DNA of 64,000 nucleotides from positions 18,970-82,969 of the IMG/VR virus record IMGVR_UViG_3300046001_006965. One strand, written 5' to 3'. The position numbers and the translations under genes are program-made. Below, piece by piece: positions 1 through 64,000 of the stretch (the first letter of the stretch is position 1; each line of letters opens with the position of its first letter). The notes under the pieces are model-generated. The model searched no databases and was not told the origin of the DNA. It worked only from the letters and a program-made list of their open reading frames with translations. The DNA comes from a virus.

Positions 1-743
1 ATTGGAGATTTCACGGTGTACCATAGCGGTTCGTCTTGACTATCATAAACAATTGGAATACGGTCGAATCCGTGAGGCAAATTGGTAAACAAAACGGAAC
101 CCTTGAAGTGAAGCATATTAGTTTCATTCCAAATTTGCACATTAGCCACTTCTTTTTCTCCTTCCTTGGCTTTATATTCCCACATAAAAAGCAACATATT
201 GCCTGTAGCATCAAAATAGGGCGTCATTGTTCCTTTGGTATTGTCCAGGACCAAAGCTTTAATTTCCTTGACTTGTGTTTTTAGTTTCAAAAATGACAAC
301 ACTTTGTTTAAAAGTGAGGTCTCACCGGCATCAACAATGTAGAATTGCATGGCCACTTGGGTTTGCGAAAACTTGATGATGGTGGCATCCAACAGTTTTG
401 AATCAATGCGATTTACTCTCCATATTTGTTTGACCAATTTTGACAAGTTGTTTTCCTCTGAAGGAATTAACGTGATGGGTTTTCCAATGACAAAAGCGGC
501 CAAAGTTTCGACAATATTCTGGGCGTGATTAATGTAGATTTTAACCATTTTAGAAACTTTACCGGCTTCCAGAGTTTTATCTACCTGGATCTTTTCGAGC
601 TGTCCTTCTCGTTGATCTCTGGCAAATTCTTTGTACTCTTTGACATAGTTTTCGATGTCGGTTGGTTTCTTGGTGCTTTGCGCCTTGATGGTTTCAATCG
701 CTTTTTGCGGGTCTGATTGCAATAATTCCAGTATTTCTTCCAT
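1..743 (-). CDS. phage portal protein, SPP1 gp6-like (partial, C-terminus cut)
   Basis: An open frame runs from an ATG at 743 to the window edge without a stop, giving about 247 N-terminal residues. The translation starts MEEILELLQSDPQKAIETIK and contains a segment around residues 75-110 (VKIYINHAQNIVETLAAFVI) typical of SPP1-type portals. The portal forms the dodecameric ring at one capsid vertex through which DNA is packaged. It lies 12 bases downstream of the large terminase on the same strand, the usual TerL-portal order. The rest of the head and tail genes of this phage should lie left of the window. Confidence 0.75.
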   Translation of the reverse strand, partial: MEEILELLQSDPQKAIETIKAQSTKKPTDIENYVKEYKEFARDQREGQLEKIQVDKTLEAGKVSKMVKIYINHAQNIVETLAAFVIGKPITLIPSEENNLSKLVKQIWRVNRIDSKLLDATIIKFSQTQVAMQFYIVDAGETSLLNKVLSFLKLKTQVKEIKALVLDNTKGTMTPYFDATGNMLLFMWEYKAKEGEKEVANVQIWNETNMLHFKGSVLFTNLPHGFDRIPIVYDSQDEPLWYTVKSP

Positions 744-755
744 GATGAATATTTA

Positions 756-2225
756 TTAATAGTTTAGTTTTCTGCTTTGTTCCTCTGTCATTTTAAAGAC
801 CGTTTCTCTTGGGCTATTGTGTGCGATGTGGCCATATCTAGCTGCATCCCAAATGTGATTCCATTTATCGATAGGCTGGTTGATCTGAAGACCTCCTATC
901 TCTTTCATCTTGTAATTCTGTTGCTCTTTGAGAGCTTCTTTATACAGATGATTTTTGATAATGTGAACCTTCTTTTTTTTCATCGATGTAAGCCAAAACA
1001 TCACCGATTTAGTTTTGCTGATTTTGTAAGCATTAACAAAACCCTCATCATTAAGGCCTCGGACCATCTCCACCGTTCCTTTGTTTTCTCCGGTGTATTT
1101 ATCGGCAGAATCACAAGGAATAATATCTATGGCTTTATCAATTCCAAGGCTGTTCAATAATTCGGATAGTGCAGATGGCGTTTCTATCGGCTCATACGAC
1201 AAAGGCTCTATCCAAATATTATATTCATCTTCGGCATATCGCACCAGCGTATTTGGATCTGTTGTAAATCCAAAGTCATTTGGATAAATAGGTGCTTTTT
1301 CTTCAGGAAATTTATCAAGCCAAAATACATTTGGAAATATTAATCCTTTCATTGCGCCTCGAAGTCCTAAACCGTATATTTTCCAGTAATCTTCGTCGGC
1401 CGTACCGTTAGTGATATTCGTTGGATGCGGTGGCGGTTGGTTCGTTTTGCTGATGGGTTCAACCTTTCCGGTTGCTTTGTTATAGCATTGTATCAAACTA
1501 TCTTTGACAATGTATGAACCAGGCTTCCAAGGCTCGGTAATTATAATCTCATTCTTTTCTTGTGGTGAAATGAATTTATTATCATTGAATGTTGTTCGAA
1601 GGAAAGCAACGTCTGGACGGGTCAAAGCATTATCAAAAAACCAGTGATCTGTGAATGACGGGTTATAATCAGCCCACCAAAACTTTCTACAACGCATTAC
1701 CACCTGACTGAAAACTGACTTTTTTATAAACATTACTTCATTGAAGAAAGCATAGTCGCAACCTCCACCGTGTTTTCCATCGCCAATGAAATGTATTTTT
1801 GATTTTCCTATCTTGAAAGCTTTTACTTCTTCGGCATCGTGGAATTTATTAGGAAGTCCGTAATCATCCAATCGCCTTTTGAAATCATCGTACAAAGTAG
1901 TCTTGAATTCGTTGTACGTTTCACGGTAAATATTGATCGTGCATCCGTTTGGTTCGAAGTAAAGGCAAAGCCAAATAATAATGTCCACACCGGACCAAGT
2001 TTTTCCGGAACGTGAGGAACCTTCTAAGCCAGCGCCACGATAACCAGAAACGAGCTCCATTTTTCCGTTTACCTCTTTGTATTCCTGACTTGAAATGGCA
2101 TTATGAAGAAGCGTGTAGTTTGGATTTGTTTCTTCATTTAAAACACAAAGCCGTTTACGTGAAAAGTCGATGTCTCTTTCTTTCAAAAGAGTTTCGAGTT
2201 CTAACATTTCGGCATCGTTTAGCAA
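756..2225 (-). CDS. terL: terminase large subunit of phage 1
   Basis: A 489-residue packaging motor of normal length. The ATPase domain has a Walker A at residues 69-76 (GSSRSGKT) and a hydrophobic strand ending in acidic residues near 158-163 (YAFFNE) as Walker B. The C-terminal RNase H-like nuclease shows acidic motifs at 317-324 (DFGFTTDP) and 371-375 (CDSAD) and a final D in a DKWNHIWDAARYG stretch near the end. It cuts and translocates phage DNA into the prohead through the portal encoded just downstream. It shares no obvious similarity with the second TerL at 46.8 kb. Confidence 0.9.
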   Translation of the reverse strand: MLNDAEMLELETLLKERDIDFSRKRLCVLNEETNPNYTLLHNAISSQEYKEVNGKMELVSGYRGAGLEGSSRSGKTWSGVDIIIWLCLYFEPNGCTINIYRETYNEFKTTLYDDFKRRLDDYGLPNKFHDAEEVKAFKIGKSKIHFIGDGKHGGGCDYAFFNEVMFIKKSVFSQVVMRCRKFWWADYNPSFTDHWFFDNALTRPDVAFLRTTFNDNKFISPQEKNEIIITEPWKPGSYIVKDSLIQCYNKATGKVEPISKTNQPPPHPTNITNGTADEDYWKIYGLGLRGAMKGLIFPNVFWLDKFPEEKAPIYPNDFGFTTDPNTLVRYAEDEYNIWIEPLSYEPIETPSALSELLNSLGIDKAIDIIPCDSADKYTGENKGTVEMVRGLNDEGFVNAYKISKTKSVMFWLTSMKKKKVHIIKNHLYKEALKEQQNYKMKEIGGLQINQPIDKWNHIWDAARYGHIAHNSPRETVFKMTEEQSRKLNY

Positions 2226-2251
2226 TTGTTGTTTTTTATTTAGTACTGATA

Positions 2252-2611
2252 TTATCTCTTTCTAAAATTATTTCTTGGCTTTGAAATGAATTTGCTTTGT
2301 ACTTTTTCGTAAACAATAGTTTTTAAATCTTCTTGAAAAGACCTCAATTTTAAGGCTTCATCCCTGAAACAATCATCCATTGAAACAATTTTATCTGGAG
2401 TAATTTTTTTCAATTCATTTATAGAATCAATTGCATATTTAACTGATATTGCAGCATCATCAAAAGACATATTTAAACTAGCCATAGCCGAACCAATATC
2501 AGCAAAATCAACTCCAACTAACACAAGCCTTTCTTTTAAAGATTTTTGCATCAATGCGCGCTTTCCTTGTCTACAATGGCCAATTATAATAATCCCTCTT
2601 TCGCTTTCCAT
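2252..2611 (-). CDS. hypothetical protein
   Basis: 119 residues, family not recognised. The N-terminus is a hydrophobic strand followed by GHCRQGK, which looks like a P-loop but lacks the Ser/Thr and has no Walker B, so no ATPase is claimed. The rest is predicted mainly helical with a basic tail (KPRNNFRKR). It overlaps the stop/start of the next gene upstream (position 2611) and precedes TerL in the same operon. Confidence 0.6.
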   Translation of the reverse strand: MESERGIIIIGHCRQGKRALMQKSLKERLVLVGVDFADIGSAMASLNMSFDDAAISVKYAIDSINELKKITPDKIVSMDDCFRDEALKLRSFQEDLKTIVYEKVQSKFISKPRNNFRKR

Positions 2612-2868
2612 TACTCTACAACTTTGATTAATTTAAAATAGATCATGAAATTGATTTTGTCCTTGATGCTTTCTTGGGCTTTACGTCCAAATGCTCGTTT
2701 GTTTTGTTGCATCAATACAAACTGGTCAATGACTTTTTGTCGCTCGATTGGATCGTTGAGCTTGTGTTTTTCGATGATTCTTTTAACCTGTTCCTTTTGG
2801 GCACGTTTCCTGATCAGGTATTGAAACCGGATGGACAGATTCCGTTTGATGGCTTTTAGAATACTCAT
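2611..2868 (-). CDS. small basic hypothetical protein
   Basis: 85 residues, very rich in Lys and Arg and predicted helical throughout; probably nucleic-acid binding, but no family is recognised. It overlaps its neighbours on both sides by a few bases, showing translational coupling in the leftward packaging operon. Confidence 0.55.
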   Translation of the reverse strand: MSILKAIKRNLSIRFQYLIRKRAQKEQVKRIIEKHKLNDPIERQKVIDQFVLMQQNKRAFGRKAQESIKDKINFMIYFKLIKVVE

Positions 2869-3191
2869 TTTACTTTGTTTAATTCGTAATCTATTTGAGC
2901 AGCAATCAAGGCGCCGGCTTTTGTAAGTTCCTTGATTCTGTCCTTTGGAGTCGGTTTCCAGAATTTTTCATCCCACGGCCACATAGCAGTAATAAAACTA
3001 CTATATTCAGGATCTTCTATTGGTTCTGATTTTTTACCACGATAACCTTCATTTAAAGCATAACAAACGCCTGCTAAAGCTAATTGTTCACCTTTATACA
3101 AAAAATCATTGGTGTAATCATACCCTAATTCTTCTATTTGTCTTTTTCGCTCGATGGCGATTAATTCTACACCTTTGCTCATTTTATGCAC
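2865..3191 (-). CDS. conserved phage protein, ERQRQ-type
   Basis: 108 residues. The pattern IERKRQIEELGY near residues 12-25, then GEQLALAGVCYAL, then WPW-D-KFWKPTPKDRIKELTKAGALI, is that of a widespread small phage protein of unknown function, often encoded beside replication or packaging genes. Met4 (position 3182) is an equally good start because the first ATG overlaps the AP2 gene. Confidence 0.65.
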   Translation of the reverse strand: MHKMSKGVELIAIERKRQIEELGYDYTNDFLYKGEQLALAGVCYALNEGYRGKKSEPIEDPEYSSFITAMWPWDEKFWKPTPKDRIKELTKAGALIAAQIDYELNKVK

Positions 3192-3414
3192 GTTTTAAAA
3201 TTTGTAATGGTTTATTCAATCCTAATGAAATAATCTTCATATCTCTGGCTTTGGCCGCTTCTCTATCATCATCAAAGCAACCACATAAATAAGTGATGCC
3301 TTTGTCTAATACTGTTGAAATCCATTTTGAAGCATCCCTATTCCAGCGAACGCCAACGTATTTCGAAACCCGATTGTTTGAAGTTCTGCCTTCTTTGATA
3401 AATTTTGTAGCCAT
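3184..3414 (-). CDS. stand-alone AP2 DNA-binding domain protein
   Basis: 76 residues, almost entirely one AP2 fold: YVGVRWNRDASKWIS, then a hairpin ending in CGCFDDDREAAKARD. AP2 domains bind DNA through a three-stranded sheet and in phages are normally fused to HNH homing nucleases. Here no HNH motif is present, so it may be a remnant of a homing endonuclease or a small phage DNA-binding protein. It starts on the TAATG overlap with the preceding gene. Confidence 0.8.
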   Translation of the reverse strand: MATKFIKEGRTSNNRVSKYVGVRWNRDASKWISTVLDKGITYLCGCFDDDREAAKARDMKIISLGLNKPLQILKRA

Positions 3415-3584
3415 TATAGTTCCGTGATTAATGATTGGACAAATACGTCCTGGTCTTTGAGCACAATCTTCATCCCGTCGTTTTCTTGGGATTCTGCAAA
3501 ATCAAGTAAGGCGTAGCCAATAAGTGTTGGATCCACTGTTTCTTTGCCTTCAACAAATACACGTCCGTTTACGATTTCTATCAT
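3414..3584 (-). CDS. small hypothetical protein
   Basis: 56 residues from the ATG at 3584 (MIEIVNGRVFVEGK); a longer version from 3620 would add a low-quality leader. Short beta-hairpin start and acidic helix; no family recognised. It is the first gene of the leftward run AP2, 2865, 2611, 2252, TerL and portal. Confidence 0.5.
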   Translation of the reverse strand: MIEIVNGRVFVEGKETVDPTLIGYALLDFAESQENDGMKIVLKDQDVFVQSLITEL

Positions 3585-3829
3585 GGTTATTTTGGGGTTT
3601 TGGTTTAAAAATAAAAGCAATTCACATCTGGTTTTTTAAAAGGGGGTATTAATGAAAATTAAAAAACATTGCCACCTCCTAACGACATACGATCCAGATT
3701 CCCTACATCCCTATTTTTACCCAGTAATCGATGCAGCATTGAATGATTTAACGAGCCTTTCCAACCCGACTGGTTCAATGTCCCGACTAATCTCGGGATG
3801 AATTGCTTTTGTTTCAAATAACATTTTGT
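3585..3829. other. intergenic stretch, no gene seen
   Basis: About 245 bases between the leftward packaging genes and the tRNA pair. It holds a 6-bp hairpin at 3781-3798 (TCCCGA/TCGGGA) with no U-run. No open frame of useful length is visible. Confidence 0.4.
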
Positions 3830-3898
3830 TGCGGATGTCGGACTCGAACCGATCTAATAGGTTATGAGCCTACTGTGCTAGCCATTACACTACACCGC
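3830..3898 (-). tRNA. tRNA with anticodon CAT (Met or Ile2)
   Basis: Read on the minus strand from 3898. The D-arm is GTGT/GCAC. The anticodon arm is GTAGG-CTCATAA-CCTAT, with a proper U33 and anticodon CAT. The T-loop is TTCGAGT. The acceptor stem is GCGG-TGT against ACA-T-CCGC, one base bulged. CCA is not encoded (ACA follows). Whether it is charged with Met or, after lysidine modification, with Ile cannot be told from sequence. Confidence 0.8.
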
Positions 3899-4005
3899 GC
3901 TATTTCTATGGATAACCTATATCATTGTACTTTTGATAAAATCTACTTTTGCTATTCGCGAAATACCAATCATAAACCTTTCAGTTATCCTTCTCTCTGG
4001 TTTTG

Positions 4006-4075
4006 TGGAGAAGAACGGACTCGAACCGATATACCGAAGCACCAACAACTGCTCTACCATTTGAGCTACTTCCCC
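4006..4075 (-). tRNA. tRNA-like gene, isotype unclear
   Basis: Starting at 4075 on the minus strand: acceptor GGGGAAG pairs with CTTCTCC, D-arm GCTC/GAGC with an AAATGGTA loop, T-arm ATCGG-TTCGAGT-CCGTT with one mismatch. The anticodon region between D and T arms is 2-3 bases short and gives no clean 5-bp stem, so the anticodon cannot be read; GGT is one possibility. It shares the run ATCGGTTCGAGTCCG with the CAT tRNA beside it. It may be a decayed tRNA or an unusual one. Confidence 0.5.
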
Positions 4076-4081
4076 ATTTAA

Positions 4082-4110
4082 AAAAGCCGTTCATTTACTG
4101 AAAGGCTTTT
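4082..4110 (-). terminator. rho-independent terminator
   Basis: Hairpin AAAAGCC-g-TTCA-TTTAC-TGAA-a-GGCTTTT between the secreted-protein gene and the tRNA pair. The A/T tracts on both sides let it work in either direction. Confidence 0.75.
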
Positions 4111-4129
4111 ATACATTGAATTGACCTTT

Positions 4130-4510
4130 TTAACAGTCGTTCCTGATCTTGTTACAGGAACTTGTTTTACTGGTCTTAAAATTTAAATTGTAATTTGTAA
4201 TCAATTTTTCTTTGTATGGAATATGCACAAAAGATAAATTTTCACTTCGCCATCCTACATCTGTGATGATTGCTAAGGATGGGTTTAAAGTTTTTTGATT
4301 GCTTTCAATGAAAATACATTGAGAAAAAGCCGCTTCAATCGGAACGGAAACAACTTGAAAAGTGTAATCTACATTTACAGCCTCAATGCTGACAGATTGA
4401 TCTGCCGTGAGTACTGTTTTCTGTTTTTGGTCCGGTTTGCTTGTAGTTGCAAATGCCGTCAAACTAATCATCCCGATTAGCAAAATAAAGACCGAACGAA
4501 TGTTCTTCAT
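4130..4510 (-). CDS. small secreted protein with signal peptide
   Basis: 126 residues with a clear Sec signal (MKNIRSVFILLIGMISLTAF-A). The mature part has three Cys and no recognised domain. It has its own promoter (4519-4558) and its own terminator, so it is a single-gene unit between the tRNAs and the TerS candidate. This is the arrangement of a moron or cargo gene expressed from the prophage; the function is unknown. Confidence 0.6.
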   Translation of the reverse strand: MKNIRSVFILLIGMISLTAFATTSKPDQKQKTVLTADQSVSIEAVNVDYTFQVVSVPIEAAFSQCIFIESNQKTLNPSLAIITDVGWRSENLSFVHIPYKEKLITNYNLNFKTSKTSSCNKIRNDC

Positions 4511-4518
4511 AACGATAT

Positions 4519-4558
4519 CAAAAGTAACATATTTTACAATATAATTGCAAAATATGTT
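4519..4558 (-). promoter_or_regulatory. operator-promoter A (33-bp operator family)
   Basis: On the minus strand, 4558 to 4526 reads AACATATTTTGCAAT-TAT-ATTGTAAAATATGTT, a 15-3-15 inverted repeat. The -7 element TACTTTTG (4519-4526) overlaps its end, and a TTG lies 21 bases upstream as -33. Only eight bases separate the -7 element from the ATG at 4510, so the transcript should be leaderless or nearly so. Confidence 0.7.
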
Positions 4559-4577
4559 ATTAATTAGTTAAAAAAAG

Positions 4578-5045
4578 TTAGATTAATTTTTGCGCTTTAG
4601 CTATAAGTGCCGCTATGCGTGCTTCACGCTCTTCGGAATTGGTTATTACCAAAGGATTTTCTTTGTCGCCCTGGATCATAATTTTAGTTACAGGATAGAT
4701 TGCCTCTAACTTATTTATTTCCTTTTTGTAGTTCAAGAGAACAGCCATTCCTTGAGGAGTGTTTTTAAACTTGGCATCCATCGAACGAACATCTTGCTTT
4801 AGTTCTGCAATTTTTAATGATCGCTTTTGCTCGACGGTAGCTTCCTGTTCTTCATGCCAAATCTTGTAAGCTTTTTGAAGTAAAACTTTTGATTGCCTTC
4901 TCTTGATGTACTCGCCATCTTTATTTACAAACTGCTGCTCGATATTCTTTAAAATCAAATAATCGGGCACGCCATTGATTATCCACCCTTGAATGGTGAA
5001 TACTCGTTTTTCGGTTTCTAATTTACTTGATCTAGAACCTGGCAT
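4578..5045 (-). CDS. putative terminase small subunit
   Basis: 155 residues. The N-terminal 60 residues (RVFTIQGWIINGVPDYLILK onward) resemble the helix-turn-helix of TerS-like proteins. A long charged helix follows, likely for oligomerisation, then a short C-terminal tail. TerS recognises phage DNA and feeds it to TerL. The gene is 2.3 kb from TerL, separated by the tRNAs and the secreted protein, which is unusual, so the call rests on fold-like features only. Confidence 0.45.
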   Translation of the reverse strand: MPGSRSSKLETEKRVFTIQGWIINGVPDYLILKNIEQQFVNKDGEYIKRRQSKVLLQKAYKIWHEEQEATVEQKRSLKIAELKQDVRSMDAKFKNTPQGMAVLLNYKKEINKLEAIYPVTKIMIQGDKENPLVITNSEEREARIAALIAKAQKLI

Positions 5046-5050
5046 ATCGT

Positions 5051-5287
5051 TTATTGATTTGGGTACATTCGTTTAATAACCGCAATATGTCGGCTTAATT
5101 CTGTAATCCTATCCCGGAGTTTGATAGCTTCTTTTTCTCTCAAAATACGTATTTCGGCATCTTGCTCAGCAATTGGTTTTGGCTCATAAGCCAACAATGC
5201 TTTTTCGTTTATCGTTTTTTCTTCTTCTAGGTAGTCTAAAATGGAATCTCTCATTTCGATTAATATTTGGTAGTTTGTTTTTGCCAT
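5051..5287 (-). CDS. hypothetical coiled-coil protein
   Basis: 78 residues, highly charged and predicted as two long helices; no family recognised. It sits 5 bases upstream of the TerS candidate and is probably coupled to it. A short second phage packaging factor is possible but unsupported. Confidence 0.5.
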   Translation of the reverse strand: MAKTNYQILIEMRDSILDYLEEEKTINEKALLAYEPKPIAEQDAEIRILREKEAIKLRDRITELSRHIAVIKRMYPNQ

Positions 5288-5391
5288 TTCTTCACTTAGT
5301 TTTGTTACGATGGCATAAATGTAAGCAAAACTGATATTAAACCCGTACAGTGACCGAAGCCACTATTTAAATTTCATAATTTATTATTGTT

Positions 5392-5541
5392 CTAAAAAGC
5401 GTAAATAGTATGTCCGTCCAATAACAATACTCTATTTCCGTGAATAGCAAAAACTTTGGTTTTGATTTCTATTTCTTCTCCTCTGTCTTCGACTGCATAA
5501 GTGATGTTATCTCCTTTTTTTAATTTTTCTAATAAATACAT
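5392..5541 (-). CDS. 49-residue hypothetical protein
   Basis: ATG at 5541, TAG at 5392. The translation MYLLEKLKKGDNITYAVEDR... VFAIHGNRVLLLDGHTIYAF has a compact beta-rich pattern and codon usage like its neighbours. It lies in the otherwise empty gap between the methyltransferase and the 5051 gene on the same strand. Function unknown. Confidence 0.5.
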   Translation of the reverse strand: MYLLEKLKKGDNITYAVEDRGEEIEIKTKVFAIHGNRVLLLDGHTIYAF

Positions 5542-5558
5542 GGCTTGCTTGTTTTTAA

Positions 5559-7046
5559 TTACAGAGCAATATTGGGTTGAATTTCGTACTGTTCCAAGTC
5601 ATCACCCAAGTTTAATTCAGGATAGTTTTCTTTTATTTTCTTTGGATCACCTTTGTAGAACACCAATACATTCTGGTGCATTTTGCCTACTTTTCGGCCA
5701 CCGTTGAACTGGCGACGAACACGAATGGCCAGAGAACCCACCACGTTTACCAATATAATTTCATTGTAGTACTTTGCTCCGGCTTCTTCAAAAGCCCGTA
5801 CTGTATCGCCCACAAAGTTGTAATAAAATCCTTTTTTATCTCTAACATCACCCACAACAAAACAGGCGAAGCGATCATCTTTGAGTCGTGCAATTGATTT
5901 TTTGATGATACTGAAATAAGCATCTTTGAAGTCTGCATAATCCATATTGGACAAATCCTTTGGATCATCACTATATTTCTCTAAATCGGCATAAGGCGGA
6001 CAGCTATACACAAAATCATAAGTACGTTTTTCGTCCATATCTTTTTCCAAGACATCATTACTATCGCCAGCGTGCCACATCACATTTTCTATATTCAAAA
6101 CCTTGGCTTGTTTTCTGTTAGCATCACATTGATCTTCTCTCAAATCAATTCCCAAGTATTCATAACCAAGAACTCCGGCAACTATACCACGAACAGAACC
6201 ACCGGCAAAAGGATCTAAAATAAAACCACCTTCAGGACAAAACCAACGATAGGAAAGCTCACAAAGAACTGGATCAAAAATACTGGCGCCTTCGTAAACG
6301 TGCATTCCTTTTTTCTTTGCATAGTCAAGGATTTCATCCCACTCGGGGTCACGTCCTAAGTTTTCACGCATTTTATTTCTAAGTTCATAGATTGCTGTTG
6401 ATTGGCCACTTTTTGCGATTAGCTCAACATCTTCTCGGGTTTCTTGTGAGTTGAAACCAAGTGACAACCATTTGCGTTTTCTTTCTTGCCACACTCCAGA
6501 GCGTGTATCTAAAATTGAAAAAGGAGGAAATATAAAACTATCTTTTAACGAAGATGGAATGATCGGATTATTTTCGGAATCATTTTTATTCATCAAACCC
6601 TGGAAAGCAATTTCGTCAAAGTCTGCAATATTCAACATTGCTTGCATATCCGGAAAGTCTAAATCAAAATTATTAACGAAGTCGAACAATCCTTGCTGGG
6701 TAATTTTTGCGTAGTTACTAGAGTACACTAAAACCAATTCGGCTGCTTCTTTCATATTGGCACAATCAACAAAAGTGGCCGGCAGCAATTCCGGAACGGA
6801 ACTACCGGACAATGATACTTTTTCTAAATCTAAAAACCTATGGCGACCATCAAGGCAATAGTTCACTCCATCGTTGTGCCATACCATAAACGGAGCAATG
6901 AATTGATATTTTAAAATGGATTCAACCAGCTTTTCAGCACCGTTATTAACCCATTCCTTGAAGTTTTCCTGTTGGATGAATTGAAGCTCACGCCAGTTGA
7001 TTGGCTCTGTTTTTAGGATTCTGGAAGCTATAGTTTGTGACGTCAT
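5559..7046 (-). CDS. ParB-like domain fused to DNA methyltransferase
   Basis: 495 residues from the ATG at 7046. An upstream in-frame ATG at 7094 lies above the promoter -7 element at 7083-7090 and cannot be the start. Residues 1-130 are a ParB/sulfiredoxin-like domain (DGRHR at 66-70). The C-terminal half is an N4-cytosine or N6-adenine methyltransferase, with motif I DPFAGGS at 278-284 (SAM binding) and catalytic SCPPY at 348-352. No cognate restriction enzyme is nearby, so it is likely an orphan enzyme protecting phage DNA. Confidence 0.85.
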   Translation of the reverse strand: MTSQTIASRILKTEPINWRELQFIQQENFKEWVNNGAEKLVESILKYQFIAPFMVWHNDGVNYCLDGRHRFLDLEKVSLSGSSVPELLPATFVDCANMKEAAELVLVYSSNYAKITQQGLFDFVNNFDLDFPDMQAMLNIADFDEIAFQGLMNKNDSENNPIIPSSLKDSFIFPPFSILDTRSGVWQERKRKWLSLGFNSQETREDVELIAKSGQSTAIYELRNKMRENLGRDPEWDEILDYAKKKGMHVYEGASIFDPVLCELSYRWFCPEGGFILDPFAGGSVRGIVAGVLGYEYLGIDLREDQCDANRKQAKVLNIENVMWHAGDSNDVLEKDMDEKRTYDFVYSCPPYADLEKYSDDPKDLSNMDYADFKDAYFSIIKKSIARLKDDRFACFVVGDVRDKKGFYYNFVGDTVRAFEEAGAKYYNEIILVNVVGSLAIRVRRQFNGGRKVGKMHQNVLVFYKGDPKKIKENYPELNLGDDLEQYEIQPNIAL

Positions 7047-7082
7047 TTTTTTGAAATATTTTTCTTTGGTTACATTATACCA

Positions 7083-7122
7083 CAAATGTAACAAAATATG
7101 TTATTACATTGCAAAATATGTT
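7083..7122 (-). promoter_or_regulatory. operator-promoter B (33-bp operator family)
   Basis: Minus strand 7122 to 7090 starts AACATATTTTGCAAT and repeats AACATATTTTGTT 20 bases on, so here the two half-sites are direct. The -7 element TACATTTG is at 7083-7090, with TTG 21 bases upstream. It drives the methyltransferase gene starting at 7046. Confidence 0.7.
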
Positions 7123-7130
7123 ATAATAGA

Positions 7131-7155
7131 AAAGCCACTTGCAGTAAGTGGCTTT
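7131..7155 (-). terminator. rho-independent terminator
   Basis: AAAGCCACTT-GCAG-TAAGTGGCTTT hairpin. It lies just upstream of promoter B and should end the operon that finishes with the DUF3560 gene. Between it and 7277 no gene is visible. Confidence 0.7.
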
Positions 7156-7276
7156 ATCATAAATAACTGAATGTTAATGTATTAAATTTTTGGTCGAAGA
7201 AATATAATTACATCATTCCCTATTTGTATTGGGGTGGGGCTTTCACATCAAAACCAACTTTATGGCCTGTTTTAGA

Positions 7277-7918
7277 TTATGACCATAATTTTTTAGCAGT
7301 TTCAAGGTTCTTTTCTGCTTCATTTACTGCTTTTTTAGCATAAGTAAGCGAATAAGAGTGTCGTCTTTCGTACTTTCCGGACTTCAATCCTTCGTGCTGT
7401 TCTTTGGCTGCTTCGACTTTGTATTCAAAATACTCCAGGCTTTCCGGCATTGAAAGATTTATGACGTTTGCTTTTCTTTCCCAGTATTCGGCTTTGCTTT
7501 CGTGTTGTTCTGCGATTTTGGTATTCTCTACAGATTTGGCCATTCTATTCCAATTACGGTCTATTAACGCTCTATGACGTTTTTCTGAATGATGGCCAAT
7601 CTTAATTGGTTCTGCCAATGCTAGAAAATCTCTTCCTTCTTGAGACGCTTCAAAGTATTCAGTTGATTTGCTTTCTCGGGAATTTGCCCAGTTATGATAA
7701 CGTTCTGCTTTGGCTTTTGCAAACTCCTGAACATTAAAACCGTCAGCTCTTACAATGGAATAGTAATAATGATCGTCCTTTCTTAACACAAGGTTAAAAA
7801 CAATACATTCGTGTTCTTTTCCATATTTTGTTTCCAAGGTAATGGTTTCTCCTTTTTCGTGTCTTTCTGGACATTTTGCCACAAAAACATTAGCAGTAAA
7901 TTTTGAGTAAGTGTTCAT
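7277..7918 (-). CDS. DUF3560 protein
   Basis: 213 residues. The central GHHSEKRHRALIDRNWNRM followed by a long Ala/Glu/Lys-rich helix is the DUF3560 signature, found on Bacteroidetes and proteobacterial plasmids and phages. The N-terminal 60 residues form a probable beta domain. The molecular function is not known. It is the last gene of the operon started by promoter C at 13.1 kb. Confidence 0.8.
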   Translation of the reverse strand: MNTYSKFTANVFVAKCPERHEKGETITLETKYGKEHECIVFNLVLRKDDHYYYSIVRADGFNVQEFAKAKAERYHNWANSRESKSTEYFEASQEGRDFLALAEPIKIGHHSEKRHRALIDRNWNRMAKSVENTKIAEQHESKAEYWERKANVINLSMPESLEYFEYKVEAAKEQHEGLKSGKYERRHSYSLTYAKKAVNEAEKNLETAKKLWS

Positions 7919-7923
7919 ATTGA

Positions 7924-7998
7924 TTATTTTTTACAGATTGTACATTTATAATTTTTGAATATTGTCATTGTGAAGCAATGTTTGCAGTATTTAAACAT
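7924..7998 (-). CDS. 24-residue zinc-ribbon-like microprotein
   Basis: Frame MFKYCKHCFTMTIFKN-YKCTICKK, five bases upstream of the DUF3560 start. Two CxxC pairs 14 residues apart form a minimal zinc knuckle. It is too short for standard gene finders. Support is the Cys spacing and perfect operon packing only. Confidence 0.35.
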   Translation of the reverse strand: MFKYCKHCFTMTIFKNYKCTICKK

Positions 7999-8004
7999 GG
8001 TTTT

Positions 8005-8214
8005 TTAGTTTTGAAGTTCATAATATCCGTTAATGTCGTAGGTAATCGACATTGATAAATCTTCTTCGAGTTGGTCGATGTTTTCCTCTTCTTCTTCAAA
8101 TTCGTATGATCCGGTCCATGCGTTCCATTCGGCATGATAGGAAGAATTGTCTAATCTAAATTGAAGTAAGTTTGCATCAATCGTTGTGCGTGGAGTAAAT
8201 AATAATAGTGCCAT
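8005..8214 (-). CDS. small acidic hypothetical protein
   Basis: 69 residues from the ATG at 8214 (MALLLFTPRTTIDANLLQFR); an ATG at 8247 is also in frame. The C-terminal half is strongly acidic (EFEEEEENIDQLEEDLS), a charge pattern seen in DNA-mimic phage proteins, though that role is only a guess. Confidence 0.5.
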   Translation of the reverse strand: MALLLFTPRTTIDANLLQFRLDNSSYHAEWNAWTGSYEFEEEEENIDQLEEDLSMSITYDINGYYELQN

Positions 8215-8298
8215 AGTATTGCTTTTTTTGTGTTTATCGTTAAGCAATATTAGGTTGAGATATTTTCACTGTCAAGGGAATCGGCCTTATTCTTCGAG

Positions 8299-8514
8299 TT
8301 AAAAAAGAGAAAGTTGGTCATAAATCTCTTTCTCTTTTTTGATTATTATTTCAAACAAATCAGGAAACATTACCATAAACCGGTTCATATAATTGATAAC
8401 AGTTTCAGATAGTTTTTCAATGTCAATGAAATTTTGTTTTAATTGGATCTTTGGAATGCCATTTTCATAAATGACATTCGATTTCCGGCTGTAGGTGTTA
8501 CTGAGATTAAGCAT
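8299..8514 (-). CDS. small protein ending in a beta-clamp-binding motif
   Basis: 71 residues, no family recognised. The last five residues are QLSLF, the exact consensus peptide QL[S/D]LF that inserts into the hydrophobic pocket of DnaN sliding clamps. Since this phage encodes its own clamp at 10-11 kb, the protein probably binds that clamp or the host one, either as a recruited factor or as an inhibitor. It overlaps the next gene by 8 bases. Confidence 0.6.
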   Translation of the reverse strand: MLNLSNTYSRKSNVIYENGIPKIQLKQNFIDIEKLSETVINYMNRFMVMFPDLFEIIIKKEKEIYDQLSLF

Positions 8515-8719
8515 TGCTTTTGAGTTTTACAACATAGGAATTAAATCCACTGGCTATGTATGTTTTATTTGATATTGAAAGACAGTTTAATTTATACTCA
8601 TCATCTATAAAATATTTATCTTGTAAAGTTTCAGATTCAACGTCTGATAATATTTCTAAATCCAGTCCGTTACCGATTATCCTACTGATGAAAACCAGGT
8701 CTTTTGCTTTTCTTTTCAT
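8507..8719 (-). CDS. hypothetical protein
   Basis: 70 residues, family unknown. Alternating hydrophobic/charged pattern suggests a small beta-rich fold. It is translationally coupled to the clamp-motif gene downstream and lies 4 bases below the ASCH gene. Confidence 0.5.
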   Translation of the reverse strand: MKRKAKDLVFISRIIGNGLDLEILSDVESETLQDKYFIDDEYKLNCLSISNKTYIASGFNSYVVKLKSNA

Positions 8720-8723
8720 AGTT

Positions 8724-9326
8724 TTACTTTTCTGATTCTCTAATTTCTTCAGCCTCTTGTGCCATAATCGGAGAAAGTTCCCTCCAACATTCTATACAAA
8801 ATTTTTCACCTTCATCATCTTGTTCCATCGTTTCTGAGTCAAATTTGTTGCCACAACCGATGCATTCCACAATGTCGGTATCCGGAAACCAAAAAGATAG
8901 TTTCCCTTTTACGTTCAGGATTGGTTTTTCGTAAAGAACCGGATTGGCGAGTACCCAGTTGTAGATTGGTTTTTGACCGATAATTATATTAGTTCTGCCA
9001 ACTTTTGTAACTCCTTCTGATTGTTCTGCCCAAATACTCGGATTATTGATAACACAATCAATGATGTCAACTTCGCCAATGATTGCAGATTTTAAAAAGA
9101 ATTTGTTATGTTCTTCTTTTATAGAAACATCAACTTTTTTGTTAATTGCTTCCCATTGATTTACAGGAAAAGCCAAATTATTTCCTTTGAAAAATGGATA
9201 AATCTGACCTGAAGAGTGAATATATATTCTACCTCTGAAATGAGTTTTCCAAGTTCTGTTCTCGATGTCTTTAATTCCGTGAGCGATTAATGATGCCCAA
9301 GGCTGTTTGATTGATAGTGTTTTCAT
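8724..9326 (-). CDS. ASCH-domain protein with C-terminal zinc ribbon
   Basis: 200 residues. It starts MKTLSIKQPWASLIAHGIKD and continues ENRTW, the ASCH signature of a PUA-like beta-barrel that binds RNA or modified nucleosides. Residues 155-180 add CIGC...CIEC, a zinc ribbon. ASCH proteins in phages are suspected of acting on RNA or nucleobases; no substrate can be read here. Confidence 0.85.
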   Translation of the reverse strand: MKTLSIKQPWASLIAHGIKDIENRTWKTHFRGRIYIHSSGQIYPFFKGNNLAFPVNQWEAINKKVDVSIKEEHNKFFLKSAIIGEVDIIDCVINNPSIWAEQSEGVTKVGRTNIIIGQKPIYNWVLANPVLYEKPILNVKGKLSFWFPDTDIVECIGCGNKFDSETMEQDDEGEKFCIECWRELSPIMAQEAEEIRESEK

Positions 9327-9337
9327 AATGTGTTTTA

Positions 9338-9784
9338 TTAATTAAATTCAAGTCTCGTTTGATATTTTCCTGCGTAACCTTTGTCTTGGCACATTTTTAT
9401 AAAAACTGGAGGCGTAACGGCTTTTAATTTTTGATCATCAATAATTAATCTTTCGATATCTCGATAATAGAAAACCAAAAATCTTTTGAATGCTGGCCTG
9501 AAATAGTAATTTATGTATTCTTCTATCTCTAAATCTGTCATTTCACGACTTTGAATATATTCCCAATTGTTTTCAACTCCGGTTCTTCTGGTCATAAATG
9601 GATCAGTATTTATAATTAATGCAATTTGCTTTTTTTGGCTGCTTTCTTTATTATAAAAACCATAGGTTACAGTGAATTTTTTATTTTTGATTTGCTTTTT
9701 TAGGAAGCTAAATTCCTCTGGATCAAAATCTATGTTTATGTCTTTTTCCCATAAATCATAGTATCGCTTTGTGTTTTCAGTCAT
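9338..9784 (-). CDS. hypothetical protein with possible clamp-binding tail
   Basis: 148 residues, family not recognised. Aromatic-rich centre (YINYYFRPAFKRFLVFYYR). The C-terminus YQTRLEFN fits the looser hexapeptide clamp consensus QxxLx[L/F], less convincingly than the other two or three in this phage. Confidence 0.55.
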   Translation of the reverse strand: MTENTKRYYDLWEKDINIDFDPEEFSFLKKQIKNKKFTVTYGFYNKESSQKKQIALIINTDPFMTRRTGVENNWEYIQSREMTDLEIEEYINYYFRPAFKRFLVFYYRDIERLIIDDQKLKAVTPPVFIKMCQDKGYAGKYQTRLEFN

Positions 9785-9991
9785 TTAAAAATTATTTATA
9801 CTCGAATGAAAATATAAAAAGTTGCCACGGTCAAACTGTATCTTTTTATCGTAAAAATCTTGAATGATTCTTGAAACAGTTTGATCTGACGTTCCTACTA
9901 TTTGACCAATAACTTTCAATCTTCTATCGTCTGAACAAAAAAATAATTCCAAGACTCTCTGCTCTTGATTTCGTGATATTTCATTTAACAT
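9785..9991 (-). CDS. helix-turn-helix protein
   Basis: 68 residues. The core LKVIGQIVGTSDQTVSRIIQ is a sigma/MarR-like helix-turn-helix (residues 25-46). It directly follows dnaN in the operon, so it could regulate the operon or help replication initiation. No dimerisation domain is present. Confidence 0.65.
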   Translation of the reverse strand: MLNEISRNQEQRVLELFFCSDDRRLKVIGQIVGTSDQTVSRIIQDFYDKKIQFDRGNFLYFHSSINNF

Positions 9992-10011
9992 GGCAACTTC
10001 TTATTTTTGGT

Positions 10012-11124
10012 TTATATTTTTACCGGCATGGCCAGCATTAGAATTTCTTCGCCTTCTTCCAGACCGTCAATTGGTTTTAAGATTCCGGCACGCACTGGTG
10101 TTGACAGTTCCAGTTGAATCATTGTTGATTGTAAAGTGCCCAGCATTTCAGAAAGAAAACGGGAGTTAAACCCGATCTTGATGTCTTCTCCTTCGTAATT
10201 ACACGTAAGGCGTTCATCCGCTTTGTTGGAGTAATCAATATCTTCAGCAAAAATGTTTAGTTCGGTTCCGGCAACTTTCAAAATAATTTGATGCGTAGTT
10301 TTATTGGAGAAAGTCGCCACGCGCTTTACCGATTGCAATAACAAACTTCTGTCAATGATCAACATACTGGGATTGTTTTTTGGAATAACCGCTTCGTAAT
10401 TTGGATATTTGGCATCTATCAAACGGCAGGAAATAATATAGTTTTCAAAAGAAAAAACGGCATTCGAATTGTTGAATTCAATTGTCACGGCTTCGTCCAA
10501 GGTGCTCAATATTGCTTTTAAAACTCCTAACGGTTTCTTTGGCATAATGAAATTGGCATTTTCTGAAGCTTTCACATCTGATCGGGAATACTTGACCAAT
10601 TTGTGAGCATCTGTGGCTGTAAAAATCAAACCTTCAGTTGAAAGTTGAAAATATACACCAGTCATCATTGGCCTCAAATCATCGGTTCCGGTGGCAAAAA
10701 GTGTTTTGCTGATGGCATTTGCTAATACTTTGGAAGGAATTACTGTTGATGATGGATTTTCCAATACAATGGCTTTTGGATATTCTTCTCCAAGGAAATA
10801 AGCAATTTCATATTGTCCAGAATTCGAACTGATTTCGATGGTGTTGTTCTCTTTGGTTGTAAAAACCAAAGGCTGCTCCGAGAATGTTTTCAAAACTTCA
10901 ATCAAAAGTTTGGCTGGTATGGCCACGGATGCTTTGCCCTCAAAATCTACATCCATTGTGGTTGACATCGTGGTTTCCAGATCGGATGCCGTGATTTTCA
11001 ATTGGCCGTTTTCGATTTCAAAAAGGAAGTTGTCCAGGATTGGCATTGTGTTACTATTGGAGATTACTCCACCTAAAAAATTGAGTTTCTTTAATAACTC
11101 CGTGCTGCTTAAAGTGATTTTCAT
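10012..11124 (-). CDS. dnaN: DNA polymerase III beta sliding clamp, phage-encoded
   Basis: 370 residues, full length for a bacterial beta clamp, with three repeated domains; starts MKITLSSTELLKKLNFLGGV and includes the domain-2 segment ATGTDDLRPMMTGVYFQLS. The clamp encircles DNA and tethers polymerase and other factors. Phage clamps of the bacterial type are uncommon. The gene lies directly below pcfJ and pcfK and its operon encodes at least two proteins with clamp-binding tails. Confidence 0.93.
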   Translation of the reverse strand: MKITLSSTELLKKLNFLGGVISNSNTMPILDNFLFEIENGQLKITASDLETTMSTTMDVDFEGKASVAIPAKLLIEVLKTFSEQPLVFTTKENNTIEISSNSGQYEIAYFLGEEYPKAIVLENPSSTVIPSKVLANAISKTLFATGTDDLRPMMTGVYFQLSTEGLIFTATDAHKLVKYSRSDVKASENANFIMPKKPLGVLKAILSTLDEAVTIEFNNSNAVFSFENYIISCRLIDAKYPNYEAVIPKNNPSMLIIDRSLLLQSVKRVATFSNKTTHQIILKVAGTELNIFAEDIDYSNKADERLTCNYEGEDIKIGFNSRFLSEMLGTLQSTMIQLELSTPVRAGILKPIDGLEEGEEILMLAMPVKI

Positions 11125-11141
11125 AATTTTGTTTTTAATTG

Positions 11142-12479
11142 TTATGCCACTGCTTTTTCTTTGCTTTTTGGCCTTGTTTTGATTACTATTTTTCTAATTT
11201 TTTCCATATTTCGTTGGACTAAATCAATGATCTCATTGTGGTGTTCAGTTGACTCATTTTTCAAACCACGCGATTGTTCAATTTTTAGTTCCGGCAGCCT
11301 CAACTCAATTGTTTCGGCTCGTTTGCCATCTACTTTTGCTGAAAGGATCAATGATTTTTCCTTGAGATAATATTCGTTGGTGTAAACACAATGCTTGAGC
11401 TCGTCGCCTTCTTCCTTGAATTCTTCAATACTTTTGAGAACTGAAATGGATATATTTCCTTTCTTGAATTCCAAGTCGAAGAAATTTTTCCATCTTTCGA
11501 CATAATCAGATATCGCTTTTTCTAGTTTTTGCTGGCGTCTGATTACTCTCAATTTTTCATTTTCTATTTCTTGAATCCTTAAAATCTCACGCTTTTTCTT
11601 CATCAATTTGTCGTGTTCTGCTTTCAGGTTCTTTGGGCAAACATAAACGGCATTACGCAAATCTTTTTTGAAATACCTCAGCAAGTCCAAATAGTCATAC
11701 CAAATTCCGGCATCTTTGATTTTATACTTATTTCTGATTACAATTTTCACAGAATCCCAATAACTTTGGTGGCGACTGTCTTTGTAAACTCCAAAAAACA
11801 AAAGCTCTTTTTGATTGGCTTTTAATAGTGTTTCTATTTTTGGCGAATGTTCCAGTTTGTAAATTAGCAATCTATAATCGCAATGATGATTGAATTTTGT
11901 CAATCCATACTTTTCAAAACGAGGTAAGAACTCCGCTCCTGGACAATTGTAATCTGATGCAAATTTGTCATAATCCGTTTGTTGGTGATAGGGTCTGGAA
12001 TTCTGCCTAACCTCATAATCTGACGAAGAAAAACCATCACCGGTCCAAGTGGTATTTCGTCCTACAATTACGCTTTTGTTTTTATCGTAATCTTTCCACT
12101 CTTCAAACAAGCTTCTGAAATTATACCTTGGTGGTTTATTTTTTGACATTAATTTCCAACAGGAGAAATATCTAAAAACTTGAAATCTATCAACTACTTG
12201 AACCACTGAATAAGAAATTACCTTTTCAAACAATCCGTTATTGATATTGATTTTCTTTAGTTTTTTGGCACACGAAGGGCAAGTAACTCCGATAACTTGC
12301 TCTTGCCAAACTTGCGCTGGCTTCCAGCTGTGATTACATTCCATACAAACTAAATTTTTGTAATGGGTTGTATAATAAAAATCGTGATTAGAAATCACAT
12401 AATCCTCTTGCTCTCTTGGTTCAGAAAGTTCTTTATGAAGATTCCAAACTTCTACTTGTAATCTGGTTCTCGGCTTCAT
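11142..12479 (-). CDS. PcfJ-like protein
   Basis: 445 residues. A zinc ribbon lies at C45/C48 and C67/C70. The C-terminal third has the PcfJ signature EEGDELKHCVYTNEYYLK, then KSLILSAKVDGKRAETIELRL and NESTEHHNEIIDLVQRN. PcfJ was named on the conjugative plasmid pCF10; homologues are common in phages and plasmids with unknown biochemistry, always close to PcfK. Its stop overlaps the pcfK stop/start junction (TAATG). Confidence 0.85.
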   Translation of the reverse strand: MKPRTRLQVEVWNLHKELSEPREQEDYVISNHDFYYTTHYKNLVCMECNHSWKPAQVWQEQVIGVTCPSCAKKLKKININNGLFEKVISYSVVQVVDRFQVFRYFSCWKLMSKNKPPRYNFRSLFEEWKDYDKNKSVIVGRNTTWTGDGFSSSDYEVRQNSRPYHQQTDYDKFASDYNCPGAEFLPRFEKYGLTKFNHHCDYRLLIYKLEHSPKIETLLKANQKELLFFGVYKDSRHQSYWDSVKIVIRNKYKIKDAGIWYDYLDLLRYFKKDLRNAVYVCPKNLKAEHDKLMKKKREILRIQEIENEKLRVIRRQQKLEKAISDYVERWKNFFDLEFKKGNISISVLKSIEEFKEEGDELKHCVYTNEYYLKEKSLILSAKVDGKRAETIELRLPELKIEQSRGLKNESTEHHNEIIDLVQRNMEKIRKIVIKTRPKSKEKAVA

Positions 12480-12988
12480 TAGGCAAATAGATCTATTTGT
12501 TCCGCTTCGGTTGCCGGTTTCTTTTTGGCTGCCTTTGCAACTAATTTTTCTTTTTGCTCCGATACTACTTTTTCGATTGCTTGATTTTTAGCATCCTGTA
12601 AATCTTCTTCCGATAGTTTAATCTTTTTAGAAAGGGTTTTCTTCGCTTCTACTTTTGCTTCCTCGATCAACAAATCCATTGCTTTTTCTTTGGCTAATGC
12701 TTTATCTTCTTCGGTCAATTCAACGCTATGATTGACGATTGCTTTTCCGGAGACTGGTTTGATGTTTTTGATGTCGTCTTCATCGTAGTAATGAACTGCC
12801 CAGCCAAATACCTCATCATCGGAATAACCGCCACAATCACCGTCCTTTGCGCACTTCATTACATAGCTGCAGCATTCGTCCAGATTTTTGTTTTCTTTTT
12901 GGTAGGTAACAGCGAAGAGTTCATCTTCAGATGCTCTTTTGTCAAGGTAAGCCTTGATGGTTTCTTTAAATGCGTTTGATGTTTTCAT
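12479..12988 (-). CDS. PcfK-like protein ending in a beta-clamp-binding motif
   Basis: 169 residues. The N-terminal 80 residues (FKETIKAYLDKRASEDELFA, then CGGYSDDEVFGWAVHYYDED) match PcfK. A long Lys/Glu helix follows and the protein ends EQIDLFA, which fits the clamp-binding consensus Q[L/I][S/D]LF. It heads the operon with pcfJ and dnaN, so a physical link PcfK-DnaN is likely. It is driven by promoter C with a structured leader. Confidence 0.85.
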   Translation of the reverse strand: MKTSNAFKETIKAYLDKRASEDELFAVTYQKENKNLDECCSYVMKCAKDGDCGGYSDDEVFGWAVHYYDEDDIKNIKPVSGKAIVNHSVELTEEDKALAKEKAMDLLIEEAKVEAKKTLSKKIKLSEEDLQDAKNQAIEKVVSEQKEKLVAKAAKKKPATEAEQIDLFA

Positions 12989-13029
12989 TTTACTCGTTTT
13001 TAAAATTTGATTGTTAATTAAAACGCAAA

Positions 13030-13107
13030 TGAGCTATAAATTCCCAACGTCTCACTTTTGGTTCATTACAGCTCAATGCTATGCTTTAAGTTTCGTAATG
13101 TGAGACG
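13030..13107 (-). ncRNA. structured pseudoknot leader upstream of pcfK
   Basis: Minus-strand 5' UTR. P1 pairs CGTCTCAC (13100-13107) with GTGAGACG (13048-13055). Inside, hairpin P2 CATT/AATG (13075-13078 with 13064-13067) presents a 7-nt loop GAGCTGT (13068-13074). That loop can pair in full, with one G-U, to ATAGCTC at 13031-13037, 10 bases past P1. The same layout with different bases is found at 20810-20887. The pseudoknot ends about 40 bases before the pcfK ATG. Confidence 0.55.
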
Positions 13108-13119
13108 GAAACTGTTTTG

Positions 13120-13170
13120 TAAATATATAAAATCAATAACATATTTTGCAAGTTTATAACCTAATATGTT
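13120..13170 (-). promoter_or_regulatory. operator-promoter C (33-bp operator family)
   Basis: Minus strand 13170 to 13138 reads AACATATT at one end and TTGCAAAATATGTT at the other, exactly 33 bases. The -33 TTG is inside the second half-site, the spacer is 21 bases and the -7 element is TATATTTA (13120-13127). Compared with promoters A and B the promoter is shifted downstream by 11 bases, one helical turn, relative to the operator. Confidence 0.7.
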
Positions 13171-13193
13171 ATTGTTCTAAATAAGATATGGAG

Positions 13194-13631
13194 CTATAAT
13201 CCCCAAATTAGCATCATTGCATCACGCTGCTCTTGATTGGTTCTTTCTTTTATTTTGGTAATCTGCTCAAAAAATTTTGAATCTGTTTTAGATTTCGTTG
13301 GTTTTACTTGTGTAAATGGTAGTTTCAAGAACTCGCACATTTCGCAAATTTTCTTAGCTATCTCGTGATTTGCTCCAACCCGCTCACTTATTTTTCCATT
13401 AAAAGCTGTGGAAGCTGCTGCTTTGAAATGCCTGTTTCCTCCGTTCAGAAATCCACATTCTACATACACCATCACCTCGTAATCTAAATATTCTGGTGTG
13501 TTTTTTATAAAATAAAGCATTTGCAAAAGCTCGAAAAACTTTAAATTTTTAAGCTGTATTTTTTTGCCTGATTTCAAGGCAAACCCAGATTTATCGGTGT
13601 CAGGATCTATGCCTATAAGTATTTTTCCCAT
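13194..13631 (-). CDS. RuvC-like Holliday junction resolvase
   Basis: 145 residues with the RNase H-like nuclease layout. The first strand is IGIDPDTDKSGFA (Asp), a central Glu lies in VYVECGF, and the C-terminal acidic residue is in QEQRDAMMLIWGL. It would cut four-way junctions or branched replication intermediates before packaging. It is the last gene of the recombination operon that begins below promoter D; promoter C follows directly. Confidence 0.75.
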   Translation of the reverse strand: MGKILIGIDPDTDKSGFALKSGKKIQLKNLKFFELLQMLYFIKNTPEYLDYEVMVYVECGFLNGGNRHFKAAASTAFNGKISERVGANHEIAKKICEMCEFLKLPFTQVKPTKSKTDSKFFEQITKIKERTNQEQRDAMMLIWGL

Positions 13632-13633
13632 AA

Positions 13634-13999
13634 TTAAAAAATTGATTTTTCTTCAAAAGATTCGCATTTGTTTGGCATAGGTTCTTGTTCTTGAAAGGTT
13701 TCATATTTTTTATGAAGTCCTCTTTTTTCAATAGAAAAAGGAAACATTAATTTATCTAATTTTGAACATTTAAAAACTTTTACCATTTTATCTGTGTAAT
13801 CAACTTCTCCATATCCGCAATACGTTTCAAAAGAAACTTCTTTTTGTATTTTTTCTAAATGTTCGCAAAAGTGACAGGCTTTTTTATTGGCTGGATTTTG
13901 ATCGCATTTCAATTCGTGGTTGATCATTGCGTGTTTTCGCTTCAATTCTTTTTTACAAAAATCACATTTGTAAATGGTTACGTTTTCGATTGTTTTCAT
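13634..13999 (-). CDS. C2H2/CxxC zinc-finger protein
   Basis: 121 residues. The N-terminus YKCDFCKKELKRKHAMINH followed by ExKC is a C2H2-like finger; a second Cys/His group ACHFCEH follows, then scattered Cys. Likely a small DNA- or protein-binding factor. No known phage family could be assigned. Confidence 0.6.
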   Translation of the reverse strand: MKTIENVTIYKCDFCKKELKRKHAMINHELKCDQNPANKKACHFCEHLEKIQKEVSFETYCGYGEVDYTDKMVKVFKCSKLDKLMFPFSIEKRGLHKKYETFQEQEPMPNKCESFEEKSIF

Positions 14000-14011
14000 T
14001 TTGTAATAGAA

Positions 14012-14752
14012 TTAAAATTTATAATCTCCTTTTATTACTAATCTTTTTTGTCTCAAGTAATTCAGAAAAGGTTGCATTTCGGTTTTCTTTTCCCAATCGA
14101 TAATGGTATCTTCCAGCATTTGTCGGTCCATATTTTGAACCATTTCATCTATTTCCTGATGCATCTGTGCCTCTTTTTCCTTTCGTAATTTTTCAGCTTT
14201 TCTTTTTTCGTAGAACTGATGAACGGCATTGCTTCGAATATCATTTTCAGTTTGGGTGCTGCTGGTTTCTCTCTCTTTGATTCGCTCAAATTCAATGTAT
14301 TTTTTTTCGAGATATTCCGGCATCCATTTTACAAGCACGTTTTGTCCATCAAGTTTGTAATCTTTACCGTCTCCCAGAATGCCTTGACGAACTTGTTTGA
14401 GCATCAACACAACGTCTTCGATAGTTTCATAAGGATATTTTTCGGCGATATCCGCTGCCAGCAAAGCTGACTGTGTTGCAGAAAGTGATTTTCCAACATT
14501 GAAATTTGCATTAAATCTGTTGAGCAAATAACAAATGGCGGTTATGGTGCCAATTTCTCCAACTGTTTTTTCTAGTTTTTTAAGTGTGGTACCGTCAATG
14601 GCTTTTATCAAACTTAGATTTTTCTCAAAAACAATTAATCCAACTTCGTTATTAGCCGCCAAACATTGCATTAACTGCATTGACTGCTGATTGCTTATGG
14701 TTAGCATCTGCTCTTTGTGAATTGAGACTTCGTACATTTTCTCTGTTTCCAT
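14012..14752 (-). CDS. conserved Bacteroidetes phage protein, possible replication factor
   Basis: 246 residues. The middle region ALLAADIAEKYPYETIEDVV with LMLKQVRQGILGDGKDYKLD resembles proteins found beside DnaD/DUF4373 replication genes in Bacteroidetes phages. The C-terminal 80 residues are a Lys/Glu coiled coil. It overlaps the DUF4373 gene upstream by 101 bases in another frame. A helicase-loader role is possible, not shown. Confidence 0.6.
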   Translation of the reverse strand: METEKMYEVSIHKEQMLTISNQQSMQLMQCLAANNEVGLIVFEKNLSLIKAIDGTTLKKLEKTVGEIGTITAICYLLNRFNANFNVGKSLSATQSALLAADIAEKYPYETIEDVVLMLKQVRQGILGDGKDYKLDGQNVLVKWMPEYLEKKYIEFERIKERETSSTQTENDIRSNAVHQFYEKRKAEKLRKEKEAQMHQEIDEMVQNMDRQMLEDTIIDWEKKTEMQPFLNYLRQKRLVIKGDYKF

Positions 14753-15578
14753 AATTATCTTCTAAAATTTTTAAAAAATTGGCTGGTTTGAAAATCCAAT
14801 CAAAACTAGCCGTCCAGTTATCTTTGTTGTCGCCCTGCAGAAATGGGGAATCTCTCGTTTTTTGAATTACGTTCTGAATTGATTCTTTGCCGTATTGTTT
14901 TTCCAACAGCTGAATTCTTTTTTTCCTGACATCTGACATTTTTTTTACTTCAGGTAAAAGCCCCCGGTTTGAATTAAAAAAAGAAAGAAGTTTATCAAAA
15001 TCAATCTTGTGGGTTGGAAGTTGATTTGGAAAATCAACAACTCCGTTAGGAGTATATTTTTCTTTTGTTTTCTCTTCTATAATTTCCTCTTCTATACTAT
15101 ACTCTTCTTTTCTTTGCGGATAACTTCCGGCAATCTCCCGCGGATTGACCTCTTTTTTGGGGCAATCTCCCGCGGATTGACCTCTTTTTTGCCTTATTTT
15201 GTCCAATATGTCGGAGTATTGAAACATTTCTGTTTTTCTTTTTCGATAAGCATCTTGAATACTGTCGGCAAATTTTTGACTGTAAATCACTTTGTAATCA
15301 TCAAAAAGAGCTTTGTCAATTGCTCCTAATTTTGCCAAATCATTTAAAATCGAAAGTGTTTTTTCTTCGTCAATTTTAAAAATAGAATTCAGAAACATTA
15401 AGGTCATTTCATCTGAAGCATCTATGTAATGATTATTGGCCTTTCCCAGCTGTTCTAATAGCTTAAACCAGGTTGCATACCCATCATTACCGTATTTTGT
15501 TTCTATGATGTGCATTTTGCGTCCGTGAGTACAATCGTGTGGAAAATAATCAACATCTTTTCTTTGTTCTCTAGCCAT
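14652..15578 (-). CDS. DUF4373 (Lin1244/Lin1753-like) replication initiation protein
   Basis: 308 residues. Residues 8-100 have the DUF4373 winged-helix pattern: YFPHDCTHGRKMHIIETKYG, YATWFKLLEQLG, then an alternation typical of DnaD-like domains. The C-terminal region with FDWIFKPANFLKILEDNYG is the DnaD-like tail. Such proteins open the origin or load helicase. The linker contains a 32-bp tandem duplication (15129-15191) read in two frames. Confidence 0.75.
   Translation of the reverse strand: MAREQRKDVDYFPHDCTHGRKMHIIETKYGNDGYATWFKLLEQLGKANNHYIDASDEMTLMFLNSIFKIDEEKTLSILNDLAKLGAIDKALFDDYKVIYSQKFADSIQDAYRKRKTEMFQYSDILDKIRQKRGQSAGDCPKKEVNPREIAGSYPQRKEEYSIEEEIIEEKTKEKYTPNGVVDFPNQLPTHKIDFDKLLSFFNSNRGLLPEVKKMSDVRKKRIQLLEKQYGKESIQNVIQKTRDSPFLQGDNKDNWTASFDWIFKPANFLKILEDNYGNRENVRSLNSQRADANHKQSAVNAVNAMFGG
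15129..15191. repeat. 32-bp tandem duplication inside the DUF4373 gene
   Basis: Two adjacent near-perfect copies of a 32-bp unit beginning GGCAATCTCCCGCGGATTGA at 15129 and 15161. Because 32 is not a multiple of three, the copies encode different peptides (KRGQSAGDCP and KKEVNPREIA), yet the reading frame stays open. Confidence 0.85.
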
Positions 15579-15586
15579 AATAATTT

Positions 15587-16735
15587 CTACTTTTTAAAAG
15601 GTACGTTTGTGAGTTGTCTTCCGTTGTTCCAGATGGCAAAACGACCTTCAGTATCAACTTCAATTTTCATTGTTTCAATCTTGCCAAATTGGTTGAGATT
15701 GCCTCCTAAATCTACCACCCACGCATTTTGTTTGTTGGGATGAATTCGCATGGCACGGCCTACAATTTGATAGAACAAAGACAACGACATCGTGGATCTG
15801 GCCATCAATACTGCTTCGAGTTCCGGATAATCAAACCCGGTGGTTAAAACACCCACATTTACCACGCATTTTATAATTCCTTTTTTGAATCTTGAAAGGA
15901 TGCGTTCGCGTTCTTCTTTCTTGGTATCCGATGTCAATAGAACGGCTCCCGGAATGCGTTTTACCACTTCTTTGGCTTCGGTGATCAAAGCGCAAAAAAT
16001 TAGAAGATTTGGCTTTTTTGACAGCACGTAAAAAGCATATTTTACAATCCGGCTGGGCATATCGATTGACTTGTAATACCGACTTAGTGAAGCGGTTGTA
16101 AAATCGGTTCCTGAACTGTTTAATTCTAGTTTTGAGCGATCAATTACATCAAAGGAGTAATACTCTAGCTTTGCCAAAAATCCAGCGTCAAACAGCGTAT
16201 TATTTTGAACGTAATACAGAATTTTATTAAAAATTCGTGGAGTGCTTCGGGTCAGGAATGTTAGCTGTGGTCCTTCGCTTGTTTGCGACAAACGATATGG
16301 TGTGGCGGTTAATCCCAACACATTGGCATCCGGAAAATGATTGATGAATTCCTGATACATTCCACCGTCTGAATTAACCAAATGACATTCGTCGATTAGT
16401 ATGTTTTTCAGTCCGGCAAACAAATGTTTTTTGTTGATGATGCTGCCAATGGTGCAAAAAGTGACGCGACCAATTATCTTTTCGCCAGCTGATGCGCTGT
16501 AGATGGATGCTTTGCCATATTTGGAATACTTCTCATAGTTCTGTTCCAGGATCTCTTTCGAGGGCTGGAGGATGATTGTTTTACCCTCCAGCGGTGCTAC
16601 TAAGTTGGCAATAACAATAGATTTTCCAGCGCCTGTTGGCAGGACAATTACAGCATTGTCATTTGACTTTCCCTGTAAATATTCCACTCCTAAACGTGTT
16701 GAATCTGCTTGATAAGGCCTTAATTGAAATCCCAT
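15587..16735 (-). CDS. SF2 DEAD/DEAH-box helicase
   Basis: 382 residues. Motif I PTGAGKS (33-39), motif II DECH (115-118), motif III TATPYR (143-148), and motif VI QIVGRAMR near 335 followed by VVDLGGNLNQFG. It is shorter than RadD/type III Res proteins of about 500-580 residues because it lacks a C-terminal extension. Likely unwinds DNA during phage replication or recombination; it follows the DUF4373 gene in the same operon. Confidence 0.9.
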   Translation of the reverse strand: MGFQLRPYQADSTRLGVEYLQGKSNDNAVIVLPTGAGKSIVIANLVAPLEGKTIILQPSKEILEQNYEKYSKYGKASIYSASAGEKIIGRVTFCTIGSIINKKHLFAGLKNILIDECHLVNSDGGMYQEFINHFPDANVLGLTATPYRLSQTSEGPQLTFLTRSTPRIFNKILYYVQNNTLFDAGFLAKLEYYSFDVIDRSKLELNSSGTDFTTASLSRYYKSIDMPSRIVKYAFYVLSKKPNLLIFCALITEAKEVVKRIPGAVLLTSDTKKEERERILSRFKKGIIKCVVNVGVLTTGFDYPELEAVLMARSTMSLSLFYQIVGRAMRIHPNKQNAWVVDLGGNLNQFGKIETMKIEVDTEGRFAIWNNGRQLTNVPFKK

Positions 16736-16737
16736 CC

Positions 16738-17340
16738 TTAAACGGCTTGTGATTCATCATCGAATTTTGCATTATCAAAAGAGGCATCTTCTGAAGCAAA
16801 ATCCATGTGCAATTGTTCTGGTTGTGGAGCTGATTTTCCGTTCATGTAAAACTCAACCTCTTTGATGGCATTATCTAAAATAGCAGTCAATTGAGTCAAA
16901 TAAAGATAGGCTCCGTTTAGTTTTACTTTTGGAGCACTAAACTTAATTACTCCATTTGTCACTTCTTTGTAACCTGATAAAATCAAAGCTCTGTTTTCCT
17001 CTACTCCAGATATTGAAAAAGCATTCACGAAATATTTTTCTGTTTCAACTTCTTCTTCAAGAAATGATAATTCGGTTGCATTATCATTACCCGTGTAGGC
17101 ATCATCCAAGTGTGCCAGGAACACATCAAACTTATCGAATGCTATTTCTAAATCTTCGTGAACGATGTGTTTTCCGTTTCTTGAAAGTCCATCGCCTTTA
17201 GTCTTTCCGGTTAATAATTCGTAGGAATAATTGCAAAGAGCATCTTTGAGCGAAGCGCTTTTTATTTCTACATCTTTTTGAACTTGATCTGCTAATCCTA
17301 ATTTTTCTGTAAGGATTGTGAAAACTTTTTCTTTTGACAT
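16738..17340 (-). CDS. hypothetical protein conserved in the recombination operon
   Basis: 200 residues, family not recognised. Mixed alpha/beta, with an acidic C-terminus (DFASEDASFDNAKFDDESQ) of the type seen in single-strand binding proteins. A segment EQLHMDF near residue 178 resembles a hexapeptide clamp motif weakly. It starts 10 bases below the winged-helix-like 17350 gene. Confidence 0.55.
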   Translation of the reverse strand: MSKEKVFTILTEKLGLADQVQKDVEIKSASLKDALCNYSYELLTGKTKGDGLSRNGKHIVHEDLEIAFDKFDVFLAHLDDAYTGNDNATELSFLEEEVETEKYFVNAFSISGVEENRALILSGYKEVTNGVIKFSAPKVKLNGAYLYLTQLTAILDNAIKEVEFYMNGKSAPQPEQLHMDFASEDASFDNAKFDDESQAV

Positions 17341-17349
17341 GGTGGTTAT

Positions 17350-17721
17350 TTAATTAAAAATTGATATTTGGTTTCTGTTTTGTTGCGATGCATTGGCCTG
17401 TTGTATCAGGCTGTATTCTTTGCTTATCCAAACTCGCAACGGTCTTTGGTGGGCTTCTTTATTGGTGCTTTTTTGGGTTCTTTCGGTATCGAAAATCAAA
17501 TGTCTTTTTGATAATTTTCTGAAAGGAACTCCAAAAACACTTGGTTGTGATGGAGGTGCATTTCCTGAATTAAAAAATGCCTTTTTCAGATCATCTGCAG
17601 TGAATGGTTTCATCTGTGTTTTTACCCAATTTTCGGCAAAAGCGCAAAGTTTATCGCAATAGACTTTGTTGTTTACTTCTACATCTTCGACGGCTTGGTT
17701 GGTTACTTGGAATGGTGTCAT
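17350..17721 (-). CDS. hypothetical protein ending in a clamp-binding-like motif
   Basis: 123 residues from the ATG at 17721; a longer frame from 17769 would overlap the gene upstream. The centre (FTADDLKKAFFNSG, then FRKLSKRHLIFDTER, then RPLRVWISKEYS) looks like a winged helix. The protein ends NQISIFN, close to the Q[L/I][S/D][L/I]F clamp-binding consensus. Function unknown. Confidence 0.6.
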   Translation of the reverse strand: MTPFQVTNQAVEDVEVNNKVYCDKLCAFAENWVKTQMKPFTADDLKKAFFNSGNAPPSQPSVFGVPFRKLSKRHLIFDTERTQKSTNKEAHQRPLRVWISKEYSLIQQANASQQNRNQISIFN

Positions 17722-17735
17722 AATTTTTTTTTGTT

Positions 17736-17942
17736 TTAAAAAGATTCCTTTTCTTTGAATAAAGAGCAAGCAGCATCTTTACATTTAATTTTTAATAGTC
17801 CATTATTGGTTCTGTTTGATTTCCTGATACCACAATACTGAAACACCTTTGAATTACATTCCCATCGTTGGCGGTGTTCACAATCTCTACAAGTATTTGT
17901 TGGTTTTGAAACCTGCTCTTCAAATTCAAATAGATTAACCAT
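17736..17942 (-). CDS. cysteine-rich small protein
   Basis: 68 residues with Cys at CRDCEHRQRWEC and later CGIRK and CKDAAC, eight in the whole protein by eye, arranged as a probable zinc module. No homologous family recognised. It overlaps its upstream neighbour by 8 bases. Confidence 0.5.
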   Translation of the reverse strand: MVNLFEFEEQVSKPTNTCRDCEHRQRWECNSKVFQYCGIRKSNRTNNGLLKIKCKDAACSLFKEKESF

Positions 17943-18324
17943 TAAAAGATTGCATTTCAGCTTTCGCTTTTGATATTAAAGTTCTGCACCAGTCTAGTTG
18001 GTGTGTACATGATGCATTTAATCTTGTTGCCCAAGTCAATAAGTAATTTTCATTTTCAACTAATGTATCTGTAAATTTTACTGCAACACTGGGTGGAAGG
18101 GCAACTATCTTTTTAATTTCTGAAACTATATCACTCCTTAATTTACGGTCCTTATGAATTTTAGAATCAGCTAGAAGTTTTCCGGTTCTTGCCATATAAA
18201 CTGATAATGTATTTCCTCTATAGACAGCCTCGTTAGCATCTTCACTCATTTCTATTTCAAGAAATTCCTGTATAGTTATTAGTTCTTTTTTAATTTCAGA
18301 TAGGCTTGTTACTAAGTCATTCAT
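17935..18324 (-). CDS. hypothetical protein
   Basis: 129 residues, helical, no family recognised. It contains an internal DANEAVYRGNTLSVYMARTG segment and a basic stretch. Coupled by an 8-base overlap to the Cys-rich gene. Confidence 0.5.
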   Translation of the reverse strand: MNDLVTSLSEIKKELITIQEFLEIEMSEDANEAVYRGNTLSVYMARTGKLLADSKIHKDRKLRSDIVSEIKKIVALPPSVAVKFTDTLVENENYLLTWATRLNASCTHQLDWCRTLISKAKAEMQSFNG

Positions 18325-18330
18325 CTTTTT

Positions 18331-18555
18331 TTAATTTTTGTAACCGTTAAAAGCCATTACTTGATCTTCTGGAATAAGGAATTTCACTACTGCCGTCAAT
18401 CCCCTAAAAAATCTTCTTTTCTGGGTAAGCGACTGAATAATTCCTTGATGCTTTTTAATCCTGGCATCATATTTTTTAGCATAATGTTTACTGAGCTCTA
18501 TTTCAAAAAGCAAGTAATTAATGCCGTTCAGCGTGTGTACAATTTTTTCACTCAT
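18331..18555 (-). CDS. hypothetical protein
   Basis: 74 residues from the ATG at 18555, which forms an ATGA overlap with the stop of the gene upstream and is therefore preferred over 18597. Helical N-terminus and basic middle (KKYDARIKKHQG, TQKRRFFRG). Function unknown. Confidence 0.5.
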   Translation of the reverse strand: MSEKIVHTLNGINYLLFEIELSKHYAKKYDARIKKHQGIIQSLTQKRRFFRGLTAVVKFLIPEDQVMAFNGYKN

Positions 18556-18842
18556 AATTCGGTGGCTTTTTTGATTGCTGATTTTGCTTTGTCCCAAGCA
18601 ATGTGATTCCTATCTGAGATTTTAACTACTTCTATTAATGCTTCCAGTAATTCCGGGGCTGCTGCGATTAGCTTGGCGTTTGATTTTGAAACGCTTTCAC
18701 AAATAAGGTTTCCACCATAATACTCAATGGCATCTTCGCCAACCGAACCTCTTATAGAAAGTGATTCATCATTTTTAGAAATAACACAACTATTATATTT
18801 GCCTATTTCCCACGGTCCTTTTGTTCCTTTAAATTCTGCCAT
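18552..18842 (-). CDS. conserved phage protein (ANAKLIAAAPELLEAL type)
   Basis: 96 residues. GPWEIG near residue 11 and SNAKLIAAAPELLEALIEVV near 55-75 are a combination found in many phages of very different hosts; the function is unknown. It sits between the MBL hydrolase and small helical genes. Confidence 0.65.
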   Translation of the reverse strand: MAEFKGTKGPWEIGKYNSCVISKNDESLSIRGSVGEDAIEYYGGNLICESVSKSNAKLIAAAPELLEALIEVVKISDRNHIAWDKAKSAIKKATEL

Positions 18843-18844
18843 AA

Positions 18845-19585
18845 CTAAAAAGGTGTTTTATTAAAATTAATTTTCATACCGTTACTCGCCACGGTGACGT
18901 TTTTTCCTGTGAGTTCTGCCACTTCTTTTTGAAATTGTTTTTCATCTGAATTGCTGTCTGAAAGATGTATCAAAACGATGTTGTTGACTTTCGTTAGATC
19001 ATTGGCAGCCAACATATCCTTGCAGTTGGCCAGCGAGAAATGAGATCTTAAAATCCGGTTTCTCAAAAATTCCTTTCCAGAATCAGCTCCAAACTTTCTG
19101 TCGATGATTTCCTTTGAGAAATTGGCTTCGATAATGATATTATTCAATCCCTTGAAAGTATATTCACAATAGTAGGTATCGGTCAGGAAAAGCACCTTTC
19201 CACAATCAGGATGCTCGATCAAGAACCCCAAAGGTTCCGCTGCATCGTGTTTCACATCGAAAGCCATTACCTTGAAGTTTCCAATTTGTACCGTTTGTCT
19301 GGGTTTGATTGCCGTGGCTCTTGGAAGTGAAAAAACAAAGCGTTTTTCCAATGTTCCGGCAGAAGCATACATATCAATTCCCAACTTTATCACATCATAA
19401 ATGGCTTTGGAGTGGTCAAAGTGTTCGTGTGTACAAAGACAACCAACCACTTTTGACAAATCAAAATTCAAGGCCTGTTTTATGTCCTTGATGTTTACAC
19501 CACACTCGATAAGCAAAGCCTCATTCTCGTTTCCAAGAATGTAGGCATTACCCTTTGAGCCAGTTCCTATTATGTTAAGATTCAT
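18845..19585 (-). CDS. metallo-beta-lactamase-fold hydrolase
   Basis: 246 residues. The metal motif THEHFDH is at 52-58, with GTGSKGNAYIL at the N-terminus as in YycJ/WalJ-type and phage MBL nucleases. Further metal ligands are FLTDT near 130 and SHFS later. It likely cuts nucleic acid or a nucleotide ester. Being encoded between RecT and small genes in an operon with an SbcC-like ATPase but no SbcD, it may be the nuclease of that set. Confidence 0.85.
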   Translation of the reverse strand: MNLNIIGTGSKGNAYILGNENEALLIECGVNIKDIKQALNFDLSKVVGCLCTHEHFDHSKAIYDVIKLGIDMYASAGTLEKRFVFSLPRATAIKPRQTVQIGNFKVMAFDVKHDAAEPLGFLIEHPDCGKVLFLTDTYYCEYTFKGLNNIIIEANFSKEIIDRKFGADSGKEFLRNRILRSHFSLANCKDMLAANDLTKVNNIVLIHLSDSNSDEKQFQKEVAELTGKNVTVASNGMKINFNKTPF

Positions 19586-19685
19586 CTGATTTAGATTTAA
19601 TAATTGAAAGACATATAACTATAAATACTGCAACAGCAAAGGCGGTATCTTTATGCCTTTCAATTGTTATGAAAAAAATTTCCAT
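19575..19685 (-). CDS. 36-residue single-span membrane microprotein
   Basis: ATG at 19685 follows the RecT stop by 2 bases and the stop overlaps the MBL start. MEIFFITIERHKDTAF then AVAVFIVICLSIIKSK: one transmembrane helix and a basic end. Too short for gene finders; supported by exact operon packing. Confidence 0.45.
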   Translation of the reverse strand: MEIFFITIERHKDTAFAVAVFIVICLSIIKSKSDES

Positions 19686-19687
19686 AA

Positions 19688-20560
19688 TTAGAAGTTTGGA
19701 CCTGCAGGAGTTTCTTCAAATTCCAATTTTTCGGAAACCACTGTTTCAGGATCTACCACCACCGCATCTTCGATGTTGTTTTCGAAATCCAAACTTTGCT
19801 TGTTGGCTTTGGTTTTGATTTCGTGTTGAACGTCTAATGCTGGTTTGTCTGAAAGTAATCCTTTGTCACTTGAAGAAGATGTTTCAATTTTAAGAGATCT
19901 TGCAATTACTGTTTTTTCACACATCTGGTCAGGAAATTTATTATGTGCCGGTGAATTCCCTTTTGCTCCACCCATTGACCAGGATGTTTTTATTTGGTCA
20001 ATTGTCATTATTTCAGAATCTGAACTTCCATCATTGTATGTAACAATTGCATAGGCGCCTACAATTTTATCATTGGCAATGTTTGCCAATTTTTGATTGT
20101 GTTTTGTGACATTTTTTCTTCCTGTAGAAAAATCAACTGAATATTCAAATTCGTCATCTTTATAAACAGTCACAGCATTCACTTCTTTAACATTTGCAAC
20201 CCTTTTGGCTATTGCAATATCTCCAATATATGATTGGTCAAACTGGAGCTTATTCCCATAAACAACAAAGTATCCTTGCTTTTTTGAAACACTTAAACCG
20301 CTTGTTACCATATCAAGAAAAGCATTTGCAATGCTTTCTTTGGTACAAACTTCAAGTGCTGGATTTCCTCCTCTATCCACTACTCCTTGTAATACCAACC
20401 AAGCGGCTCTAACTGCGTTTTCAGGAACATAATCAGATGGTAAAACGATCTCTCCTGTGGCTTGTATTTCGGCTATTCTGGACAATACACTATTTACAGT
20501 TGCTTCGGTAAATTTGTTTGTCTTTTTTTCTACTACTTGTACATTTTCTGTTGTGCTCAT
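19688..20560 (-). CDS. recT: RecT single-strand annealing protein
   Basis: 290 residues, usual RecT length. Family features: NAFLDMVTSGLSVSKKQGYFV, IGDIAIAKR, and the segment WSMGGAKGNSPAHNKFPDQM ending CEKTVIARSLK. It anneals complementary single strands during phage recombination. The initiator region shares ACAATCAAATTTTAAAA with the pcfK and SMC genes. The exonuclease partner could be the SMC-like ATPase with an unidentified nuclease. Confidence 0.92.
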   Translation of the reverse strand: MSTTENVQVVEKKTNKFTEATVNSVLSRIAEIQATGEIVLPSDYVPENAVRAAWLVLQGVVDRGGNPALEVCTKESIANAFLDMVTSGLSVSKKQGYFVVYGNKLQFDQSYIGDIAIAKRVANVKEVNAVTVYKDDEFEYSVDFSTGRKNVTKHNQKLANIANDKIVGAYAIVTYNDGSSDSEIMTIDQIKTSWSMGGAKGNSPAHNKFPDQMCEKTVIARSLKIETSSSSDKGLLSDKPALDVQHEIKTKANKQSLDFENNIEDAVVVDPETVVSEKLEFEETPAGPNF

Positions 20561-20579
20561 TTTTTTAAAATTTGATTGT

Positions 20580-20795
20580 TTATAATTCTATTACTAATTG
20601 ATTACTGTTTATGATGGCTTCACACCTCACGAATTCAAGGTCAAAGGCTTGGGATTCGATTTCTTTTTTGGTATTTTGATTGTGTTTGCAGTTGGCGGTG
20701 CAATCAAAACTTCCAATTGTAATTCCTTTGTTTACCTTGCAATTTGCCAATAGATGACCGTCTTTGTTGCGTGGTATTTTGGTTTTATTTTCCAT
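20580..20795 (-). CDS. small hypothetical protein, first gene after promoter D
   Basis: 71 residues from the ATG at 20795 (MENKTKIPRNKDGHLLANCK). Contains SFDCTANCKHN, a possible zinc site. The 3' strand of the leader pseudoknot ends only about 14 bases upstream of this ATG, so translation could be gated by it. Function unknown. Confidence 0.55.
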   Translation of the reverse strand: MENKTKIPRNKDGHLLANCKVNKGITIGSFDCTANCKHNQNTKKEIESQAFDLEFVRCEAIINSNQLVIEL

Positions 20796-20809
20796 TTTAA
20801 AATAAAAAT

Positions 20810-20887
20810 GCCTTCGAAAAATCAATTACCGTCCGACGGGCAATCTCTTTTAAGAAGGCTAAAAGTTTAAAGTTCTACTGTCGGACG
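20810..20887 (-). ncRNA. structured pseudoknot leader upstream of the recT operon
   Basis: Minus-strand 5' UTR with the same layout as at 13030-13107. P1 pairs CGTCCGAC (20880-20887) with GTCGGACG (20830-20837). Hairpin P2 CTTTTA/TAAAAG (20860-20865 with 20847-20852) presents a 7-nt loop GCCTTCT (20853-20859). Six loop bases pair with GAAGGC at 20810-20815. Every helix differs in sequence from the other copy yet pairs. Confidence 0.55.
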
Positions 20888-20897
20888 AACTACTTTG

Positions 20898-20949
20898 TAA
20901 ATATACAAATTAAAATAACATATTTTGCAATTAAATAACTAAATATGTT
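20898..20949 (-). promoter_or_regulatory. operator-promoter D (33-bp operator family)
   Basis: Minus strand 20949 to 20917 starts AACATATT and ends TTGCAAAATATGTT, 33 bases. TTG, a 22-base spacer and -7 element TATATTTA (20898-20905) follow the same geometry as promoter C. It drives the recT-MBL-helicase-RuvC operon. Confidence 0.7.
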
Positions 20950-20967
20950 ATTATTTTTTAGCATCCA

Positions 20968-23043
20968 TTAGGCAGCTTGAAGTATTAATGGTAATCCTGT
21001 TTTTGCATCAATTAAAATTCCGTTTACTTTTGGATTTCCAACATTTAAAACAGAACCCTTCCATACATTAAGATTTACTAACTGGCTTTCAATATCAATA
21101 ACCTCGATAATGCTTTCCCTGTTGTCGATAAAGATGGGAGCCGTAACTTGGTAGAATTCGCAAAGCGTGTTGATGATGTCCAGTCCGGCATTAATTCTGG
21201 ATGCAGTATTAGCATCACTGAACGGCACGCCATCGATTAAAGCATCACAGCATTCAGATTCTCCACCATTGATTTGCGTTTCGAACATTCTGAATTTTAC
21301 GAACTTGAATTTCTCGTTGATCTTGGATTCAAGCGTATCTATTTTCAGTTTGTTGAAACGTTCTATAACGAATTGCGTTTTCTCGACATTGGCGATTTGT
21401 TGTGCCAAATCCTTTTCCTCTTGCTCCAGGGCTGCAATACGATTGTCAACGGCTTTGATTTGGTCCTCGTTACGTAATTGTGATTTGATTTCGTCAATGG
21501 CGGTTACCAAGGCTGAACGGGTGCTTTGCAATTCTGAAATATCAACCACCGGAACATCTTCTATGGTTGCCAGAATTGTTTTGAGCTCAATTTTCTTATC
21601 AAGGTAATTGTGATTTGTTGAAAGTGAGTGCTCATAAATAGCTGTTTCGTCAACCGCTGCCGTTGGTGTAACTTTTGAAGTTTCGGTTTCTATTTCTAGT
21701 TTTAAAGATTCGATTTCTTTGCCTAAATCAGCAACCATTTTTTCTCCTTTTTCGATTCGTTCCGCAAATAACCAAACCTCAGCTTGCACAACTCCTTTTT
21801 CGTCTCCCAATGCTTTTCCTTGTCTTTGAATTTCTGCAAGGCTACTGGCTTTTGCTGTTTTGAAATTGGATAACATTTCGGTTTTTTTGCCTTTAACATC
21901 ACCTGCTTCAAAATCACGCTTGCATGTTGGACAATGAAAATCGTTATCATTGAAAGTCAATTCCTTTGCGTTTTCAATTCCCCAAGCTTCACGTTTTGCA
22001 AGAATCTGTTTTTCGAGATTGTTTAAATCTTCAGTTCGCATTGTCTTTTTGGAATGCAATAACTGAACTCCATTTTTGGCGCTTTGCAAGTCGGCCACTT
22101 TTGCTTCGTGGGTTCTTTTCAATCCATCCAGAACCGATGTGTCAGGAATTGATTTGCGTTGTGATTCTCTTTTTGCGTTGGCTTCAATCGTTTCGATGTC
22201 CGATTTGATGCTGTTGGCTTTAGCTTTCTTTTGGTTCACTTCGGCAAGTGCTCCATCAAAAGCAGCCGATTTATTTTGGATGGCTTGATCTACTTTTTTA
22301 AGGTCCGTTTCTTTCAATCCTAGACCTACTTTTAAATTATTGAAATCAACTGCCTCTGGACGTGATTTGTAAACCTCATCAATTCGAACTGGGATTCCTT
22401 TCAAATCTTCTTTTGCTTTTTTGATGGAAGCAAGAATTTGTTTTTGATATTCAACCAATGTTTTCCCGTTGGTTAATTGTGCCACCAAATTTTCATATTC
22501 TGCGTTTCCTGCTGCCAAATCACCGTCCGAAATTGCACCGGCAATAGCTACTAAAACATTTCTTCTGTCTTGCCATTTCAAGGAATTAAACGCCAATGGA
22601 TTTGTGATCATTTTGAAAACTGTTTCCTCCAGAATGGCGCTCACTTTTTCTTGAAATGTTTTTTGTTGCATTGGCACGCCATCCCAATAATACTCTGTTA
22701 CGTTGCCTGAAAACTCGGTAACTTCCGAACCTCTTTTTTTAACCCAGTTTTCTTTTAGGATTTTTGAAATTTCAATCTTCACATCATCGACCAGGATAAC
22801 CGATGCCACTTCATGTTCTATTTTTGGGATTGCCACATTAAATTTATCTAATGTTTTTATCTCAAAATCTTTTCTGTCTGTAGAATCTTTCCCAAACAAC
22901 ATCCAGAGAAAAGCATCCATGATGGTTGTTTTTCCGGTTCCGTTTGCTCCAAAAATATCAGTGTTCTTATTGAACGTGATTTTTTCATTTCTCAGTCCTT
23001 TGAAGTTAGTAAGGCTGATTTCTAAAATTTGAATTGTTTTCAT
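20968..23043 (-). CDS. SMC/SbcC-like ATPase
   Basis: 691 residues. Walker A GANGTGKTT at 32-40, two coiled-coil arms with a zinc hook CPTC near residue 375, and a C-terminal ABC half ending in IFIDNRESIIEV (Walker B/D-loop). This is the Rad50/SbcC architecture used with a nuclease to process ends for RecT. SbcD itself is absent from the window. The start region ACGAGTAAAATG is identical to that of pcfK. Confidence 0.87.
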   Translation of the reverse strand: MKTIQILEISLTNFKGLRNEKITFNKNTDIFGANGTGKTTIMDAFLWMLFGKDSTDRKDFEIKTLDKFNVAIPKIEHEVASVILVDDVKIEISKILKENWVKKRGSEVTEFSGNVTEYYWDGVPMQQKTFQEKVSAILEETVFKMITNPLAFNSLKWQDRRNVLVAIAGAISDGDLAAGNAEYENLVAQLTNGKTLVEYQKQILASIKKAKEDLKGIPVRIDEVYKSRPEAVDFNNLKVGLGLKETDLKKVDQAIQNKSAAFDGALAEVNQKKAKANSIKSDIETIEANAKRESQRKSIPDTSVLDGLKRTHEAKVADLQSAKNGVQLLHSKKTMRTEDLNNLEKQILAKREAWGIENAKELTFNDNDFHCPTCKRDFEAGDVKGKKTEMLSNFKTAKASSLAEIQRQGKALGDEKGVVQAEVWLFAERIEKGEKMVADLGKEIESLKLEIETETSKVTPTAAVDETAIYEHSLSTNHNYLDKKIELKTILATIEDVPVVDISELQSTRSALVTAIDEIKSQLRNEDQIKAVDNRIAALEQEEKDLAQQIANVEKTQFVIERFNKLKIDTLESKINEKFKFVKFRMFETQINGGESECCDALIDGVPFSDANTASRINAGLDIINTLCEFYQVTAPIFIDNRESIIEVIDIESQLVNLNVWKGSVLNVGNPKVNGILIDAKTGLPLILQAA

Positions 23044-23066
23044 TTTACTCGTTTTAAATTTGATTG

Positions 23067-23342
23067 TTATAATTTCTCTACTAATATTTCCAGTGCTTTT
23101 GACTCAAAAGACACGTTTGTTTCGATGGAATAAAGCGCATTGGCTATTGTGGTGTATGCTGCTTTTCGCACGTTGTTTTTGGTAATTTCAGCTTCATTCA
23201 TACATCCGTGAATGAATGCGGTGAAGTCTTGGTATGTTTCCACTTTGAGATAAGCGCTTTCGATGTAGGCATATACGAAAGGGAACATTGGAAACTTAAT
23301 GTCCGGTTTGGTGAATTCTGAATTAATTTGTAGTTTTGACAT
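23067..23342 (-). CDS. hypothetical protein
   Basis: 91 residues, helical, no family recognised. Its upstream region repeats the ACAATCAAATTTT sequence seen before pcfK, recT and the SMC gene. It lies between the 23.4-kb terminator and the SMC gene. Confidence 0.55.
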   Translation of the reverse strand: MSKLQINSEFTKPDIKFPMFPFVYAYIESAYLKVETYQDFTAFIHGCMNEAEITKNNVRKAAYTTIANALYSIETNVSFESKALEILVEKL

Positions 23343-23387
23343 CTCTAAAAGTTTTTAATTATTACTCGTGATTGAAAATTTGATTGT

Positions 23388-23415
23388 AAAAACCACTTTT
23401 CGCGAAGTGGTTTTT
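23388..23415 (-). terminator. rho-independent terminator
   Basis: AAAAACCACTT-TTCGCG-AAGTGGTTTTT, an 11-bp stem with U-runs on both strands. It lies just beyond the stop of the 23417 gene and would end or attenuate transcription from the Cro promoter before the SMC gene. Confidence 0.8.
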
Positions 23416-23416
23416 T

Positions 23417-23644
23417 TTATTTTGTTAAACTTGCTATTGCTTCCAGTTTCTTTTCGGGAGACAGTTCGTATTTACCCTTTCGGGCGGAACTGGAAGCTCC
23501 CAAACTATCCAGTTCCAACTCTAAGTATCTCTTACGGCTTGTAATCGAACTTAATCCTTGCATAAAGAGCTGCTCCTGGGTTTCTAATTCCCTTGTTTCT
23601 CTTTTTATGAATGCTATTTTTTCTAGTCTATTCATCAGTGCCAT
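23417..23644 (-). CDS. hypothetical coiled-coil protein
   Basis: 75 residues, strongly helical (EKIAFIKRETRELETQEQLF), with a basic/serine linker. No family recognised. The stop of the 35-residue membrane protein overlaps its start. Confidence 0.5.
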   Translation of the reverse strand: MALMNRLEKIAFIKRETRELETQEQLFMQGLSSITSRKRYLELELDSLGASSSARKGKYELSPEKKLEAIASLTK

Positions 23645-23742
23645 CTATTTAGTTTATCATAAACCCACTTGCCCAAATTCAGCAATCCCAAAATTGCTAT
23701 CAGGATTATGCAGACAATAATTCCAAGATCGTATCTATCCAT
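23635..23742 (-). CDS. 35-residue membrane microprotein
   Basis: MDRYDLGIIVCIILIAILGL then LNLGKWVYDKLNRWH. One strongly hydrophobic helix followed by a basic amphipathic tail. It overlaps genes on both sides by a few bases. Typical of tiny phage membrane proteins; function unknown. Confidence 0.45.
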   Translation of the reverse strand: MDRYDLGIIVCIILIAILGLLNLGKWVYDKLNRWH

Positions 23743-23858
23743 TTTGGCTTGAGTGTTAAAAGGGTTAAACCAATTAAGGCATCTGATCCAAACCCAACTG
23801 AACAGATCAGTAAAAATGTTTGGTAAATTCTGTGAGTTCTTTCGTCGTCGTAGTTCAT
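23706..23858 (-). CDS. 50-residue membrane microprotein
   Basis: Acidic start MNYDDERTHRIYQT, then one hydrophobic segment (FLLICSVGFGSDALIGLTLL). Its last 37 bases overlap the start of the 35-residue membrane protein in another frame. Early-operon position; function unknown. Confidence 0.4.
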   Translation of the reverse strand: MNYDDERTHRIYQTFLLICSVGFGSDALIGLTLLTLKPKWIDTILELLSA

Positions 23859-23869
23859 GGCATAAATTT

Positions 23870-24094
23870 TTACAATGATTTCATTTTTCTAAATGATGCA
23901 ATTGTTTCTTCGGAATACACCAGTTTGACCCGGTGCGTTACGTGTCCAGAGCTGTTTCTTTTTTCGGGAACCGGAACCCTGTTTGCGTTGTCACTCACTT
24001 CAATGAAATGATGCAATCCGCTGTCGGCCACAAAAACCACTTGCAGAAATTTGCCGGTTTTTGTTTTGTAGACTTGGTTGAGTTCTACTGCCAT
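23870..24094 (-). CDS. hypothetical protein
   Basis: 74 residues. Beta-rich, with LNQVYKTKTGKFLQVVFVAD and VPVPEKRNSSGHVTHRVKLV. Similar small proteins follow the immunity region in Flavobacterium phages, but no function is known. It starts on a TAATG overlap with the 33-residue membrane gene. Confidence 0.55.
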   Translation of the reverse strand: MAVELNQVYKTKTGKFLQVVFVADSGLHHFIEVSDNANRVPVPEKRNSSGHVTHRVKLVYSEETIASFRKMKSL

Positions 24095-24195
24095 TATCCT
24101 TTCATATCGCCAAAGGCAACAACAAAAGAGATCATCGCTAAAGCGGAAAGCCAGAAAATGATTGTGGCTTTGTTGGTTTTGATTAACTGTTTCAT
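24094..24195 (-). CDS. 33-residue membrane microprotein
   Basis: MKQLIKTNKATIIFWLSALA then MISFVVAFGDMKG: basic N-terminus and one transmembrane helix. Second gene of the Cro operon. Could be an exclusion factor or a small toxin; unproven. Confidence 0.45.
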   Translation of the reverse strand: MKQLIKTNKATIIFWLSALAMISFVVAFGDMKG

Positions 24196-24217
24196 GGTAG
24201 TTATTTTTTAGGGTTAA

Positions 24218-24430
24218 CTAATTGGTGATTGTTTCTGTTTCAAAAATTTCTTTTTCTTTTAATCCGGTAGATTTATAGTATTTAACAGCTTTGAATTTTG
24301 TCAAATTATCGCTATTGCGTTCTGCTAATTGTTCTACATTTCTTTCGGTAACTCCTAAAGCTAGAGCAGTATGCTGACGAAATACCCTGTCTGTTTTAAT
24401 TTTATTAAGTATTAATTGTGATACTTTCAT
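24218..24430 (-). CDS. Cro-like early regulator
   Basis: 70 residues from the ATG at 24430. Short helix-turn-helix protein (TDRVFRQHTALALGVTERNV, then EQLAERN), divergent from the CI-like gene. First gene of the leftward early operon; expected to repress the lysogeny promoter. Confidence 0.65.
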   Translation of the reverse strand: MKVSQLILNKIKTDRVFRQHTALALGVTERNVEQLAERNSDNLTKFKAVKYYKSTGLKEKEIFETETITN

Positions 24431-24461
24431 TATTTTTATGTATTTTTGTTCGTATATATAT

Positions 24462-24493
24462 GCAAATATACACCGAATATTCATATAACAAAA
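24462..24493 (-). promoter_or_regulatory. leftward early promoter (Bacteroidetes type)
   Basis: Minus strand: TTTTG (24489-24493) as -33, 18-base spacer, then a perfect -7 TATATTTG (24463-24470). AT-rich palindromic words around TATATTTGCATATA may be the CI/Cro operator. Start of cro is about 33 bases downstream. Confidence 0.75.
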
Positions 24494-24546
24494 CAAATAA
24501 CACCTTTTTTTCGTGTTTATTTGAATTATTTTTTAAAAGTTTTAAA

Positions 24547-24921
24547 ATGAATGGTTTACAATTAAAAGAAAAGCGAAATAGACTAGGCCTAACCCAGACA
24601 GAACTGGCAGAACAGGTTGGAGTTGCTATGCGTACCGTTCAAAATTGGGAGAAAAATACAAATAAAATACCAAAAAGCACCGAGGTATTTATTGACGAGC
24701 TACTTAAAAACACCGAAATTTCATATTTGAATACATCTAATAAACCCGAAGAGTCTAATCCTACCTACACTATCAAGGAAAAAATGACCACAGAAAGCCC
24801 ACCTCAAAAAGAGAATGACCACGAATATGTTGTCGTTAGTAGGTTAACAAAGATGTTAGACGATGCTTATCAGGAAATAAAATTGCTTCGTCAAGAGTTG
24901 GAACGAAAGAAAAACAATTGA
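24547..24921 (+). CDS. CI-like XRE repressor
   Basis: 124 residues from the ATG at 24547; an upstream ATG at 24418 would run through the operator region. The XRE helix-turn-helix is at residues 3-55 (LKEKRNRLGLTQTELAEQVG, VAMRTVQNWEKNT). A Ser/Pro-rich linker and a C-terminal coiled coil (YQEIKLLRQELERKK) follow. No peptidase domain, so induction must differ from lambda CI. It maintains lysogeny by closing the early promoter. Confidence 0.8.
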   Translation: MNGLQLKEKRNRLGLTQTELAEQVGVAMRTVQNWEKNTNKIPKSTEVFIDELLKNTEISYLNTSNKPEESNPTYTIKEKMTTESPPQKENDHEYVVVSRLTKMLDDAYQEIKLLRQELERKKNN

Positions 24922-25123
24922 ATTTTTAGAATTAAAATTTCAGAATAGGCACAAATTAGTCTGCAAATCAATACAGCACATTGGATTTTTGGGGGCATTA
25001 CAAATTATTTAAGAATTAAAAATTGAAATTAAGTTTATAAAAATTATCGTTTTTACGGGAAACCTCATTTTTGAATTTCTTGTAATTTGCAGATTAATAT
25101 TCAACAAGTTAAAAACAACGATT
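24922..25123. other. intergenic stretch with shared 19-bp element
   Basis: About 200 bases between the repressor and the DUF4468 gene. AT-rich; contains the 19-bp sequence at 25049-25067 that recurs near the phage 2 repressor, and a TAATTTGC box near 25083 that could be a -7 element. No open frame of interest. Confidence 0.5.
25049..25067. repeat. 19-bp element shared with phage 2 (copy 1)
   Basis: GTTTTTACGGGAAACCTCA, identical to 63392-63410. It lies about 55 bases upstream of the DUF4468 gene. Confidence 0.8.
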
Positions 25124-25678
25124 ATGAAAAATATTATTTTAGTAATATTAGTATTATTTAATTTATCTATTTACGGCCAAGAAGCTGAATTCAAATTCAC
25201 TAAAGATGGCCTTACTGATTTTGTTATAACACCAGTAAATGGTAAAACCCAATCCGAGCTTTACAAAAAAACATTGGAGTGGGTTTCTTATTCTTTTAAA
25301 GAACCAGCAGAGGTTATAAAAGCGAATATCGAAAATGAGTATATTCGAATAGAAGGATTTAGCAAAGAATTAATTTGCTACAGTTATATGGGAAAAAGAT
25401 GTGGAGATACCAAGTATGAAATCGAAATTTCATTTAAAGATGGAAAATACAAATTTGATGTTTTGAGTATTTTAGAATACAACAATATGTCTAAATCTAT
25501 TTTGTGGACCAATTTCGAGATCAATAATACTGCAGCTTATTTTGATAAAAAAGGAGAGGTAAAGAGCTCGTACAAGTTTATCGTTAAAACGGTTCCGGAG
25601 TATTTCAATAAACTTAACATAAACTTAAGAGATTTTTTAATTAGTGATGGAGTTTCCAGCAAAAAAAACGATTGGTAA
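25124..25678 (+). CDS. secreted DUF4468 protein
   Basis: 184 residues. Sec signal MKNIILVILVLFNLSIYGQ, then the DUF4468 (TBP-like fold) pattern: KFTKDGLTDFVITPVNGKTQ, LYKKTLEWVSYSF and YEIEISFKDGKYKFDV. The family is common in Bacteroidetes and is periplasmic or surface-located with unknown role. Placed between repressor and integrase, it is a probable lysogenic conversion gene. Confidence 0.75.
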   Translation: MKNIILVILVLFNLSIYGQEAEFKFTKDGLTDFVITPVNGKTQSELYKKTLEWVSYSFKEPAEVIKANIENEYIRIEGFSKELICYSYMGKRCGDTKYEIEISFKDGKYKFDVLSILEYNNMSKSILWTNFEINNTAAYFDKKGEVKSSYKFIVKTVPEYFNKLNINLRDFLISDGVSSKKNDW

Positions 25679-25941
25679 TGTACACTTCAGATGAAAGAAT
25701 AATCCACCTTATTGATCTTTTGAAATATCAAAAGACAATTATCTATGATAAAGATTTTTGTCAAGATGTAGGAATGTTGGAGCAAACCGTTTCAAAAATA
25801 AAAAAAGGCAAAAATCATTTTACGGTATTGCAAATTGAAGCGATCTGCAAAAAATACAATGTGAATGCCAACTGGATTTTTGGAGTTCAAAAAAACATCT
25901 TTAATATTCCTCAGCCCAAACAAATAAAGGAGTTAAGCTAA
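25678..25941 (+). CDS. XRE-like helix-turn-helix protein
   Basis: 87 residues starting at the ATG inside the TAATG overlap with DUF4468. LEQTVSKIKKGKNHFTVLQI then EAICKKYNVNANWIFG is an XRE-type DNA-binding domain of the kind fused to Bacteroidetes phage repressors. It may regulate the integrase or act with the CI-like protein. Confidence 0.7.
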   Translation: MYTSDERIIHLIDLLKYQKTIIYDKDFCQDVGMLEQTVSKIKKGKNHFTVLQIEAICKKYNVNANWIFGVQKNIFNIPQPKQIKELS

Positions 25942-26052
25942 AAGGGTTACCGGCAACCCTGCAAAACACTAAAATCATAAAAAAGAAGCAAAAATGATAA
26001 AAAACAAATAACTAAACGCCTGATTTTACAGTAATTACAATAGGATACAAAT

Positions 26053-26106
26053 GCGAGTTTGGTTTTCATAACCCTGAGGTCCCGAGTTCAAATCTCGGTC
26101 TCGCTA
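26053..26106 (+). repeat. 3' half of tRNA-Met (att core)
   Basis: Anticodon loop TTCATAA, CCCTG, then a perfect T-arm CCGAG-TTCAAAT-CTCGG (26082-26098) and acceptor 3' strand TCTCGCTA. The D-arm and half of the anticodon stem are missing, so it cannot be a working tRNA. Integrases commonly cross over at the anticodon loop and carry the 3' half on the phage to restore the host tRNA. Confidence 0.75.
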
Positions 26107-26117
26107 CAAATTAAAAC

Positions 26118-26154
26118 AACACTTAAACCCACTCCCAACAAGGGTTTAAGTGTT
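26118..26154 (+). terminator. rho-independent terminator downstream of the att core
   Basis: AACACTTAAACCC ... GGGTTTAAGTGTT, a 13-bp stem with A/T tracts on both sides. Possibly carried over with the host tRNA 3' end. Confidence 0.8.
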
Positions 26155-26226
26155 TTAATAAAAAATCTTACGGCTTGTAATTACTTAAATCGGCAACCCT
26201 ACCGACAACCCTAAAGTAATTACATC

Positions 26227-27432
26227 ATGGCAAAAAATTTATTATTCGATTGTGCGTACTCTGACCTATGGGTACACCCCGAAAACTGGAAAACACTGAC
26301 TTCCCAGAAATCATTACAACTTGACTGGCGCGTGGAATGCAAATTCTATGACCCTAAATTTAAGGAAAAGTACCCAAAAGGCTTTTTATTCAGAAAAAAA
26401 CTTAACCGGTTCCGATCATTGGAGGAACGTAAAGCTGTTGTCGAAACGTGGTTAAAGGAAATCCCAAAACTTTTTGAAGACAAAGGATATAATCCAATTA
26501 CCAAAAAATACATGGTTCAGGAACTCAAACCAGTTCCAGGATCATTGCACCCGAAATTAAACTTTGTTGAAGCTCTCAAAATCGCTTATCCCTTGTTGTC
26601 GGTTTCCGAAGGCGTAACGAAAGAGATCAGGAGAATTGTCGCCAAGGTGGAGAAATCAGCAATTGCATTGAAAATGGAATTTCCTATATGTGAAATTCAC
26701 AGCGGCCATGTCCGTGATTTGTTGGATCCTTTGGACTTGACACCAAACGAATATAATAAATACCTCACTCATTTATCAATTGTGCTCTCTGACTTGGTGG
26801 AAAAAAGAATGGTTTTTCACAATCCTATTAAGGACATCAAAAAGAAAAAAACAGTCAAGAAAATTCGTGAAACCCTTGAAGTTGACGAACTGAACAAAAT
26901 ATTCAAGATTCTAAAAACAGAAAATTATACTTTTTTCAGATATGGCATGATATTCTTTCATTCCGGAGCCAGAACCGCTGAATTGTTTCGAGTTCAGAAA
27001 AAGGATGTAAATCTAGCCAAGCAGGAATATAAAATAACTATCCTGAAAGGCAGTGTCAGCAAGGAAGTAATCAAGGTTATATTGCCAAACGCATTGCCTT
27101 TCTGGACCGAAATTATCAATGAATGTACCGATGATGAAGATTATCTGTTTACAAGAGGCTTGAAGCCGTCATTGATTCCAATACAAGCATTTCAAATCAG
27201 CATTAGATGGAGGCGTTGGGTAAAAAAGAAATTAGATGTAACTGCTGATTTTTATGCATTGAAACATTTGTTCCTGGACGAACTAGACAAAGCTTCAGAT
27301 GGTGAAAGTAATTTATCAAAAGGAATGGCCTCACACGAAACGAATGTTACAGAAACGGTATACTTAGTAGGTAGAAATAATCGAAAAAATGAAGCATTGA
27401 AAAAGATAAACATTCAATTCTTAAATATATAA
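26227..27432 (+). CDS. int: tyrosine recombinase / phage integrase
   Basis: 401 residues. The N-terminal 110 residues form an arm-binding region, the middle a core-binding domain, and the C-terminal half is catalytic. It has Arg I in HSGARTAELFR, a His in ALKHLFLDEL, and a likely nucleophile Tyr in ETVYLVGRN. The second Arg of the usual HxxR is not at its place (HLFL), a deviation seen in several Bacteroidetes integrases. It should insert phage 1 at a tRNA-Met gene. The start is 4 bases after a GTAATTAC arm repeat. Confidence 0.88.
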   Translation: MAKNLLFDCAYSDLWVHPENWKTLTSQKSLQLDWRVECKFYDPKFKEKYPKGFLFRKKLNRFRSLEERKAVVETWLKEIPKLFEDKGYNPITKKYMVQELKPVPGSLHPKLNFVEALKIAYPLLSVSEGVTKEIRRIVAKVEKSAIALKMEFPICEIHSGHVRDLLDPLDLTPNEYNKYLTHLSIVLSDLVEKRMVFHNPIKDIKKKKTVKKIRETLEVDELNKIFKILKTENYTFFRYGMIFFHSGARTAELFRVQKKDVNLAKQEYKITILKGSVSKEVIKVILPNALPFWTEIINECTDDEDYLFTRGLKPSLIPIQAFQISIRWRRWVKKKLDVTADFYALKHLFLDELDKASDGESNLSKGMASHETNVTETVYLVGRNNRKNEALKKINIQFLNI

Positions 27433-27442
27433 ATTTGCATAT

Positions 27443-27529
27443 ATGATAATACTAGACATCATAATTTCGGCAGTGGTTTTTATTTTTGTTGGGAGATTAC
27501 TTTGGTACAAATTCAAGCAACCCGGGTGA
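27443..27529 (+). CDS. 28-residue membrane microprotein
   Basis: MIILDIIISAVVFIFVGRLL then WYKFKQPG. A perfect -7 box TAAATTTG (27430-27437) ends 5 bases before the ATG, which would give a leaderless mRNA. Last gene before the border to phage 2; ownership and function unclear. Confidence 0.35.
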   Translation: MIILDIIISAVVFIFVGRLLWYKFKQPG

Positions 27530-27677
27530 TAAGTATCACAATGATAGCTGGAAGAGTAGGAACAAATAATACATATTTCTTCAAAAATTATATACAATAA
27601 ATCATCAAAATTATATAATCAAAAAAGCGCACCAGTAATGATGCGCTTTTACGACTAACCAAAATAATAAAAAGGCG
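27530..27677. other. border region between the two phages
   Basis: About 150 AT-rich bases. Two imperfect direct repeats, TTCAAAAATTATATAC and ATCAAAATTATATAAT (27581-27620), could be transposase-binding sites of the Mu-like right end. No TG...CA terminus or target duplication could be fixed by eye. Confidence 0.35.
27623..27650. terminator. bidirectional rho-independent terminator
   Basis: AAAAGCGCA-CCAGTAATGA-TGCGCTTTT. It separates the rightward int unit from the leftward end of the phage 2 late operon. Confidence 0.8.
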
Positions 27678-28334
27678 TTACCTCTTTATATCAAATATCG
27701 AAAAATTATAACCGATCCATATAGTTTGATTGGTATCAAAAGAACCGGACAATATATTTCCTTTTCGGTTTTGAAGCATCAAGTTTGCTTTTGCAGCGAA
27801 GCCATCCAGTTTCGTGTTGTTGCCAACCTCTAACCCACCTAAGAGTCGAAAAACGGTTTCCTTGACTTTCACCGGAACTTCCATTTTCTTTTCCTTGATT
27901 TTGTAATTTGGAGTGACCTCTTTGACTTTCCCCTGGACAATTCCGTTGATGTTTAGAACGATATTTTCATCTTCAAACGTGGACGAAAATTTGTTTAGTT
28001 GAATAGCTTTATTATATGCAATTATTCTTTTCAGGCTGTCTTTTTCCCTGGCAAAGTTTTGCTTTAAACTTTCATTTTCTGCAATCAGTTTCGGGTCAAT
28101 AGGATTGTCTTTGTAAACGGTTTCGCCTTTGGATACTTTTTGTCCAATTGGCACATTAACCGGTTTTTGAGCCTTGAATTTTCCTTTTACTTCCGGAACT
28201 GTAACTTTCACGATTTGTGGCGAAGGTGTACTTCCTGAACATCCACGGAACCATAAAACAAGGAACAAAAGAATCCAACCAAGATACTTGAAGAATTCCT
28301 TCAACAAAGGCGAATGTATATTTATCTGTTTCAT
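27678..28334 (-). CDS. membrane-anchored lysis-associated protein (possible spanin-like)
   Basis: 218 residues. N-terminal transmembrane helix (residues 14-32), periplasmic Pro/Lys-rich stretch, short coiled coil (ENESLKQNFAREKDSLKRI) and a beta-rich C-terminus. It is encoded just after the muramidase as the last gene of the late operon. The topology fits an inner-membrane spanin-like protein, but no outer-membrane partner is paired with it except the nearby CAP lipoprotein. Confidence 0.5.
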   Translation of the reverse strand: MKQINIHSPLLKEFFKYLGWILLFLVLWFRGCSGSTPSPQIVKVTVPEVKGKFKAQKPVNVPIGQKVSKGETVYKDNPIDPKLIAENESLKQNFAREKDSLKRIIAYNKAIQLNKFSSTFEDENIVLNINGIVQGKVKEVTPNYKIKEKKMEVPVKVKETVFRLLGGLEVGNNTKLDGFAAKANLMLQNRKGNILSGSFDTNQTIWIGYNFSIFDIKR

Positions 28335-28345
28335 ATTTCAGAGCT

Positions 28346-28903
28346 TTAATTTAAGTGATGATATTTTTTATCCGCATTTTCTAATTTCAAATCATATTTA
28401 TGAATGTAATATTTTTCACCGTTGTAAAACTTGGCGGCAACTTTCCATTCGCCATTTACAAAAGCATTGTACATTTTTAGATTGCTTTTTATGAATAACA
28501 ACCCCAACCTCATTTGGTTATATTCAGAAACTTTGGCATAATCCCACATTGAACCAACGGTTTTGAAACCTAATAATTTGTAGTGAAATCCCATAACTTG
28601 CATAATCCCAATAGAAGTAGATTCCATCGCTGTATTAGGATTTTTATAAAAAGCATCGTTAAACGCAATCCATTCATTCACCTGAACATCGACCTTGTTC
28701 AATGACCACTTGCCGGATGGGGTATAAGGCGATTTTCGTTTGAACCACGAAGGCTCAAACTGGATGATAATTTTACCCGTGTCTTTTGCAAAACCAATCC
28801 CGCTACTTTCCACTTCCATAATAGCGTATATTCTTGAAATTGGCATTTTGAATTCTTCAGATAATTTTTTAATGTCCGTTTGTGTGATTTTTTGTACTGC
28901 CAT
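28346..28903 (-). CDS. endolysin, N-acetylmuramidase (DUF3380)
   Basis: 185 residues. YAIMEVESSGIGF with catalytic Glu near residue 30, IIQFEPSWFKR, and STSIGIMQVMGFHYKLLGF are the N-acetylmuramidase family pattern. It cleaves the glycan chain of peptidoglycan for lysis. No signal peptide, so export would depend on a holin such as the 28907 product. Confidence 0.9.
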   Translation of the reverse strand: MAVQKITQTDIKKLSEEFKMPISRIYAIMEVESSGIGFAKDTGKIIIQFEPSWFKRKSPYTPSGKWSLNKVDVQVNEWIAFNDAFYKNPNTAMESTSIGIMQVMGFHYKLLGFKTVGSMWDYAKVSEYNQMRLGLLFIKSNLKMYNAFVNGEWKVAAKFYNGEKYYIHKYDLKLENADKKYHHLN

Positions 28904-28906
28904 TTA

Positions 28907-29326
28907 TTATTTTGATTTTGAGACCATTGCTTTTGCTTTTGTCAACAGGTCCAATTGCGCTTCGAGATATTCAATTTTCAAAGCCAGTTCCGTATTTTTG
29001 TTCTCCAGTTCAAAACTTTTTTTCTGTTCTTTTGCGTACAACAACAAAATATCAGTTTGTTTGCCTGATATAGACATATTGCTCGTCCTCAATTCTTTCA
29101 CTTCATCACGCAAAACTCCCATCTGCAAATTATGATCTTCGACAAATTCACGATATGCCTTTGCAATCGCACTATTGGCATCGGCATCCGTTTGTTTTGC
29201 AGCTGCATTTTCCTTTTTTAAGGCGACTCTTTGAGCCATTTTCCCACCGAAGAAGTAAGCCATTGGCGGTCCGAAAACGCCTAAAATTGCCAAGACAGGC
29301 GCATATAATTCTAAAAATTCTTTCAT
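28907..29326 (-). CDS. holin-like membrane/coiled-coil protein
   Basis: 139 residues. One or two N-terminal hydrophobic segments (VLAILGVFGPPMAYFFGG), then a long coiled coil to the end. It sits directly upstream of the muramidase. The same architecture is found in the 43818 product beside the CHAP lysin. Confidence 0.5.
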   Translation of the reverse strand: MKEFLELYAPVLAILGVFGPPMAYFFGGKMAQRVALKKENAAAKQTDADANSAIAKAYREFVEDHNLQMGVLRDEVKELRTSNMSISGKQTDILLLYAKEQKKSFELENKNTELALKIEYLEAQLDLLTKAKAMVSKSK

Positions 29327-29417
29327 AATTTTATTTTAATATTTTGCAAAGATTATGCAGTTGTACGATTTATATGTATAGCTTCCTATGTGGGTAAAAT
29401 TCCCTAAAATCACGTTT

Positions 29418-29750
29418 TTATGGGTCTTGCTCCTTAAATAAGCCTTTAGCAAACTTTCGTCGCTTTTGTATCCATAAGCCACTATCTGACCTTTTTTTTT
29501 CCGTGTAAAGTTCTAAATCTGTAAATCCATTGTGACTGACCTTTTTTTCACTCTCCATCTGGACAGCTTTTTGTCTGCTCAACTCGATTAACAAACTTTC
29601 AGGTTTCAGTTCGTTCAGCCTATTGCCGTGTCGTTCATCGTTTATCAGTTTTGTCAATTCGTCCGTTGCGTTTGCTTCTTTTGGCACGTATTTTATTTCG
29701 TCTGCCGATGTACAGGAAATGAATATCAGGAAAAGAAGTATCGTTTTCAT
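29418..29750 (-). CDS. CAP/SCP-domain lipoprotein, frameshifted
   Basis: 110 residues as read. Lipobox LIFISC at the N-terminus (Cys13), then the CAP-domain start LTKLINDERHGNRLNELKP and MESEKKVSHNGFTDL. After an A9 run (29492-29500) the frame turns to unrelated residues. The other frame continues the CAP domain (IVAYGYKSDESLLKAYLRSK, NVILGNFTHIGSYTYKSYN) to a stop at 29336. Either a one-base homopolymer error, a decayed gene, or a frameshift used by the phage. Confidence 0.6.
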   Translation of the reverse strand: MKTILLFLIFISCTSADEIKYVPKEANATDELTKLINDERHGNRLNELKPESLLIELSRQKAVQMESEKKVSHNGFTDLELYTEKKRSDSGLWIQKRRKFAKGLFKEQDP

Positions 29751-30184
29751 ATTTCTATTTTTATCAATATTTTGTAATCTTTTTCAATTTCTTCTTTGTT
29801 GGCTTTTTTCCAATTGAAAGGCACAATAAACAATCCAACAATTGTCAATCCAACAAATCTTCCGAACGAGCTGTATTGACTTTTCCCTTTGCGTTCCATT
29901 CCTTTCGCAAACATCCAATCCGCTTTCCATTTGGTTGCAAAATTGGAATTTGCGTTGCAGTTTGAATAATGGTAATCGTGCAACATAGCGTCTAAATCCA
30001 AACCTTTTATGTCGCACAAATCTTTTGAATAACTTGCTCCGTCAAACTCGTTTGGATTCAAGGCAAAAAATAAAAATGCTTTTTTGTACACTTTTATTTC
30101 TTCCCTTTCGTAACCTTTCGCATTCAAAAGTTTACGGCATCTTTGCCAATTGGAATGATTGAATATGTTAGTTGTTGTTTCCAT
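29747..30184 (-). CDS. conserved hypothetical protein
   Basis: 145 residues. The middle has LDLDAMLHDYHYSNCN and later KWKADWMFAKGME, a His-Asp pattern that recalls phospholipase A2-like phage proteins; this is only a resemblance. A hydrophobic segment lies near the C-terminus. It overlaps the CAP gene start by 4 bases. Confidence 0.5.
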   Translation of the reverse strand: METTTNIFNHSNWQRCRKLLNAKGYEREEIKVYKKAFLFFALNPNEFDGASYSKDLCDIKGLDLDAMLHDYHYSNCNANSNFATKWKADWMFAKGMERKGKSQYSSFGRFVGLTIVGLFIVPFNWKKANKEEIEKDYKILIKIEI

Positions 30185-31819
30185 TTATAAAATCCCTCCA
30201 TCCGTTATTGTCCAGTTATTAGGCGCGCCAGTTAATATTGCACGTGCAGCGCTTGATGCCGAAGTATATTTTGCACTTCCAAAACTTATCGTAATATTTG
30301 GCTTAACCGGTCTTGAACTCCATCCGTTGTATATTGCGTCTAAATTTGCCGATGAAAGTGTTGCTGGTGTTTTATTTGGCATAAACAATGCGAAATTGGT
30401 ACAATTAGAAACATTCCACATTCCAATGTTTTGATTGAAGCTTGCACTTTGAAACATTTGTTCAAGTCTTAAAGCGGAACCCATATTCCAATTGCTCAAA
30501 GAATCGTTAAAAGCAGAGCCTAAAAAGACAACCCAAAAATTCGTGACAGCAGAAACATTCCATTCGTTTATTCTTGCGATTGTAGCTTTTGAATAACCGT
30601 TGAACATCCAACTTAAATTCGTAGTTCCCGTCAAGTCAAGAATGTCGATTACATTAACAAGGCTCAACCTCGAACAACCGCTAAAATAAGAACCAACGTT
30701 CCCCAATCTTATTCCTCCCCATTGCGTTATGCTGATTAATTTTCCTGCATCAGCACCAAAAGACCAACCGTAAAGCGTTCCAGTAATCACAATGCTGTAT
30801 TCCCCCACTTCACTATAATTGTGCGTGACTGCTGTTTGGTTGTATGCTGTTATAACATTGGATGTTCCATCGCCCCAATACACCGTGAAATTATATGTTC
30901 CACTTGCAATCAAAGGCAATTTAACTGATTTATTACTTGAAACACCTCCATACATAGTATTCCATTTTGAAATGAAAGCCGTTGTCGCATTGGTGGAACA
31001 GGTTATTTGGTTGCTGAATCCATTGGTATTTCCCGAAACATCAAAACCCTCTATTTTTATAATGTATGAAGTGGACGAAGCCAATCCGTCAGCATAAACC
31101 TCGGCTTTATTGCAAATATTGTTTAGTACTCCATTAACATAAACTTTGTAATATAGTATTTCATTTCCTACGGGAGTTGTGAACCCCAATTTTATTATTT
31201 GGTTGTATGCTGAAACAAAAGACAAGTCACTTATAATTGACGGAGCCGTGTCGTTTAGCCAAACTTTTGCGTTTCCACCGTTGTTTATATATTCAGTTAA
31301 ATCAGCGTCTGGATTTCCTGCGTTTGAAGTAAAACAAGAACTATCCAAAACCAACAATGACGGATAAAATGTCCTGTTTCTGAAAACATATTCATAACCC
31401 GAGCCTCCAATGGTGGTGCATTTTGGGATGTAAATGTTTTCCAAAACTCCAATTTTTCCATCAAGGTCAAAAGATTGATATCCTAATTTGGTCAGATTTT
31501 TAGCCTTGAACGACTTTAATTTAGTAGTTCCGTAAAAACTTGCCCCACCTGTTTCAGTCATAGCTCCACCCAAATCGTGAAAGTAGGTTATGAGTGCATT
31601 ATTATAAAAAGCCTGTACAGGAAGAATGTAGTTTCCAGTTACATTGCATTTTATATCTGTTCCAACAATTTCAAAATTAGAAATTCTCGTAACGCTGACT
31701 CCTAATGTTGTTGCCAATATTTGAGCCGTTGAAATTACAGATGAAACTCCGCCAATCTCGGTACTGGAGACGATTAACCCGCTTTTAAGACTGAATATTT
31801 CACGTGCAATTAAATTCAT
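30185..31819 (-). CDS. tail-fibre/adhesin with BspA-like repeats, FN3 and DUF285
   Basis: 544 residues. Residues 60-190 are BspA-like leucine-rich repeats (LKSFKAKNLTKLGYQSF). An FN3-like domain follows near 200-285, then a PKD-like strand region (FTVYWGDGTSNV). From about 390 come DUF285 repeats with WNVS/WNMG turns such as SFNQNIGMWNVSNCTNF. Such repeats are bacterial surface-adhesin modules, so this is a probable receptor-binding tip. It is the last of the fibre genes. Confidence 0.75.
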   Translation of the reverse strand: MNLIAREIFSLKSGLIVSSTEIGGVSSVISTAQILATTLGVSVTRISNFEIVGTDIKCNVTGNYILPVQAFYNNALITYFHDLGGAMTETGGASFYGTTKLKSFKAKNLTKLGYQSFDLDGKIGVLENIYIPKCTTIGGSGYEYVFRNRTFYPSLLVLDSSCFTSNAGNPDADLTEYINNGGNAKVWLNDTAPSIISDLSFVSAYNQIIKLGFTTPVGNEILYYKVYVNGVLNNICNKAEVYADGLASSTSYIIKIEGFDVSGNTNGFSNQITCSTNATTAFISKWNTMYGGVSSNKSVKLPLIASGTYNFTVYWGDGTSNVITAYNQTAVTHNYSEVGEYSIVITGTLYGWSFGADAGKLISITQWGGIRLGNVGSYFSGCSRLSLVNVIDILDLTGTTNLSWMFNGYSKATIARINEWNVSAVTNFWVVFLGSAFNDSLSNWNMGSALRLEQMFQSASFNQNIGMWNVSNCTNFALFMPNKTPATLSSANLDAIYNGWSSRPVKPNITISFGSAKYTSASSAARAILTGAPNNWTITDGGIL

Positions 31820-31828
31820 AATCTATTT

Positions 31829-32215
31829 TTATCTTGGTTCCCAAATACCGTCATAAACGTTGTCACTAACTAAATTATAAAGCAAACCTTTAAGCAACAA
31901 AAAATCATCCAATTCACTTCCAATCAATGTTGTTTCTTCGCCATAAATAGAAAGCAAAACTTCTTTTTGCTCGTCATATTCCTGATAGGTTTTTTGATAG
32001 GTTTTGACTTGAATATCCCCGTGTCGGTTGCGTAAAATTGCCACGCTTTCCGTTTCCAATCCCTTGTCATAAACAATACTGTCAACCGCTTGCAAAGTGT
32101 ATGTTTTGTTCACGTCATCTTTGTTGGTAACTTGTAAATCAATTTGCACGTGCTCGATAACTTTGCCCTCACGATCTTGACATAAAAAGACTTTTTCCGT
32201 TGTAATTGCTCTCAT
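31829..32215 (-). CDS. tail-associated hypothetical protein
   Basis: 128 residues, mainly beta with an acidic helix at the end; no family recognised. Its place between two fibre genes suggests a fibre connector or chaperone. Confidence 0.5.
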   Translation of the reverse strand: MRAITTEKVFLCQDREGKVIEHVQIDLQVTNKDDVNKTYTLQAVDSIVYDKGLETESVAILRNRHGDIQVKTYQKTYQEYDEQKEVLLSIYGEETTLIGSELDDFLLLKGLLYNLVSDNVYDGIWEPR

Positions 32216-32225
32216 AATAATTTTT

Positions 32226-33518
32226 TTAAAGATTACCCACGCATAAATATTCGTTCGCTACACCCGTGTTCGCTATTGTGTGAGATAGCTTTTCAGCCAT
32301 TGTCGTTCCCGTGTTGTCCAATAGCACAATTGAACCCCCTAAAGCATAAGTAAGCGTAACCCCTGCTCTTGTTTTGACGCTATAATTAAACCCCAAAGCA
32401 AGACCGTTTGGCAATGTAAGAGTACAACTCGCAGTCAATAAAATAACTTTGCCGTTGTATGTGTTGTCTAAAGTGGTGTTTGTGCCGATTTTTAATATTG
32501 TGATATCCAAATTTTGAGCCGCTGCCGGATGCGTATGTGTCGTGATTTCTCCAGTAAGTTTCGCTTCAATTTCGGCTTTTGTGATATTGCTGTTTTTCTG
32601 GGCATCGTTTGGAGCCGTGGATGGTGTGTAACCTAAAGCGGCTACTATATTTGCAAGAGTTAAATTCGTCAAGAATCTAGCAACGGTAAAATACAAATTA
32701 GTACTTCCTTCCGGCAAAGTATCAGTATTAACCGCCCCACTGCCACCAGAACCATTGTTTACCCAGATATTTTCCTCTGCATCCCAAGAGTAATTTACAA
32801 CATCAGTTGAACCCACAATATTCACCTGTGCAGAATCCCCGGCAGATGCAGTTGGGTGCGCCGCGTTTAAAGCAGCCTCGGTCAAGTAAACACCTTTAGA
32901 GTGGTTGTTGTAATCTGCGGCATCTAGCTTTAAAGCCAAAGCATCAAAAACAACATTTTCACTAGGTGCATATCCCGTTTCGCCATTTCTTAATTGTTGA
33001 GAAACTGCCCATCTAGGTTTAGGTATCACCGGTGTACCCACAACCGTACTCTCAACATCAATAGAGGCCAATTCAATTGTTCCCGTTGGTGCTGATGGCT
33101 TCAAGGCCACACCAACTCCTTCATCTCCTGGTACCCGATAAATTGTACCAAGGTTTGTCCCTACAAAAATATCAGTACGAATATAGCCGGAAGTGGCGAA
33201 AGGAAGCACTGTATTATAAGCGGCCGCATTGGTATATTGAACTTGCAGCAATCTCCAAATAAAGTCCTCCGCAAGTATGTCAACGGTCGTTCCGGTTACG
33301 ATAACCTCACCCTCTTTGATAACATCATCAGGAAGGGCAATGGCGTTAATTTTAACGTCTTGAGCCAACAAAACAGCATCAAGTCCCTCAATACTTTCAT
33401 AAGGAACACTTTCGCTTTTATGCCTAAAGCTATCCCACACATCCCAAAACTGTGCTTGGGTTGGTTTTAAACCAGTTTTAAACCAGTTTTTTATCGTAGT
33501 TAAAGAAACTATTGCCAT
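32226..33518 (-). CDS. tail fibre protein
   Basis: 430 residues. The N-terminus TTIKNWFKTGLKPTQAQFWD is a common Bacteroidetes fibre attachment sequence. The middle has the NTDTLPEGSTNLYFT repeat unit and ANIVAALGYTPSTAPND, which are frequent in side-tail fibres. It would attach to the baseplate and carry host recognition along with the neighbouring genes. Confidence 0.75.
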   Translation of the reverse strand: MAIVSLTTIKNWFKTGLKPTQAQFWDVWDSFRHKSESVPYESIEGLDAVLLAQDVKINAIALPDDVIKEGEVIVTGTTVDILAEDFIWRLLQVQYTNAAAYNTVLPFATSGYIRTDIFVGTNLGTIYRVPGDEGVGVALKPSAPTGTIELASIDVESTVVGTPVIPKPRWAVSQQLRNGETGYAPSENVVFDALALKLDAADYNNHSKGVYLTEAALNAAHPTASAGDSAQVNIVGSTDVVNYSWDAEENIWVNNGSGGSGAVNTDTLPEGSTNLYFTVARFLTNLTLANIVAALGYTPSTAPNDAQKNSNITKAEIEAKLTGEITTHTHPAAAQNLDITILKIGTNTTLDNTYNGKVILLTASCTLTLPNGLALGFNYSVKTRAGVTLTYALGGSIVLLDNTGTTMAEKLSHTIANTGVANEYLCVGNL

Positions 33519-33520
33519 TG

Positions 33521-34336
33521 TTAGGTTTTTTGAATATACAGAACTACTCGGTATGGGTTCATAATGTCGTAAGCAACTCCTGATCCGGCAGATTTAGTAC
33601 TAAAAACGGTTGCCGTAGTTGAATTTTTTACATAGTCATTGCCACCGTCTGAGTTAGCTCCGCCAGTTGATAATCCTAAATCGTGTACGTGAGGAACCAT
33701 CTCTGCTAATGTATTTGTATGTGTTTTAGATCCAGAGGCATAAGTCAAGGTATCAAACCCCGGAATAGCGGAGTCGTAACCAACGGCCATTCTACCTCGC
33801 AAAGGCGTATATTCTGTCCAACCAACTGGAATTAAACTAGCCGCTTGACCCCAAATAGCAATCAGGCCACTTGGCACATTAACCGTGGTTATTGCTTCCA
33901 ATGCCGCAACTCTTTCCAATAATGCGGCAACAGTGGTTTTGTCTTCTTTAAATTCCAATGCGGCAGGGATTTCCTTAGTTTCAAAACCTCGTTTAAAATC
34001 TGCCCACGGCCATTGAGTGGTGCCGGTTCCAAAGGTGGCCCATCTCGTATAAATAACATCATTCGAATTCCCGTCCTCAAATTCCCGCAATTGGGCCGAT
34101 TGAACGATAATAACATTCGTTTGAACTACACCTCCTCGAAACTCCAATACTTCGCCGTTAATATAAACAACTCCGTTGGTGGCCGTTGTTTCCGTAACTA
34201 CGCACCCACTTATGATGGTAAAGTTGCCCACAATTGCACCTAAAGCATTGAAAATACTATAGGCTTTTTGCATTTCGTCAAGGATTTCCGTTTCTAAAGG
34301 GAACCCGACACTTTGATTGAAATTTAATGAATTCAT
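33521..34336 (-). CDS. tail collar/fibre protein
   Basis: 271 residues. The C-terminal half matches phage collar domains: PSGLIAIWGQAASLIPVGWT, LRGRMAVGYD, the metal-type motif PHVHDLGLS and the closing PYRVVLYIQKT. The N-terminal half is the attachment part. Probably a short tail fibre. Confidence 0.8.
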   Translation of the reverse strand: MNSLNFNQSVGFPLETEILDEMQKAYSIFNALGAIVGNFTIISGCVVTETTATNGVVYINGEVLEFRGGVVQTNVIIVQSAQLREFEDGNSNDVIYTRWATFGTGTTQWPWADFKRGFETKEIPAALEFKEDKTTVAALLERVAALEAITTVNVPSGLIAIWGQAASLIPVGWTEYTPLRGRMAVGYDSAIPGFDTLTYASGSKTHTNTLAEMVPHVHDLGLSTGGANSDGGNDYVKNSTTATVFSTKSAGSGVAYDIMNPYRVVLYIQKT

Positions 34337-34800
34337 ACTATTGGTCGTATTTGGTAGCGTTTCGACGCTAGTTTGTAAAAGGTAATAAGAGCATTCAACT
34401 CATTTATTTTGGTGTCAATCAATTCCTGAGGCGCAAACACAATGAAGTCGGCTCCCGTGTTTAAATATTCCGAATTGCGGTAAATGAACATTGTCCCAAT
34501 ATATACCGGCTTATTTTCGACACCCGTATAAATGTATTTTCTAGGGAACGCATTACCGTTCGTGATATAGATGCGACGGTCAATTGGGTCAATAGCATCG
34601 TTCAATACTTTTCGCATCAGGCAAACTTGGCCCGTGTGCTCAATCTTATACCAATCTGTCAATCGCTTTTGTGTCCAGGCATAATGCAAGTTGATTATTT
34701 GAGTGACAATAGCATTCAAGAAAGCCAACCAAATTGGTTTTCTTAAAAAAGCGGGGACCCGCTCTTGGCTCAGTTTATCAAAATCTATATTATACCACAT
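34333..34800 (-). CDS. baseplate wedge/tail protein I-like
   Basis: 155 residues, no strong family signature. It directly follows the baseplate J-like gene and precedes the fibres, the place of gpI/Mu gp48, and its length is compatible. The call rests on synteny. Confidence 0.5.
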   Translation of the reverse strand: MWYNIDFDKLSQERVPAFLRKPIWLAFLNAIVTQIINLHYAWTQKRLTDWYKIEHTGQVCLMRKVLNDAIDPIDRRIYITNGNAFPRKYIYTGVENKPVYIGTMFIYRNSEYLNTGADFIVFAPQELIDTKINELNALITFYKLASKRYQIRPIV

Positions 34801-35659
34801 AGGTCACGGTGTCAAAATTGGGTACTTCAAAATATCCGGCAACAGGAATAGTCTTCACGTTAATTGGTGCGTAATCTCTATAATCTAGCGTAACCGTGTC
34901 ATATATGCTCGATGTCGCCACAATTATATGAGCATTGTCAACACCGTCAACGGCTCTTAATTTTTCAATCAAATCATTCAAAACCAACTCACCGTCAAAA
35001 GGCAAATTCTTAATATAAGCATTGACTGCTGTCTCCACCGGCTTACCACCGTTTAGAATGCTATTTCCATTTTCATCAATCACCAGGACATCCCGATAAA
35101 TTGCCATATTCAATAACAATTGATCTGCAGGATTATTCACAATTTGCAACTTCACACCCGCATATTTTATTTCTTCCATATAACCGTCAAAACTATCGAG
35201 CTGCAATGTGGTCAACGGAATCAATTCGCCTGCACTTTCACCCGCCACTTTCACAACTAATCTATTGCTCTCGCCTGATTCCTTCACGCTGCGGTATTTT
35301 ATAATTTTTGAAGCGTCAATCTGGTCAACGGTGAAACCCGTGTTGTCAAATTTGTCACTATCAGCTAAAAGGTCAAAGCCATATTGAAAAGCCAAAGCCA
35401 TATTTCCATACCACCTCGGAGTACCACTCTTTTGCTCATACAATGCCGTGTCAACTTCCTTTTTGTGTTGATCAAAGATTTGTTCTAAAATCAATGTGCA
35501 ATACGCAAACACGTCAAAAAATATACTTTCAAAAGAAGCCTTCGAAAATTCGTCATCAAACAGGGCACCTTCCACAAATCCGTATGAGGTTTGTATTATC
35601 GCTTTCGACATAAATGCTGCCGTCAATTCCTTTTTTATTTCTAATAATGTGCGTGCCAT
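34790..35659 (-). CDS. baseplate J-like protein
   Basis: 289 residues. A helical N-terminus (MARTLLEIKKELTAAFMSK) and the C-terminal pattern NLPFDGELVLNDLIEKLRAV with ARIIV-type strand (VDNAHIIVATSSIYD) resemble Bacteroidetes Mu-like baseplate J proteins. It forms the outer baseplate wedge. Overlaps the next gene by 11 bases. Confidence 0.65.
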   Translation of the reverse strand: MARTLLEIKKELTAAFMSKAIIQTSYGFVEGALFDDEFSKASFESIFFDVFAYCTLILEQIFDQHKKEVDTALYEQKSGTPRWYGNMALAFQYGFDLLADSDKFDNTGFTVDQIDASKIIKYRSVKESGESNRLVVKVAGESAGELIPLTTLQLDSFDGYMEEIKYAGVKLQIVNNPADQLLLNMAIYRDVLVIDENGNSILNGGKPVETAVNAYIKNLPFDGELVLNDLIEKLRAVDGVDNAHIIVATSSIYDTVTLDYRDYAPINVKTIPVAGYFEVPNFDTVTYVV

Positions 35660-35661
35660 AA

Positions 35662-35958
35662 TTATTGTATTATAAAAGTTGTTCCTATTTCCATAAATCC
35701 AATTCCTTCATTCCCTGGTGTAGTGCCCGGCTTCTTTTCAATCGCACTTGCGGGCCTATTTCTATCATCAAATAATTTTACCATTCCCTTTCGTGTCACT
35801 CTACTCGATTGAAGTTCCTGACCTATCGCCACACTGTCCGTCAAGGACATTCCATTCAATAATGCCATTTCAAAAGCGTTCTCGGAGCTTCCAGTGGTTT
35901 CCAAAACCTTGTCAATAAAGTTTTGCCCTTGATAGACTTTATCCTTCATAGTCGGCAA
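35662..35958 (-). CDS. LysM-like tail protein X
   Basis: 98 residues. VYQGQNFIDKVLETTGS and FEMALLNGMSLTDSVAIGQE match a LysM-like fold as in tail protein X family members, with a disordered C-terminus. Part of the baseplate hub; it starts inside the end of the baseplate W gene. Confidence 0.6.
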   Translation of the reverse strand: MPTMKDKVYQGQNFIDKVLETTGSSENAFEMALLNGMSLTDSVAIGQELQSSRVTRKGMVKLFDDRNRPASAIEKKPGTTPGNEGIGFMEIGTTFIIQ

Positions 35959-36280
35959 TGATTTTTATTGGTTTGTTTTCGTACAAATCAACCGTTTCCA
36001 CAACCAAACCATCTTTGGCAAAGTGCTCTCTAATTCTATGACGAAACTCCAAATAATCGGAACCCAACAACAAATCACCCAGTCCAACACCCAAATCGGG
36101 ATTTGCTTTCAACTCACCTTGATGGGCAATGAGAATGATTCCTTTGTTTTGTTCCAATATATTGCCAACAACAAGCCCAGAAACAATCAGTCCGGCACTG
36201 TCCCGAATCACATTGATTTTTAAATCAAGTACGTCTCCCGTGTCATTATTGTCAACCAATTGGATTCCTATATATTTCAT
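35939..36280 (-). CDS. baseplate protein W / gp25-like
   Basis: 113 residues, typical length for gp25-like proteins. The motif QGELKANPDLGVGLGDLLLG corresponds to the conserved gp25 GELK...P..GVGL signature. It forms the conserved wedge core under the sheath. Confidence 0.75.
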   Translation of the reverse strand: MKYIGIQLVDNNDTGDVLDLKINVIRDSAGLIVSGLVVGNILEQNKGIILIAHQGELKANPDLGVGLGDLLLGSDYLEFRHRIREHFAKDGLVVETVDLYENKPIKIIADYEG

Positions 36281-36286
36281 TTAAAC

Positions 36287-36796
36287 TTACTTTAAAAGGG
36301 AATTAACCTTTGTTGAAAAATTAGTAACTAATGTCACCACGTCAGGTGTAATAGTTCCGCTTGGTGCTCCAACGGAAACAACATTAACTTTCAAACTATT
36401 AATTATCGTGGCCAAGTCTGAAAATAAATCCTTCAAATTAACCGTTCCGTTTTCAATCTTTATTTTTTTATCAAAACTGTCAAACTCAACTTTCATTCCC
36501 TCTTGCGAAAATTGAAACTTAGCAACTTCATTCACTTTTATGATATAAAGGTTCGAAAGGGTTCCGTCACCGCTCAACATCAAAACCTCCGAGTTGAATG
36601 CAGGAACTAGCAATAAAAAATCTTCACCATCAGTCACACTAGCATTGATTTTCACGTCCGAAAGAACTAACCCACTTGCCAATTGTACCGTGCACGTTTC
36701 ACCTTCAACAGACTGCACCGTTCCCACAATTGGATAGTTAGGATTTGCCCCAACAACTTCTTGCAATCTTTTCTTAATTTCGGCTTTCTTATCCAT
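36287..36796 (-). CDS. baseplate spike/assembly protein V-like
   Basis: 169 residues. An N-terminal OB-like region (NYPIVGTVQSVEGETCTVQL) precedes a beta-rich middle (VKINASVTDGEDFLLLVPAF) and a helical tail. It corresponds by place to Mu gp45 (central spike). Confidence 0.6.
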   Translation of the reverse strand: MDKKAEIKKRLQEVVGANPNYPIVGTVQSVEGETCTVQLASGLVLSDVKINASVTDGEDFLLLVPAFNSEVLMLSGDGTLSNLYIIKVNEVAKFQFSQEGMKVEFDSFDKKIKIENGTVNLKDLFSDLATIINSLKVNVVSVGAPSGTITPDVVTLVTNFSTKVNSLLK

Positions 36797-37761
36797 TATA
36801 GCTTTATTCCTGGTGTAATAGTTCGAACGGCTCCGCTCTCGCTAAATATTGTTTTAACTCCAATTATATAATAATTTCCATCTTTGTATGGATAGTCACT
36901 GTCTTCTATTTTTGCCGAGTAGGTAGGTTTCACAAATGGAATCAACCACCCGTCGAACGTTCCCGCATATCCGTCAAAACTGTTTTTCTTTAAAGCTGCA
37001 CTCGCCACTTTTCGCATATCGGCCTCACTCATTGGGCCCACTTTCAAATTAATCTTTTCGCCTCCGGTAGATCCTGCAGTGATGCTCGTCACCTTACCTT
37101 TAGTATCGGTACTTTCAACTGTTACCTCGATTTTTTTATCAATCGCTTTTTTATATTCCAGCGAACTTTTTTCAATATTCCTTTGCATCGAATAACGCAC
37201 GGCTCCTGCCTTTTCTAAATAGGGAGGGTGTATGTGCAAAACCTTGTTAGTCGTGTCAAAATATACGTTGGCTTTAGTTTCCTCCTGCAGCTTTTTCAAA
37301 ACATCGTATGCTGTTGCTTGATGAATTACAAACTTTTCATAACTTATGTCATAATCACAATTCAATGTAAATGACGGATCTATTTTGTCAATCAAATATT
37401 GTCCAATCTTTTTCAAAGAACTCGGTTTCAATTCCACGTCCGGGATGCCAACACGGAACAAAAACAAAGCATCTTCACATAATATCTTGAGCGTGCTGTC
37501 ATTCGTGGTAATCTCTTGAATATAGCCTTCGAATTCCGTCACCAACTTATTGTCATACCCTAATTGTATCAATACTTTTGTGCCTCGGCTTATCTTTTCC
37601 TCAATATTCATAACCTGGTTCATCACCGCCTCCGGGAGCACTATTGTGGCAACATCGGCAAGATTATCGACCGAGCACTCAATTTCGCATTCGGCAAGGA
37701 TGCCCAACTTGAATTGTTTGCCTTTATTGTCGAATACGATATTCCAGTTCATTCTATACAT
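36796..37761 (-). CDS. baseplate hub protein (gpD / Mu gp44-like)
   Basis: 321 residues. Two beta domains and the KKLQEETKANVYFDT, HIHPPYLEKAG pattern resemble late-control gpD and T4 gp27. It links spike and tail tube. It shares its stop/start with the spike gene. Confidence 0.7.
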   Translation of the reverse strand: MYRMNWNIVFDNKGKQFKLGILAECEIECSVDNLADVATIVLPEAVMNQVMNIEEKISRGTKVLIQLGYDNKLVTEFEGYIQEITTNDSTLKILCEDALFLFRVGIPDVELKPSSLKKIGQYLIDKIDPSFTLNCDYDISYEKFVIHQATAYDVLKKLQEETKANVYFDTTNKVLHIHPPYLEKAGAVRYSMQRNIEKSSLEYKKAIDKKIEVTVESTDTKGKVTSITAGSTGGEKINLKVGPMSEADMRKVASAALKKNSFDGYAGTFDGWLIPFVKPTYSAKIEDSDYPYKDGNYYIIGVKTIFSESGAVRTITPGIKL

Positions 37762-38426
37762 TATATTTGCATTAATAGATTATAGGTAGAGTCAGAACAG
37801 CATTTAATCTCATAGGCCTGCACATTTTCGCCTTTTGTAAATGGCAAACTAAAATCATCAATTACTATGTTATGAATATCCAATAGTTCGAATGGTGGAC
37901 ACTTAACTTTTATTTGCTTGGCATTCGTCAAAATCTTTTTTAATTTTAAAAAATCCTCCTTTGGAAAACAGTCCTGAACGGTTCCCCTTAAAAGTGAGCC
38001 TATCAAAACGCCTGTTATTGTTATTTCATAATCATCTTGTGACCATCTTTCTTTTATCGTTCCAGTCACTTGCTGTGTAATATCAGAGCTCCATTTTGCG
38101 ACTCTTCGCTTGGCGATGACGTTCTTTCCTGATATACTAATAATTGGCTCGTATGGCAAACGAAACCAACTCTTGCCCTCGTCAATTGACATCGACAATG
38201 GAAAAAACTGTTGAGCCTCGTCTAAAGGGAAGTCGGCTTGCCAAGTGGTACTTTCTAAGGCGCTGACTTTTGGCTTTTCGACACCGCTTTGATTTTGAAA
38301 TGGTAAAAAAGGAATCGGAGGCAAAACGTGCTTGCCCAATTCATTATTTATCAAATCGAGAGCCGGAACCATCTGAATGATTTTTGACCCAAAAAGTGAC
38401 GCGATTAATATCTCTTGATTTCCCAT
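37761..38426 (-). CDS. DUF6046-like tail protein
   Basis: 221 residues. GKNVIAKRRVAK, ERWSQDDYEITITGVL and LKKILTNAKQIKVKCPPFEL fit the DUF6046 family of Bacteroidetes phage tails. By place it replaces Mu gp43, the tail-tip/DNA-circularisation-like protein, between tape measure and hub. Confidence 0.6.
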   Translation of the reverse strand: MGNQEILIASLFGSKIIQMVPALDLINNELGKHVLPPIPFLPFQNQSGVEKPKVSALESTTWQADFPLDEAQQFFPLSMSIDEGKSWFRLPYEPIISISGKNVIAKRRVAKWSSDITQQVTGTIKERWSQDDYEITITGVLIGSLLRGTVQDCFPKEDFLKLKKILTNAKQIKVKCPPFELLDIHNIVIDDFSLPFTKGENVQAYEIKCCSDSTYNLLMQI

Positions 38427-40403
38427 TTAGTTTCCTGCTGTTGTGGCCATAGCCAATAATCGCAATAATGCGTCTTGGCTTTGCTCGGCCATTTGTTGTG
38501 AACTGTCTTTAAAGTCTTTTCCTGCGATGTTTAAAACGCCAATCAAATCCTTTAAATTAATATTGATAACTGTATTCTTTGTGCCTCCTGTGGCAATTGC
38601 CTCATTGGCTTTTGTCTTGCTGCCTTTACCTCCTCCGGTTCCTGTTCCACCACCATTTGTATTGGCGGCCGTTCCGGGAATGACTGGAGCTGTAATACCA
38701 TCGGCTTTTTTCATTGCCTTTTTTTGTTGCTCTCCTGGTGTAATCAAATCCATTTTGGCGCGCATCGCTTTAATCGAAGCGGCACCAGAACCGGCAAGTC
38801 CACCAAGTCCGGGAATCTTTGCAATCAGTTCCAAAAGTTGTTGGATAGGTTTCAATAACACGTCGAGCATTACGATGCCAATTCGTTTGAATCCCGCAAT
38901 AATACCACCACTACTAAAAGCAGTTGTAATAGAGTCCCAATGATCCTTTAATGTCATAAATGCCGAGACCACAAACCCAATTGGGCCGAGTAATAAAGTC
39001 ATCGATGCTCCAAAACTATCAAAATGTGTAACTGCAGTAGCAATATATCCTATAAGCAAAGCAACACCGGCAATGATTAACCCAATTGGGTTAGCCGTCA
39101 TTGCAGCATTCCAAAGCCATTGCGCGCCTGTGACAACGCTAGTCCAAGCCGCTTGCATTTTTGTGGCACTGGTTAAAAATCCTAATACTTTTCCCGCTCC
39201 CGCAAACAAAGGAACCATATTGCTAAAGTCTCTCGTTGTGTCACCAATAACAGAAGCGTAAGCCATTAGGCCATTTGTACCGTTAAAAAGAGATATTTTA
39301 AAATCATCTACTTGAGCCTGTAATCTTTTATTTTTTTCTGCAGGCGATTCCATAATAATGGCCGCTTGCTCGTAAGCCGAGTTTGTTCCTGTAATTGCAG
39401 TTGTCAGCCTTTTTTGCTCTTCGATTCCTGAAATCATTGCAATCGCTGCCGCGCTGTTTTCTTTTCCAAATAATTTAGTAACCAAAGCCTGGTCGCCCAT
39501 TATCTTTTTAAGTGGCGAAAGGCGTTGCGCCAATGTCTTAGATCTATCACCCAATGCGTTAATATCAATTCCTGCACTTTGCAATTCTGCCTTAACATCC
39601 TTTGGTAAAAATCGCCCTTCAGAAAGTGTTGTCATTACGTTACGCAAAGCAACTCCACCCTCAGCGCCTTTTTTTCCTGCCTTGTCTAATACTTGGATTG
39701 CCGCATTGGTTTCTGCAAAGCTCACGTTTGCCGTTTTAGCTGCAAGACCGGACTGCTCAAGTGCTTGTTTTATTTGTGGAAGTTCTGCAGATCCTTCTTT
39801 CGCCGCCGCCGACATAATATTCATCATTACGGCCATATCTTTGGATGCCTGTATTGGGTCAACCGTAGAAACTTGGTATTGGTTCATTGCCGTTGTTAGA
39901 ACCTCGGTTGCTGCCACTGTATCGCCGCCCATTGTTTTGGACAAGGTATTGATACTATCACCCATACTTTTTAAAGCCGTTGGGGCTTTGGCAATTTCAG
40001 GATTCAATTGTGAAAGTACGAGTTTGTATGCCTCAACTCCTTGTGCCGCCGTACCTCCAAAAGTTTTAGCACTTTGACGAGCGTAACCTTCAATATCTTT
40101 TAATTTATCCCCTGTAACCCCTGTTATTGCGGATAAGTCAGCCATTGAAGATGTTAAATCAATGCCCGGTTTATTCAGGGTGTTTAATCCTGTGGCCACT
40201 CGGTCAACCTGATCTAATATTGAGGAAAGTTTTATGGTATTTATTGAACTCTGCATACTGGCAAAAGACTTCTTGAAAGTAGCATCCATACTCACCGTAT
40301 TGCCCTGTATTTTATCAACAGAGGCATTCAGTTTATTCATACCCGCGGTTACCTTTTCGGCATCGGATGTGATTTTGAATATGTAGTTAAAAACGTTGTT
40401 CAT
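38427..40403 (-). CDS. tape measure protein
   Basis: 658 residues. N-terminal coiled coil, the TP901-type core (MADLSAITGVTGDKLKDIEG, QYQVSTVDPIQASKDMAVMM, GKKGAEGGVALRNVMTTLSE) and hydrophobic helices near 430-520. It sets tail length and may act in DNA ejection. Located directly after the frameshifted chaperone gene, as in nearly all tailed phages. Confidence 0.9.
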   Translation of the reverse strand: MNNVFNYIFKITSDAEKVTAGMNKLNASVDKIQGNTVSMDATFKKSFASMQSSINTIKLSSILDQVDRVATGLNTLNKPGIDLTSSMADLSAITGVTGDKLKDIEGYARQSAKTFGGTAAQGVEAYKLVLSQLNPEIAKAPTALKSMGDSINTLSKTMGGDTVAATEVLTTAMNQYQVSTVDPIQASKDMAVMMNIMSAAAKEGSAELPQIKQALEQSGLAAKTANVSFAETNAAIQVLDKAGKKGAEGGVALRNVMTTLSEGRFLPKDVKAELQSAGIDINALGDRSKTLAQRLSPLKKIMGDQALVTKLFGKENSAAAIAMISGIEEQKRLTTAITGTNSAYEQAAIIMESPAEKNKRLQAQVDDFKISLFNGTNGLMAYASVIGDTTRDFSNMVPLFAGAGKVLGFLTSATKMQAAWTSVVTGAQWLWNAAMTANPIGLIIAGVALLIGYIATAVTHFDSFGASMTLLLGPIGFVVSAFMTLKDHWDSITTAFSSGGIIAGFKRIGIVMLDVLLKPIQQLLELIAKIPGLGGLAGSGAASIKAMRAKMDLITPGEQQKKAMKKADGITAPVIPGTAANTNGGGTGTGGGKGSKTKANEAIATGGTKNTVININLKDLIGVLNIAGKDFKDSSQQMAEQSQDALLRLLAMATTAGN

Positions 40404-40407
40404 TTTG

Positions 40408-40605
40408 CTATTGTTTACCGGCTTCTTTTTTTCTAATCCAACTTAGTTCTTGAAATCGTGCCGCCCACTCCTCATCGTCAAGGTCGTCAGGATCTATCTT
40501 GAAATAGTAGCGGAGTTGCGCATTGGTTATCCTAATATTATCATCAGGGTCAACCTCTGCGGCGGCTATAACTTTGCGAGCTCCGCTTCTTTTATAACTA
40601 TCAGT
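40408..40605 (-). CDS. second frame of the tail assembly chaperone (-1 frameshift product)
   Basis: An open frame one base back relative to the 40566 gene, with no ATG in the useful part. The peptide VIAAAEVDPDDNIRITNAQL, RYYFKIDPDDLDDEEW, ARFQELSWIRKKE looks like the T-part of G-T chaperones. Slippage must occur between 40605 and the TAG at 40566; candidates are the ATA-AAA-G near 40588 and GCA-AAG near 40572. Confidence 0.6.
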   Translation of the reverse strand, partial: TDSYKRSGARKVIAAAEVDPDDNIRITNAQLRYYFKIDPDDLDDEEWAARFQELSWIRKKEAGKQ

Positions 40606-40880
40606 TCAGATAGTTTGCCACTCACGGCCAAGAAGTAATCGTCGTTAGTTTTCAACTCCTCGTCACCGCCCAACCAACAGTTAGTCAAAATGATTTCATT
40701 GAATTTCATTGGGTCTTTGGTTCCAATGGAAGATGCAAAACTCAAGGTCTTTCTATCTACTTTTCGTAGGTAGCCTATTTTGTCCTCAACTTTAATGGCG
40801 TAAACATCGCCGTGTAATTGTTTCCACGCTTCGATTTGTTCTGGTGTAGCTTGTCCGCTTAATTCTGCTGTTTTGTTCAT
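40566..40880 (-). CDS. tail assembly chaperone (gpG/Mu gp41-like)
   Basis: 104 residues. Conserved plan of Mu-like gp41 analogues: PEQIEAWKQLHGDVYAIKVE at the N-terminus, then LRKVDRKTLSFASSIGTKDP. It coats the tape measure during assembly. A minor fraction of ribosomes is expected to move to the -1 frame near the stop. Confidence 0.7.
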   Translation of the reverse strand: MNKTAELSGQATPEQIEAWKQLHGDVYAIKVEDKIGYLRKVDRKTLSFASSIGTKDPMKFNEIILTNCWLGGDEELKTNDDYFLAVSGKLSELIVIKEAELAKL

Positions 40881-40912
40881 TTTATTTTGTTTTTTGTGGT
40901 TTGTTTTAAAAA

Positions 40913-40939
40913 AAATCCCTCCCTATAAAGGAGGGATTT
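40913..40939 (-). terminator. rho-independent terminator after the tail tube gene
   Basis: AAATCCCTCC-CTATAAA-GGAGGGATTT, a 10-bp stem. Between tail tube and chaperone, it would lower transcription of tail-tip genes relative to tube and sheath. Confidence 0.8.
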
Positions 40940-40959
40940 AAATACTAATTCAATATTCT

Positions 40960-41370
40960 TTAAACTTGGTTTTGAACTCTAAGAGCAACAAATGGAAGTG
41001 AAATTTCCATAAACTTGTCTCCTTGTTTGAACTCTTTTACATTTTCAGTGAAACGAATTCCAAGAACTCTATCCGTAATGATAGCGTCGGCATTCAGTGG
41101 GTTGCCATAGGCAAATAAACCATCAAGTGAGAGTGACATTATAGACCCGCCACCGGCTTTCACCATTGCTTCATATTCCGATTGCAAAACAGTGATTTCG
41201 CCCTCAACGGCCGAGTTACCTGTCTGAATGGAATGCGCGTCACGTCCTTTGGCATAAATCGCCTCACGCTCCATTTTCTCTCCGTATTTCGCGGCTCTAA
41301 TTCCGGTCACGTCTTTGCCTCCTAAAATAAGGGTGAGGTCTGCCCATTCGTATTGTCTACTATTAAACAT
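40960..41370 (-). CDS. tail tube protein
   Basis: 136 residues. YEWADLTLILGGKDVTGIRA, then AIYAKGRDAHSIQTGNSAVE and ITVLQSEYEAMVKA are the Mu-like tube pattern in Bacteroidetes phages. The tube hexamers stack inside the sheath. Confidence 0.85.
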   Translation of the reverse strand: MFNSRQYEWADLTLILGGKDVTGIRAAKYGEKMEREAIYAKGRDAHSIQTGNSAVEGEITVLQSEYEAMVKAGGGSIMSLSLDGLFAYGNPLNADAIITDRVLGIRFTENVKEFKQGDKFMEISLPFVALRVQNQV

Positions 41371-41380
41371 ATCTTTTTGA

Positions 41381-42607
41381 TTAAGCGGTTACGGGTACGA
41401 ATCCAAGAGGGACGTCAATCCAACGGTTAGTGCCTTTAGTTTTTACCTGAAGCTTTGCAATTTTCAGTTTAGAAGTCGAAGTCACGTTATGCGTCAAATC
41501 AACTTGACAAATTACACCGCGGTCTTTGGCATCATTTGGGTCAAAGGATAATTCACCGTTAGCAGTCATTTGTTTGAAAATTAAACTTTCGACTTCATTC
41601 TCTACGCTTTTAGCATAGATTGGCGAAATAGTTCCGTTATTGTTTACCGTGTTGTCATCCAAAAGGAATTCCAACATTGCAGCATACGCCAAACGAAATG
41701 CTTTGTCAATTACACGTCTACGACCTGCGTAGTGGTAGTCGTCAGCAACTTCACAAGCTAATGGATCGTCTGTAAAGAAATATCCTGATTTGCCTGTGTG
41801 CTGTCTGAAAGTCACATATCCTTTGTCGTGCAAAGCTTCGACATCATAAGACTCAGCAGGTGTATCCAGGATAAAAGCGGTTAGGCTCGAAACGGCACCG
41901 TCTCTCACTTTCCCAATGTTCACGTGGACTTGGTTTTTTGCCAATCTTCCGGCAAGGATTCCAATCGCTGCACCTTTTGAGGCAGTTGCTCCGGTTCTTG
42001 TTTCAGAGTCACCCAAAACAATCATTGCTCGGTTGAAAGATGCTGTACTTAGATCTGTCAAGGCTACTTTGTCACCGTCAAAAGCATACCCTTCAATAAT
42101 GGTGAAAAAAGGAGCATATTTATTGGCAGTGTATGCCTCGGCCAAAATTTGGGCAAGGTTTACGGCAACCATTACGTCATCGTCTATTCCGTCAGTTACA
42201 ACAGGAACATAGGCTTCACTTGGTGAAAATGCTGTAAACAAAAATTTCAGTTTTCCGTTGGCTGCATCTAGCAACTTTTCGGCAGGTGCTTTCCCGGTTA
42301 CTACGTCAAGAGCAAACCAGTCGCTTACTTTTGTAGTTTTGGCAAAACCCATTAACCAAAGTTCAGTTCCTTCTCCAGACTCTGCATAAAACTCTTTTAA
42401 AGTTTTGTAAAGCTTGTAGTTGTTCACATCATTTATGATTCCTAAAGCAGCCACATCAATCATCGATTTGATTTGATAAGGCGTGTTTAAAAGAAACGTA
42501 GTCGATACAGCGGCAGCACTTGCGAGCAATCCGCTTACGCCGTCCGGTAGGTCAATAACCTGACCTAACTGACCGTTTTGAAATTGTATATCTATTCCTG
42601 GTAACAT
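41381..42607 (-). CDS. tail sheath protein (DUF2586-like)
   Basis: 408 residues. The N-terminus LPGIDIQFQNGQLG, then FTIIEGYAFDGDKVALTDLS and FRQHTGKSGYFFTDDPLACE (a sheath hallmark of an x-GYYF type) indicate a contractile sheath of the DUF2586 group. Its presence makes phage 2 a myovirus. Confidence 0.87.
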   Translation of the reverse strand: MLPGIDIQFQNGQLGQVIDLPDGVSGLLASAAAVSTTFLLNTPYQIKSMIDVAALGIINDVNNYKLYKTLKEFYAESGEGTELWLMGFAKTTKVSDWFALDVVTGKAPAEKLLDAANGKLKFLFTAFSPSEAYVPVVTDGIDDDVMVAVNLAQILAEAYTANKYAPFFTIIEGYAFDGDKVALTDLSTASFNRAMIVLGDSETRTGATASKGAAIGILAGRLAKNQVHVNIGKVRDGAVSSLTAFILDTPAESYDVEALHDKGYVTFRQHTGKSGYFFTDDPLACEVADDYHYAGRRRVIDKAFRLAYAAMLEFLLDDNTVNNNGTISPIYAKSVENEVESLIFKQMTANGELSFDPNDAKDRGVICQVDLTHNVTSTSKLKIAKLQVKTKGTNRWIDVPLGFVPVTA

Positions 42608-42608
42608 A

Positions 42609-42887
42609 CTACTCTTCTGTTTTTGGAGTTAATTGAAGCTCAATGGCCTCAATGATTTTTGCATTTGTTGCTTTTGGGTCAACAGTCAATTCATTGTCTG
42701 CAGCAAAGGCAATAAGTTGCGCTTTTGTCATATCAGTCAATTTCACTTCTGACTCTTCGCCTATTGATTCCTCAACTTCAATAGCCGGAGGAGTCACCGT
42801 TTTATCCTCTAAGGATCTTGCGTGACTTTGTGCGTGATTTTCAGTGTAGAACTGTTCGCCGTCACTTGTTTTGAAATACTTGCTCAT
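42609..42887 (-). CDS. HeH/SAP-like small protein
   Basis: 92 residues. The C-terminal 35 residues LTDMTKAQLIAFAADNELTV with KIIEAIEL are the helix-extended-helix fold common near head-tail genes; N-terminal part is YFKTSDGEQFYTENHAQSHA. Probably structural or a head-completion accessory. Confidence 0.6.
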   Translation of the reverse strand: MSKYFKTSDGEQFYTENHAQSHARSLEDKTVTPPAIEVEESIGEESEVKLTDMTKAQLIAFAADNELTVDPKATNAKIIEAIELQLTPKTEE

Positions 42888-42892
42888 AATTT

Positions 42893-43369
42893 TTAAAGTT
42901 TAGATTTTACATAAACCCATACTGCCAAAAGCAGCGTAAGTCCTAGATATATTCGAAAGCCAATGATTTGTGTTTTTTGCCAATAGTTTAATTCATTCGT
43001 AATAATTGGCGGTAATTGTGTGACAGTATCTTGTGATATATAAGTGTCTTTCCACTGAGCAAATAGTTCCCGCGCTCTAGACTCACAATCAACTTTGATA
43101 ACGTTATCCGAGAGACGAACCTTAGGGCTTTTTAAAGTGCGCCCTGGTTCGCTCTGGATAATGTTCTTAATAACTACTTTACCGTTTTGGCATTCTAATA
43201 ATGCCTCCAGATAGCTGCTGTCTTTTTCAATTTTGAAAATGGTATCGTGTACCGTTTCCTTAATGATTTTTGTTGTTTCATTCTGCACCACAATAGGCTT
43301 TCCGCTTCCGCAGCCAACCAGTGTGGCGAGAACGAACAAACAACAAAATACGCTTAGTATATTTTTCAT
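42893..43369 (-). CDS. u-spanin-like lipoprotein
   Basis: 158 residues. Lipobox LVGCG with Cys20 for outer-membrane anchoring and a single hydrophobic helix at the C-terminus (residues 137-155) for inner-membrane anchoring. This is the unimolecular spanin layout known from phage T1 gp11 (131 residues). It overlaps the CHAP lysin stop/start by 4 bases, the right place for a spanin. Confidence 0.65.
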   Translation of the reverse strand: MKNILSVFCCLFVLATLVGCGSGKPIVVQNETTKIIKETVHDTIFKIEKDSSYLEALLECQNGKVVIKNIIQSEPGRTLKSPKVRLSDNVIKVDCESRARELFAQWKDTYISQDTVTQLPPIITNELNYWQKTQIIGFRIYLGLTLLLAVWVYVKSKL

Positions 43370-43821
43370 AATCTTAAAAATCCTTTAATGGTTTTGATTT
43401 CTCTTGTGCGTCTGCAAACTTGGTATCCTTCACGGCTTGAAACATTGTTGGTATTTCCTTCAATGGTGTGGAGCGTAGTTCCCGATACCGATTCCACTAT
43501 GCCAGTGTGTCCGGTTCCGTGTCCAAACTCCATTATAAAAATGTCGCCTGATTGTGGCACTGTCACTCGTAGATCAACTTCTTTGTTGTACATATCGAGT
43601 ACGCCTGCTGTTTTATAAAGTGGGTTTAAATATTTCAAGTCTAGGGACGCTTCTTTGGCGCACCAGTATATGAATGCCATACACCAGGAATACCCCTTTC
43701 CAAGTCCAACGCTTTTGAGATACTTCTCAACTGCGGGGCCCGCATTCGAACCTCTTGGTATTTCTTCGACTCCCAATTGGGAAATCGCTTTTTGTAATGT
43801 TGTTGTTGCTAATGGGGTCAT
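43366..43821 (-). CDS. CHAP-domain endolysin
   Basis: 151 residues. CHAP catalytic Cys47 in GYSWCMAFIYWC and His104 in GHGTGHTGIVES, then HTIEGNTN. An amidase or endopeptidase that cuts the peptide part of peptidoglycan. It has no signal peptide. Together with the muramidase at 28.3 kb the phage has two lysins with different bonds. Confidence 0.85.
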   Translation of the reverse strand: MTPLATTTLQKAISQLGVEEIPRGSNAGPAVEKYLKSVGLGKGYSWCMAFIYWCAKEASLDLKYLNPLYKTAGVLDMYNKEVDLRVTVPQSGDIFIMEFGHGTGHTGIVESVSGTTLHTIEGNTNNVSSREGYQVCRRTREIKTIKGFLRL

Positions 43822-44213
43822 CCCTCTTTACCGTTAAGTTGTTTGTACTTTCTTAATTCACCTGTAAGGGTTTCCAATTCATCAATCAATAGATCAATCT
43901 TTTTATCTCGCTCATTAATCGTTAGGTCACGGTCTTTTATCGCTTGCAATGCTGTAGACAATTGACCCGTTAAGATGTCAATTTTTGCGTCCCTCAAGTT
44001 GATAGCTGCAATGGCAGAGTCTAGCTGTTTTTTGCCATCTTCAATCAAACCTTTGTAAAAATCGGCTGACTTGATTTCGTTGTCAATTTCTTTGGATACG
44101 GCATCGGCTTCGAGTGCTCTATCAGTTGCATTGTTTTTGCGTTTTTCTACTAGCTTCATTCCGAAGGCAGTAAATAAAGAAGCTAAAACAGGATATAAAA
44201 ACGTTAGTAACAT
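43818..44213 (-). CDS. holin-like membrane/coiled-coil protein of the first lysis cassette
   Basis: 131 residues. An N-terminal transmembrane helix (MLLTFLYPVLASLFTAFGMK) and then a heptad-rich coil to the end (LRDAKIDILTGQLSTALQAI). It is directly upstream of the CHAP lysin, as the 28907 product is of the muramidase. Confidence 0.5.
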   Translation of the reverse strand: MLLTFLYPVLASLFTAFGMKLVEKRKNNATDRALEADAVSKEIDNEIKSADFYKGLIEDGKKQLDSAIAAINLRDAKIDILTGQLSTALQAIKDRDLTINERDKKIDLLIDELETLTGELRKYKQLNGKEG

Positions 44214-44235
44214 TGGTGAGATTTTTTAAATAATA

Positions 44236-44256
44236 GCTCTCCGGTTACAGGAGAGC
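44236..44256 (-). terminator. terminator after the major capsid gene
   Basis: GCTCTCC-GGTTACA-GGAGAGC, a perfect 7-bp GC-rich stem 13 bases past the capsid stop. The U-tract is weak, so it may act as an attenuator or RNA stabiliser. Confidence 0.65.
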
Positions 44257-44268
44257 CATTGATTTATA

Positions 44269-45186
44269 CTAAAGGATTGCTCCTATCCATTTAGCTTGGA
44301 AAGGCACTGCAATGAAGTAGTGACGATACGCCAATTGGTTTGTTTGGGTCGTTGGGTTGTCAGCAGCCGCCGTGAAATACTGTTTTGTATTTCCTGTCTT
44401 TTTGGCGATGTTGTCTTTCACAAAAGCAATGGATGCTTTTTTGTCAGTTCCACCCGGAACAGATCCGTATGCTTTTTTCACGTTCAATGAAGTGAAGTAA
44501 GGCATATTCACATATTGGTAGATTTCGAAACCTGCAATCGTAGGAGCTACGTCGCCAGTTCTGTAATTCACCAATTGATCTCCAAAGTTTTTACGATCTC
44601 TCAACAAGTCGTTATAGTGCTCTGTGTTCAAAATCAAACGTCTACCATCAACAGGCGCACCTGCTAAATCGAAAGCTTCTTTCAAAGACACAACATCTTC
44701 ATAAACCAATCTCAATCTTCCGCCGGCAGTTGCTTCAGCAGTTGCACCACCTGTGGCAGTGATAACCGGAGTTGCTGTAGTTGTAGAAGTTGGAGCAATG
44801 GCGTGAACCGCTTTTCCAAATTTCTCGGCAGTTAATTTTTGAACTGTTTTACGAGTCGCATTATCGATACGGTCGTAAGATGCACCAAGAACTTGGTCAT
44901 CTGAAAGTGTTACCACTTTGGTTTGGTATTTATCCAACTGAATAATAACCGCGTCATCCGTGTACGCCTGTAAAGCGATTGGGTAAGTACTGTTGTTAAT
45001 CAAAATGTCAGGAGCAAACTCGCTCGTTGGCACGTGGATTACATTGCTTTCAGTGATGGTTCCTTCTCCCATTTGGGAAACGTCAACATCCATTTCGGCA
45101 ATTCCGTCTAAGAACGGAGCTTGATCTGCGGTGGTCAGGTTATTAATAACTCTGTCCAACCATACGTCTGCAAAATTTGCTGGCAT
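44269..45186 (-). CDS. major capsid protein
   Basis: 305 residues. NVIHVPTSEFAPDILINNST, TYPIALQAYTDDAVIIQLDKYQT, RRLILNTEHYNDLLRDRKNF and the C-terminal YRHYFIAVPFQAKW match HK97-fold capsids of Bacteroidetes Mu-like phages. Encoded after the protease-scaffold and before the terminator. Confidence 0.82.
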   Translation of the reverse strand: MPANFADVWLDRVINNLTTADQAPFLDGIAEMDVDVSQMGEGTITESNVIHVPTSEFAPDILINNSTYPIALQAYTDDAVIIQLDKYQTKVVTLSDDQVLGASYDRIDNATRKTVQKLTAEKFGKAVHAIAPTSTTTATPVITATGGATAEATAGGRLRLVYEDVVSLKEAFDLAGAPVDGRRLILNTEHYNDLLRDRKNFGDQLVNYRTGDVAPTIAGFEIYQYVNMPYFTSLNVKKAYGSVPGGTDKKASIAFVKDNIAKKTGNTKQYFTAAADNPTTQTNQLAYRHYFIAVPFQAKWIGAIL

Positions 45187-45194
45187 CTAGTGTA

Positions 45195-46160
45195 TTATTT
45201 TACGTTAAACAATTTTTTGTACTCGTCTGGACTTGTAGCTTTAAAAGCCAATTGAGCGTCAAGACTCAATTTTTGAAAGTCCTCTTTTGTGGCAACCGCA
45301 CCAGGAACATTTGGAATGGTTTTGTCAGCTAAAGTGGCTTTCACTGGAAGTGATGCCAAAGTGCTTTTTGCCAATTCAAAATTCAATTTTGCCAAGTTGA
45401 CAAAATCGTCTTTTTTAGTTGCAGCAATTCTGCCCTCAGTTACGGCAAGCGTTACCATTTCGGTAATTGCAGTTTCTTGTGCAGTTTCTTTTTCGCTTTC
45501 AATGGCAAGCAATGCTGCTTTCATTGTAGCATTTTCATTTGATAATTTCAGGATACCCGCTTCTACGGCCTCAACATCCACTTCGGGAGTTGCCTTATCA
45601 AAACTGAGAGCCATTAAAGTGGCTACTGTTAAAATGATTTTTTTCATATCGTTACTAGGGTTTAATTCAAGTTGAGCCGGTAATGGATCTACCGGTAGTT
45701 CTGGCTGTAGTGCCAGGCAAAGTTTTTGGACAACGTCCTCTTTTAATAGTTCGCCGTTTTCTGCGTAAAGTCTAATAGAATTAGCATTGGATGGAACGGC
45801 AACGATGGAGCACTCATAAAGTTCGCAGGCTTCCATTACTAGCTCAGTTCCAAGAATCTTGATATTTTCGGGTTTAAAAATGAAACCCATTGAGCACGAT
45901 TTTATAAAACCTTGCTCTACTTTGCGAGATATTTTCAAGGCGTCATCGTCTTCCAAGTCGAAAACAGGCTCACCCAAAAGCAAGTCCTTTTCCACACGGA
46001 TGTTTTCCCATTTTCCAAGCACTCCTTTAGTAGAGTTATAATGTTGATCTAACATTACCGGATTATCGTTAAAACGCTTCAAATCGATACCCGCAGTCAG
46101 GATGCGAAATCCATAACTATTGATTCGGTTCTGGTCGTTGAAAACAAATGGTTTTGACAT
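45195..46160 (-). CDS. prohead protease fused to scaffold (Mu gpI-like)
   Basis: 321 residues. Residues 1-140 are a phage prohead protease (LDQHYNSTKGVLGKWENIRV, GFIKSCSMGFIF). Residues 171-321 are an Ala/Glu/Lys-rich helical scaffold. A possible internal start, Met at 45647 (MKKIILTVATLMAL), would give the scaffold alone, as Mu makes gpZ from within gpI. Confidence 0.75.
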   Translation of the reverse strand: MSKPFVFNDQNRINSYGFRILTAGIDLKRFNDNPVMLDQHYNSTKGVLGKWENIRVEKDLLLGEPVFDLEDDDALKISRKVEQGFIKSCSMGFIFKPENIKILGTELVMEACELYECSIVAVPSNANSIRLYAENGELLKEDVVQKLCLALQPELPVDPLPAQLELNPSNDMKKIILTVATLMALSFDKATPEVDVEAVEAGILKLSNENATMKAALLAIESEKETAQETAITEMVTLAVTEGRIAATKKDDFVNLAKLNFELAKSTLASLPVKATLADKTIPNVPGAVATKEDFQKLSLDAQLAFKATSPDEYKKLFNVK

Positions 46161-46344
46161 TGGCTACAATTAAGGGTTAATTTCTAATTTCAGAGACAAA
46201 GATGGGTCGAATCTGCCTCTTAAAAAAAAATGTGTAAACCTGCTTAACACTTATGTTCATTGACTTTATATAGTTGTTTAGTATTCAAACACTATTTTTA
46301 AATCTTGCCTTTATTACGTCAACTTTGCTTATAAAAGCACGATT
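46161..46344. promoter_or_regulatory. divergent late control region
   Basis: 184 bases between the leftward head-tail operon and the rightward packaging operon. AT-rich with an A9 tract near 46222. A CAACTTTG box at 46319-46326 is a near match to TAnnTTTG for the rightward genes; no certain promoter for the leftward genes is seen. Confidence 0.4.
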
Positions 46345-46782
46345 ATGGCACTGAAAAAACTACAAGAAAAGGAGTTTGCAAAATCACTATTTATTGGTGG
46401 TGGGATTACCCAGAAGGAAATTGCTTCTCGTGTTTCTGTGACCGAAAAAACGCTTACAAATTGGATTAAAATAGGCAAATGGGATAGTCTTAAAAAATCA
46501 TTGCTTACTACAAAGCAGGCCCAGTTATCATTTTTATATGACCAACTAGACTTTTTAAACACTGATATTTCAATTCGAGATTATAAAGTGGCTGTTGGTA
46601 AAGAGGCCGATACCATTATTAAATTAACGGCCGCCATAAACCGATTGGAAACCGAAACCTCCATTGGTGACACCGTGGAAGTCGCTCGACACTTTATCGA
46701 GTTTGTACGTCCGCAAGATTTAGAACTTGCCAAAACTATCACGAATCTATTTGATGTCTTCATAACTGCAAAAATGAAATAA
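46345..46782 (+). CDS. terminase small subunit-like protein of phage 2
   Basis: 145 residues. The N-terminal helix-turn-helix GGGITQKEIASRVSVTEKTL, TNWIKIGKW is that of DUF1804/TerS-like DNA-binding proteins. A helical C-terminus serves oligomerisation. Its stop overlaps the TerL start. Binds the phage end or transposase-linked genome for packaging. Confidence 0.7.
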   Translation: MALKKLQEKEFAKSLFIGGGITQKEIASRVSVTEKTLTNWIKIGKWDSLKKSLLTTKQAQLSFLYDQLDFLNTDISIRDYKVAVGKEADTIIKLTAAINRLETETSIGDTVEVARHFIEFVRPQDLELAKTITNLFDVFITAKMK

Positions 46783-48314
46783 TGGCAAGTAGCAAAGCGG
46801 AGGATAAGAAATACTACGAATTATGGCAACAGTTTCGGGACAACACCCGGAAAGCCACACCTATTGATTTAAAGGAAAGTACCGTTGACAAACAAAACCG
46901 TATTGCCAAACTCGAAAAGTCACCGGAGGCGTGGTTTAAATACTATTTCCCTAACTTTTATACATCGGAACCGGCACCATTTCACATTAAGGCAACCAAA
47001 CGAGTTTTGGCAAATCCTGAATGGTATGAGGTGCGCTCCTGGTCTCGTGAGTTTTCAAAGTCCGGGCGTACAATGATGGAGGTGCTTTTGTTGGCAATGA
47101 CTGGCAAAAAGAAAAATATATTAATGGTATCGTCAACCTATGACAATGCCGAGCGTTTACTCTTACCATACAAAGTAATCTTGGAGTGCAACAATAGAAT
47201 TATAAACGACTACGGAGCACAGGAAAGCCTTGGCAGTTGGGAAGCGGGCGAGTTCGTAACCAAAAAAGGAGTTTCATTCCGCGCGCTTGGTTCTGGACAG
47301 TCTCCCCGTGGAACCCGTAAAGACGAGGTACGTCCTGATTGCATATTAATCGATGATATTGATACCGATGAAGAGTGCCGAAATGCACAACGCATCAAGG
47401 ACAAAATCAAATGGATTGAGGAAGCATTATACGGAACGCGCTCCCTTTCAAATCCTTTGTTGTGGATAGCTTGTGGAAACATCATTGCCAAATATTGCTG
47501 TATTACTGAAATGGCCAAGAAAGCCGATATCCACGAAATTATAAATATTCGTGACAAAAACGGAGTTTCAAACTGGCCCGCTAAAAATACTGAAGCTTTA
47601 ATTGACCGAGCCCTTTCCAAGATTTCTTGGAGCGCACAACAAAAGGAATATTACAACAATCCGGTGAGTGATGGTGACGTATTCGAAAAGATAAAATACG
47701 ACAAATGTCCACCGTTAAAATCTTGCGACAATGTGTTGGTTTATGCTGACCCTTCGACCTCGAATAAAGACCGTGGCGTTAATAAACAAGCCTCTTATAA
47801 ATCGGTGGGCGTTATTGGTAAAAAGGGATTGAAATACTATTTATATAAAGTTTGGATTAAGCAAACCAATAACTCAAAATTTGTGAGTTACTTGTATGAG
47901 GCCTACAACTATATGGTACTGCACGAGGTCGATGTGAAGCGTATTTATATCGAGAACAACTCATTGCAGGCTCCACACTATGAGCAAGTAATTCAACCCG
48001 AAATTAAAAAGCAAGGCGGTGGACTTATTCACTTGCCTATTACCGAAGACCAACGTAAAAAGTCGGACAAATTTGAACGTATCGAAGGAACCTTGGAACC
48101 AAAGAACCGATTGGGAAATCTAATTTTCAACATTGCCGAAAAGAATGACCCTGATATGAAAGTTATGGAGGATCAAATGACGGCCGTTTCAAAAAATGCA
48201 AAAATGATGGACGGCCCCGATATGTTGGAAGGTGGCGTTTGGATTTTAGAAAACAAGACCGTACAAATGGAAGGCGGGTACTCTTATGGCTCAGTTAATA
48301 ATAGGAAGTTTTAA
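46782..48314 (+). CDS. terminase large subunit, Mu gp28-like
   Basis: 510 residues. Walker A-like segment FSKSGRTM at 91-98 has Arg where Lys is usual, while LIDDIDTDEEC at 189-199 is the Walker B. The nuclease half starts at YADPSTSNKDRGVNK near 320 with an active Asp. Mu-like phages package headful from the integrated prophage copy and include flanking host DNA. Confidence 0.87.
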   Translation: MASSKAEDKKYYELWQQFRDNTRKATPIDLKESTVDKQNRIAKLEKSPEAWFKYYFPNFYTSEPAPFHIKATKRVLANPEWYEVRSWSREFSKSGRTMMEVLLLAMTGKKKNILMVSSTYDNAERLLLPYKVILECNNRIINDYGAQESLGSWEAGEFVTKKGVSFRALGSGQSPRGTRKDEVRPDCILIDDIDTDEECRNAQRIKDKIKWIEEALYGTRSLSNPLLWIACGNIIAKYCCITEMAKKADIHEIINIRDKNGVSNWPAKNTEALIDRALSKISWSAQQKEYYNNPVSDGDVFEKIKYDKCPPLKSCDNVLVYADPSTSNKDRGVNKQASYKSVGVIGKKGLKYYLYKVWIKQTNNSKFVSYLYEAYNYMVLHEVDVKRIYIENNSLQAPHYEQVIQPEIKKQGGGLIHLPITEDQRKKSDKFERIEGTLEPKNRLGNLIFNIAEKNDPDMKVMEDQMTAVSKNAKMMDGPDMLEGGVWILENKTVQMEGGYSYGSVNNRKF

Positions 48315-48318
48315 TGTT

Positions 48319-48504
48319 ATGTCAAAAAACAGGAAAGAAAGACAGGCATACGCCTATTTACAAGGGAGCATTAATAAAGTAGATATTTCAGTTTTAAAAA
48401 AATGGAATAGAAAAAATTTTGATGTAGGTGAATTTAGGGCATTACGAAAGCAGAAAACGGAGCAAATTATGAACAAAGAAACAACAATAAATATAAATAT
48501 ATGA
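48319..48504 (+). CDS. small basic hypothetical protein
   Basis: 61 residues from the ATG at 48319, 4 bases after the TerL stop; a longer frame from 48286 overlaps TerL. Basic, helix-rich (KNRKERQAYAYLQG, WNRKNF). Role in packaging is possible but unknown. Confidence 0.5.
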   Translation: MSKNRKERQAYAYLQGSINKVDISVLKKWNRKNFDVGEFRALRKQKTEQIMNKETTININI

Positions 48505-48665
48505 AAGTAGTAACTTATCAAGTAGGCGTGGATGTTTTAGGATTTCCAATTTATATGCAACATAAAATTTACAAGATTTCAACAGACCCAAACAGCAAGT
48601 TTCACAAAGGGGTTTCTATTCCTTTGGGACAGGTTGTTGACCAAGAAATCATAAAACAACACTAG
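48501..48665 (+). CDS. 54-residue hypothetical protein
   Basis: MKVVTYQVGVDVLGFPIYMQ ... VDQEIIKQH. It starts with the ATGA overlap at the end of the previous gene and stops 1 base before the gp36-like gene, so it fills the gap exactly. No family recognised. Confidence 0.5.
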   Translation: MKVVTYQVGVDVLGFPIYMQHKIYKISTDPNSKFHKGVSIPLGQVVDQEIIKQH

Positions 48666-48666
48666 T

Positions 48667-49095
48667 ATGTTTTTATCAAAATCAGATTTAGGAAGCGCCA
48701 TTTATGGCTATCAAGTTGACCAAATAACCGAGGGCAAGGATGATTTAGTATTGCAGGCCATTGGAGCAGCTATTGAGGAAGTGGGTGGCTATTTAAAAGG
48801 CGCGAGCTTGTATGATGTCACCGCTATTTTTGCCGCGGCAGGAGCAAACAGAAATGCGTTAATTGTAACGCATACCGTTACCGTTGCCAAATGGTATCTC
48901 GTAGAGTTATGCAATGCCGACATCATTTATGAGCAGGCTAAAGAACGATATGACCGCGCTGTAGCTTGGCTCACTAAACTATCCAAAGGAACGGTTGTCG
49001 TTGGCTCTTTGCCAGTGGTTCCCATTGCAACTGGACAAACTGAAACTGACACTTTTGGCTATGGCTCAAGACCTAAATTTAATCACGATATATAA
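48667..49095 (+). CDS. DUF1320 / Mu gp36-like head completion protein
   Basis: 142 residues. MFLSKSDLGSAIYGYQVDQI, ALIVTHTVTVAKWYLVELC and the ERYDRAVAWLTKLSKGT segment are DUF1320 hallmarks. Its position here, upstream of portal, differs from Mu where it follows the capsid gene. Confidence 0.8.
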   Translation: MFLSKSDLGSAIYGYQVDQITEGKDDLVLQAIGAAIEEVGGYLKGASLYDVTAIFAAAGANRNALIVTHTVTVAKWYLVELCNADIIYEQAKERYDRAVAWLTKLSKGTVVVGSLPVVPIATGQTETDTFGYGSRPKFNHDI

Positions 49096-50309
49096 TGGCA
49101 GCAGCAGCAAAAAAAGCCGCTCCGGTAAAGAAAACCGCAGCACTCGACAATAAGTTAGTCAATCAAATTTTAGCCAAATCAATGAGCCGGGTTCGTCAGG
49201 ATGTGGCGAGTTGGAACACGGCTTTGACTATGGCCAGAAAAGCCGAGAAACCAAAGCGGTTTTTGTTGTATAATTTATACGATGAAATTTCCATTGATGG
49301 CCTTTTAAAATCTCAATTAGGCAATCGAAACCTTAAATCATTGTCAACCAGTTTTATCATATCTGACAAAAGTGGGAATACAAATGAAGATGCCACGGCT
49401 TTGCTTCAGGATAAAATATGGGTTAATGAAATTAACAAAGCGATCCTTGGATCTATCACGCACGGACATTCTGCAATAGAGTTATCCTGGATAGGAGCCG
49501 GAGAAACTCAAGACTTGAATTGTGATTTATTAGACAGACAAAATATTGAGCCTCGTGACGGCTTGTTTTATCCTGATTATAATGCTGACAAAGCAACCGC
49601 GTACCGTTTGATGCCTGAGTTTGGCACTTGGATTTTAGAGTTTGGAGACCCTAAAAATTTAGGACTTTTAAACAGTGCAGTGCCTCACGTTTTATTCAAA
49701 CGATTTGCACAAAGTTGTTGGTCTGAACTTTGCGAAATCGCGGGAATCCCTCCAAGGGTTATGAAAACAGATACCCAAAACGCGGCAATGTTACGACGTG
49801 CAGAGCGTATGATGAAAGATATGGGTGCAGCCGCTTGGTTCATTATTGACGAAAGTGAAAAATTTGAGTGGGCGCAAGCCTCGAATGCTAACGGTGATGT
49901 GTACCAAAAGTTAATGACTTTTTGCAATAACGAAATATCGATGCTAGTTTCGGGTGCTGTAATGGGTCAGGATACTGTGAACGGATCTAACTCGAAAGAG
50001 AAAACAATGCAGGATACTTTGCAAACATTGGTAGACTCTGATTTATCATTGATTGAGCAATATTGGAACTCTAAAGTTATCCCGGCTTTAATCAATATCG
50101 GGGTTTTGAGTGGCGAATGCGTTTTCTCTTATCCCGAAACGGAGGACATTGCTCAATTGTGGACAATGACAAAAGATACTTTTCAATACTTTGAAGTAGA
50201 CACAGAGTGGATAAAAACCACTTTTGGAGTTCAGGTTACTGGGCCAAAAATACAACCTGTGGCAGCACCACCGGCAAAGCTTTCACTTGATGCGGGTTTT
50301 TTCGACTAA
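49095..50309 (+). CDS. portal protein, DUF935 (Mu gp29-like)
   Basis: 404 residues. LYDEISIDGLLKSQLGNRNL, AILGSITHGHSAIELSW and the C-terminal NSKVIPALINIGVLSGECVF are DUF935 signatures. It overlaps the previous stop and is followed by MuF. The portal forms the DNA gate of the phage 2 head and is unrelated in sequence to the SPP1-type portal at the left edge. Confidence 0.9.
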   Translation: MAAAAKKAAPVKKTAALDNKLVNQILAKSMSRVRQDVASWNTALTMARKAEKPKRFLLYNLYDEISIDGLLKSQLGNRNLKSLSTSFIISDKSGNTNEDATALLQDKIWVNEINKAILGSITHGHSAIELSWIGAGETQDLNCDLLDRQNIEPRDGLFYPDYNADKATAYRLMPEFGTWILEFGDPKNLGLLNSAVPHVLFKRFAQSCWSELCEIAGIPPRVMKTDTQNAAMLRRAERMMKDMGAAAWFIIDESEKFEWAQASNANGDVYQKLMTFCNNEISMLVSGAVMGQDTVNGSNSKEKTMQDTLQTLVDSDLSLIEQYWNSKVIPALINIGVLSGECVFSYPETEDIAQLWTMTKDTFQYFEVDTEWIKTTFGVQVTGPKIQPVAAPPAKLSLDAGFFD

Positions 50310-50341
50310 GCCCCAATTATTTTAAGGAATATTTTGGGGCT

Positions 50342-51193
50342 TTGAATAGCCAACTTTCGTTTTTGTACGATTGTGATTGTGACGATTGCAAAACAAAGGC
50401 GCACACATTGGCCATTGGCAAAAGCAAAATTAAACCGCTTTTAACTGCCGTTGAAAAGGCATTTAAACAATTGCACACCAAAGGCAGTTACAAGCCACAA
50501 GATTTGGCAAAAACAGCCGAGTACAAAAATTTGATTACAGGAACGAGCACAATTTTAAACGGTGCAATTGCCGACAATGATATTCCTGAAGCAATGTTCA
50601 ACTCATTGAAAGAGGACGTGTTTGTATTTTCGGGATTGAAAACTCACGCACAATTGGCTGAAGCTTCGAAATTATTATTGACTCCTGAAGGAAAAATAAA
50701 ATCCTTTTCGATATTCTCAAATGACGTGCAAAGCATCAAAGAGAACTATAATCAAAAGTATCTGGATGCCGAGTATCAATTTGCAGTATCCAGTGCGCAA
50801 TCGGCAGGAAATTGGGCGGGTTTAACGACTGATTATGATTTGCAGTATAGAACGGCGGGCGATGACCGCGTTCGCGACTCACACGACAAATTAAGAGATA
50901 CGACACTTCCACAGGATGACGCGTTTTGGATTTCGTATTACCCACCAAACGGTTGGCGTTGTCGCTGTACCGCTGTCCAAGTCCGAAAAGGCAAGTATGA
51001 TGTAAGCGATAGCAAAAAGGCAATTACTGAAGGCGAAAAAGCAACTACTCAAATTGATAAAAATGGGCAAAACAAACTGGCGATTTTTCGTTTTAATCCT
51101 GGCATTCAAAAAGTGGTATTTCCGCCGTCGCATCCGTATACTAAGATTGCGGGCGCGAAGGAAGTCAGAAAGATATTGAAAGATGGAAATTAA
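50342..51193 (+). CDS. MuF-like head morphogenesis protein
   Basis: 283 residues starting at TTG 50342. The SPP1 gp7/MuF domain lies at the C-terminus: RTAGDDRVRDSHDKLRDTTL, then WISYYPPNGWRCRCTAVQV with its conserved CRC. N-terminal CDCDDCK is Cys-rich. A minor capsid protein next to the portal. Confidence 0.88.
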   Translation: MNSQLSFLYDCDCDDCKTKAHTLAIGKSKIKPLLTAVEKAFKQLHTKGSYKPQDLAKTAEYKNLITGTSTILNGAIADNDIPEAMFNSLKEDVFVFSGLKTHAQLAEASKLLLTPEGKIKSFSIFSNDVQSIKENYNQKYLDAEYQFAVSSAQSAGNWAGLTTDYDLQYRTAGDDRVRDSHDKLRDTTLPQDDAFWISYYPPNGWRCRCTAVQVRKGKYDVSDSKKAITEGEKATTQIDKNGQNKLAIFRFNPGIQKVVFPPSHPYTKIAGAKEVRKILKDGN

Positions 51194-51731
51194 CGAACTC
51201 GAAAAAAAGATTACTGCAGACTTAGCGGTTGAGCTTGCTGACGAGTTTGACCGAAACTTTGAGCGTAAAGCCTTTTTTACTGAGAAATGGCCGTCAACTA
51301 AAATCAATAATGCTCGTGGTTCTGTGTTGAACCGCTCCGGGAACCTGCGACGCTCGATTAAATATTCCGTGAGGGAAAATATGATTTCGTTTAGCAGTTC
51401 GCTGCCGTATGCTTCAATTCATAATGAAGGTGGCGAGATAACAGTCACGGCTCAAATGAAAAAATACTTTTGGGCAATGTACTACAGAGCAATGGGTGGC
51501 GTCACGACCAAAAAAGACGGTGGCGAAAGTTCCAGTAAGAAAAATGTAAAGCTAACCGGAGAGGCGGCCAAGTGGAGAGGAATGGCTTTAATGAAAATAG
51601 GCCAAAAAATAAAAGTCGAAAAGAGGCAAATGGTGGGAGACCATCCACAGGTTGCAAAACTAGTAAAAGGCGTTATTGACGACAATATGGAAATCTTTAA
51701 CCAAGAGTTAATTAAAAAATTCAAAAGATGA
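51183..51731 (+). CDS. virion morphogenesis protein, Mu gpG-like
   Basis: 182 residues. RGSVLNRSGNLRRSIKYSVR and SSLPYASIHNEGGEI are the phage virion morphogenesis (gpG/tail S) signature. Acts in joining heads and tails. Overlaps MuF by 11 bases. Confidence 0.8.
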   Translation: MEINELEKKITADLAVELADEFDRNFERKAFFTEKWPSTKINNARGSVLNRSGNLRRSIKYSVRENMISFSSSLPYASIHNEGGEITVTAQMKKYFWAMYYRAMGGVTTKKDGGESSSKKNVKLTGEAAKWRGMALMKIGQKIKVEKRQMVGDHPQVAKLVKGVIDDNMEIFNQELIKKFKR

Positions 51732-52180
51732 AAACATTACTTTTAGGCATACAAGACCAATTGGCCACAGCCACAGGATTGAAACACATTGACGAAGATT
51801 GGGGACAACTTGACGATTACGGCCCACACGTGCCCGTTAAGTGGCCGTGTTGCCTGATTGACTTTACCGCCGCCAATTATACCGACATTGGAATTGATAG
51901 AGCCTCAACGCCGCAGAACCGCCAACAGGCGACTGGAAGCATCACGCTGAACTTTGCCAATTTGAAATTAACTAATACGAGCAAGCTTGCACCCATTGGC
52001 CAAAAGAATGATGCCTATCTATTAATGGAATTAATAGAAACGGTACACGCAAAAATACAAGGTTTTAGACCTGAAGAAAAAAGCGGAGCTATGATGCGTT
52101 CGAGTTTTAAAAGAGTAAAAAGAGACGACGGAATTCAACAATACCAAGTCGTTTATACTATTGGTTTAAATAACGTTTAA
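51728..52180 (+). CDS. tail/head-tail connector protein (Mu gp37-like)
   Basis: 150 residues. The central PVKWPCCLIDFTAANYTDIG and QQATGSITLNFANLKL fit small tail-terminator-type proteins. Last gene of the rightward operon; overlaps the gpG stop by 4 bases and its stop meets the stop of the leftward 52177 gene. Confidence 0.6.
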   Translation: MKTLLLGIQDQLATATGLKHIDEDWGQLDDYGPHVPVKWPCCLIDFTAANYTDIGIDRASTPQNRQQATGSITLNFANLKLTNTSKLAPIGQKNDAYLLMELIETVHAKIQGFRPEEKSGAMMRSSFKRVKRDDGIQQYQVVYTIGLNNV

Positions 52181-52422
52181 ATCGCAAAACGGAGTTGTTG
52201 ATTTTTTACTACTTCGAGAGCTGCAATCTCTTTGTTAACCGGAGTGGTCAAAATAGTATAGAGCGTAGTTCGTGAAATTGGGTAAACGGGACAAATGTAT
52301 TTTCGTAGAATAACAGCGTCGGGAATGTCCTCCGTCTTGTGCTTGTGGTACAAGTCTAAAATAAGCTTATATCGTTTAAGCTTATTGTTTTGGATTCCGA
52401 TAGCTTGGTTGGTGAGGGACAT
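52177..52422 (-). CDS. conserved hypothetical protein (HTH-like)
   Basis: 81 residues. YPISRTTLYTILTTPVNKEI suggests a DNA-binding helix. It converges with the 51728 gene with a 4-base stop overlap. The same small gene is frequent in Bacteroidetes Mu-like phages (recalled, not checked). Confidence 0.5.
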   Translation of the reverse strand: MSLTNQAIGIQNNKLKRYKLILDLYHKHKTEDIPDAVILRKYICPVYPISRTTLYTILTTPVNKEIAALEVVKNQQLRFAI

Positions 52423-52475
52423 AGCACAAATATATATTATTTTATAATACGATGCAATGCAAGTTTTTAGACATA

Positions 52476-52505
52476 AAAAAACCCACCGATTAGAGTGGGT
52501 TTTTT
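52476..52505 (-). terminator. rho-independent terminator
   Basis: AAAAAACCCAC-CGATTAGA-GTGGGTTTTTT, U-run in both directions. It separates the middle genes (52.5-53.4 kb) from the 52177 gene. Confidence 0.8.
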
Positions 52506-52508
52506 TTG

Positions 52509-53156
52509 TTAATTAGACCAGTTGCTCAGCTCCCAAAGGTTGTCCTGTTTATTTTGAATTTTAAAGATAATTCCTTGTGGACGGTGCCTTAGTTCTTGGC
52601 TTGAAAAATCGTCAATCGTTTTTTCTAGTTCTACGTCGGGCCTAAACACTTTTTTCCAAATAGGAAACAAATCAAGATATTTACCAGATACATTATTAAA
52701 TTTAAATTTCTTTGTGCCTGCTATTTCAAGGGATGGATTTTCGCCTTCATAATAAACCGTAAATGATACGTCAAGATGATTTTGTCCGCTATAGTCATCT
52801 GATTTTCTTGCAATAGCTTTCATTTCTTCCGTGGCGGACGCATCTATAAAAACAATAATATACAATCGCTGTTTTGTACTTTCTAATATTTTCAGAAACT
52901 CCCATTTTGTTTTTCCATTAGCGGCAACATTTTCGGCAAATTCACGCGCACCTGGTTCATCTAGTTTTGAAAGCGATAGGATATAATCTTTATTTGGGTG
53001 GTTAAAAACTGCGGCTTTATCATCTTTTTGCTTTTGTAAAGCAGCACGTTCAGCATCCCTTTGTTTAACTCCGGCCATAATAATATCGGCGGAGCTTTGT
53101 TGTGCGCTTGCAAATAAACCTATTAGAAATGTGGCGAGAAATAGTATTTTTTTCAT
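52509..53156 (-). CDS. secreted hypothetical protein
   Basis: 215 residues with a Sec signal MKKILFLATFLIGLFASAQQ. The rest is a mixed fold with no recognised domain. It follows the 53163 gene in a unit driven by the 53.4-kb promoter, so it may be made in the lysogen; possible surface or exclusion protein. Confidence 0.55.
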   Translation of the reverse strand: MKKILFLATFLIGLFASAQQSSADIIMAGVKQRDAERAALQKQKDDKAAVFNHPNKDYILSLSKLDEPGAREFAENVAANGKTKWEFLKILESTKQRLYIIVFIDASATEEMKAIARKSDDYSGQNHLDVSFTVYYEGENPSLEIAGTKKFKFNNVSGKYLDLFPIWKKVFRPDVELEKTIDDFSSQELRHRPQGIIFKIQNKQDNLWELSNWSN

Positions 53157-53162
53157 AATTTA

Positions 53163-53396
53163 TTACATTAATGAGGGGTCACTCATATTGAAATTAGAAC
53201 TTTTTTTAAATTCATCGCTGTACGGAACAAACACAGAGCTAAGTCTTACTTGAATAGCTGATTCCTCTGAGCTATCTTCAAACTCTGTAAAAATCCATCC
53301 TCCGGGAACTCTTCTAACTGATAAACTTCTTGGATTGTAGGGCTCACGCTCTGCAAATGTTTCTTCTAATAAATCTAAGGCATAAATGTTTTTCAT
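53163..53396 (-). CDS. hypothetical protein
   Basis: 77 residues, no family. Contains NPRSLSVRRVPGGWIFTEFE and a Ser/acidic stretch. First gene after the promoter at 53.42 kb. Confidence 0.5.
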   Translation of the reverse strand: MKNIYALDLLEETFAEREPYNPRSLSVRRVPGGWIFTEFEDSSEESAIQVRLSSVFVPYSDEFKKSSNFNMSDPSLM

Positions 53397-53419
53397 TTGG
53401 TTGTTGTTTTTAAGTTGCT

Positions 53420-53449
53420 CAAATGTATGTAATTATTGTCACTGCAAAA
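53420..53449 (-). promoter_or_regulatory. middle promoter
   Basis: Minus strand TTTTG (53445-53449) as -33, 17-base spacer, perfect -7 TACATTTG (53420-53427), 24 bases before the ATG at 53396. It lies right after the DnaA-domain gene. Confidence 0.7.
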
Positions 53450-53452
53450 TTT

Positions 53453-53878
53453 TTAATTATCAAAAACCGTTTTCATCCAAAAATTTTTTATCTGGTTAGC
53501 ATCATAATCAAACTCTTGAAGTTTATTGGAGAGTCGTTTGACCTGACCGCGAATTTCTTCGAGTGTATATTCCTCCTGATTTATGGGCTTACCCATTTCG
53601 ATTAAAAATTTATTATAATGCTCTCGATAGTCTCGGTCATATTTCATCCAGTCCGGGTGTTTTTTTATGGCATAGTATACAGAGGAGTGGTCTTTATTAA
53701 AGAAGCTTCCAATGGCCTCGTATGTTTCGCCTTCAGCTATTAGTTGCAGGCTTATGGCACTGCGAGCATAAACCATTGTGCGGGTTCTGGCTGTGTCGAG
53801 TGGATCTACTCCATAAACCTTCTCGGCTATTTCTGCTAAATAGCAGGCTTGACTTTTATTTCTTAAATTGTATCTCAT
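53453..53878 (-). CDS. DnaA domain IV-like HTH protein
   Basis: 141 residues from the ATG at 53878; an earlier ATG at 53908 overlaps the preceding gene. ARSAISLQLIAEGETYEAIG then SFFNKDHSSVYYAIKKH is the DnaA C-terminal DNA-binding helix-turn-helix with the DHSSV signature, without AAA domain. It is the last early gene, in the place of Mu Mor/C activators. Could bind DnaA-box-like sites to recruit or block host replication, or activate transcription. Confidence 0.75.
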   Translation of the reverse strand: MRYNLRNKSQACYLAEIAEKVYGVDPLDTARTRTMVYARSAISLQLIAEGETYEAIGSFFNKDHSSVYYAIKKHPDWMKYDRDYREHYNKFLIEMGKPINQEEYTLEEIRGQVKRLSNKLQEFDYDANQIKNFWMKTVFDN

Positions 53879-53882
53879 AATC

Positions 53883-54341
53883 TTATGCTTTAGACCACTC
53901 ATCTTCAAAGTAGCGTTTGTTTATAAATGTGGAAAGGTGCGCTTTGGCAACTCCTGTTTTTGCTAGATATTTATCGTAGCCTTTTATCGAAAGGAAACAC
54001 TTTATTTTATCGGCATCCTTTAGTTTGTTGTATTGCTTTTCGGAATCTGACTTGCTGACTTTGTTGTTGTAGATGTTCCAAAAGTTTTCGAAGTCAAGAA
54101 CGGGAGCGGCTTTTATGATTTCGAATTTATCTGTGAATATTTTTATTTTTTGCCAGATTGTTTTCATTTGATTTTCATTAGCCGGGAAGTGTGCAAAGAG
54201 CCAATTTTGTTGTGCTATTGTCAATTCACCTTCTAGTATTTCAAAGGCTTTTAAATGTGCGTTTAAATCGTATTTAAACAGGAATAATAATGCCTTTTCT
54301 TTACTCCTGACGGTGTAGGTGGTTAGTTGTTCCATTGGCAT
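53883..54341 (-). CDS. hypothetical early protein
   Basis: 152 residues; Met3 at 54335 is an alternative start. The C-terminus FWNIYNNKVSKSDSEKQYNK, YDKYLAKTGVAKAHLSTFIN resembles the tail of replication O/DnaD-like proteins. Coupled to the DnaA-domain gene. Confidence 0.5.
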   Translation of the reverse strand: MPMEQLTTYTVRSKEKALLFLFKYDLNAHLKAFEILEGELTIAQQNWLFAHFPANENQMKTIWQKIKIFTDKFEIIKAAPVLDFENFWNIYNNKVSKSDSEKQYNKLKDADKIKCFLSIKGYDKYLAKTGVAKAHLSTFINKRYFEDEWSKA

Positions 54342-54649
54342 GTATTTAAATGATCTATGATATAATAGAAAGGGATATTCAAGTCAAAAGCTAGAGCTAA
54401 TTCAATCTTTGCCCCTTTACTGTGTATATGGCAGGGAAGTAAATAAACTGCGTCACAGTCTACTAAAGCTTTAATACATTTTTTCATTGCAACTGGCCAA
54501 GGAGTATTCCAGTCTCCGACAACTTTTAATGGGTTTATAACTTCGAAGCCTAAAGCTTCAATTTCTTTTTGAACGATAGCAAATTTCTCTGTCGCTTCAT
54601 CTGGGAGCAATCCGGTAACTTTCCCGGCTATGTATATTTTCTTTTTCAT
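54323..54649 (-). CDS. DUF4406 protein
   Basis: 108 residues. KIYIAGKVTGLLPDEATEKF, FEVINPLKVVGDWNTPWP, DCDAVYLLPCHIHSKGAKIE are the DUF4406 (nucleoside 2-deoxyribosyltransferase-like) pattern. Possibly acts on nucleotides or phage base modification; active-site use is unproven. Confidence 0.88.
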   Translation of the reverse strand: MKKKIYIAGKVTGLLPDEATEKFAIVQKEIEALGFEVINPLKVVGDWNTPWPVAMKKCIKALVDCDAVYLLPCHIHSKGAKIELALAFDLNIPFYYIIDHLNTCQWNN

Positions 54650-54846
54650 TGTTTAGCGTTTTTTAATTGATTTTTATTGAAGTCTAGCATCTTTTTTACA
54701 AGCCTTTCATCTCTTTTGCAGGTTGGTTTGAATGATTTTTCTAAAAAATTAATTTGTTCGTGATTCATATTTCTAAATCTTCCAAAAACATAAAAGGCAA
54801 TAACAGTTCTGAGATAGGAAATGAATAGTATTATTTTTTTTCTCAT
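54646..54846 (-). CDS. small membrane-linked hypothetical protein
   Basis: 66 residues. N-terminal hydrophobic stretch KIILFISYLRTVIAFYVFG, then a basic helical tail. ATGA overlap with DUF4406. Function unknown. Confidence 0.45.
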   Translation of the reverse strand: MRKKIILFISYLRTVIAFYVFGRFRNMNHEQINFLEKSFKPTCKRDERLVKKMLDFNKNQLKNAKQ

Positions 54847-55178
54847 TATACTAACTGTTGGTTTAAAGTGGATTGAATGAAACGAATGACATTACGGTCA
54901 TAATCATTTAGCGGGTGTTGATCTGTGAGTATTGTGAACTGTTCTAGGAAGTGAGCCTCATAATACTCTAGTGTGAAATTATGCTTTTTACATTTGGTAA
55001 ACAGCGTCACGCCCATTTGTACTTCGAGTTGTTTCTTTTTGAATTTCAAAATAACTTTGTCGAGAACTGACCGAGCTACTTTCACGCTTCGGTCTTTGTT
55101 GGGAGTATGGTCAAGAAAGCCAAAGGTGTACACTAAGGAGTTTAAGTGTTTTTCGGAGATTTTAAGTTTTACTTTCAT
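54846..55178 (-). CDS. hypothetical protein
   Basis: 110 residues, mostly helical, basic in the middle; no family recognised. Overlaps both neighbours by a base or two. Confidence 0.5.
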   Translation of the reverse strand: MKVKLKISEKHLNSLVYTFGFLDHTPNKDRSVKVARSVLDKVILKFKKKQLEVQMGVTLFTKCKKHNFTLEYYEAHFLEQFTILTDQHPLNDYDRNVIRFIQSTLNQQLV

Positions 55179-55179
55179 A

Positions 55180-55323
55180 TCAACAATCTGTTTTAGGTTT
55201 GGTTAATTGTTCGCCACACTCGATGCAAAATTGGGCGGTGGTTTCACATCCGCACTCGGCGGTTAAGGTTCTGGTTTCGGATATGTCGTGTGGACAAACC
55301 TCTTTGATGCTATACTTTTCCAT
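55180..55323 (-). CDS. 47-residue zinc-ribbon protein
   Basis: MEKYSIKEVCPHDISETRTL then CGCETTAQFCIECGEQLTKP. Three Cys groups (CPH, CGC, CIEC) form a rubredoxin-like zinc ribbon. Its stop sits 2 bases before the 54846 start. Too short for default gene finding. Confidence 0.5.
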   Translation of the reverse strand: MEKYSIKEVCPHDISETRTLTAECGCETTAQFCIECGEQLTKPKTDC

Positions 55324-55420
55324 TCCAAGTGGTTTCTGAAGGGCAACAACTTTTGCCGCCGTATAGTTTGAAGGAAATTTTATTGAAAAGTGATGCGAAG
55401 TAATTTTTTACTTTTTTCAT
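55310..55420 (-). CDS. 36-residue hypothetical microprotein
   Basis: MKKVKNYFASLFNKISFKLY then GGKSCCPSETTWNGKV. A basic amphipathic helix; overlaps the zinc-ribbon start by 14 bases and follows the 55421 stop immediately. Weakly supported. Confidence 0.3.
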   Translation of the reverse strand: MKKVKNYFASLFNKISFKLYGGKSCCPSETTWNGKV

Positions 55421-55657
55421 TTATATTTTAGTTCCGTGGTATAACCCACAATTAGAGCAAAAGAATTCGCCGTTTTTTTCTTTGACTGGCATATCAATTT
55501 CACATTCAAAACAGTGAAGGCGTCGGCTATCTTCCTCTTCGGGTTCAACTCCAATCATATCACAGGCGTTGGTAGCTCCCATAAAATAACCTATCCAAAA
55601 CGATGCGCCAATAAGCATCAAGGCAAACACTGCTATTCCTATTTTTACTACTATCAT
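55421..55657 (-). CDS. membrane protein with cytosolic zinc ribbon
   Basis: 78 residues. Transmembrane helix at residues 4-30 (IGIAVFALMLIGASFWIGYF), then CFEC...CSNC (residues 49-70) as a zinc ribbon. Function unknown. Confidence 0.55.
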   Translation of the reverse strand: MIVVKIGIAVFALMLIGASFWIGYFMGATNACDMIGVEPEEEDSRRLHCFECEIDMPVKEKNGEFFCSNCGLYHGTKI

Positions 55658-55658
55658 T

Positions 55659-56132
55659 TTATTTATATATTGATTTAACGATTCCTTTAAATGCTTCGAT
55701 AATTTTTGAAACTTCCCACGGCTCCATTTTTTTGAGGGGTTTGTTTATGGGTGACTTATCACTTTTTAGAAAATCACTCAACCTATTGAGGTCAGGAACT
55801 TCGCCATACTTCTCATTAGGTATTACCCATTGAGCGGTGCGCATTTGCGCTAGTATGGTAAGGTGTTGTTTATTTTCCTTATCGAATGATGCCCAGTTTT
55901 CAACCTCAATTGTGGGGGTTGTTCCCGTTTGTTGGTGCATTATCTTAATCGCCTGGTCGTGGGTGATGGAGCGTAAGCTTGTGCGGGAATTATCATTAGT
56001 AACCCATTGCACCCATTCGTCTTTCATTTCAACATTATAATTGCAATTGCGCATTATTTCGTTGATTTGAAACTTGGTGATGCCTCCGGTTGTTTTGGGT
56101 TGGGTTTTAGTTTGTTTCATAATAGGCGTCAT
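55659..56132 (-). CDS. GemA-like early protein (Mu gp16-like)
   Basis: 157 residues; Met5 (56120) is an alternative start. The C-terminal half DKENKQHLTILAQMRTAQWV, DLNRLSDFLKSDKSPINKPL, MEPWEVSKIIEAFKGIVKS resembles GemA/DUF1018 host-gene modulators of Mu-like phages. The match is by pattern only. Confidence 0.5.
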   Translation of the reverse strand: MTPIMKQTKTQPKTTGGITKFQINEIMRNCNYNVEMKDEWVQWVTNDNSRTSLRSITHDQAIKIMHQQTGTTPTIEVENWASFDKENKQHLTILAQMRTAQWVIPNEKYGEVPDLNRLSDFLKSDKSPINKPLKKMEPWEVSKIIEAFKGIVKSIYK

Positions 56133-56403
56133 TTATAGAAAATGCAACTCCATAAAAGCCTGAAATAATCAACTTTTTTCCCCCTGACGGATTCCAAAAG
56201 GAAATATTTAAGGGTGTGCAACGTGGATATTTTTCGTTGAGCTCTGTTTGCTTTGACATAATTCGTTTTTTTAGCTCTGGAAGTTTGGCGGCGTCAATAA
56301 GCTTTCCTCTTAACGATTGTAGAAAAGTAGAAAACTCGGCTTGGAGTTTGTTTTTAGTTTGAAGCGAGTTATTGGCTTCGAGATAGTAGTGGGTTGGTTT
56401 CAT
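56107..56403 (-). CDS. hypothetical early protein
   Basis: 98 residues, charged helix first, then a beta part (YPRCTPLNISFWNPSGGKKL). No family recognised. The tRNA-like element lies just upstream of its start. Confidence 0.5.
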   Translation of the reverse strand: MKPTHYYLEANNSLQTKNKLQAEFSTFLQSLRGKLIDAAKLPELKKRIMSKQTELNEKYPRCTPLNISFWNPSGGKKLIISGFYGVAFSINDAYYETN

Positions 56404-56423
56404 TTTGTTGTTGTTTTAAAATT

Positions 56424-56469
56424 TGCTCCTGAGGCGGGAATCGAACCCGCAAAGCCTTCTTGCTCAGGA
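56424..56469 (-). ncRNA. 46-nt tRNA-like minihelix (acceptor + T-arm only)
   Basis: Minus strand: TCCTGAG (56463-56469) pairs perfectly with CTCAGGA (56427-56433) as a 7-bp acceptor stem. Between them are a 12-nt linker CAAGAAGGCTTT and a perfect T-arm GCGGG-TTCGATT-CCCGC (56434-56450). D and anticodon arms are absent. The 3' end continues GCAAA, so CCA is not encoded. The linker may form a 3-bp AAG/CTT hairpin. It fills the gap between two early genes. Confidence 0.65.
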
Positions 56470-56486
56470 AACCGAATTAACTAACC

Positions 56487-56732
56487 TTATTTTTTGCCTT
56501 CGTCAACCATAAGAAAAAAGTCATTTCTTAGTTTAACGACTGACTGCAGTTTAACTTCAACCTCAAACTCTTCTTTTGAAACTGATTGTTTAATTTGCTC
56601 TGTTGCTTCTTTAACCGCTTTCTCTTGGCTTTTTGCCATTACAATTCCAGAAATAAAACCACCTTTTAGTGATGCTTTTTTTGGGGTTAATTTGTATTTA
56701 ATTTGATACGCATTGTCTTTTAAATCTGCCAT
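56487..56732 (-). CDS. hypothetical early protein
   Basis: 81 residues. YQIKYKLTPKKASLKGGFIS, IVMAKSQEKAVKEATEQI: a small alpha/beta pattern. Function unknown. Confidence 0.5.
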   Translation of the reverse strand: MADLKDNAYQIKYKLTPKKASLKGGFISGIVMAKSQEKAVKEATEQIKQSVSKEEFEVEVKLQSVVKLRNDFFLMVDEGKK

Positions 56733-56736
56733 TTTT

Positions 56737-56943
56737 CTATACTTTGTAAGTTGCTTTTGTGTGTGTTTTGAATGCCGGGTTTTCTATAACCTGACTTTTA
56801 TACCTTCTGAAGGCTCGGAGCTCATTGTCTGACATATCAGTTCTTGAAATCCAATTATCGTTGGAGTCTTTATAAACTGTGTGGCCATTGACATTATATT
56901 GTTGATGATCTTCCAGTGGGATTATGATTATTATTACGCTCAT
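56737..56943 (-). CDS. hypothetical early protein
   Basis: 68 residues: hydrophobic start MSVIIIIIPLEDHQQY, then DNWISRTDMSDNELRAFRRY. Basic C-terminus. No family recognised. Confidence 0.5.
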   Translation of the reverse strand: MSVIIIIIPLEDHQQYNVNGHTVYKDSNDNWISRTDMSDNELRAFRRYKSQVIENPAFKTHTKATYKV

Positions 56944-57037
56944 TTTCGAGTTGTTTAAAAAAGGTTCTTATTTTGAATCGTAGCCAAAGGAGATATTCAA
57001 CAATGGCTTTTCCGTTAAGTACTGCTATCAAAATCAT
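56894..57037 (-). CDS. 47-residue putative membrane protein
   Basis: MILIAVLNGKAIVEYLLWLR then FKIRTFFKQLENERNNNHNP. One hydrophobic helix and a basic tail; overlaps the next gene by 50 bases in another frame. Weakly supported, but it fills the gap between DUF3164 and 56943. Confidence 0.35.
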   Translation of the reverse strand: MILIAVLNGKAIVEYLLWLRFKIRTFFKQLENERNNNHNPTGRSSTI

Positions 57038-57062
57038 TAATAGCAGTACTGTACTGTGGTCG

Positions 57063-57836
57063 TTACTCGGTTGCAACTTCTGCAGGGATTTTTTCAGTGA
57101 AAAAATCAAACTTATAACCGCTCAAAAAATCTACTGAAGACATTGACAATGGCACGTTTGTTTTGTTGCCTTCCTCGTCAATTAAATTAGCCTCAATGAA
57201 CCAAGATGAGCGCACTGGCTTATAGGCTGCAGCAATGATTTTAACTCCGTCCGTAAACTCTTCATTATTGAAGTCTTTGGTTAGCTGCTGTAGCTCTAGC
57301 ACTCGATTGCCTTTGAGGTTTCCTTTGGCATCTTTTTTCAAGAGGTTAAAAACAACTTTTACAAGCGCGGCGGTTTCCTCATTTGTTGCCAAGGATGAAA
57401 TGTAGTTGTGTACTTTTTCGATTCCTGCAGTTACGGTATCGTCCCAACCGTCGTTTATTCTGTATCCAATTTGTATCTCTTCGCGATCTGTTGAAAAGGT
57501 GTGAGATTGTTGTTTTTCCTTTAGGCCATAAACTTGGTTTTTCAAGTCTAAAATATCTTCAAAGAATTTGAAAGTTTCTGTTTTGGCTTCGCTAATGATT
57601 TCCGAAGCTTTGCACAATTTGAACATTGCTTTTGGCACGGTTTCGGCAACTAGTGCCTTGTAGGTTTCGCGGTCTATCTCTTTTTTTACTTCTAGGCTTG
57701 CTAGTGCTGCTTTTAACTCTTCGGCTGAGAATGAGGCTAATTTTGCTACAGATGCCATTTGGTTCATTACTTCTTTTGTGTTCATAATTATCGGGTCTAT
57801 TACTGTTATTTGATTAATACTCTCCATTTTGTTCAT
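57063..57836 (-). CDS. DUF3164 protein
   Basis: 257 residues. KAMFKLCKASEIISEAKTET, EIQIGYRINDGWDDTVTAGI, YKPVRSSWFIEANLIDEEG are DUF3164 hallmarks, a family of Mu-like early regions (sometimes called Sputnik-type). Likely a DNA-metabolism accessory. Met4 is an alternative start. Confidence 0.82.
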   Translation of the reverse strand: MNKMESINQITVIDPIIMNTKEVMNQMASVAKLASFSAEELKAALASLEVKKEIDRETYKALVAETVPKAMFKLCKASEIISEAKTETFKFFEDILDLKNQVYGLKEKQQSHTFSTDREEIQIGYRINDGWDDTVTAGIEKVHNYISSLATNEETAALVKVVFNLLKKDAKGNLKGNRVLELQQLTKDFNNEEFTDGVKIIAAAYKPVRSSWFIEANLIDEEGNKTNVPLSMSSVDFLSGYKFDFFTEKIPAEVATE

Positions 57837-58089
57837 TTACTTCTTTTTGGGTTAGTGGCTTCCAGTTCAGGAGTTCGATGCGCCGTTGTATTTCAGTTAG
57901 TTTATTCTCTACCGTCTCCGGTATGGGTCTTGGTTCTATAAGAGGGAGGTCAAGTTCCCTTAATAATTGGCCTCGCTCCTGGTTAATTAACATCCTGTCC
58001 AGTATTGTGAGTGTTTGTTGCTTTTGGCTTGAGTATTGCAAACACAAGTGAAGGAATGCGAGGCGGGAGTGTATCTCTTCAGTTCTCAT
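57814..58089 (-). CDS. hypothetical early protein
   Basis: 91 residues, helical with a middle EPRPIPETVENKL stretch. Overlaps its neighbours by about 10-23 bases. No family recognised. Confidence 0.5.
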   Translation of the reverse strand: MRTEEIHSRLAFLHLCLQYSSQKQQTLTILDRMLINQERGQLLRELDLPLIEPRPIPETVENKLTEIQRRIELLNWKPLTQKEVNEQNGEY

Positions 58090-58264
58090 TGTTACACTGG
58101 TTTAAGAGTTCTTGTAATTGGCGTTTTTTTGAAAGTAAGCTGACATAAAAAGAGATACTTTTTTCTTTTTTTAGATCTATATCTAGCTTGATAATTTGGC
58201 TTTCAATTTCTAGCCTTACGGCGTGTTTTACATTGTTTTCTGGAAGGTCTAATGTTAGGGGCAT
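58079..58264 (-). CDS. hypothetical early protein
   Basis: 61 residues, one charged helical hairpin. Overlaps the next gene by 11 bases. No family recognised. Confidence 0.45.
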   Translation of the reverse strand: MPLTLDLPENNVKHAVRLEIESQIIKLDIDLKKEKSISFYVSLLSKKRQLQELLNQCNNEN

Positions 58265-58265
58265 A

Positions 58266-58649
58266 TTAATTTTGATTAAAGGTTAGGCTGTGGATTTTTA
58301 CACCGGAGACTTTTAAACCGTTCCCGGATGTTGTTTTCTTGATTTCGTTTAGCAAGACCATTGGGCGGATGTTAAACATTCGATACGTGCATTCTGCGTA
58401 GCATCGTTTATAGTCCTCGGCAATAATGGTGTCGTTATCCTGGTAACGGCTAGTTAGTTGCTCGAAGTCTTTTTCACACTTACCATATTCAGTCATAAAC
58501 CATTTGTTTATGGACGAATTAGCAAGTACTTTTTGAAACTCGTGAGTGTTAATGGTTACGCTTTCGCACCATCTTGCATAGGCCCCGAAGATTAATAGCT
58601 CATACTCTTCAGGAGTCATTTTTAATTTTTGATTGATTGTTGTGGTCAT
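58266..58649 (-). CDS. hypothetical early protein
   Basis: 127 residues. EEYELLIFGAYARWCESVTI, LANSSINKWFMTEYGKCEKD and CYAECTYRMFNIRPM; conserved aromatic pattern but no family recognised. Confidence 0.5.
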   Translation of the reverse strand: MTTTINQKLKMTPEEYELLIFGAYARWCESVTINTHEFQKVLANSSINKWFMTEYGKCEKDFEQLTSRYQDNDTIIAEDYKRCYAECTYRMFNIRPMVLLNEIKKTTSGNGLKVSGVKIHSLTFNQN

Positions 58650-58659
58650 AGCTTTTTTT

Positions 58660-59295
58660 TTAATCTTGTTGTTGTCCTCTTAACTTTTCAAATCCTTCTT
58701 TCCAAATGGTATAAAAGCCTCCATTTGGCCCGATTGTCCTTCCTTTGCAGGCTGCCAAGTATCCTGTTACAAATACTTTTTGTTTGGCATCAAACATTAT
58801 AGATTTTTCAAGTTCCGAGCGTGGGTTGTTCCCTTGGGCGTGACCTGAAATCACTATTATTTTTCGTCTGTACTTCCTTTTGAATTCGAGGTATTGCTCG
58901 AATGATTTAAAGAAGTAAATTCCGCTGTCAATAAACACAACATCGGGAGAGCCACGTTTGTCGAGATACGCGCACATTTGCTCGTAGTCGTAGCTTGATG
59001 CCAAAAAGTTATCTTTGACGTCTGATGTGCCTACGATTTCGTTTCTTTCAATGAAATCTGAGTCATCCGTTTCCTCTTCCAGTAAGTTGTAGAACGTATT
59101 CTGTGTTTTTGAGAACTCCTTTGCCAATTGCAAAAGAAAGGTTGACTTACCGGAGGCACTTGCTCCCCAAACAAACCAAACACCTTTATTTTGCGGTTGT
59201 TTAAAGGCTTCGAACATTTCGCCTTCAAATGGTATCCTTTCAATTTTTTGATTTAGAATATTGGCAACGTTTAGGGCTTTTTTAAGTTTTACCAT
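58660..59295 (-). CDS. P-loop ATPase of the early operon
   Basis: 211 residues. Walker A GASASGKST at 44-52, Walker B DVVFIDSG at about 117-124, and a later VISGHAQGNNPRSELEKSI sensor-like loop. A RecA/AAA-type fold of the kind found next to MuB in Bacteroidetes phages. May assist transposition or replication. Its start overlaps the MuB stop by 7 bases. Confidence 0.75.
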   Translation of the reverse strand: MVKLKKALNVANILNQKIERIPFEGEMFEAFKQPQNKGVWFVWGASASGKSTFLLQLAKEFSKTQNTFYNLLEEETDDSDFIERNEIVGTSDVKDNFLASSYDYEQMCAYLDKRGSPDVVFIDSGIYFFKSFEQYLEFKRKYRRKIIVISGHAQGNNPRSELEKSIMFDAKQKVFVTGYLAACKGRTIGPNGGFYTIWKEGFEKLRGQQQD

Positions 59296-60248
59296 AAAAG
59301 GTTACCCTCTGGAAGGTTCAACACTCTACGAACTAGTCCCATACTTAGTGCCTCGCCTAATCTTTCGGCCTCACGGGTTGCAGGAACAATGATGTCGTGC
59401 AGTTCGCCGTAGTTATCGCAATTTGTAAGTAGAAACTTTTTGAGCTCACGGTCTTCAATATCATCGACAAACAGTTTATAGCTACGGTCGATGTTTGGAA
59501 GCAAACGCAAGCCAAACTTGATGCGGCGGTGGAACTGTGGAATCCCCGATTTATTGCGGCGTTTCAATTTTTCTACATTTTCAACTAATTGGTTGGTTCC
59601 AATGAATACTAGTGAGCAATATTCGTGAAGGTTGTCGTAGAGTTCCTTCATTGCGCAAAGAGCTGCTTGTTTCAAGTACTCTGACTCGTCAATGATTAGC
59701 ATTGGTTTGTGACCGTAGTTTTTAAGCATTGCCATTTTAGAAGCTATCTGACGAATTTTAGTCGATTTAGATCTACCGGTAGCGTGTATTTTCAACTCGT
59801 CGACAATCTTGTCAATAAGGTCAGAAAGCGTGTCACTAGATCCTGCGGTTACAATAAATGTGTCCAATGGATTTTTAGCTGCGAACAAATTAGCAGTGTA
59901 TGATTTGCCGCATCCAGTTTCGCCAATAAGCGTAACGGTTAAGTGGTGGGCTTTTGCGTCTTGTAGGTTTGCAAAGATGGAATTAGCTTGAGCCGTTGGT
60001 TGGGTTTGCCAGTATACTTTCTCGGTTGCGAAACCACAAAGAGTTGCTAAAGCGTTGAAATGTTTTGCGGGGATGAAACCTTGAACGTCGCCAGAACTGT
60101 ACATAAAGTTGCTTTCAGGCTTAAGAATGATTGACACGTATTCTTTTCGAACGCCTGATCTATTAGAGACGTCGGCCTGTGTCATTTTGTGTTCCTGCAT
60201 ATAGGCAGTTAAGGCGTTTAAGATTTCAATTTTGGTAATGTGTTCCAT
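59289..60248 (-). CDS. MuB-like transposition ATPase
   Basis: 319 residues. N-terminal helix-turn-helix at 20-42 (KMTQADVSNRSGVRKEYVSI), Walker A GETGCGKS at 109-116, Walker B MLIIDESEY at 183-191, GTN sensor near 217. MuB picks target DNA, stimulates MuA and gives immunity. Five bases after the MuA stop. Confidence 0.92.
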   Translation of the reverse strand: MEHITKIEILNALTAYMQEHKMTQADVSNRSGVRKEYVSIILKPESNFMYSSGDVQGFIPAKHFNALATLCGFATEKVYWQTQPTAQANSIFANLQDAKAHHLTVTLIGETGCGKSYTANLFAAKNPLDTFIVTAGSSDTLSDLIDKIVDELKIHATGRSKSTKIRQIASKMAMLKNYGHKPMLIIDESEYLKQAALCAMKELYDNLHEYCSLVFIGTNQLVENVEKLKRRNKSGIPQFHRRIKFGLRLLPNIDRSYKLFVDDIEDRELKKFLLTNCDNYGELHDIIVPATREAERLGEALSMGLVRRVLNLPEGNLLW

Positions 60249-60253
60249 AAGGT

Positions 60254-62356
60254 TTAGATGTAGTTTGAATAGTCTATTTTTGATTTGTTGAATTCGTCTT
60301 GCTCGCTGCTCCAGTTAGCGTTGAGTTCTTTTTTATCTGAAGTAGCTTGGACTTCGATAAGTTGTTGTGTTTTTGCCTGTAGTCTGTTTTCTGATTTACG
60401 GTCTTTGTGTTGGCCACGGCTATCGGTTAATAAATGTTTAGCAAGCGTGTCATTCAATAGTGGGTTAAGCATTAAATTCTCTACGTGTTGGATGTTACTT
60501 TGGCGTTCGTCCGTGATATATTGCATTACGTTAGAGTTGTAATTTTTTACCTCTGAAAGTTTCAGCGCATCGCCCTCAGTACGTTCTGCGAGTGCCATTG
60601 GTTGGATGTGTTTTTGTTCCAATAGAAATTCGTAGGTTCCTACGATGTCGACTAGCTTTCCGCTTCTTGAATTGGCATTGGTAACCAAGACTTTTGACAA
60701 ATCTTGTGGGTCATATTGAACCGCCCAATCCAAGTGCGCCAATTTTCTGAAATTCAAATCAAATGAGTCATAGGTTAATGTTTGACCGTTGATTGTTGGT
60801 GTTAAACCTTGACCTTGCAGGCGATTTGTGTAGTTTGTTGTTTCGCCTAAATATCTCAAGTACATTGGCAATGATAATTCCGATTTAAACTCTGTAGAAA
60901 CTTCGCTCCATTGGCCTACGTAGGCTTCTTGTTTTTTAGCTCTGTCCATTTCAATAGCTGCTATCAATTGTTGGCGACAACCTTGCTCATCCGGGAATTG
61001 ATTTTTGATTTTGTTCATATACTCGCTGTTTGGTTGCGAGTTGCTTCCAGAGTTCACATTATGACCTGACCAGTTGTCCATCATTTGGCAATACTCTTTA
61101 TTGAATCGGTTAAAAAATGGTTCAATGATTTTTGATTTGGCATTCTTAACCTTTGCGGGTGTGTAATGCACAGAACAGGCCTCATAAAGAGGTTTCAACG
61201 TTGCTTTAGCATAGTTATCAGATTGCAATTGGTAAGGGCGGTAATAGGCCCCGAATAACTCTTGTGAGTGTTGGAAAGCATTACGCATTGCCGATTTAAT
61301 CAAAGCCGGGGTTTCGTGAGTTCCAATAGCATAACCAATGATGTACTTGTTGTATGGATCTACCACCATAACAGCAGTCAAGCGGTTGTGATAAGTTGTA
61401 GTTGAATAACCTTTGGCGTTTGTTTCTGTTTTTTGGTAAAGGAGCTCTGAATCCCAACCGTCAAGTGTCCAGTAAAGCATTGGTTTGCTCGGCGCGGTTC
61501 TTTTGTTTTGCATTAGGACGTTGTTTGAAAGTGCGTTGGCACCTTTACGACCTGCATAGATCACAATGTTGCTATCTTGTTTGCGGTTGGCCACAGTTTG
61601 TGGAGTTATTGTTTTCCAATAAAGGCGTTCCGCTACAGAGTTGTAAATGTTGGCGACTTGTGTGTAATCAAGATTGGTGTGTTTTGCCAATAACTCATCG
61701 ATAAGAGCCATTTGGTCATCGTCTTTAACTTTCGATGCGTTTGAATTTTGTAAACGTCCGGATATAAAAGAAACGTAACCATGCTTCAAGTATTCATTGT
61801 ATCTAATTCGTAAACCTCTGGAAGTTGTTGGCAAATTATGAGTCACCTCACGAAAACAATTCACATCTTTAGACAAACTATCCCACATATCAACTTGAAC
61901 ACCTCCTAGTGCTTTGATGTAAGCTTTGCGATTCGTTTTGCAATTGATTACTGCATTCATCACCGATGCGTTGTAGATATATGTTTCAATAAGTTTTAAA
62001 TCAAGTTTACGATTATCGTCTCCGTAGGTATAGGCGTTATAAAAATCCCAAGCCTTACGGTCTGGCTCATAATGACTGGCAAAAAACGAGCGTTTGATTT
62101 CCGTTTTAGGATTTCCGAATTTTATGGTAAGAGAGTCTTTCCAATCTTGTGAAAGTGAGGAGTGCAACACCAGGGCATCGTAATTTAATGATGCACGGCG
62201 CAGTTGAGACTCGGTGCAGGTTTGAGAAATGACTCTTTTATTCAAAGCATTATAACTGATAACGCCTATTGAATCAGGGTGTGCATTGCGGTCAAAAATC
62301 AGAAACCCGATTTTAACTCCTAGCTTGTTACCGTAATATTCGTATGGATTTTCCAT
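60254..62356 (-). CDS. MuA-like DDE transposase
   Basis: 700 residues. N-terminal end-binding helix-turn-helix domains, then the rve/DDE core with D299 (TLDGWDSE), D380 (YQLQSDNYAK) and E412 (SKIIEPFFNRFNKE), then a C-terminal beta-barrel and a tail that contacts MuB. It joins phage ends to target DNA for integration and replicative transposition. Confidence 0.93.
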   Translation of the reverse strand: MENPYEYYGNKLGVKIGFLIFDRNAHPDSIGVISYNALNKRVISQTCTESQLRRASLNYDALVLHSSLSQDWKDSLTIKFGNPKTEIKRSFFASHYEPDRKAWDFYNAYTYGDDNRKLDLKLIETYIYNASVMNAVINCKTNRKAYIKALGGVQVDMWDSLSKDVNCFREVTHNLPTTSRGLRIRYNEYLKHGYVSFISGRLQNSNASKVKDDDQMALIDELLAKHTNLDYTQVANIYNSVAERLYWKTITPQTVANRKQDSNIVIYAGRKGANALSNNVLMQNKRTAPSKPMLYWTLDGWDSELLYQKTETNAKGYSTTTYHNRLTAVMVVDPYNKYIIGYAIGTHETPALIKSAMRNAFQHSQELFGAYYRPYQLQSDNYAKATLKPLYEACSVHYTPAKVKNAKSKIIEPFFNRFNKEYCQMMDNWSGHNVNSGSNSQPNSEYMNKIKNQFPDEQGCRQQLIAAIEMDRAKKQEAYVGQWSEVSTEFKSELSLPMYLRYLGETTNYTNRLQGQGLTPTINGQTLTYDSFDLNFRKLAHLDWAVQYDPQDLSKVLVTNANSRSGKLVDIVGTYEFLLEQKHIQPMALAERTEGDALKLSEVKNYNSNVMQYITDERQSNIQHVENLMLNPLLNDTLAKHLLTDSRGQHKDRKSENRLQAKTQQLIEVQATSDKKELNANWSSEQDEFNKSKIDYSNYI

Positions 62357-62397
62357 TTGATTTTTTGTTTATTGCCTAACTTAAAACTTGGTTGGTT

Positions 62398-62613
62398 CTA
62401 GCTTAATGACTCCTTGAATTCCTCAATAAGTTTCTGACGATTGTCGTCGATTAGCTTTTCCCTGGTTTCAATTATTTTAGACATTGCCTCGGTAGTTTTT
62501 TCGTCACCTCTTAAAAATCTCATTTTTGAAGTTGTGGAAGGAATGTTGAACATTTTTCCAAGTGTGATGTAATCACCGTATTGCATCTTTTTTTTAATTT
62601 GTTCTAATGTCAT
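62398..62613 (-). CDS. Ner-like early regulator
   Basis: 71 residues. LEQIKKKMQYGDYITLGKMF followed by STTSKMRFLRGDEKTTEAMS reads as a small DNA-binding protein; first gene of the leftward early operon, the place of Mu Ner. Confidence 0.6.
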   Translation of the reverse strand: MTLEQIKKKMQYGDYITLGKMFNIPSTTSKMRFLRGDEKTTEAMSKIIETREKLIDDNRQKLIEEFKESLS

Positions 62614-62634
62614 AGTAATTGAATATTTATATAT

Positions 62635-62674
62635 CTTTGTTTCATTATTGGTACAAATATATAAACTTTGTTTC
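62635..62674 (-). promoter_or_regulatory. early promoter with paired operator repeats
   Basis: Minus strand -7 element TATATTTG at 62654-62661. Two copies of CTTTGTTTC (62635-62643 and 62666-62674, 31 bases start to start, three helical turns) flank it. They are candidate operators of the repressor or Ner. Confidence 0.65.
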
Positions 62675-62729
62675 GATTTAAAATTATAAAATATAAACTA
62701 TTTTTATATTTTATGAAAATAAATTTTAA

Positions 62730-63206
62730 ATGACTAAAATTGAAAGGATTAGAAAACTTTGCAAATGGCTAATATATATTGGCTATGCTGACAATGATGC
62801 TGAGCTGGCATCCAAGTTGGGCTATACAAAGTCTTCCTTTTCGCAAATAATGAATGAAAAGGTACCCTTATCAGATAAATTCATTGATAAGATTTGTGCC
62901 GCCGATAAGAATATAAACAAAGTTTGGATTAATACTGGAAGTGGGGACATACATAATGACGGCATTAATGGATCTATGAACTTAAACGAGCCAACTCCCG
63001 GATATAATACGACCACTACCGAGGTAGTTCACCTGAAAGAAAAATTAAAAATTCAGGAGGAACAGATCCATTGGTTCAAAAATCACATTGAATTTCTTAC
63101 GGAACAATTATCCATAAAAAATGTGCTGGATAAACAAAGGATCCAGGATGTATTTGAAAGAATGAATGAAATTGAGAAGGCCGCTGAAAAAAAATCAGTT
63201 AGATGA
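62730..63206 (+). CDS. phage 2 repressor (c-like)
   Basis: 158 residues. The helix-turn-helix DNDAELASKLGYTKSSFSQI, with KVWINTGSGDI, is the repressor-like pattern in Bacteroidetes phages; a C-terminal coiled coil (VHLKEKLKIQEEQIHWFKNH) follows. Divergent from ner. No peptidase domain is present. Confidence 0.78.
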   Translation: MTKIERIRKLCKWLIYIGYADNDAELASKLGYTKSSFSQIMNEKVPLSDKFIDKICAADKNINKVWINTGSGDIHNDGINGSMNLNEPTPGYNTTTTEVVHLKEKLKIQEEQIHWFKNHIEFLTEQLSIKNVLDKQRIQDVFERMNEIEKAAEKKSVR

Positions 63207-63317
63207 CGGCTCTTCGAGTATTAGCAGCTCTTCTAGGATTTTAATAGATATTTTGCCTTCAATAAATAATTTTTTTAAAAGGCGGATGTACTGGGTTTTT
63301 TTTTGTAGGGTAGGCAT
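63195..63317 (-). CDS. 40-residue convergent microprotein
   Basis: MPTLQKKTQYIRLLKKLFIE then GKISIKILEELLILEEPSSN. A strongly amphipathic helix with clean codon use. It is convergent with the repressor and overlaps its end by 12 bases. Could be a repressor-modulating peptide. Confidence 0.4.
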   Translation of the reverse strand: MPTLQKKTQYIRLLKKLFIEGKISIKILEELLILEEPSSN

Positions 63318-63391
63318 TTTTTCTTGGGGGTAAAATATTCTTAGGGTGAGACGATTTTTAGTGGCGCAAATTTATGCCTATTGTTATCAAA

Positions 63392-63410
63392 GTTTTTACG
63401 GGAAACCTCA
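63392..63410. repeat. 19-bp element shared with phage 1 (copy 2)
   Basis: GTTTTTACGGGAAACCTCA, identical to 25049-25067. Here its end (AAACCTC) can pair with GAGGGTTT at 63417-63424 to form a terminator-like hairpin. Confidence 0.8.
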
Positions 63411-63595
63411 AAGAATAGAGGGTTTTTATGAACAATCCGGGAGTTAATTATTTAAATAGCTCATTATTAATTATTTAAATAATTTTATGTATTTTTTATT
63501 TGTATTATGGGGTATTCTAACCCCTTTTTTTTTGCCTTTTTTATAATAATTATGTATTTAGGGGGTGTTTTTTAGCTGTTTTTTATGTATCGTTG

Positions 63596-63631
63596 AGGCT
63601 ACCCATTAGGCTACCCATTAGGCTACCCAAT
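63596..63631. repeat. three tandem copies of a 12-bp repeat
   Basis: AGGCTACCCATT at 63596-63607 and 63608-63619, then AGGCTACCCAAT at 63620-63631. Iteron-like; possible transposase or repressor sites. Confidence 0.85.
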
Positions 63632-63686
63632 ACTAAAATAAGTTGTTTTTATCATTTCCTAAATTGTACCGGATAAACATAAAAAA

Positions 63687-63705
63687 AGCCTCCATAAATG
63701 AGGCT
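63687..63705 (-). terminator. leftward rho-independent terminator
   Basis: On the minus strand AGCCTC-ATTTATG-GAGGCT is followed by TTTTTTT. It would stop transcription arriving from the right of the window, so a leftward gene probably lies there. Confidence 0.7.
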
Positions 63706-63737
63706 AATTGTGCTTTAAATATCGTTTAAATCCCTTT

Positions 63738-63931
63738 TAAATGGTAGTTTCACGGGTGTTTCTACCTCTCAATGGTAGATCGTTGCTAATACTGGCTATT
63801 TATTGGCTCTCCGGTAGTATATAAATAGAAGTTAATGGTACATAAATGGAAGTTTCGTTTCTGTGCGGTTTTAGACCTTTTTTATTGTGAAGTATTGATT
63901 CTATTGGGTTTTTCGACCTTTTTTATATTGT
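63738..63931. repeat. interspersed 14-bp and 22-bp direct repeats
   Basis: TAAATGGTAGTTTC (63738-63751), TAAATAGAAGTTAA (63822-63835), TAAATGGAAGTTTC (63843-63856); and GGTTTTAGACCTTTTTTAT (63867) against GGTTTTTCGACCTTTTTTAT (63907), about 40 bases apart. Spaced repeats near one end are usual for Mu transposase binding. Confidence 0.6.
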
Positions 63932-64000
63932 ATTTATTTGGTATGTTTGTTTTGGGGCCTATAAATTCTCAATTTTGTAGTAACTCATAACTATTTTCCT

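What the first reader, a model, noticed from the sequence alone, without database searches (positions are those of the whole stretch)
13030..20887. Two covarying pseudoknot leader RNAs upstream of replication and recombination operons
The 5' UTRs at 13030-13107 and 20810-20887 (minus strand) share one topology. An 8-bp P1 encloses a hairpin with a 7-nt loop, and that loop pairs with bases 10-14 nt after P1. Stem sequences differ (CGTCTCAC/GTGAGACG against CGTCCGAC/GTCGGACG; loop GAGCTGT/ATAGCTC against GCCTTC/GAAGGC) but all pair, which is covariation. Loop lengths are nearly equal (44 and 42 nt inside P1). In copy D the pseudoknot ends about 14 bases before a start codon. I do not recognise it as a known riboswitch class. 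It may sense a ligand, a phage protein or RNA decay.
Basis: seen in the sequence. Interest (0 to 1): 0.82.

Follow-up and report, generated by a model that had tools for sequence, protein, structure and literature searches.

The report
Kissing-loop leader RNAs in flavobacterial phages
Two stretches of this bacterial-virus genome encode RNA leaders that fold into two hairpins whose loops pair with each other, and they belong to an apparently undescribed RNA family found at the very start of messages in many viruses of flavobacteria, most likely a built-in switch or gate on gene expression.

Summary
The two leaders are real and homologous, but the topology must be redrawn. HP2 is followed by a U-rich stretch, then the start codon.

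A descriptor built from this anatomy finds about 35 distinct leaders in Bacteroidota phages, including isolates (Flavobacterium 11b, FCL-2, FCOV-F3, elemoF; Polaribacter P12002L, Freya_1, Danklef_1; Olleya Harreka_1; Croceibacter P2559S). At score 28 or more beside a promoter there are 39 hits in 4.4 Mb against 0 in shuffles. One subtype (17 sequences) has compensatory changes at 16 of 30 pairs, 0 of 500 shuffles as good, including one kissing pair. A covariance model without the kissing helix recovers independent members that have it. Rfam 15 has no match.

Downstream genes are very diverse (recombination, replication, homing endonucleases), which speaks against a ligand riboswitch. HP2 resembles this clade's intrinsic terminators, so I favour a cis-acting promoter-proximal attenuator (0.45) over a 5'-end clamp (0.25). 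No RNA data exist; function is inferred.

The parts
13135..13175 (-). dyad operator (AATAACATATT...AATATGTTATT) overlapping the -33 region of the promoter of leader B
   Evidence: near-identical in leader D; one related contig, L099/L020, shares the promoter
13120..13127 (-). -7 box TATATTTA (Bacteroidota TAnnTTTG type) of leader B; predicted +1 about 13115
   Evidence: box position -12 to -5 from PMC9723704
13089..13113 (-). leader B, HP1: stem AGTTTC (13113-13108) / GAAACT (13094-13089), loop carries the kissing strand
   Evidence: minimum-energy fold
13100..13107 (-). leader B, kissing strand 1 CGTCTCAC
13030..13075 (-). leader B, HP2: S2 TGAGCTGTAA (13075-13066)/TTATAGCTCA (13039-13030), P3 CCAA (13061-13058)/TTGG (13047-13044)
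   Evidence: kept in L099
13048..13055 (-). leader B, kissing strand 2 GTGAGACG in the HP2 loop
12479..12988 (-). first gene after leader B: PcfK-like protein, followed by PcfJ and DnaN
20898..20905 (-). -7 box TATATTTA of leader D; predicted +1 about 20893
   Evidence: spacing from PMC9723704
20871..20891 (-). leader D, HP1: AGTTC (20891-20887) / GAACT (20875-20871)
   Evidence: fold; sequence
20880..20887 (-). leader D, kissing strand 1 CGTCCGAC
20810..20859 (-). leader D, HP2: S2 GCCTTC (20859-20854)/GAAGGC (20815-20810), AAAA/TTTT, GA/GA internal loop, P3 GATTGC (20845-20840)/GTAATT (20829-20824)
   Evidence: homologue L130 turns a G-U of P3 into A-U
20830..20837 (-). leader D, kissing strand 2 GTCGGACG in the HP2 loop
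20796..20809 (-). U-rich tract ATTTTTATTTTAAA between HP2 and the start codon
20580..20795 (-). first gene after leader D: 71-aa conserved small protein, followed by RecT

Best explanation
The leaders are members of a phage-borne family of cis-acting 5'-UTR RNAs about 75-105 nt long. HP1 begins at the predicted transcription start. An A/U-rich linker leads to HP2, an intrinsic-terminator-like hairpin followed by a U-rich tract. The 6-9-nt loops of HP1 and HP2 pair as a kissing complex. Most likely this is a promoter-proximal attenuator (conditional terminator or pause) on the gene directly downstream: HP2 plus the U-tract makes RNA polymerase stop or pause in part of the transcripts, and kissing with HP1 sets how readily HP2 forms, so that anything that occupies or frees HP1 changes read-through. 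Shown here: existence, structure, covariation, position between promoter and start codon, U-tract, diversity of downstream genes. Inferred: termination or pausing, the direction of the kissing effect, and any trans factor.
For: Structure: descriptor hits beside promoters 39 real vs 0 shuffled at score 28 or more, 4.37 Mb; HP1 was not used in the first descriptors yet flanks the kissing strand in essentially all of their members (read by eye); the GTGG subtype covaries (16 of 30 pairs with double changes, 93.9% cells paired, 0/500 shuffles, slid controls 0.02-0.05 against 0.327), including a kissing pair (U-A to A-U, 11:6). G-U/A-U exchanges in S2 and HP1 point to RNA. A covariance model lacking the kissing helix finds 11b (E 2.6e-5), P2559S (1e-4), FCOV-F3 (two), FCL-2, P12002L, Freya_1 and Danklef_1; 10 of the best 11 matches carry the kissing complement. 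Attenuator: the other matches examined were mostly ordinary A-tract/U-tract terminator-like hairpins, so HP2 looks like this clade's terminators; U frequency is 0.6-0.9 in the 8 nt after HP2 and falls after that, and it is specific to leader-bearing genes; the U-tract is stronger on the sense side. Cis action: short HP2-to-ATG spacing (median 19 nt), homing endonucleases carry their own promoter plus leader, and the leader is kept while the next gene changes (L099 vs window; Danklef_1 vs Freya_1).
Against: By the d'Aubenton-Carafa rule only 16 of 36 HP2 hairpins score as terminators, and both window copies score negative (about -38 and -17). Some leaders sit inside long operons where strong termination would be polar. 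No transcript, termination or probing data exist. The U-tail was part of the filter for some listed members, although not for the GTGG subtype found by core sequence.
Confidence: 0.45

Rival explanations
1. A 5'-end clamp: the kissing complex buries the 5' terminus of the mRNA in HP1 and locks it, shielding it from 5'-dependent decay, and leaves an open A/U-rich start region, so it raises stability and translation of phage mRNAs.
For: HP1 starts a median 4 nt after the -7 box, which lies at -12 to -5 (PMC9723704), so the stem starts about at +1. HP2 ends a median 19 nt before the AUG, leaving the start region unpaired; in F. johnsoniae unstructured start regions favour translation (PMC6847099). 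Works for any gene, as observed.
Against: A single 5' hairpin would do; it does not explain the terminator-like U-tract or the invariant kissing core of the GTGG subtype.
Confidence: 0.25
2. A trans-acting small RNA gene: the promoter makes a terminated, kissing-stabilised RNA of about 100 nt that acts elsewhere, and the next gene is expressed by read-through or from upstream.
For: Element spans promoter to terminator-like end; both ends are structured.
Against: Strict coupling to a downstream start codon, and travel with homing endonuclease genes.
Confidence: 0.12
3. A put-like RNA that binds RNA polymerase as it emerges and makes it resistant to later terminators.
For: Structured RNA at the very start of phage replication and recombination transcripts, two per genome in the window.
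Against: Also precedes single homing endonuclease genes that would not need processive antitermination; U-tract unexplained.
Confidence: 0.08
4. A ligand-binding riboswitch or a binding site for the first gene's own protein.
For: Recurrent purine-rich internal loop (AGUA or AUUA opposite GAA) beside the kissing helix in about half of members.
Against: Downstream genes are unrelated; internal loop varies (AGUA/GAA, GGA/AAA, GA/GA, UGAU/UGAU, none).
Confidence: 0.05

Closest known systems
Intrinsic-terminator attenuators (leader terminators)
   Same: Promoter-proximal hairpin with 5' A-tract and U-rich 3' tract just before the gene
   Different: Terminator-like loop pairs with the loop of a hairpin at the 5' end; no leader peptide or known aptamer; stems A/U-rich with a conserved internal loop; not predicted to terminate strongly in all members
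T4/RB69 gene 32 leader pseudoknot (PMC3014915)
   Same: Phage mRNA leader pseudoknot followed by an A/U-rich region before the start codon
   Different: Gene-32-specific autoregulatory site, H-type pseudoknot; here a kissing complex before many unrelated genes
RNA hairpins before phage homing endonucleases (I-TevI, mobE; PMC3014915)
   Same: Structured leader before homing endonuclease genes
   Different: Those sequester the ribosome-binding site; here HP2 ends upstream of the start region and the leaders also precede non-endonuclease genes
HK022 put RNAs (own knowledge)
   Same: Short promoter-proximal phage RNA with two hairpins in early transcripts
   Different: No kissing interaction or U-tract is part of put as I know it; RNA polymerase binding not testable here
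Flavo-1 and other 5' elements of Flavobacteriaceae (PMC9723704)
   Same: Structured 5' regions in flavobacteria
   Different: Rfam models gave no match; the GTGG-subtype core is absent from 400 host genomes

Membership tests
any Rfam 15 family | covariance-model match at gathering score | tested here: not met
   (no RNA family at the leaders); only sub-threshold matches
kissing-loop leader family described here | HP1 + HP2 + loop-loop complement directly after a TAnnTTTG-type promoter | tested here: met
   window B and D; genome-scale control
kissing-loop leader family described here | compensatory base changes in the helices | tested here: met
   for the GTGG subtype; B vs D in the kissing helix
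intrinsic terminator / attenuator | stable hairpin followed at once by a U-tract | tested here: inconclusive
   U-tract present and HP2 looks like clade terminators, but score >0 in only 16 of 36 and negative for both window copies
intrinsic terminator / attenuator | termination at that point in vivo or in vitro | not testable with these tools
   no RNA data
metabolite riboswitch | conserved ligand-binding core before functionally related genes | tested here: not met
   core loops vary between subtypes and downstream genes are unrelated
gp32-type autoregulatory pseudoknot | linked to one regulated gene family | tested here: not met
start-region-sequestering hairpin (mobE, I-TevI type) | hairpin includes the ribosome-binding site or start region | tested here: not met
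   HP2 ends a median 19 nt before ATG
put-type antitermination RNA | binds RNA polymerase and gives processive antitermination | not testable with these tools
   needs transcription assays

The most novel reading that the evidence does not exclude
A new, phage-specific class of conditional terminators in which read-through is decided by a loop-loop kiss between the RNA's own 5' hairpin and the terminator hairpin. The terminated leader RNA, which carries both loops, could then act in trans on nascent copies of its own leader as a feedback timer for phage gene expression.
Probability: 0.2. Interest if true: 0.88.

Novelty: new variant of a known kind. Interest (0 to 1): 0.74.

Why it matters
Gene control in Bacteroidota phages is largely unmapped: their hosts use their own promoter type and do not rely on Shine-Dalgarno sequences. 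A recurring, covarying RNA placed exactly between promoter and start codon of replication, recombination and homing-endonuclease genes gives a concrete, testable regulatory module, adds a family to RNA databases, and marks true promoters and start codons in these genomes (in P2559S the annotated gene start lies inside the element).

Tried and rejected
(2) Known Rfam families: none. (3) Leader tied to PcfK or RecT: most homologues of these genes lack it. (4) Host chromosomal element: GTGG core in 0 of 400 Flavobacteriaceae genomes against 18 viral stretches. (5) Pattern CCCGCCGACTCGGGGAAC in viral contigs: of 7 stretches only the two phages already known (on three records, L173, L174, L179) are real, the rest are coding-sequence chance matches. 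(6) Control phages T4 and K: no hit that also has the U-rich tail; T4 did give hits with the promoter-like box but no U-tract, taken as chance. (7) High-scoring L084-726 and L238+15415 judged false (long linker or simple inverted repeats). (8) Inner '7-nt-loop' pairs in D (CTTTTA/TAAAAG) compete with HP2 and are not in the minimum-energy fold. (9) B124-14 and B40-8 share a weak candidate without U-tract; left open. (10) Literature searches for a described kissing-loop leader found none in the open-access library.
Full report
WHAT WAS CHECKED. The window lies in a virus record of 82,969 bases with a Bacteroidota phage/prophage gene set. On the minus strand, leader B (13113-13030) precedes PcfK, PcfJ and DnaN, and leader D (20891-20810) precedes a 71-aa small protein and RecT. 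Both start directly after a Bacteroidota-type -7 box TATATTTA (13127-13120; 20905-20898) and share a dyad operator, 78% identity over about 200 columns. The stated complementary segments are present. By themselves such complementarities are common: 32 loose hits in 64 kb.

HOMOLOGUES CHANGED THE MODEL. A promoter-pattern search found the close homologue L099 (same contig as L020), where leader B is kept although the next gene differs. A promoter + P1 + loop-tail descriptor over 99 and then 144 phage loci found the same arrangement in unrelated Bacteroidota phages. The RNA is therefore a kissing complex of two hairpins. Thermodynamic folding without pseudoknots gives HP1 and HP2 in B, D and four relatives.

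MORE THAN CHANCE. A descriptor with HP1, kissing strands, P3 and S2, run over 318 loci (4.37 Mb), gives 39 hits at score 28 or more beside a TAnnTTT(G/A) box, and 0 in one dinucleotide-shuffled copy of the loci; at 26 or more, 54 against 2. Phages T4 and K (about 320 kb) give no hit that also has the U-rich tail; T4 gives a couple of box-bearing hits without it. About 35 distinct leaders remain after removing near-duplicates and dubious hits. Isolated phages with the element: Flavobacterium 11b, FCL-2, FCOV-F3 (two), elemoF_6-3D; Polaribacter P12002L, Freya_1 (two), Danklef_1; Olleya Harreka_1; Croceibacter P2559S. Not found by this scan: crAss001, phi14:2, phi38:1, 6H, RAP44, P12024S, BS-TP3.

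COVARIATION. The GTGG subtype was collected by its core sequence alone (18 viral stretches). In the 17-sequence alignment 93.9% of cells pair and 16 of 30 pairs show changes on both sides (51 cells); 0 of 500 shuffles reach any measure, and slid versions fall from 0.327 to 0.02-0.05 (the arms-only version, agrees: 17 of 31). HP1 and S2 carry most changes; one kissing pair switches U-A to A-U in 6 of 17. S2 pair 68-103 is U-G in 9 and U-A in 8 sequences, as expected of RNA. Some relatedness among these phages remains; the shuffle control does not remove it, but the slid controls do. A covariance model of this subtype with HP1, S2 and P3 but no kissing helix then retrieved other subtypes: 11b E=2.6e-5, P2559S 1e-4, FCOV-F3 0.0013 and 0.0058, the L063 phage 0.0071, FCL-2, P12002L, Freya_1, Danklef_1; 10 of the top 11 matches carry the kissing complement that the model did not know.

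ANATOMY. HP1 starts a median 4 nt after the -7 box. In F. psychrophilum this box lies at -12 to -5 (PMC9723704), so the stem starts about at +1. The element is 74-106 nt long; HP2 ends a median 19 nt before the ATG (most 5-45). The internal loop between S2 and P3 is often AGUA or AUUA opposite GAA, reminiscent of the loop E / sarcin-ricin motif (a resemblance recalled from knowledge, not tested in 3D), or GGA/AAA, or GA/GA in D. U frequency in the 8 nt after HP2 is 0.6-0.9 and then gives way to A; genes without the element do not show this U excess. In some listed members a U-rich tail was part of the filter; the GTGG set was not so filtered.

GENES. Downstream products include NUMOD4/HNH and GIY-YIG homing endonucleases, endonuclease VII, Prim-Pol, RNase H, DUF3127, DUF6291 and DUF7659 proteins, RecT and PcfK operons, and a metallo-beta-lactamase-fold gene in Freya_1. 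The same leader keeps its place while the following gene changes (window vs L099; Danklef_1 vs Freya_1), and G413 carries one leader type before two different NUMOD4-like genes. This points to a portable cis element and not to a gene-specific sensor. The GTGG core is absent from 400 Flavobacteriaceae genomes.

MECHANISM. The model's other matches that were examined were mostly ordinary terminator-like hairpins with A-tract and U-tract, so HP2 plus the U-tract resembles the terminators of this clade. By the d'Aubenton-Carafa rule 16 of 36 score as terminators; B and D do not. I therefore favour a partial, conditional terminator or pause hairpin whose formation is tuned by the HP1 kiss. That is an inference: position, structure and U-tract are shown; termination, the sign of the kissing effect and any trans factor are not. 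The main rival is a 5'-end clamp that stabilises the message and leaves the start region open; F. johnsoniae translation favours unstructured start regions (PMC6847099). A ligand riboswitch and an autoregulatory site in the style of T4 gene 32 (PMC3014915) fit poorly with the diversity of genes.

NOVELTY. No Rfam 15 family matches, and no description was found in the open-access library, which lacks most subscription papers. I rate it a new RNA family within a known kind (phage cis-acting leader RNAs), with a loop-loop architecture that I do not know from other leaders.

Noticed in passing
window 4533-4561, 7095-7125, 13135-13175, 20914-20955: A dyad operator (TAACATATT / AATATGTTA, often with TTGCAAAATATGTTA) recurs at several promoters in the window and at promoters of related phages; only two of the window's sites are followed by a kissing-loop leader.
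   Followed up: partly
window 4006-4075 (-) and 3830-3898 (-): Rfam finds two tRNAs; ARAGORN only the Met one. The second may be degenerate or unusual.
   Followed up: no
L317 (NC_018276 33700-35500): In Croceibacter phage P2559S the annotated start of gp48 (33955) lies inside the leader; the ATG after HP2 is the more likely start.
   Followed up: partly
L065 2524-2601: Rfam RT-17 RNA match (40.8 bits, just above gathering) in a phage contig that also carries two kissing-loop leaders.
   Followed up: no
L305 about 2987 (B124-14) and L236 about 1011 (B40-8): Weak kissing-loop-like candidate without a U-tract after a promoter-like box in two Bacteroides fragilis phages; unclear whether related.
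   Followed up: no
L313 11090-11173, L141 2357-2455, L024 9095-9173: Terminator-like hairpins with A-tract and U-tract; useful comparison set for HP2.
   Followed up: partly
window 13194-13631 (-): 145-aa protein directly upstream of leader B (GIDPD...; RuvC-like by eye) without a Pfam match; conserved in related phages.
   Followed up: no
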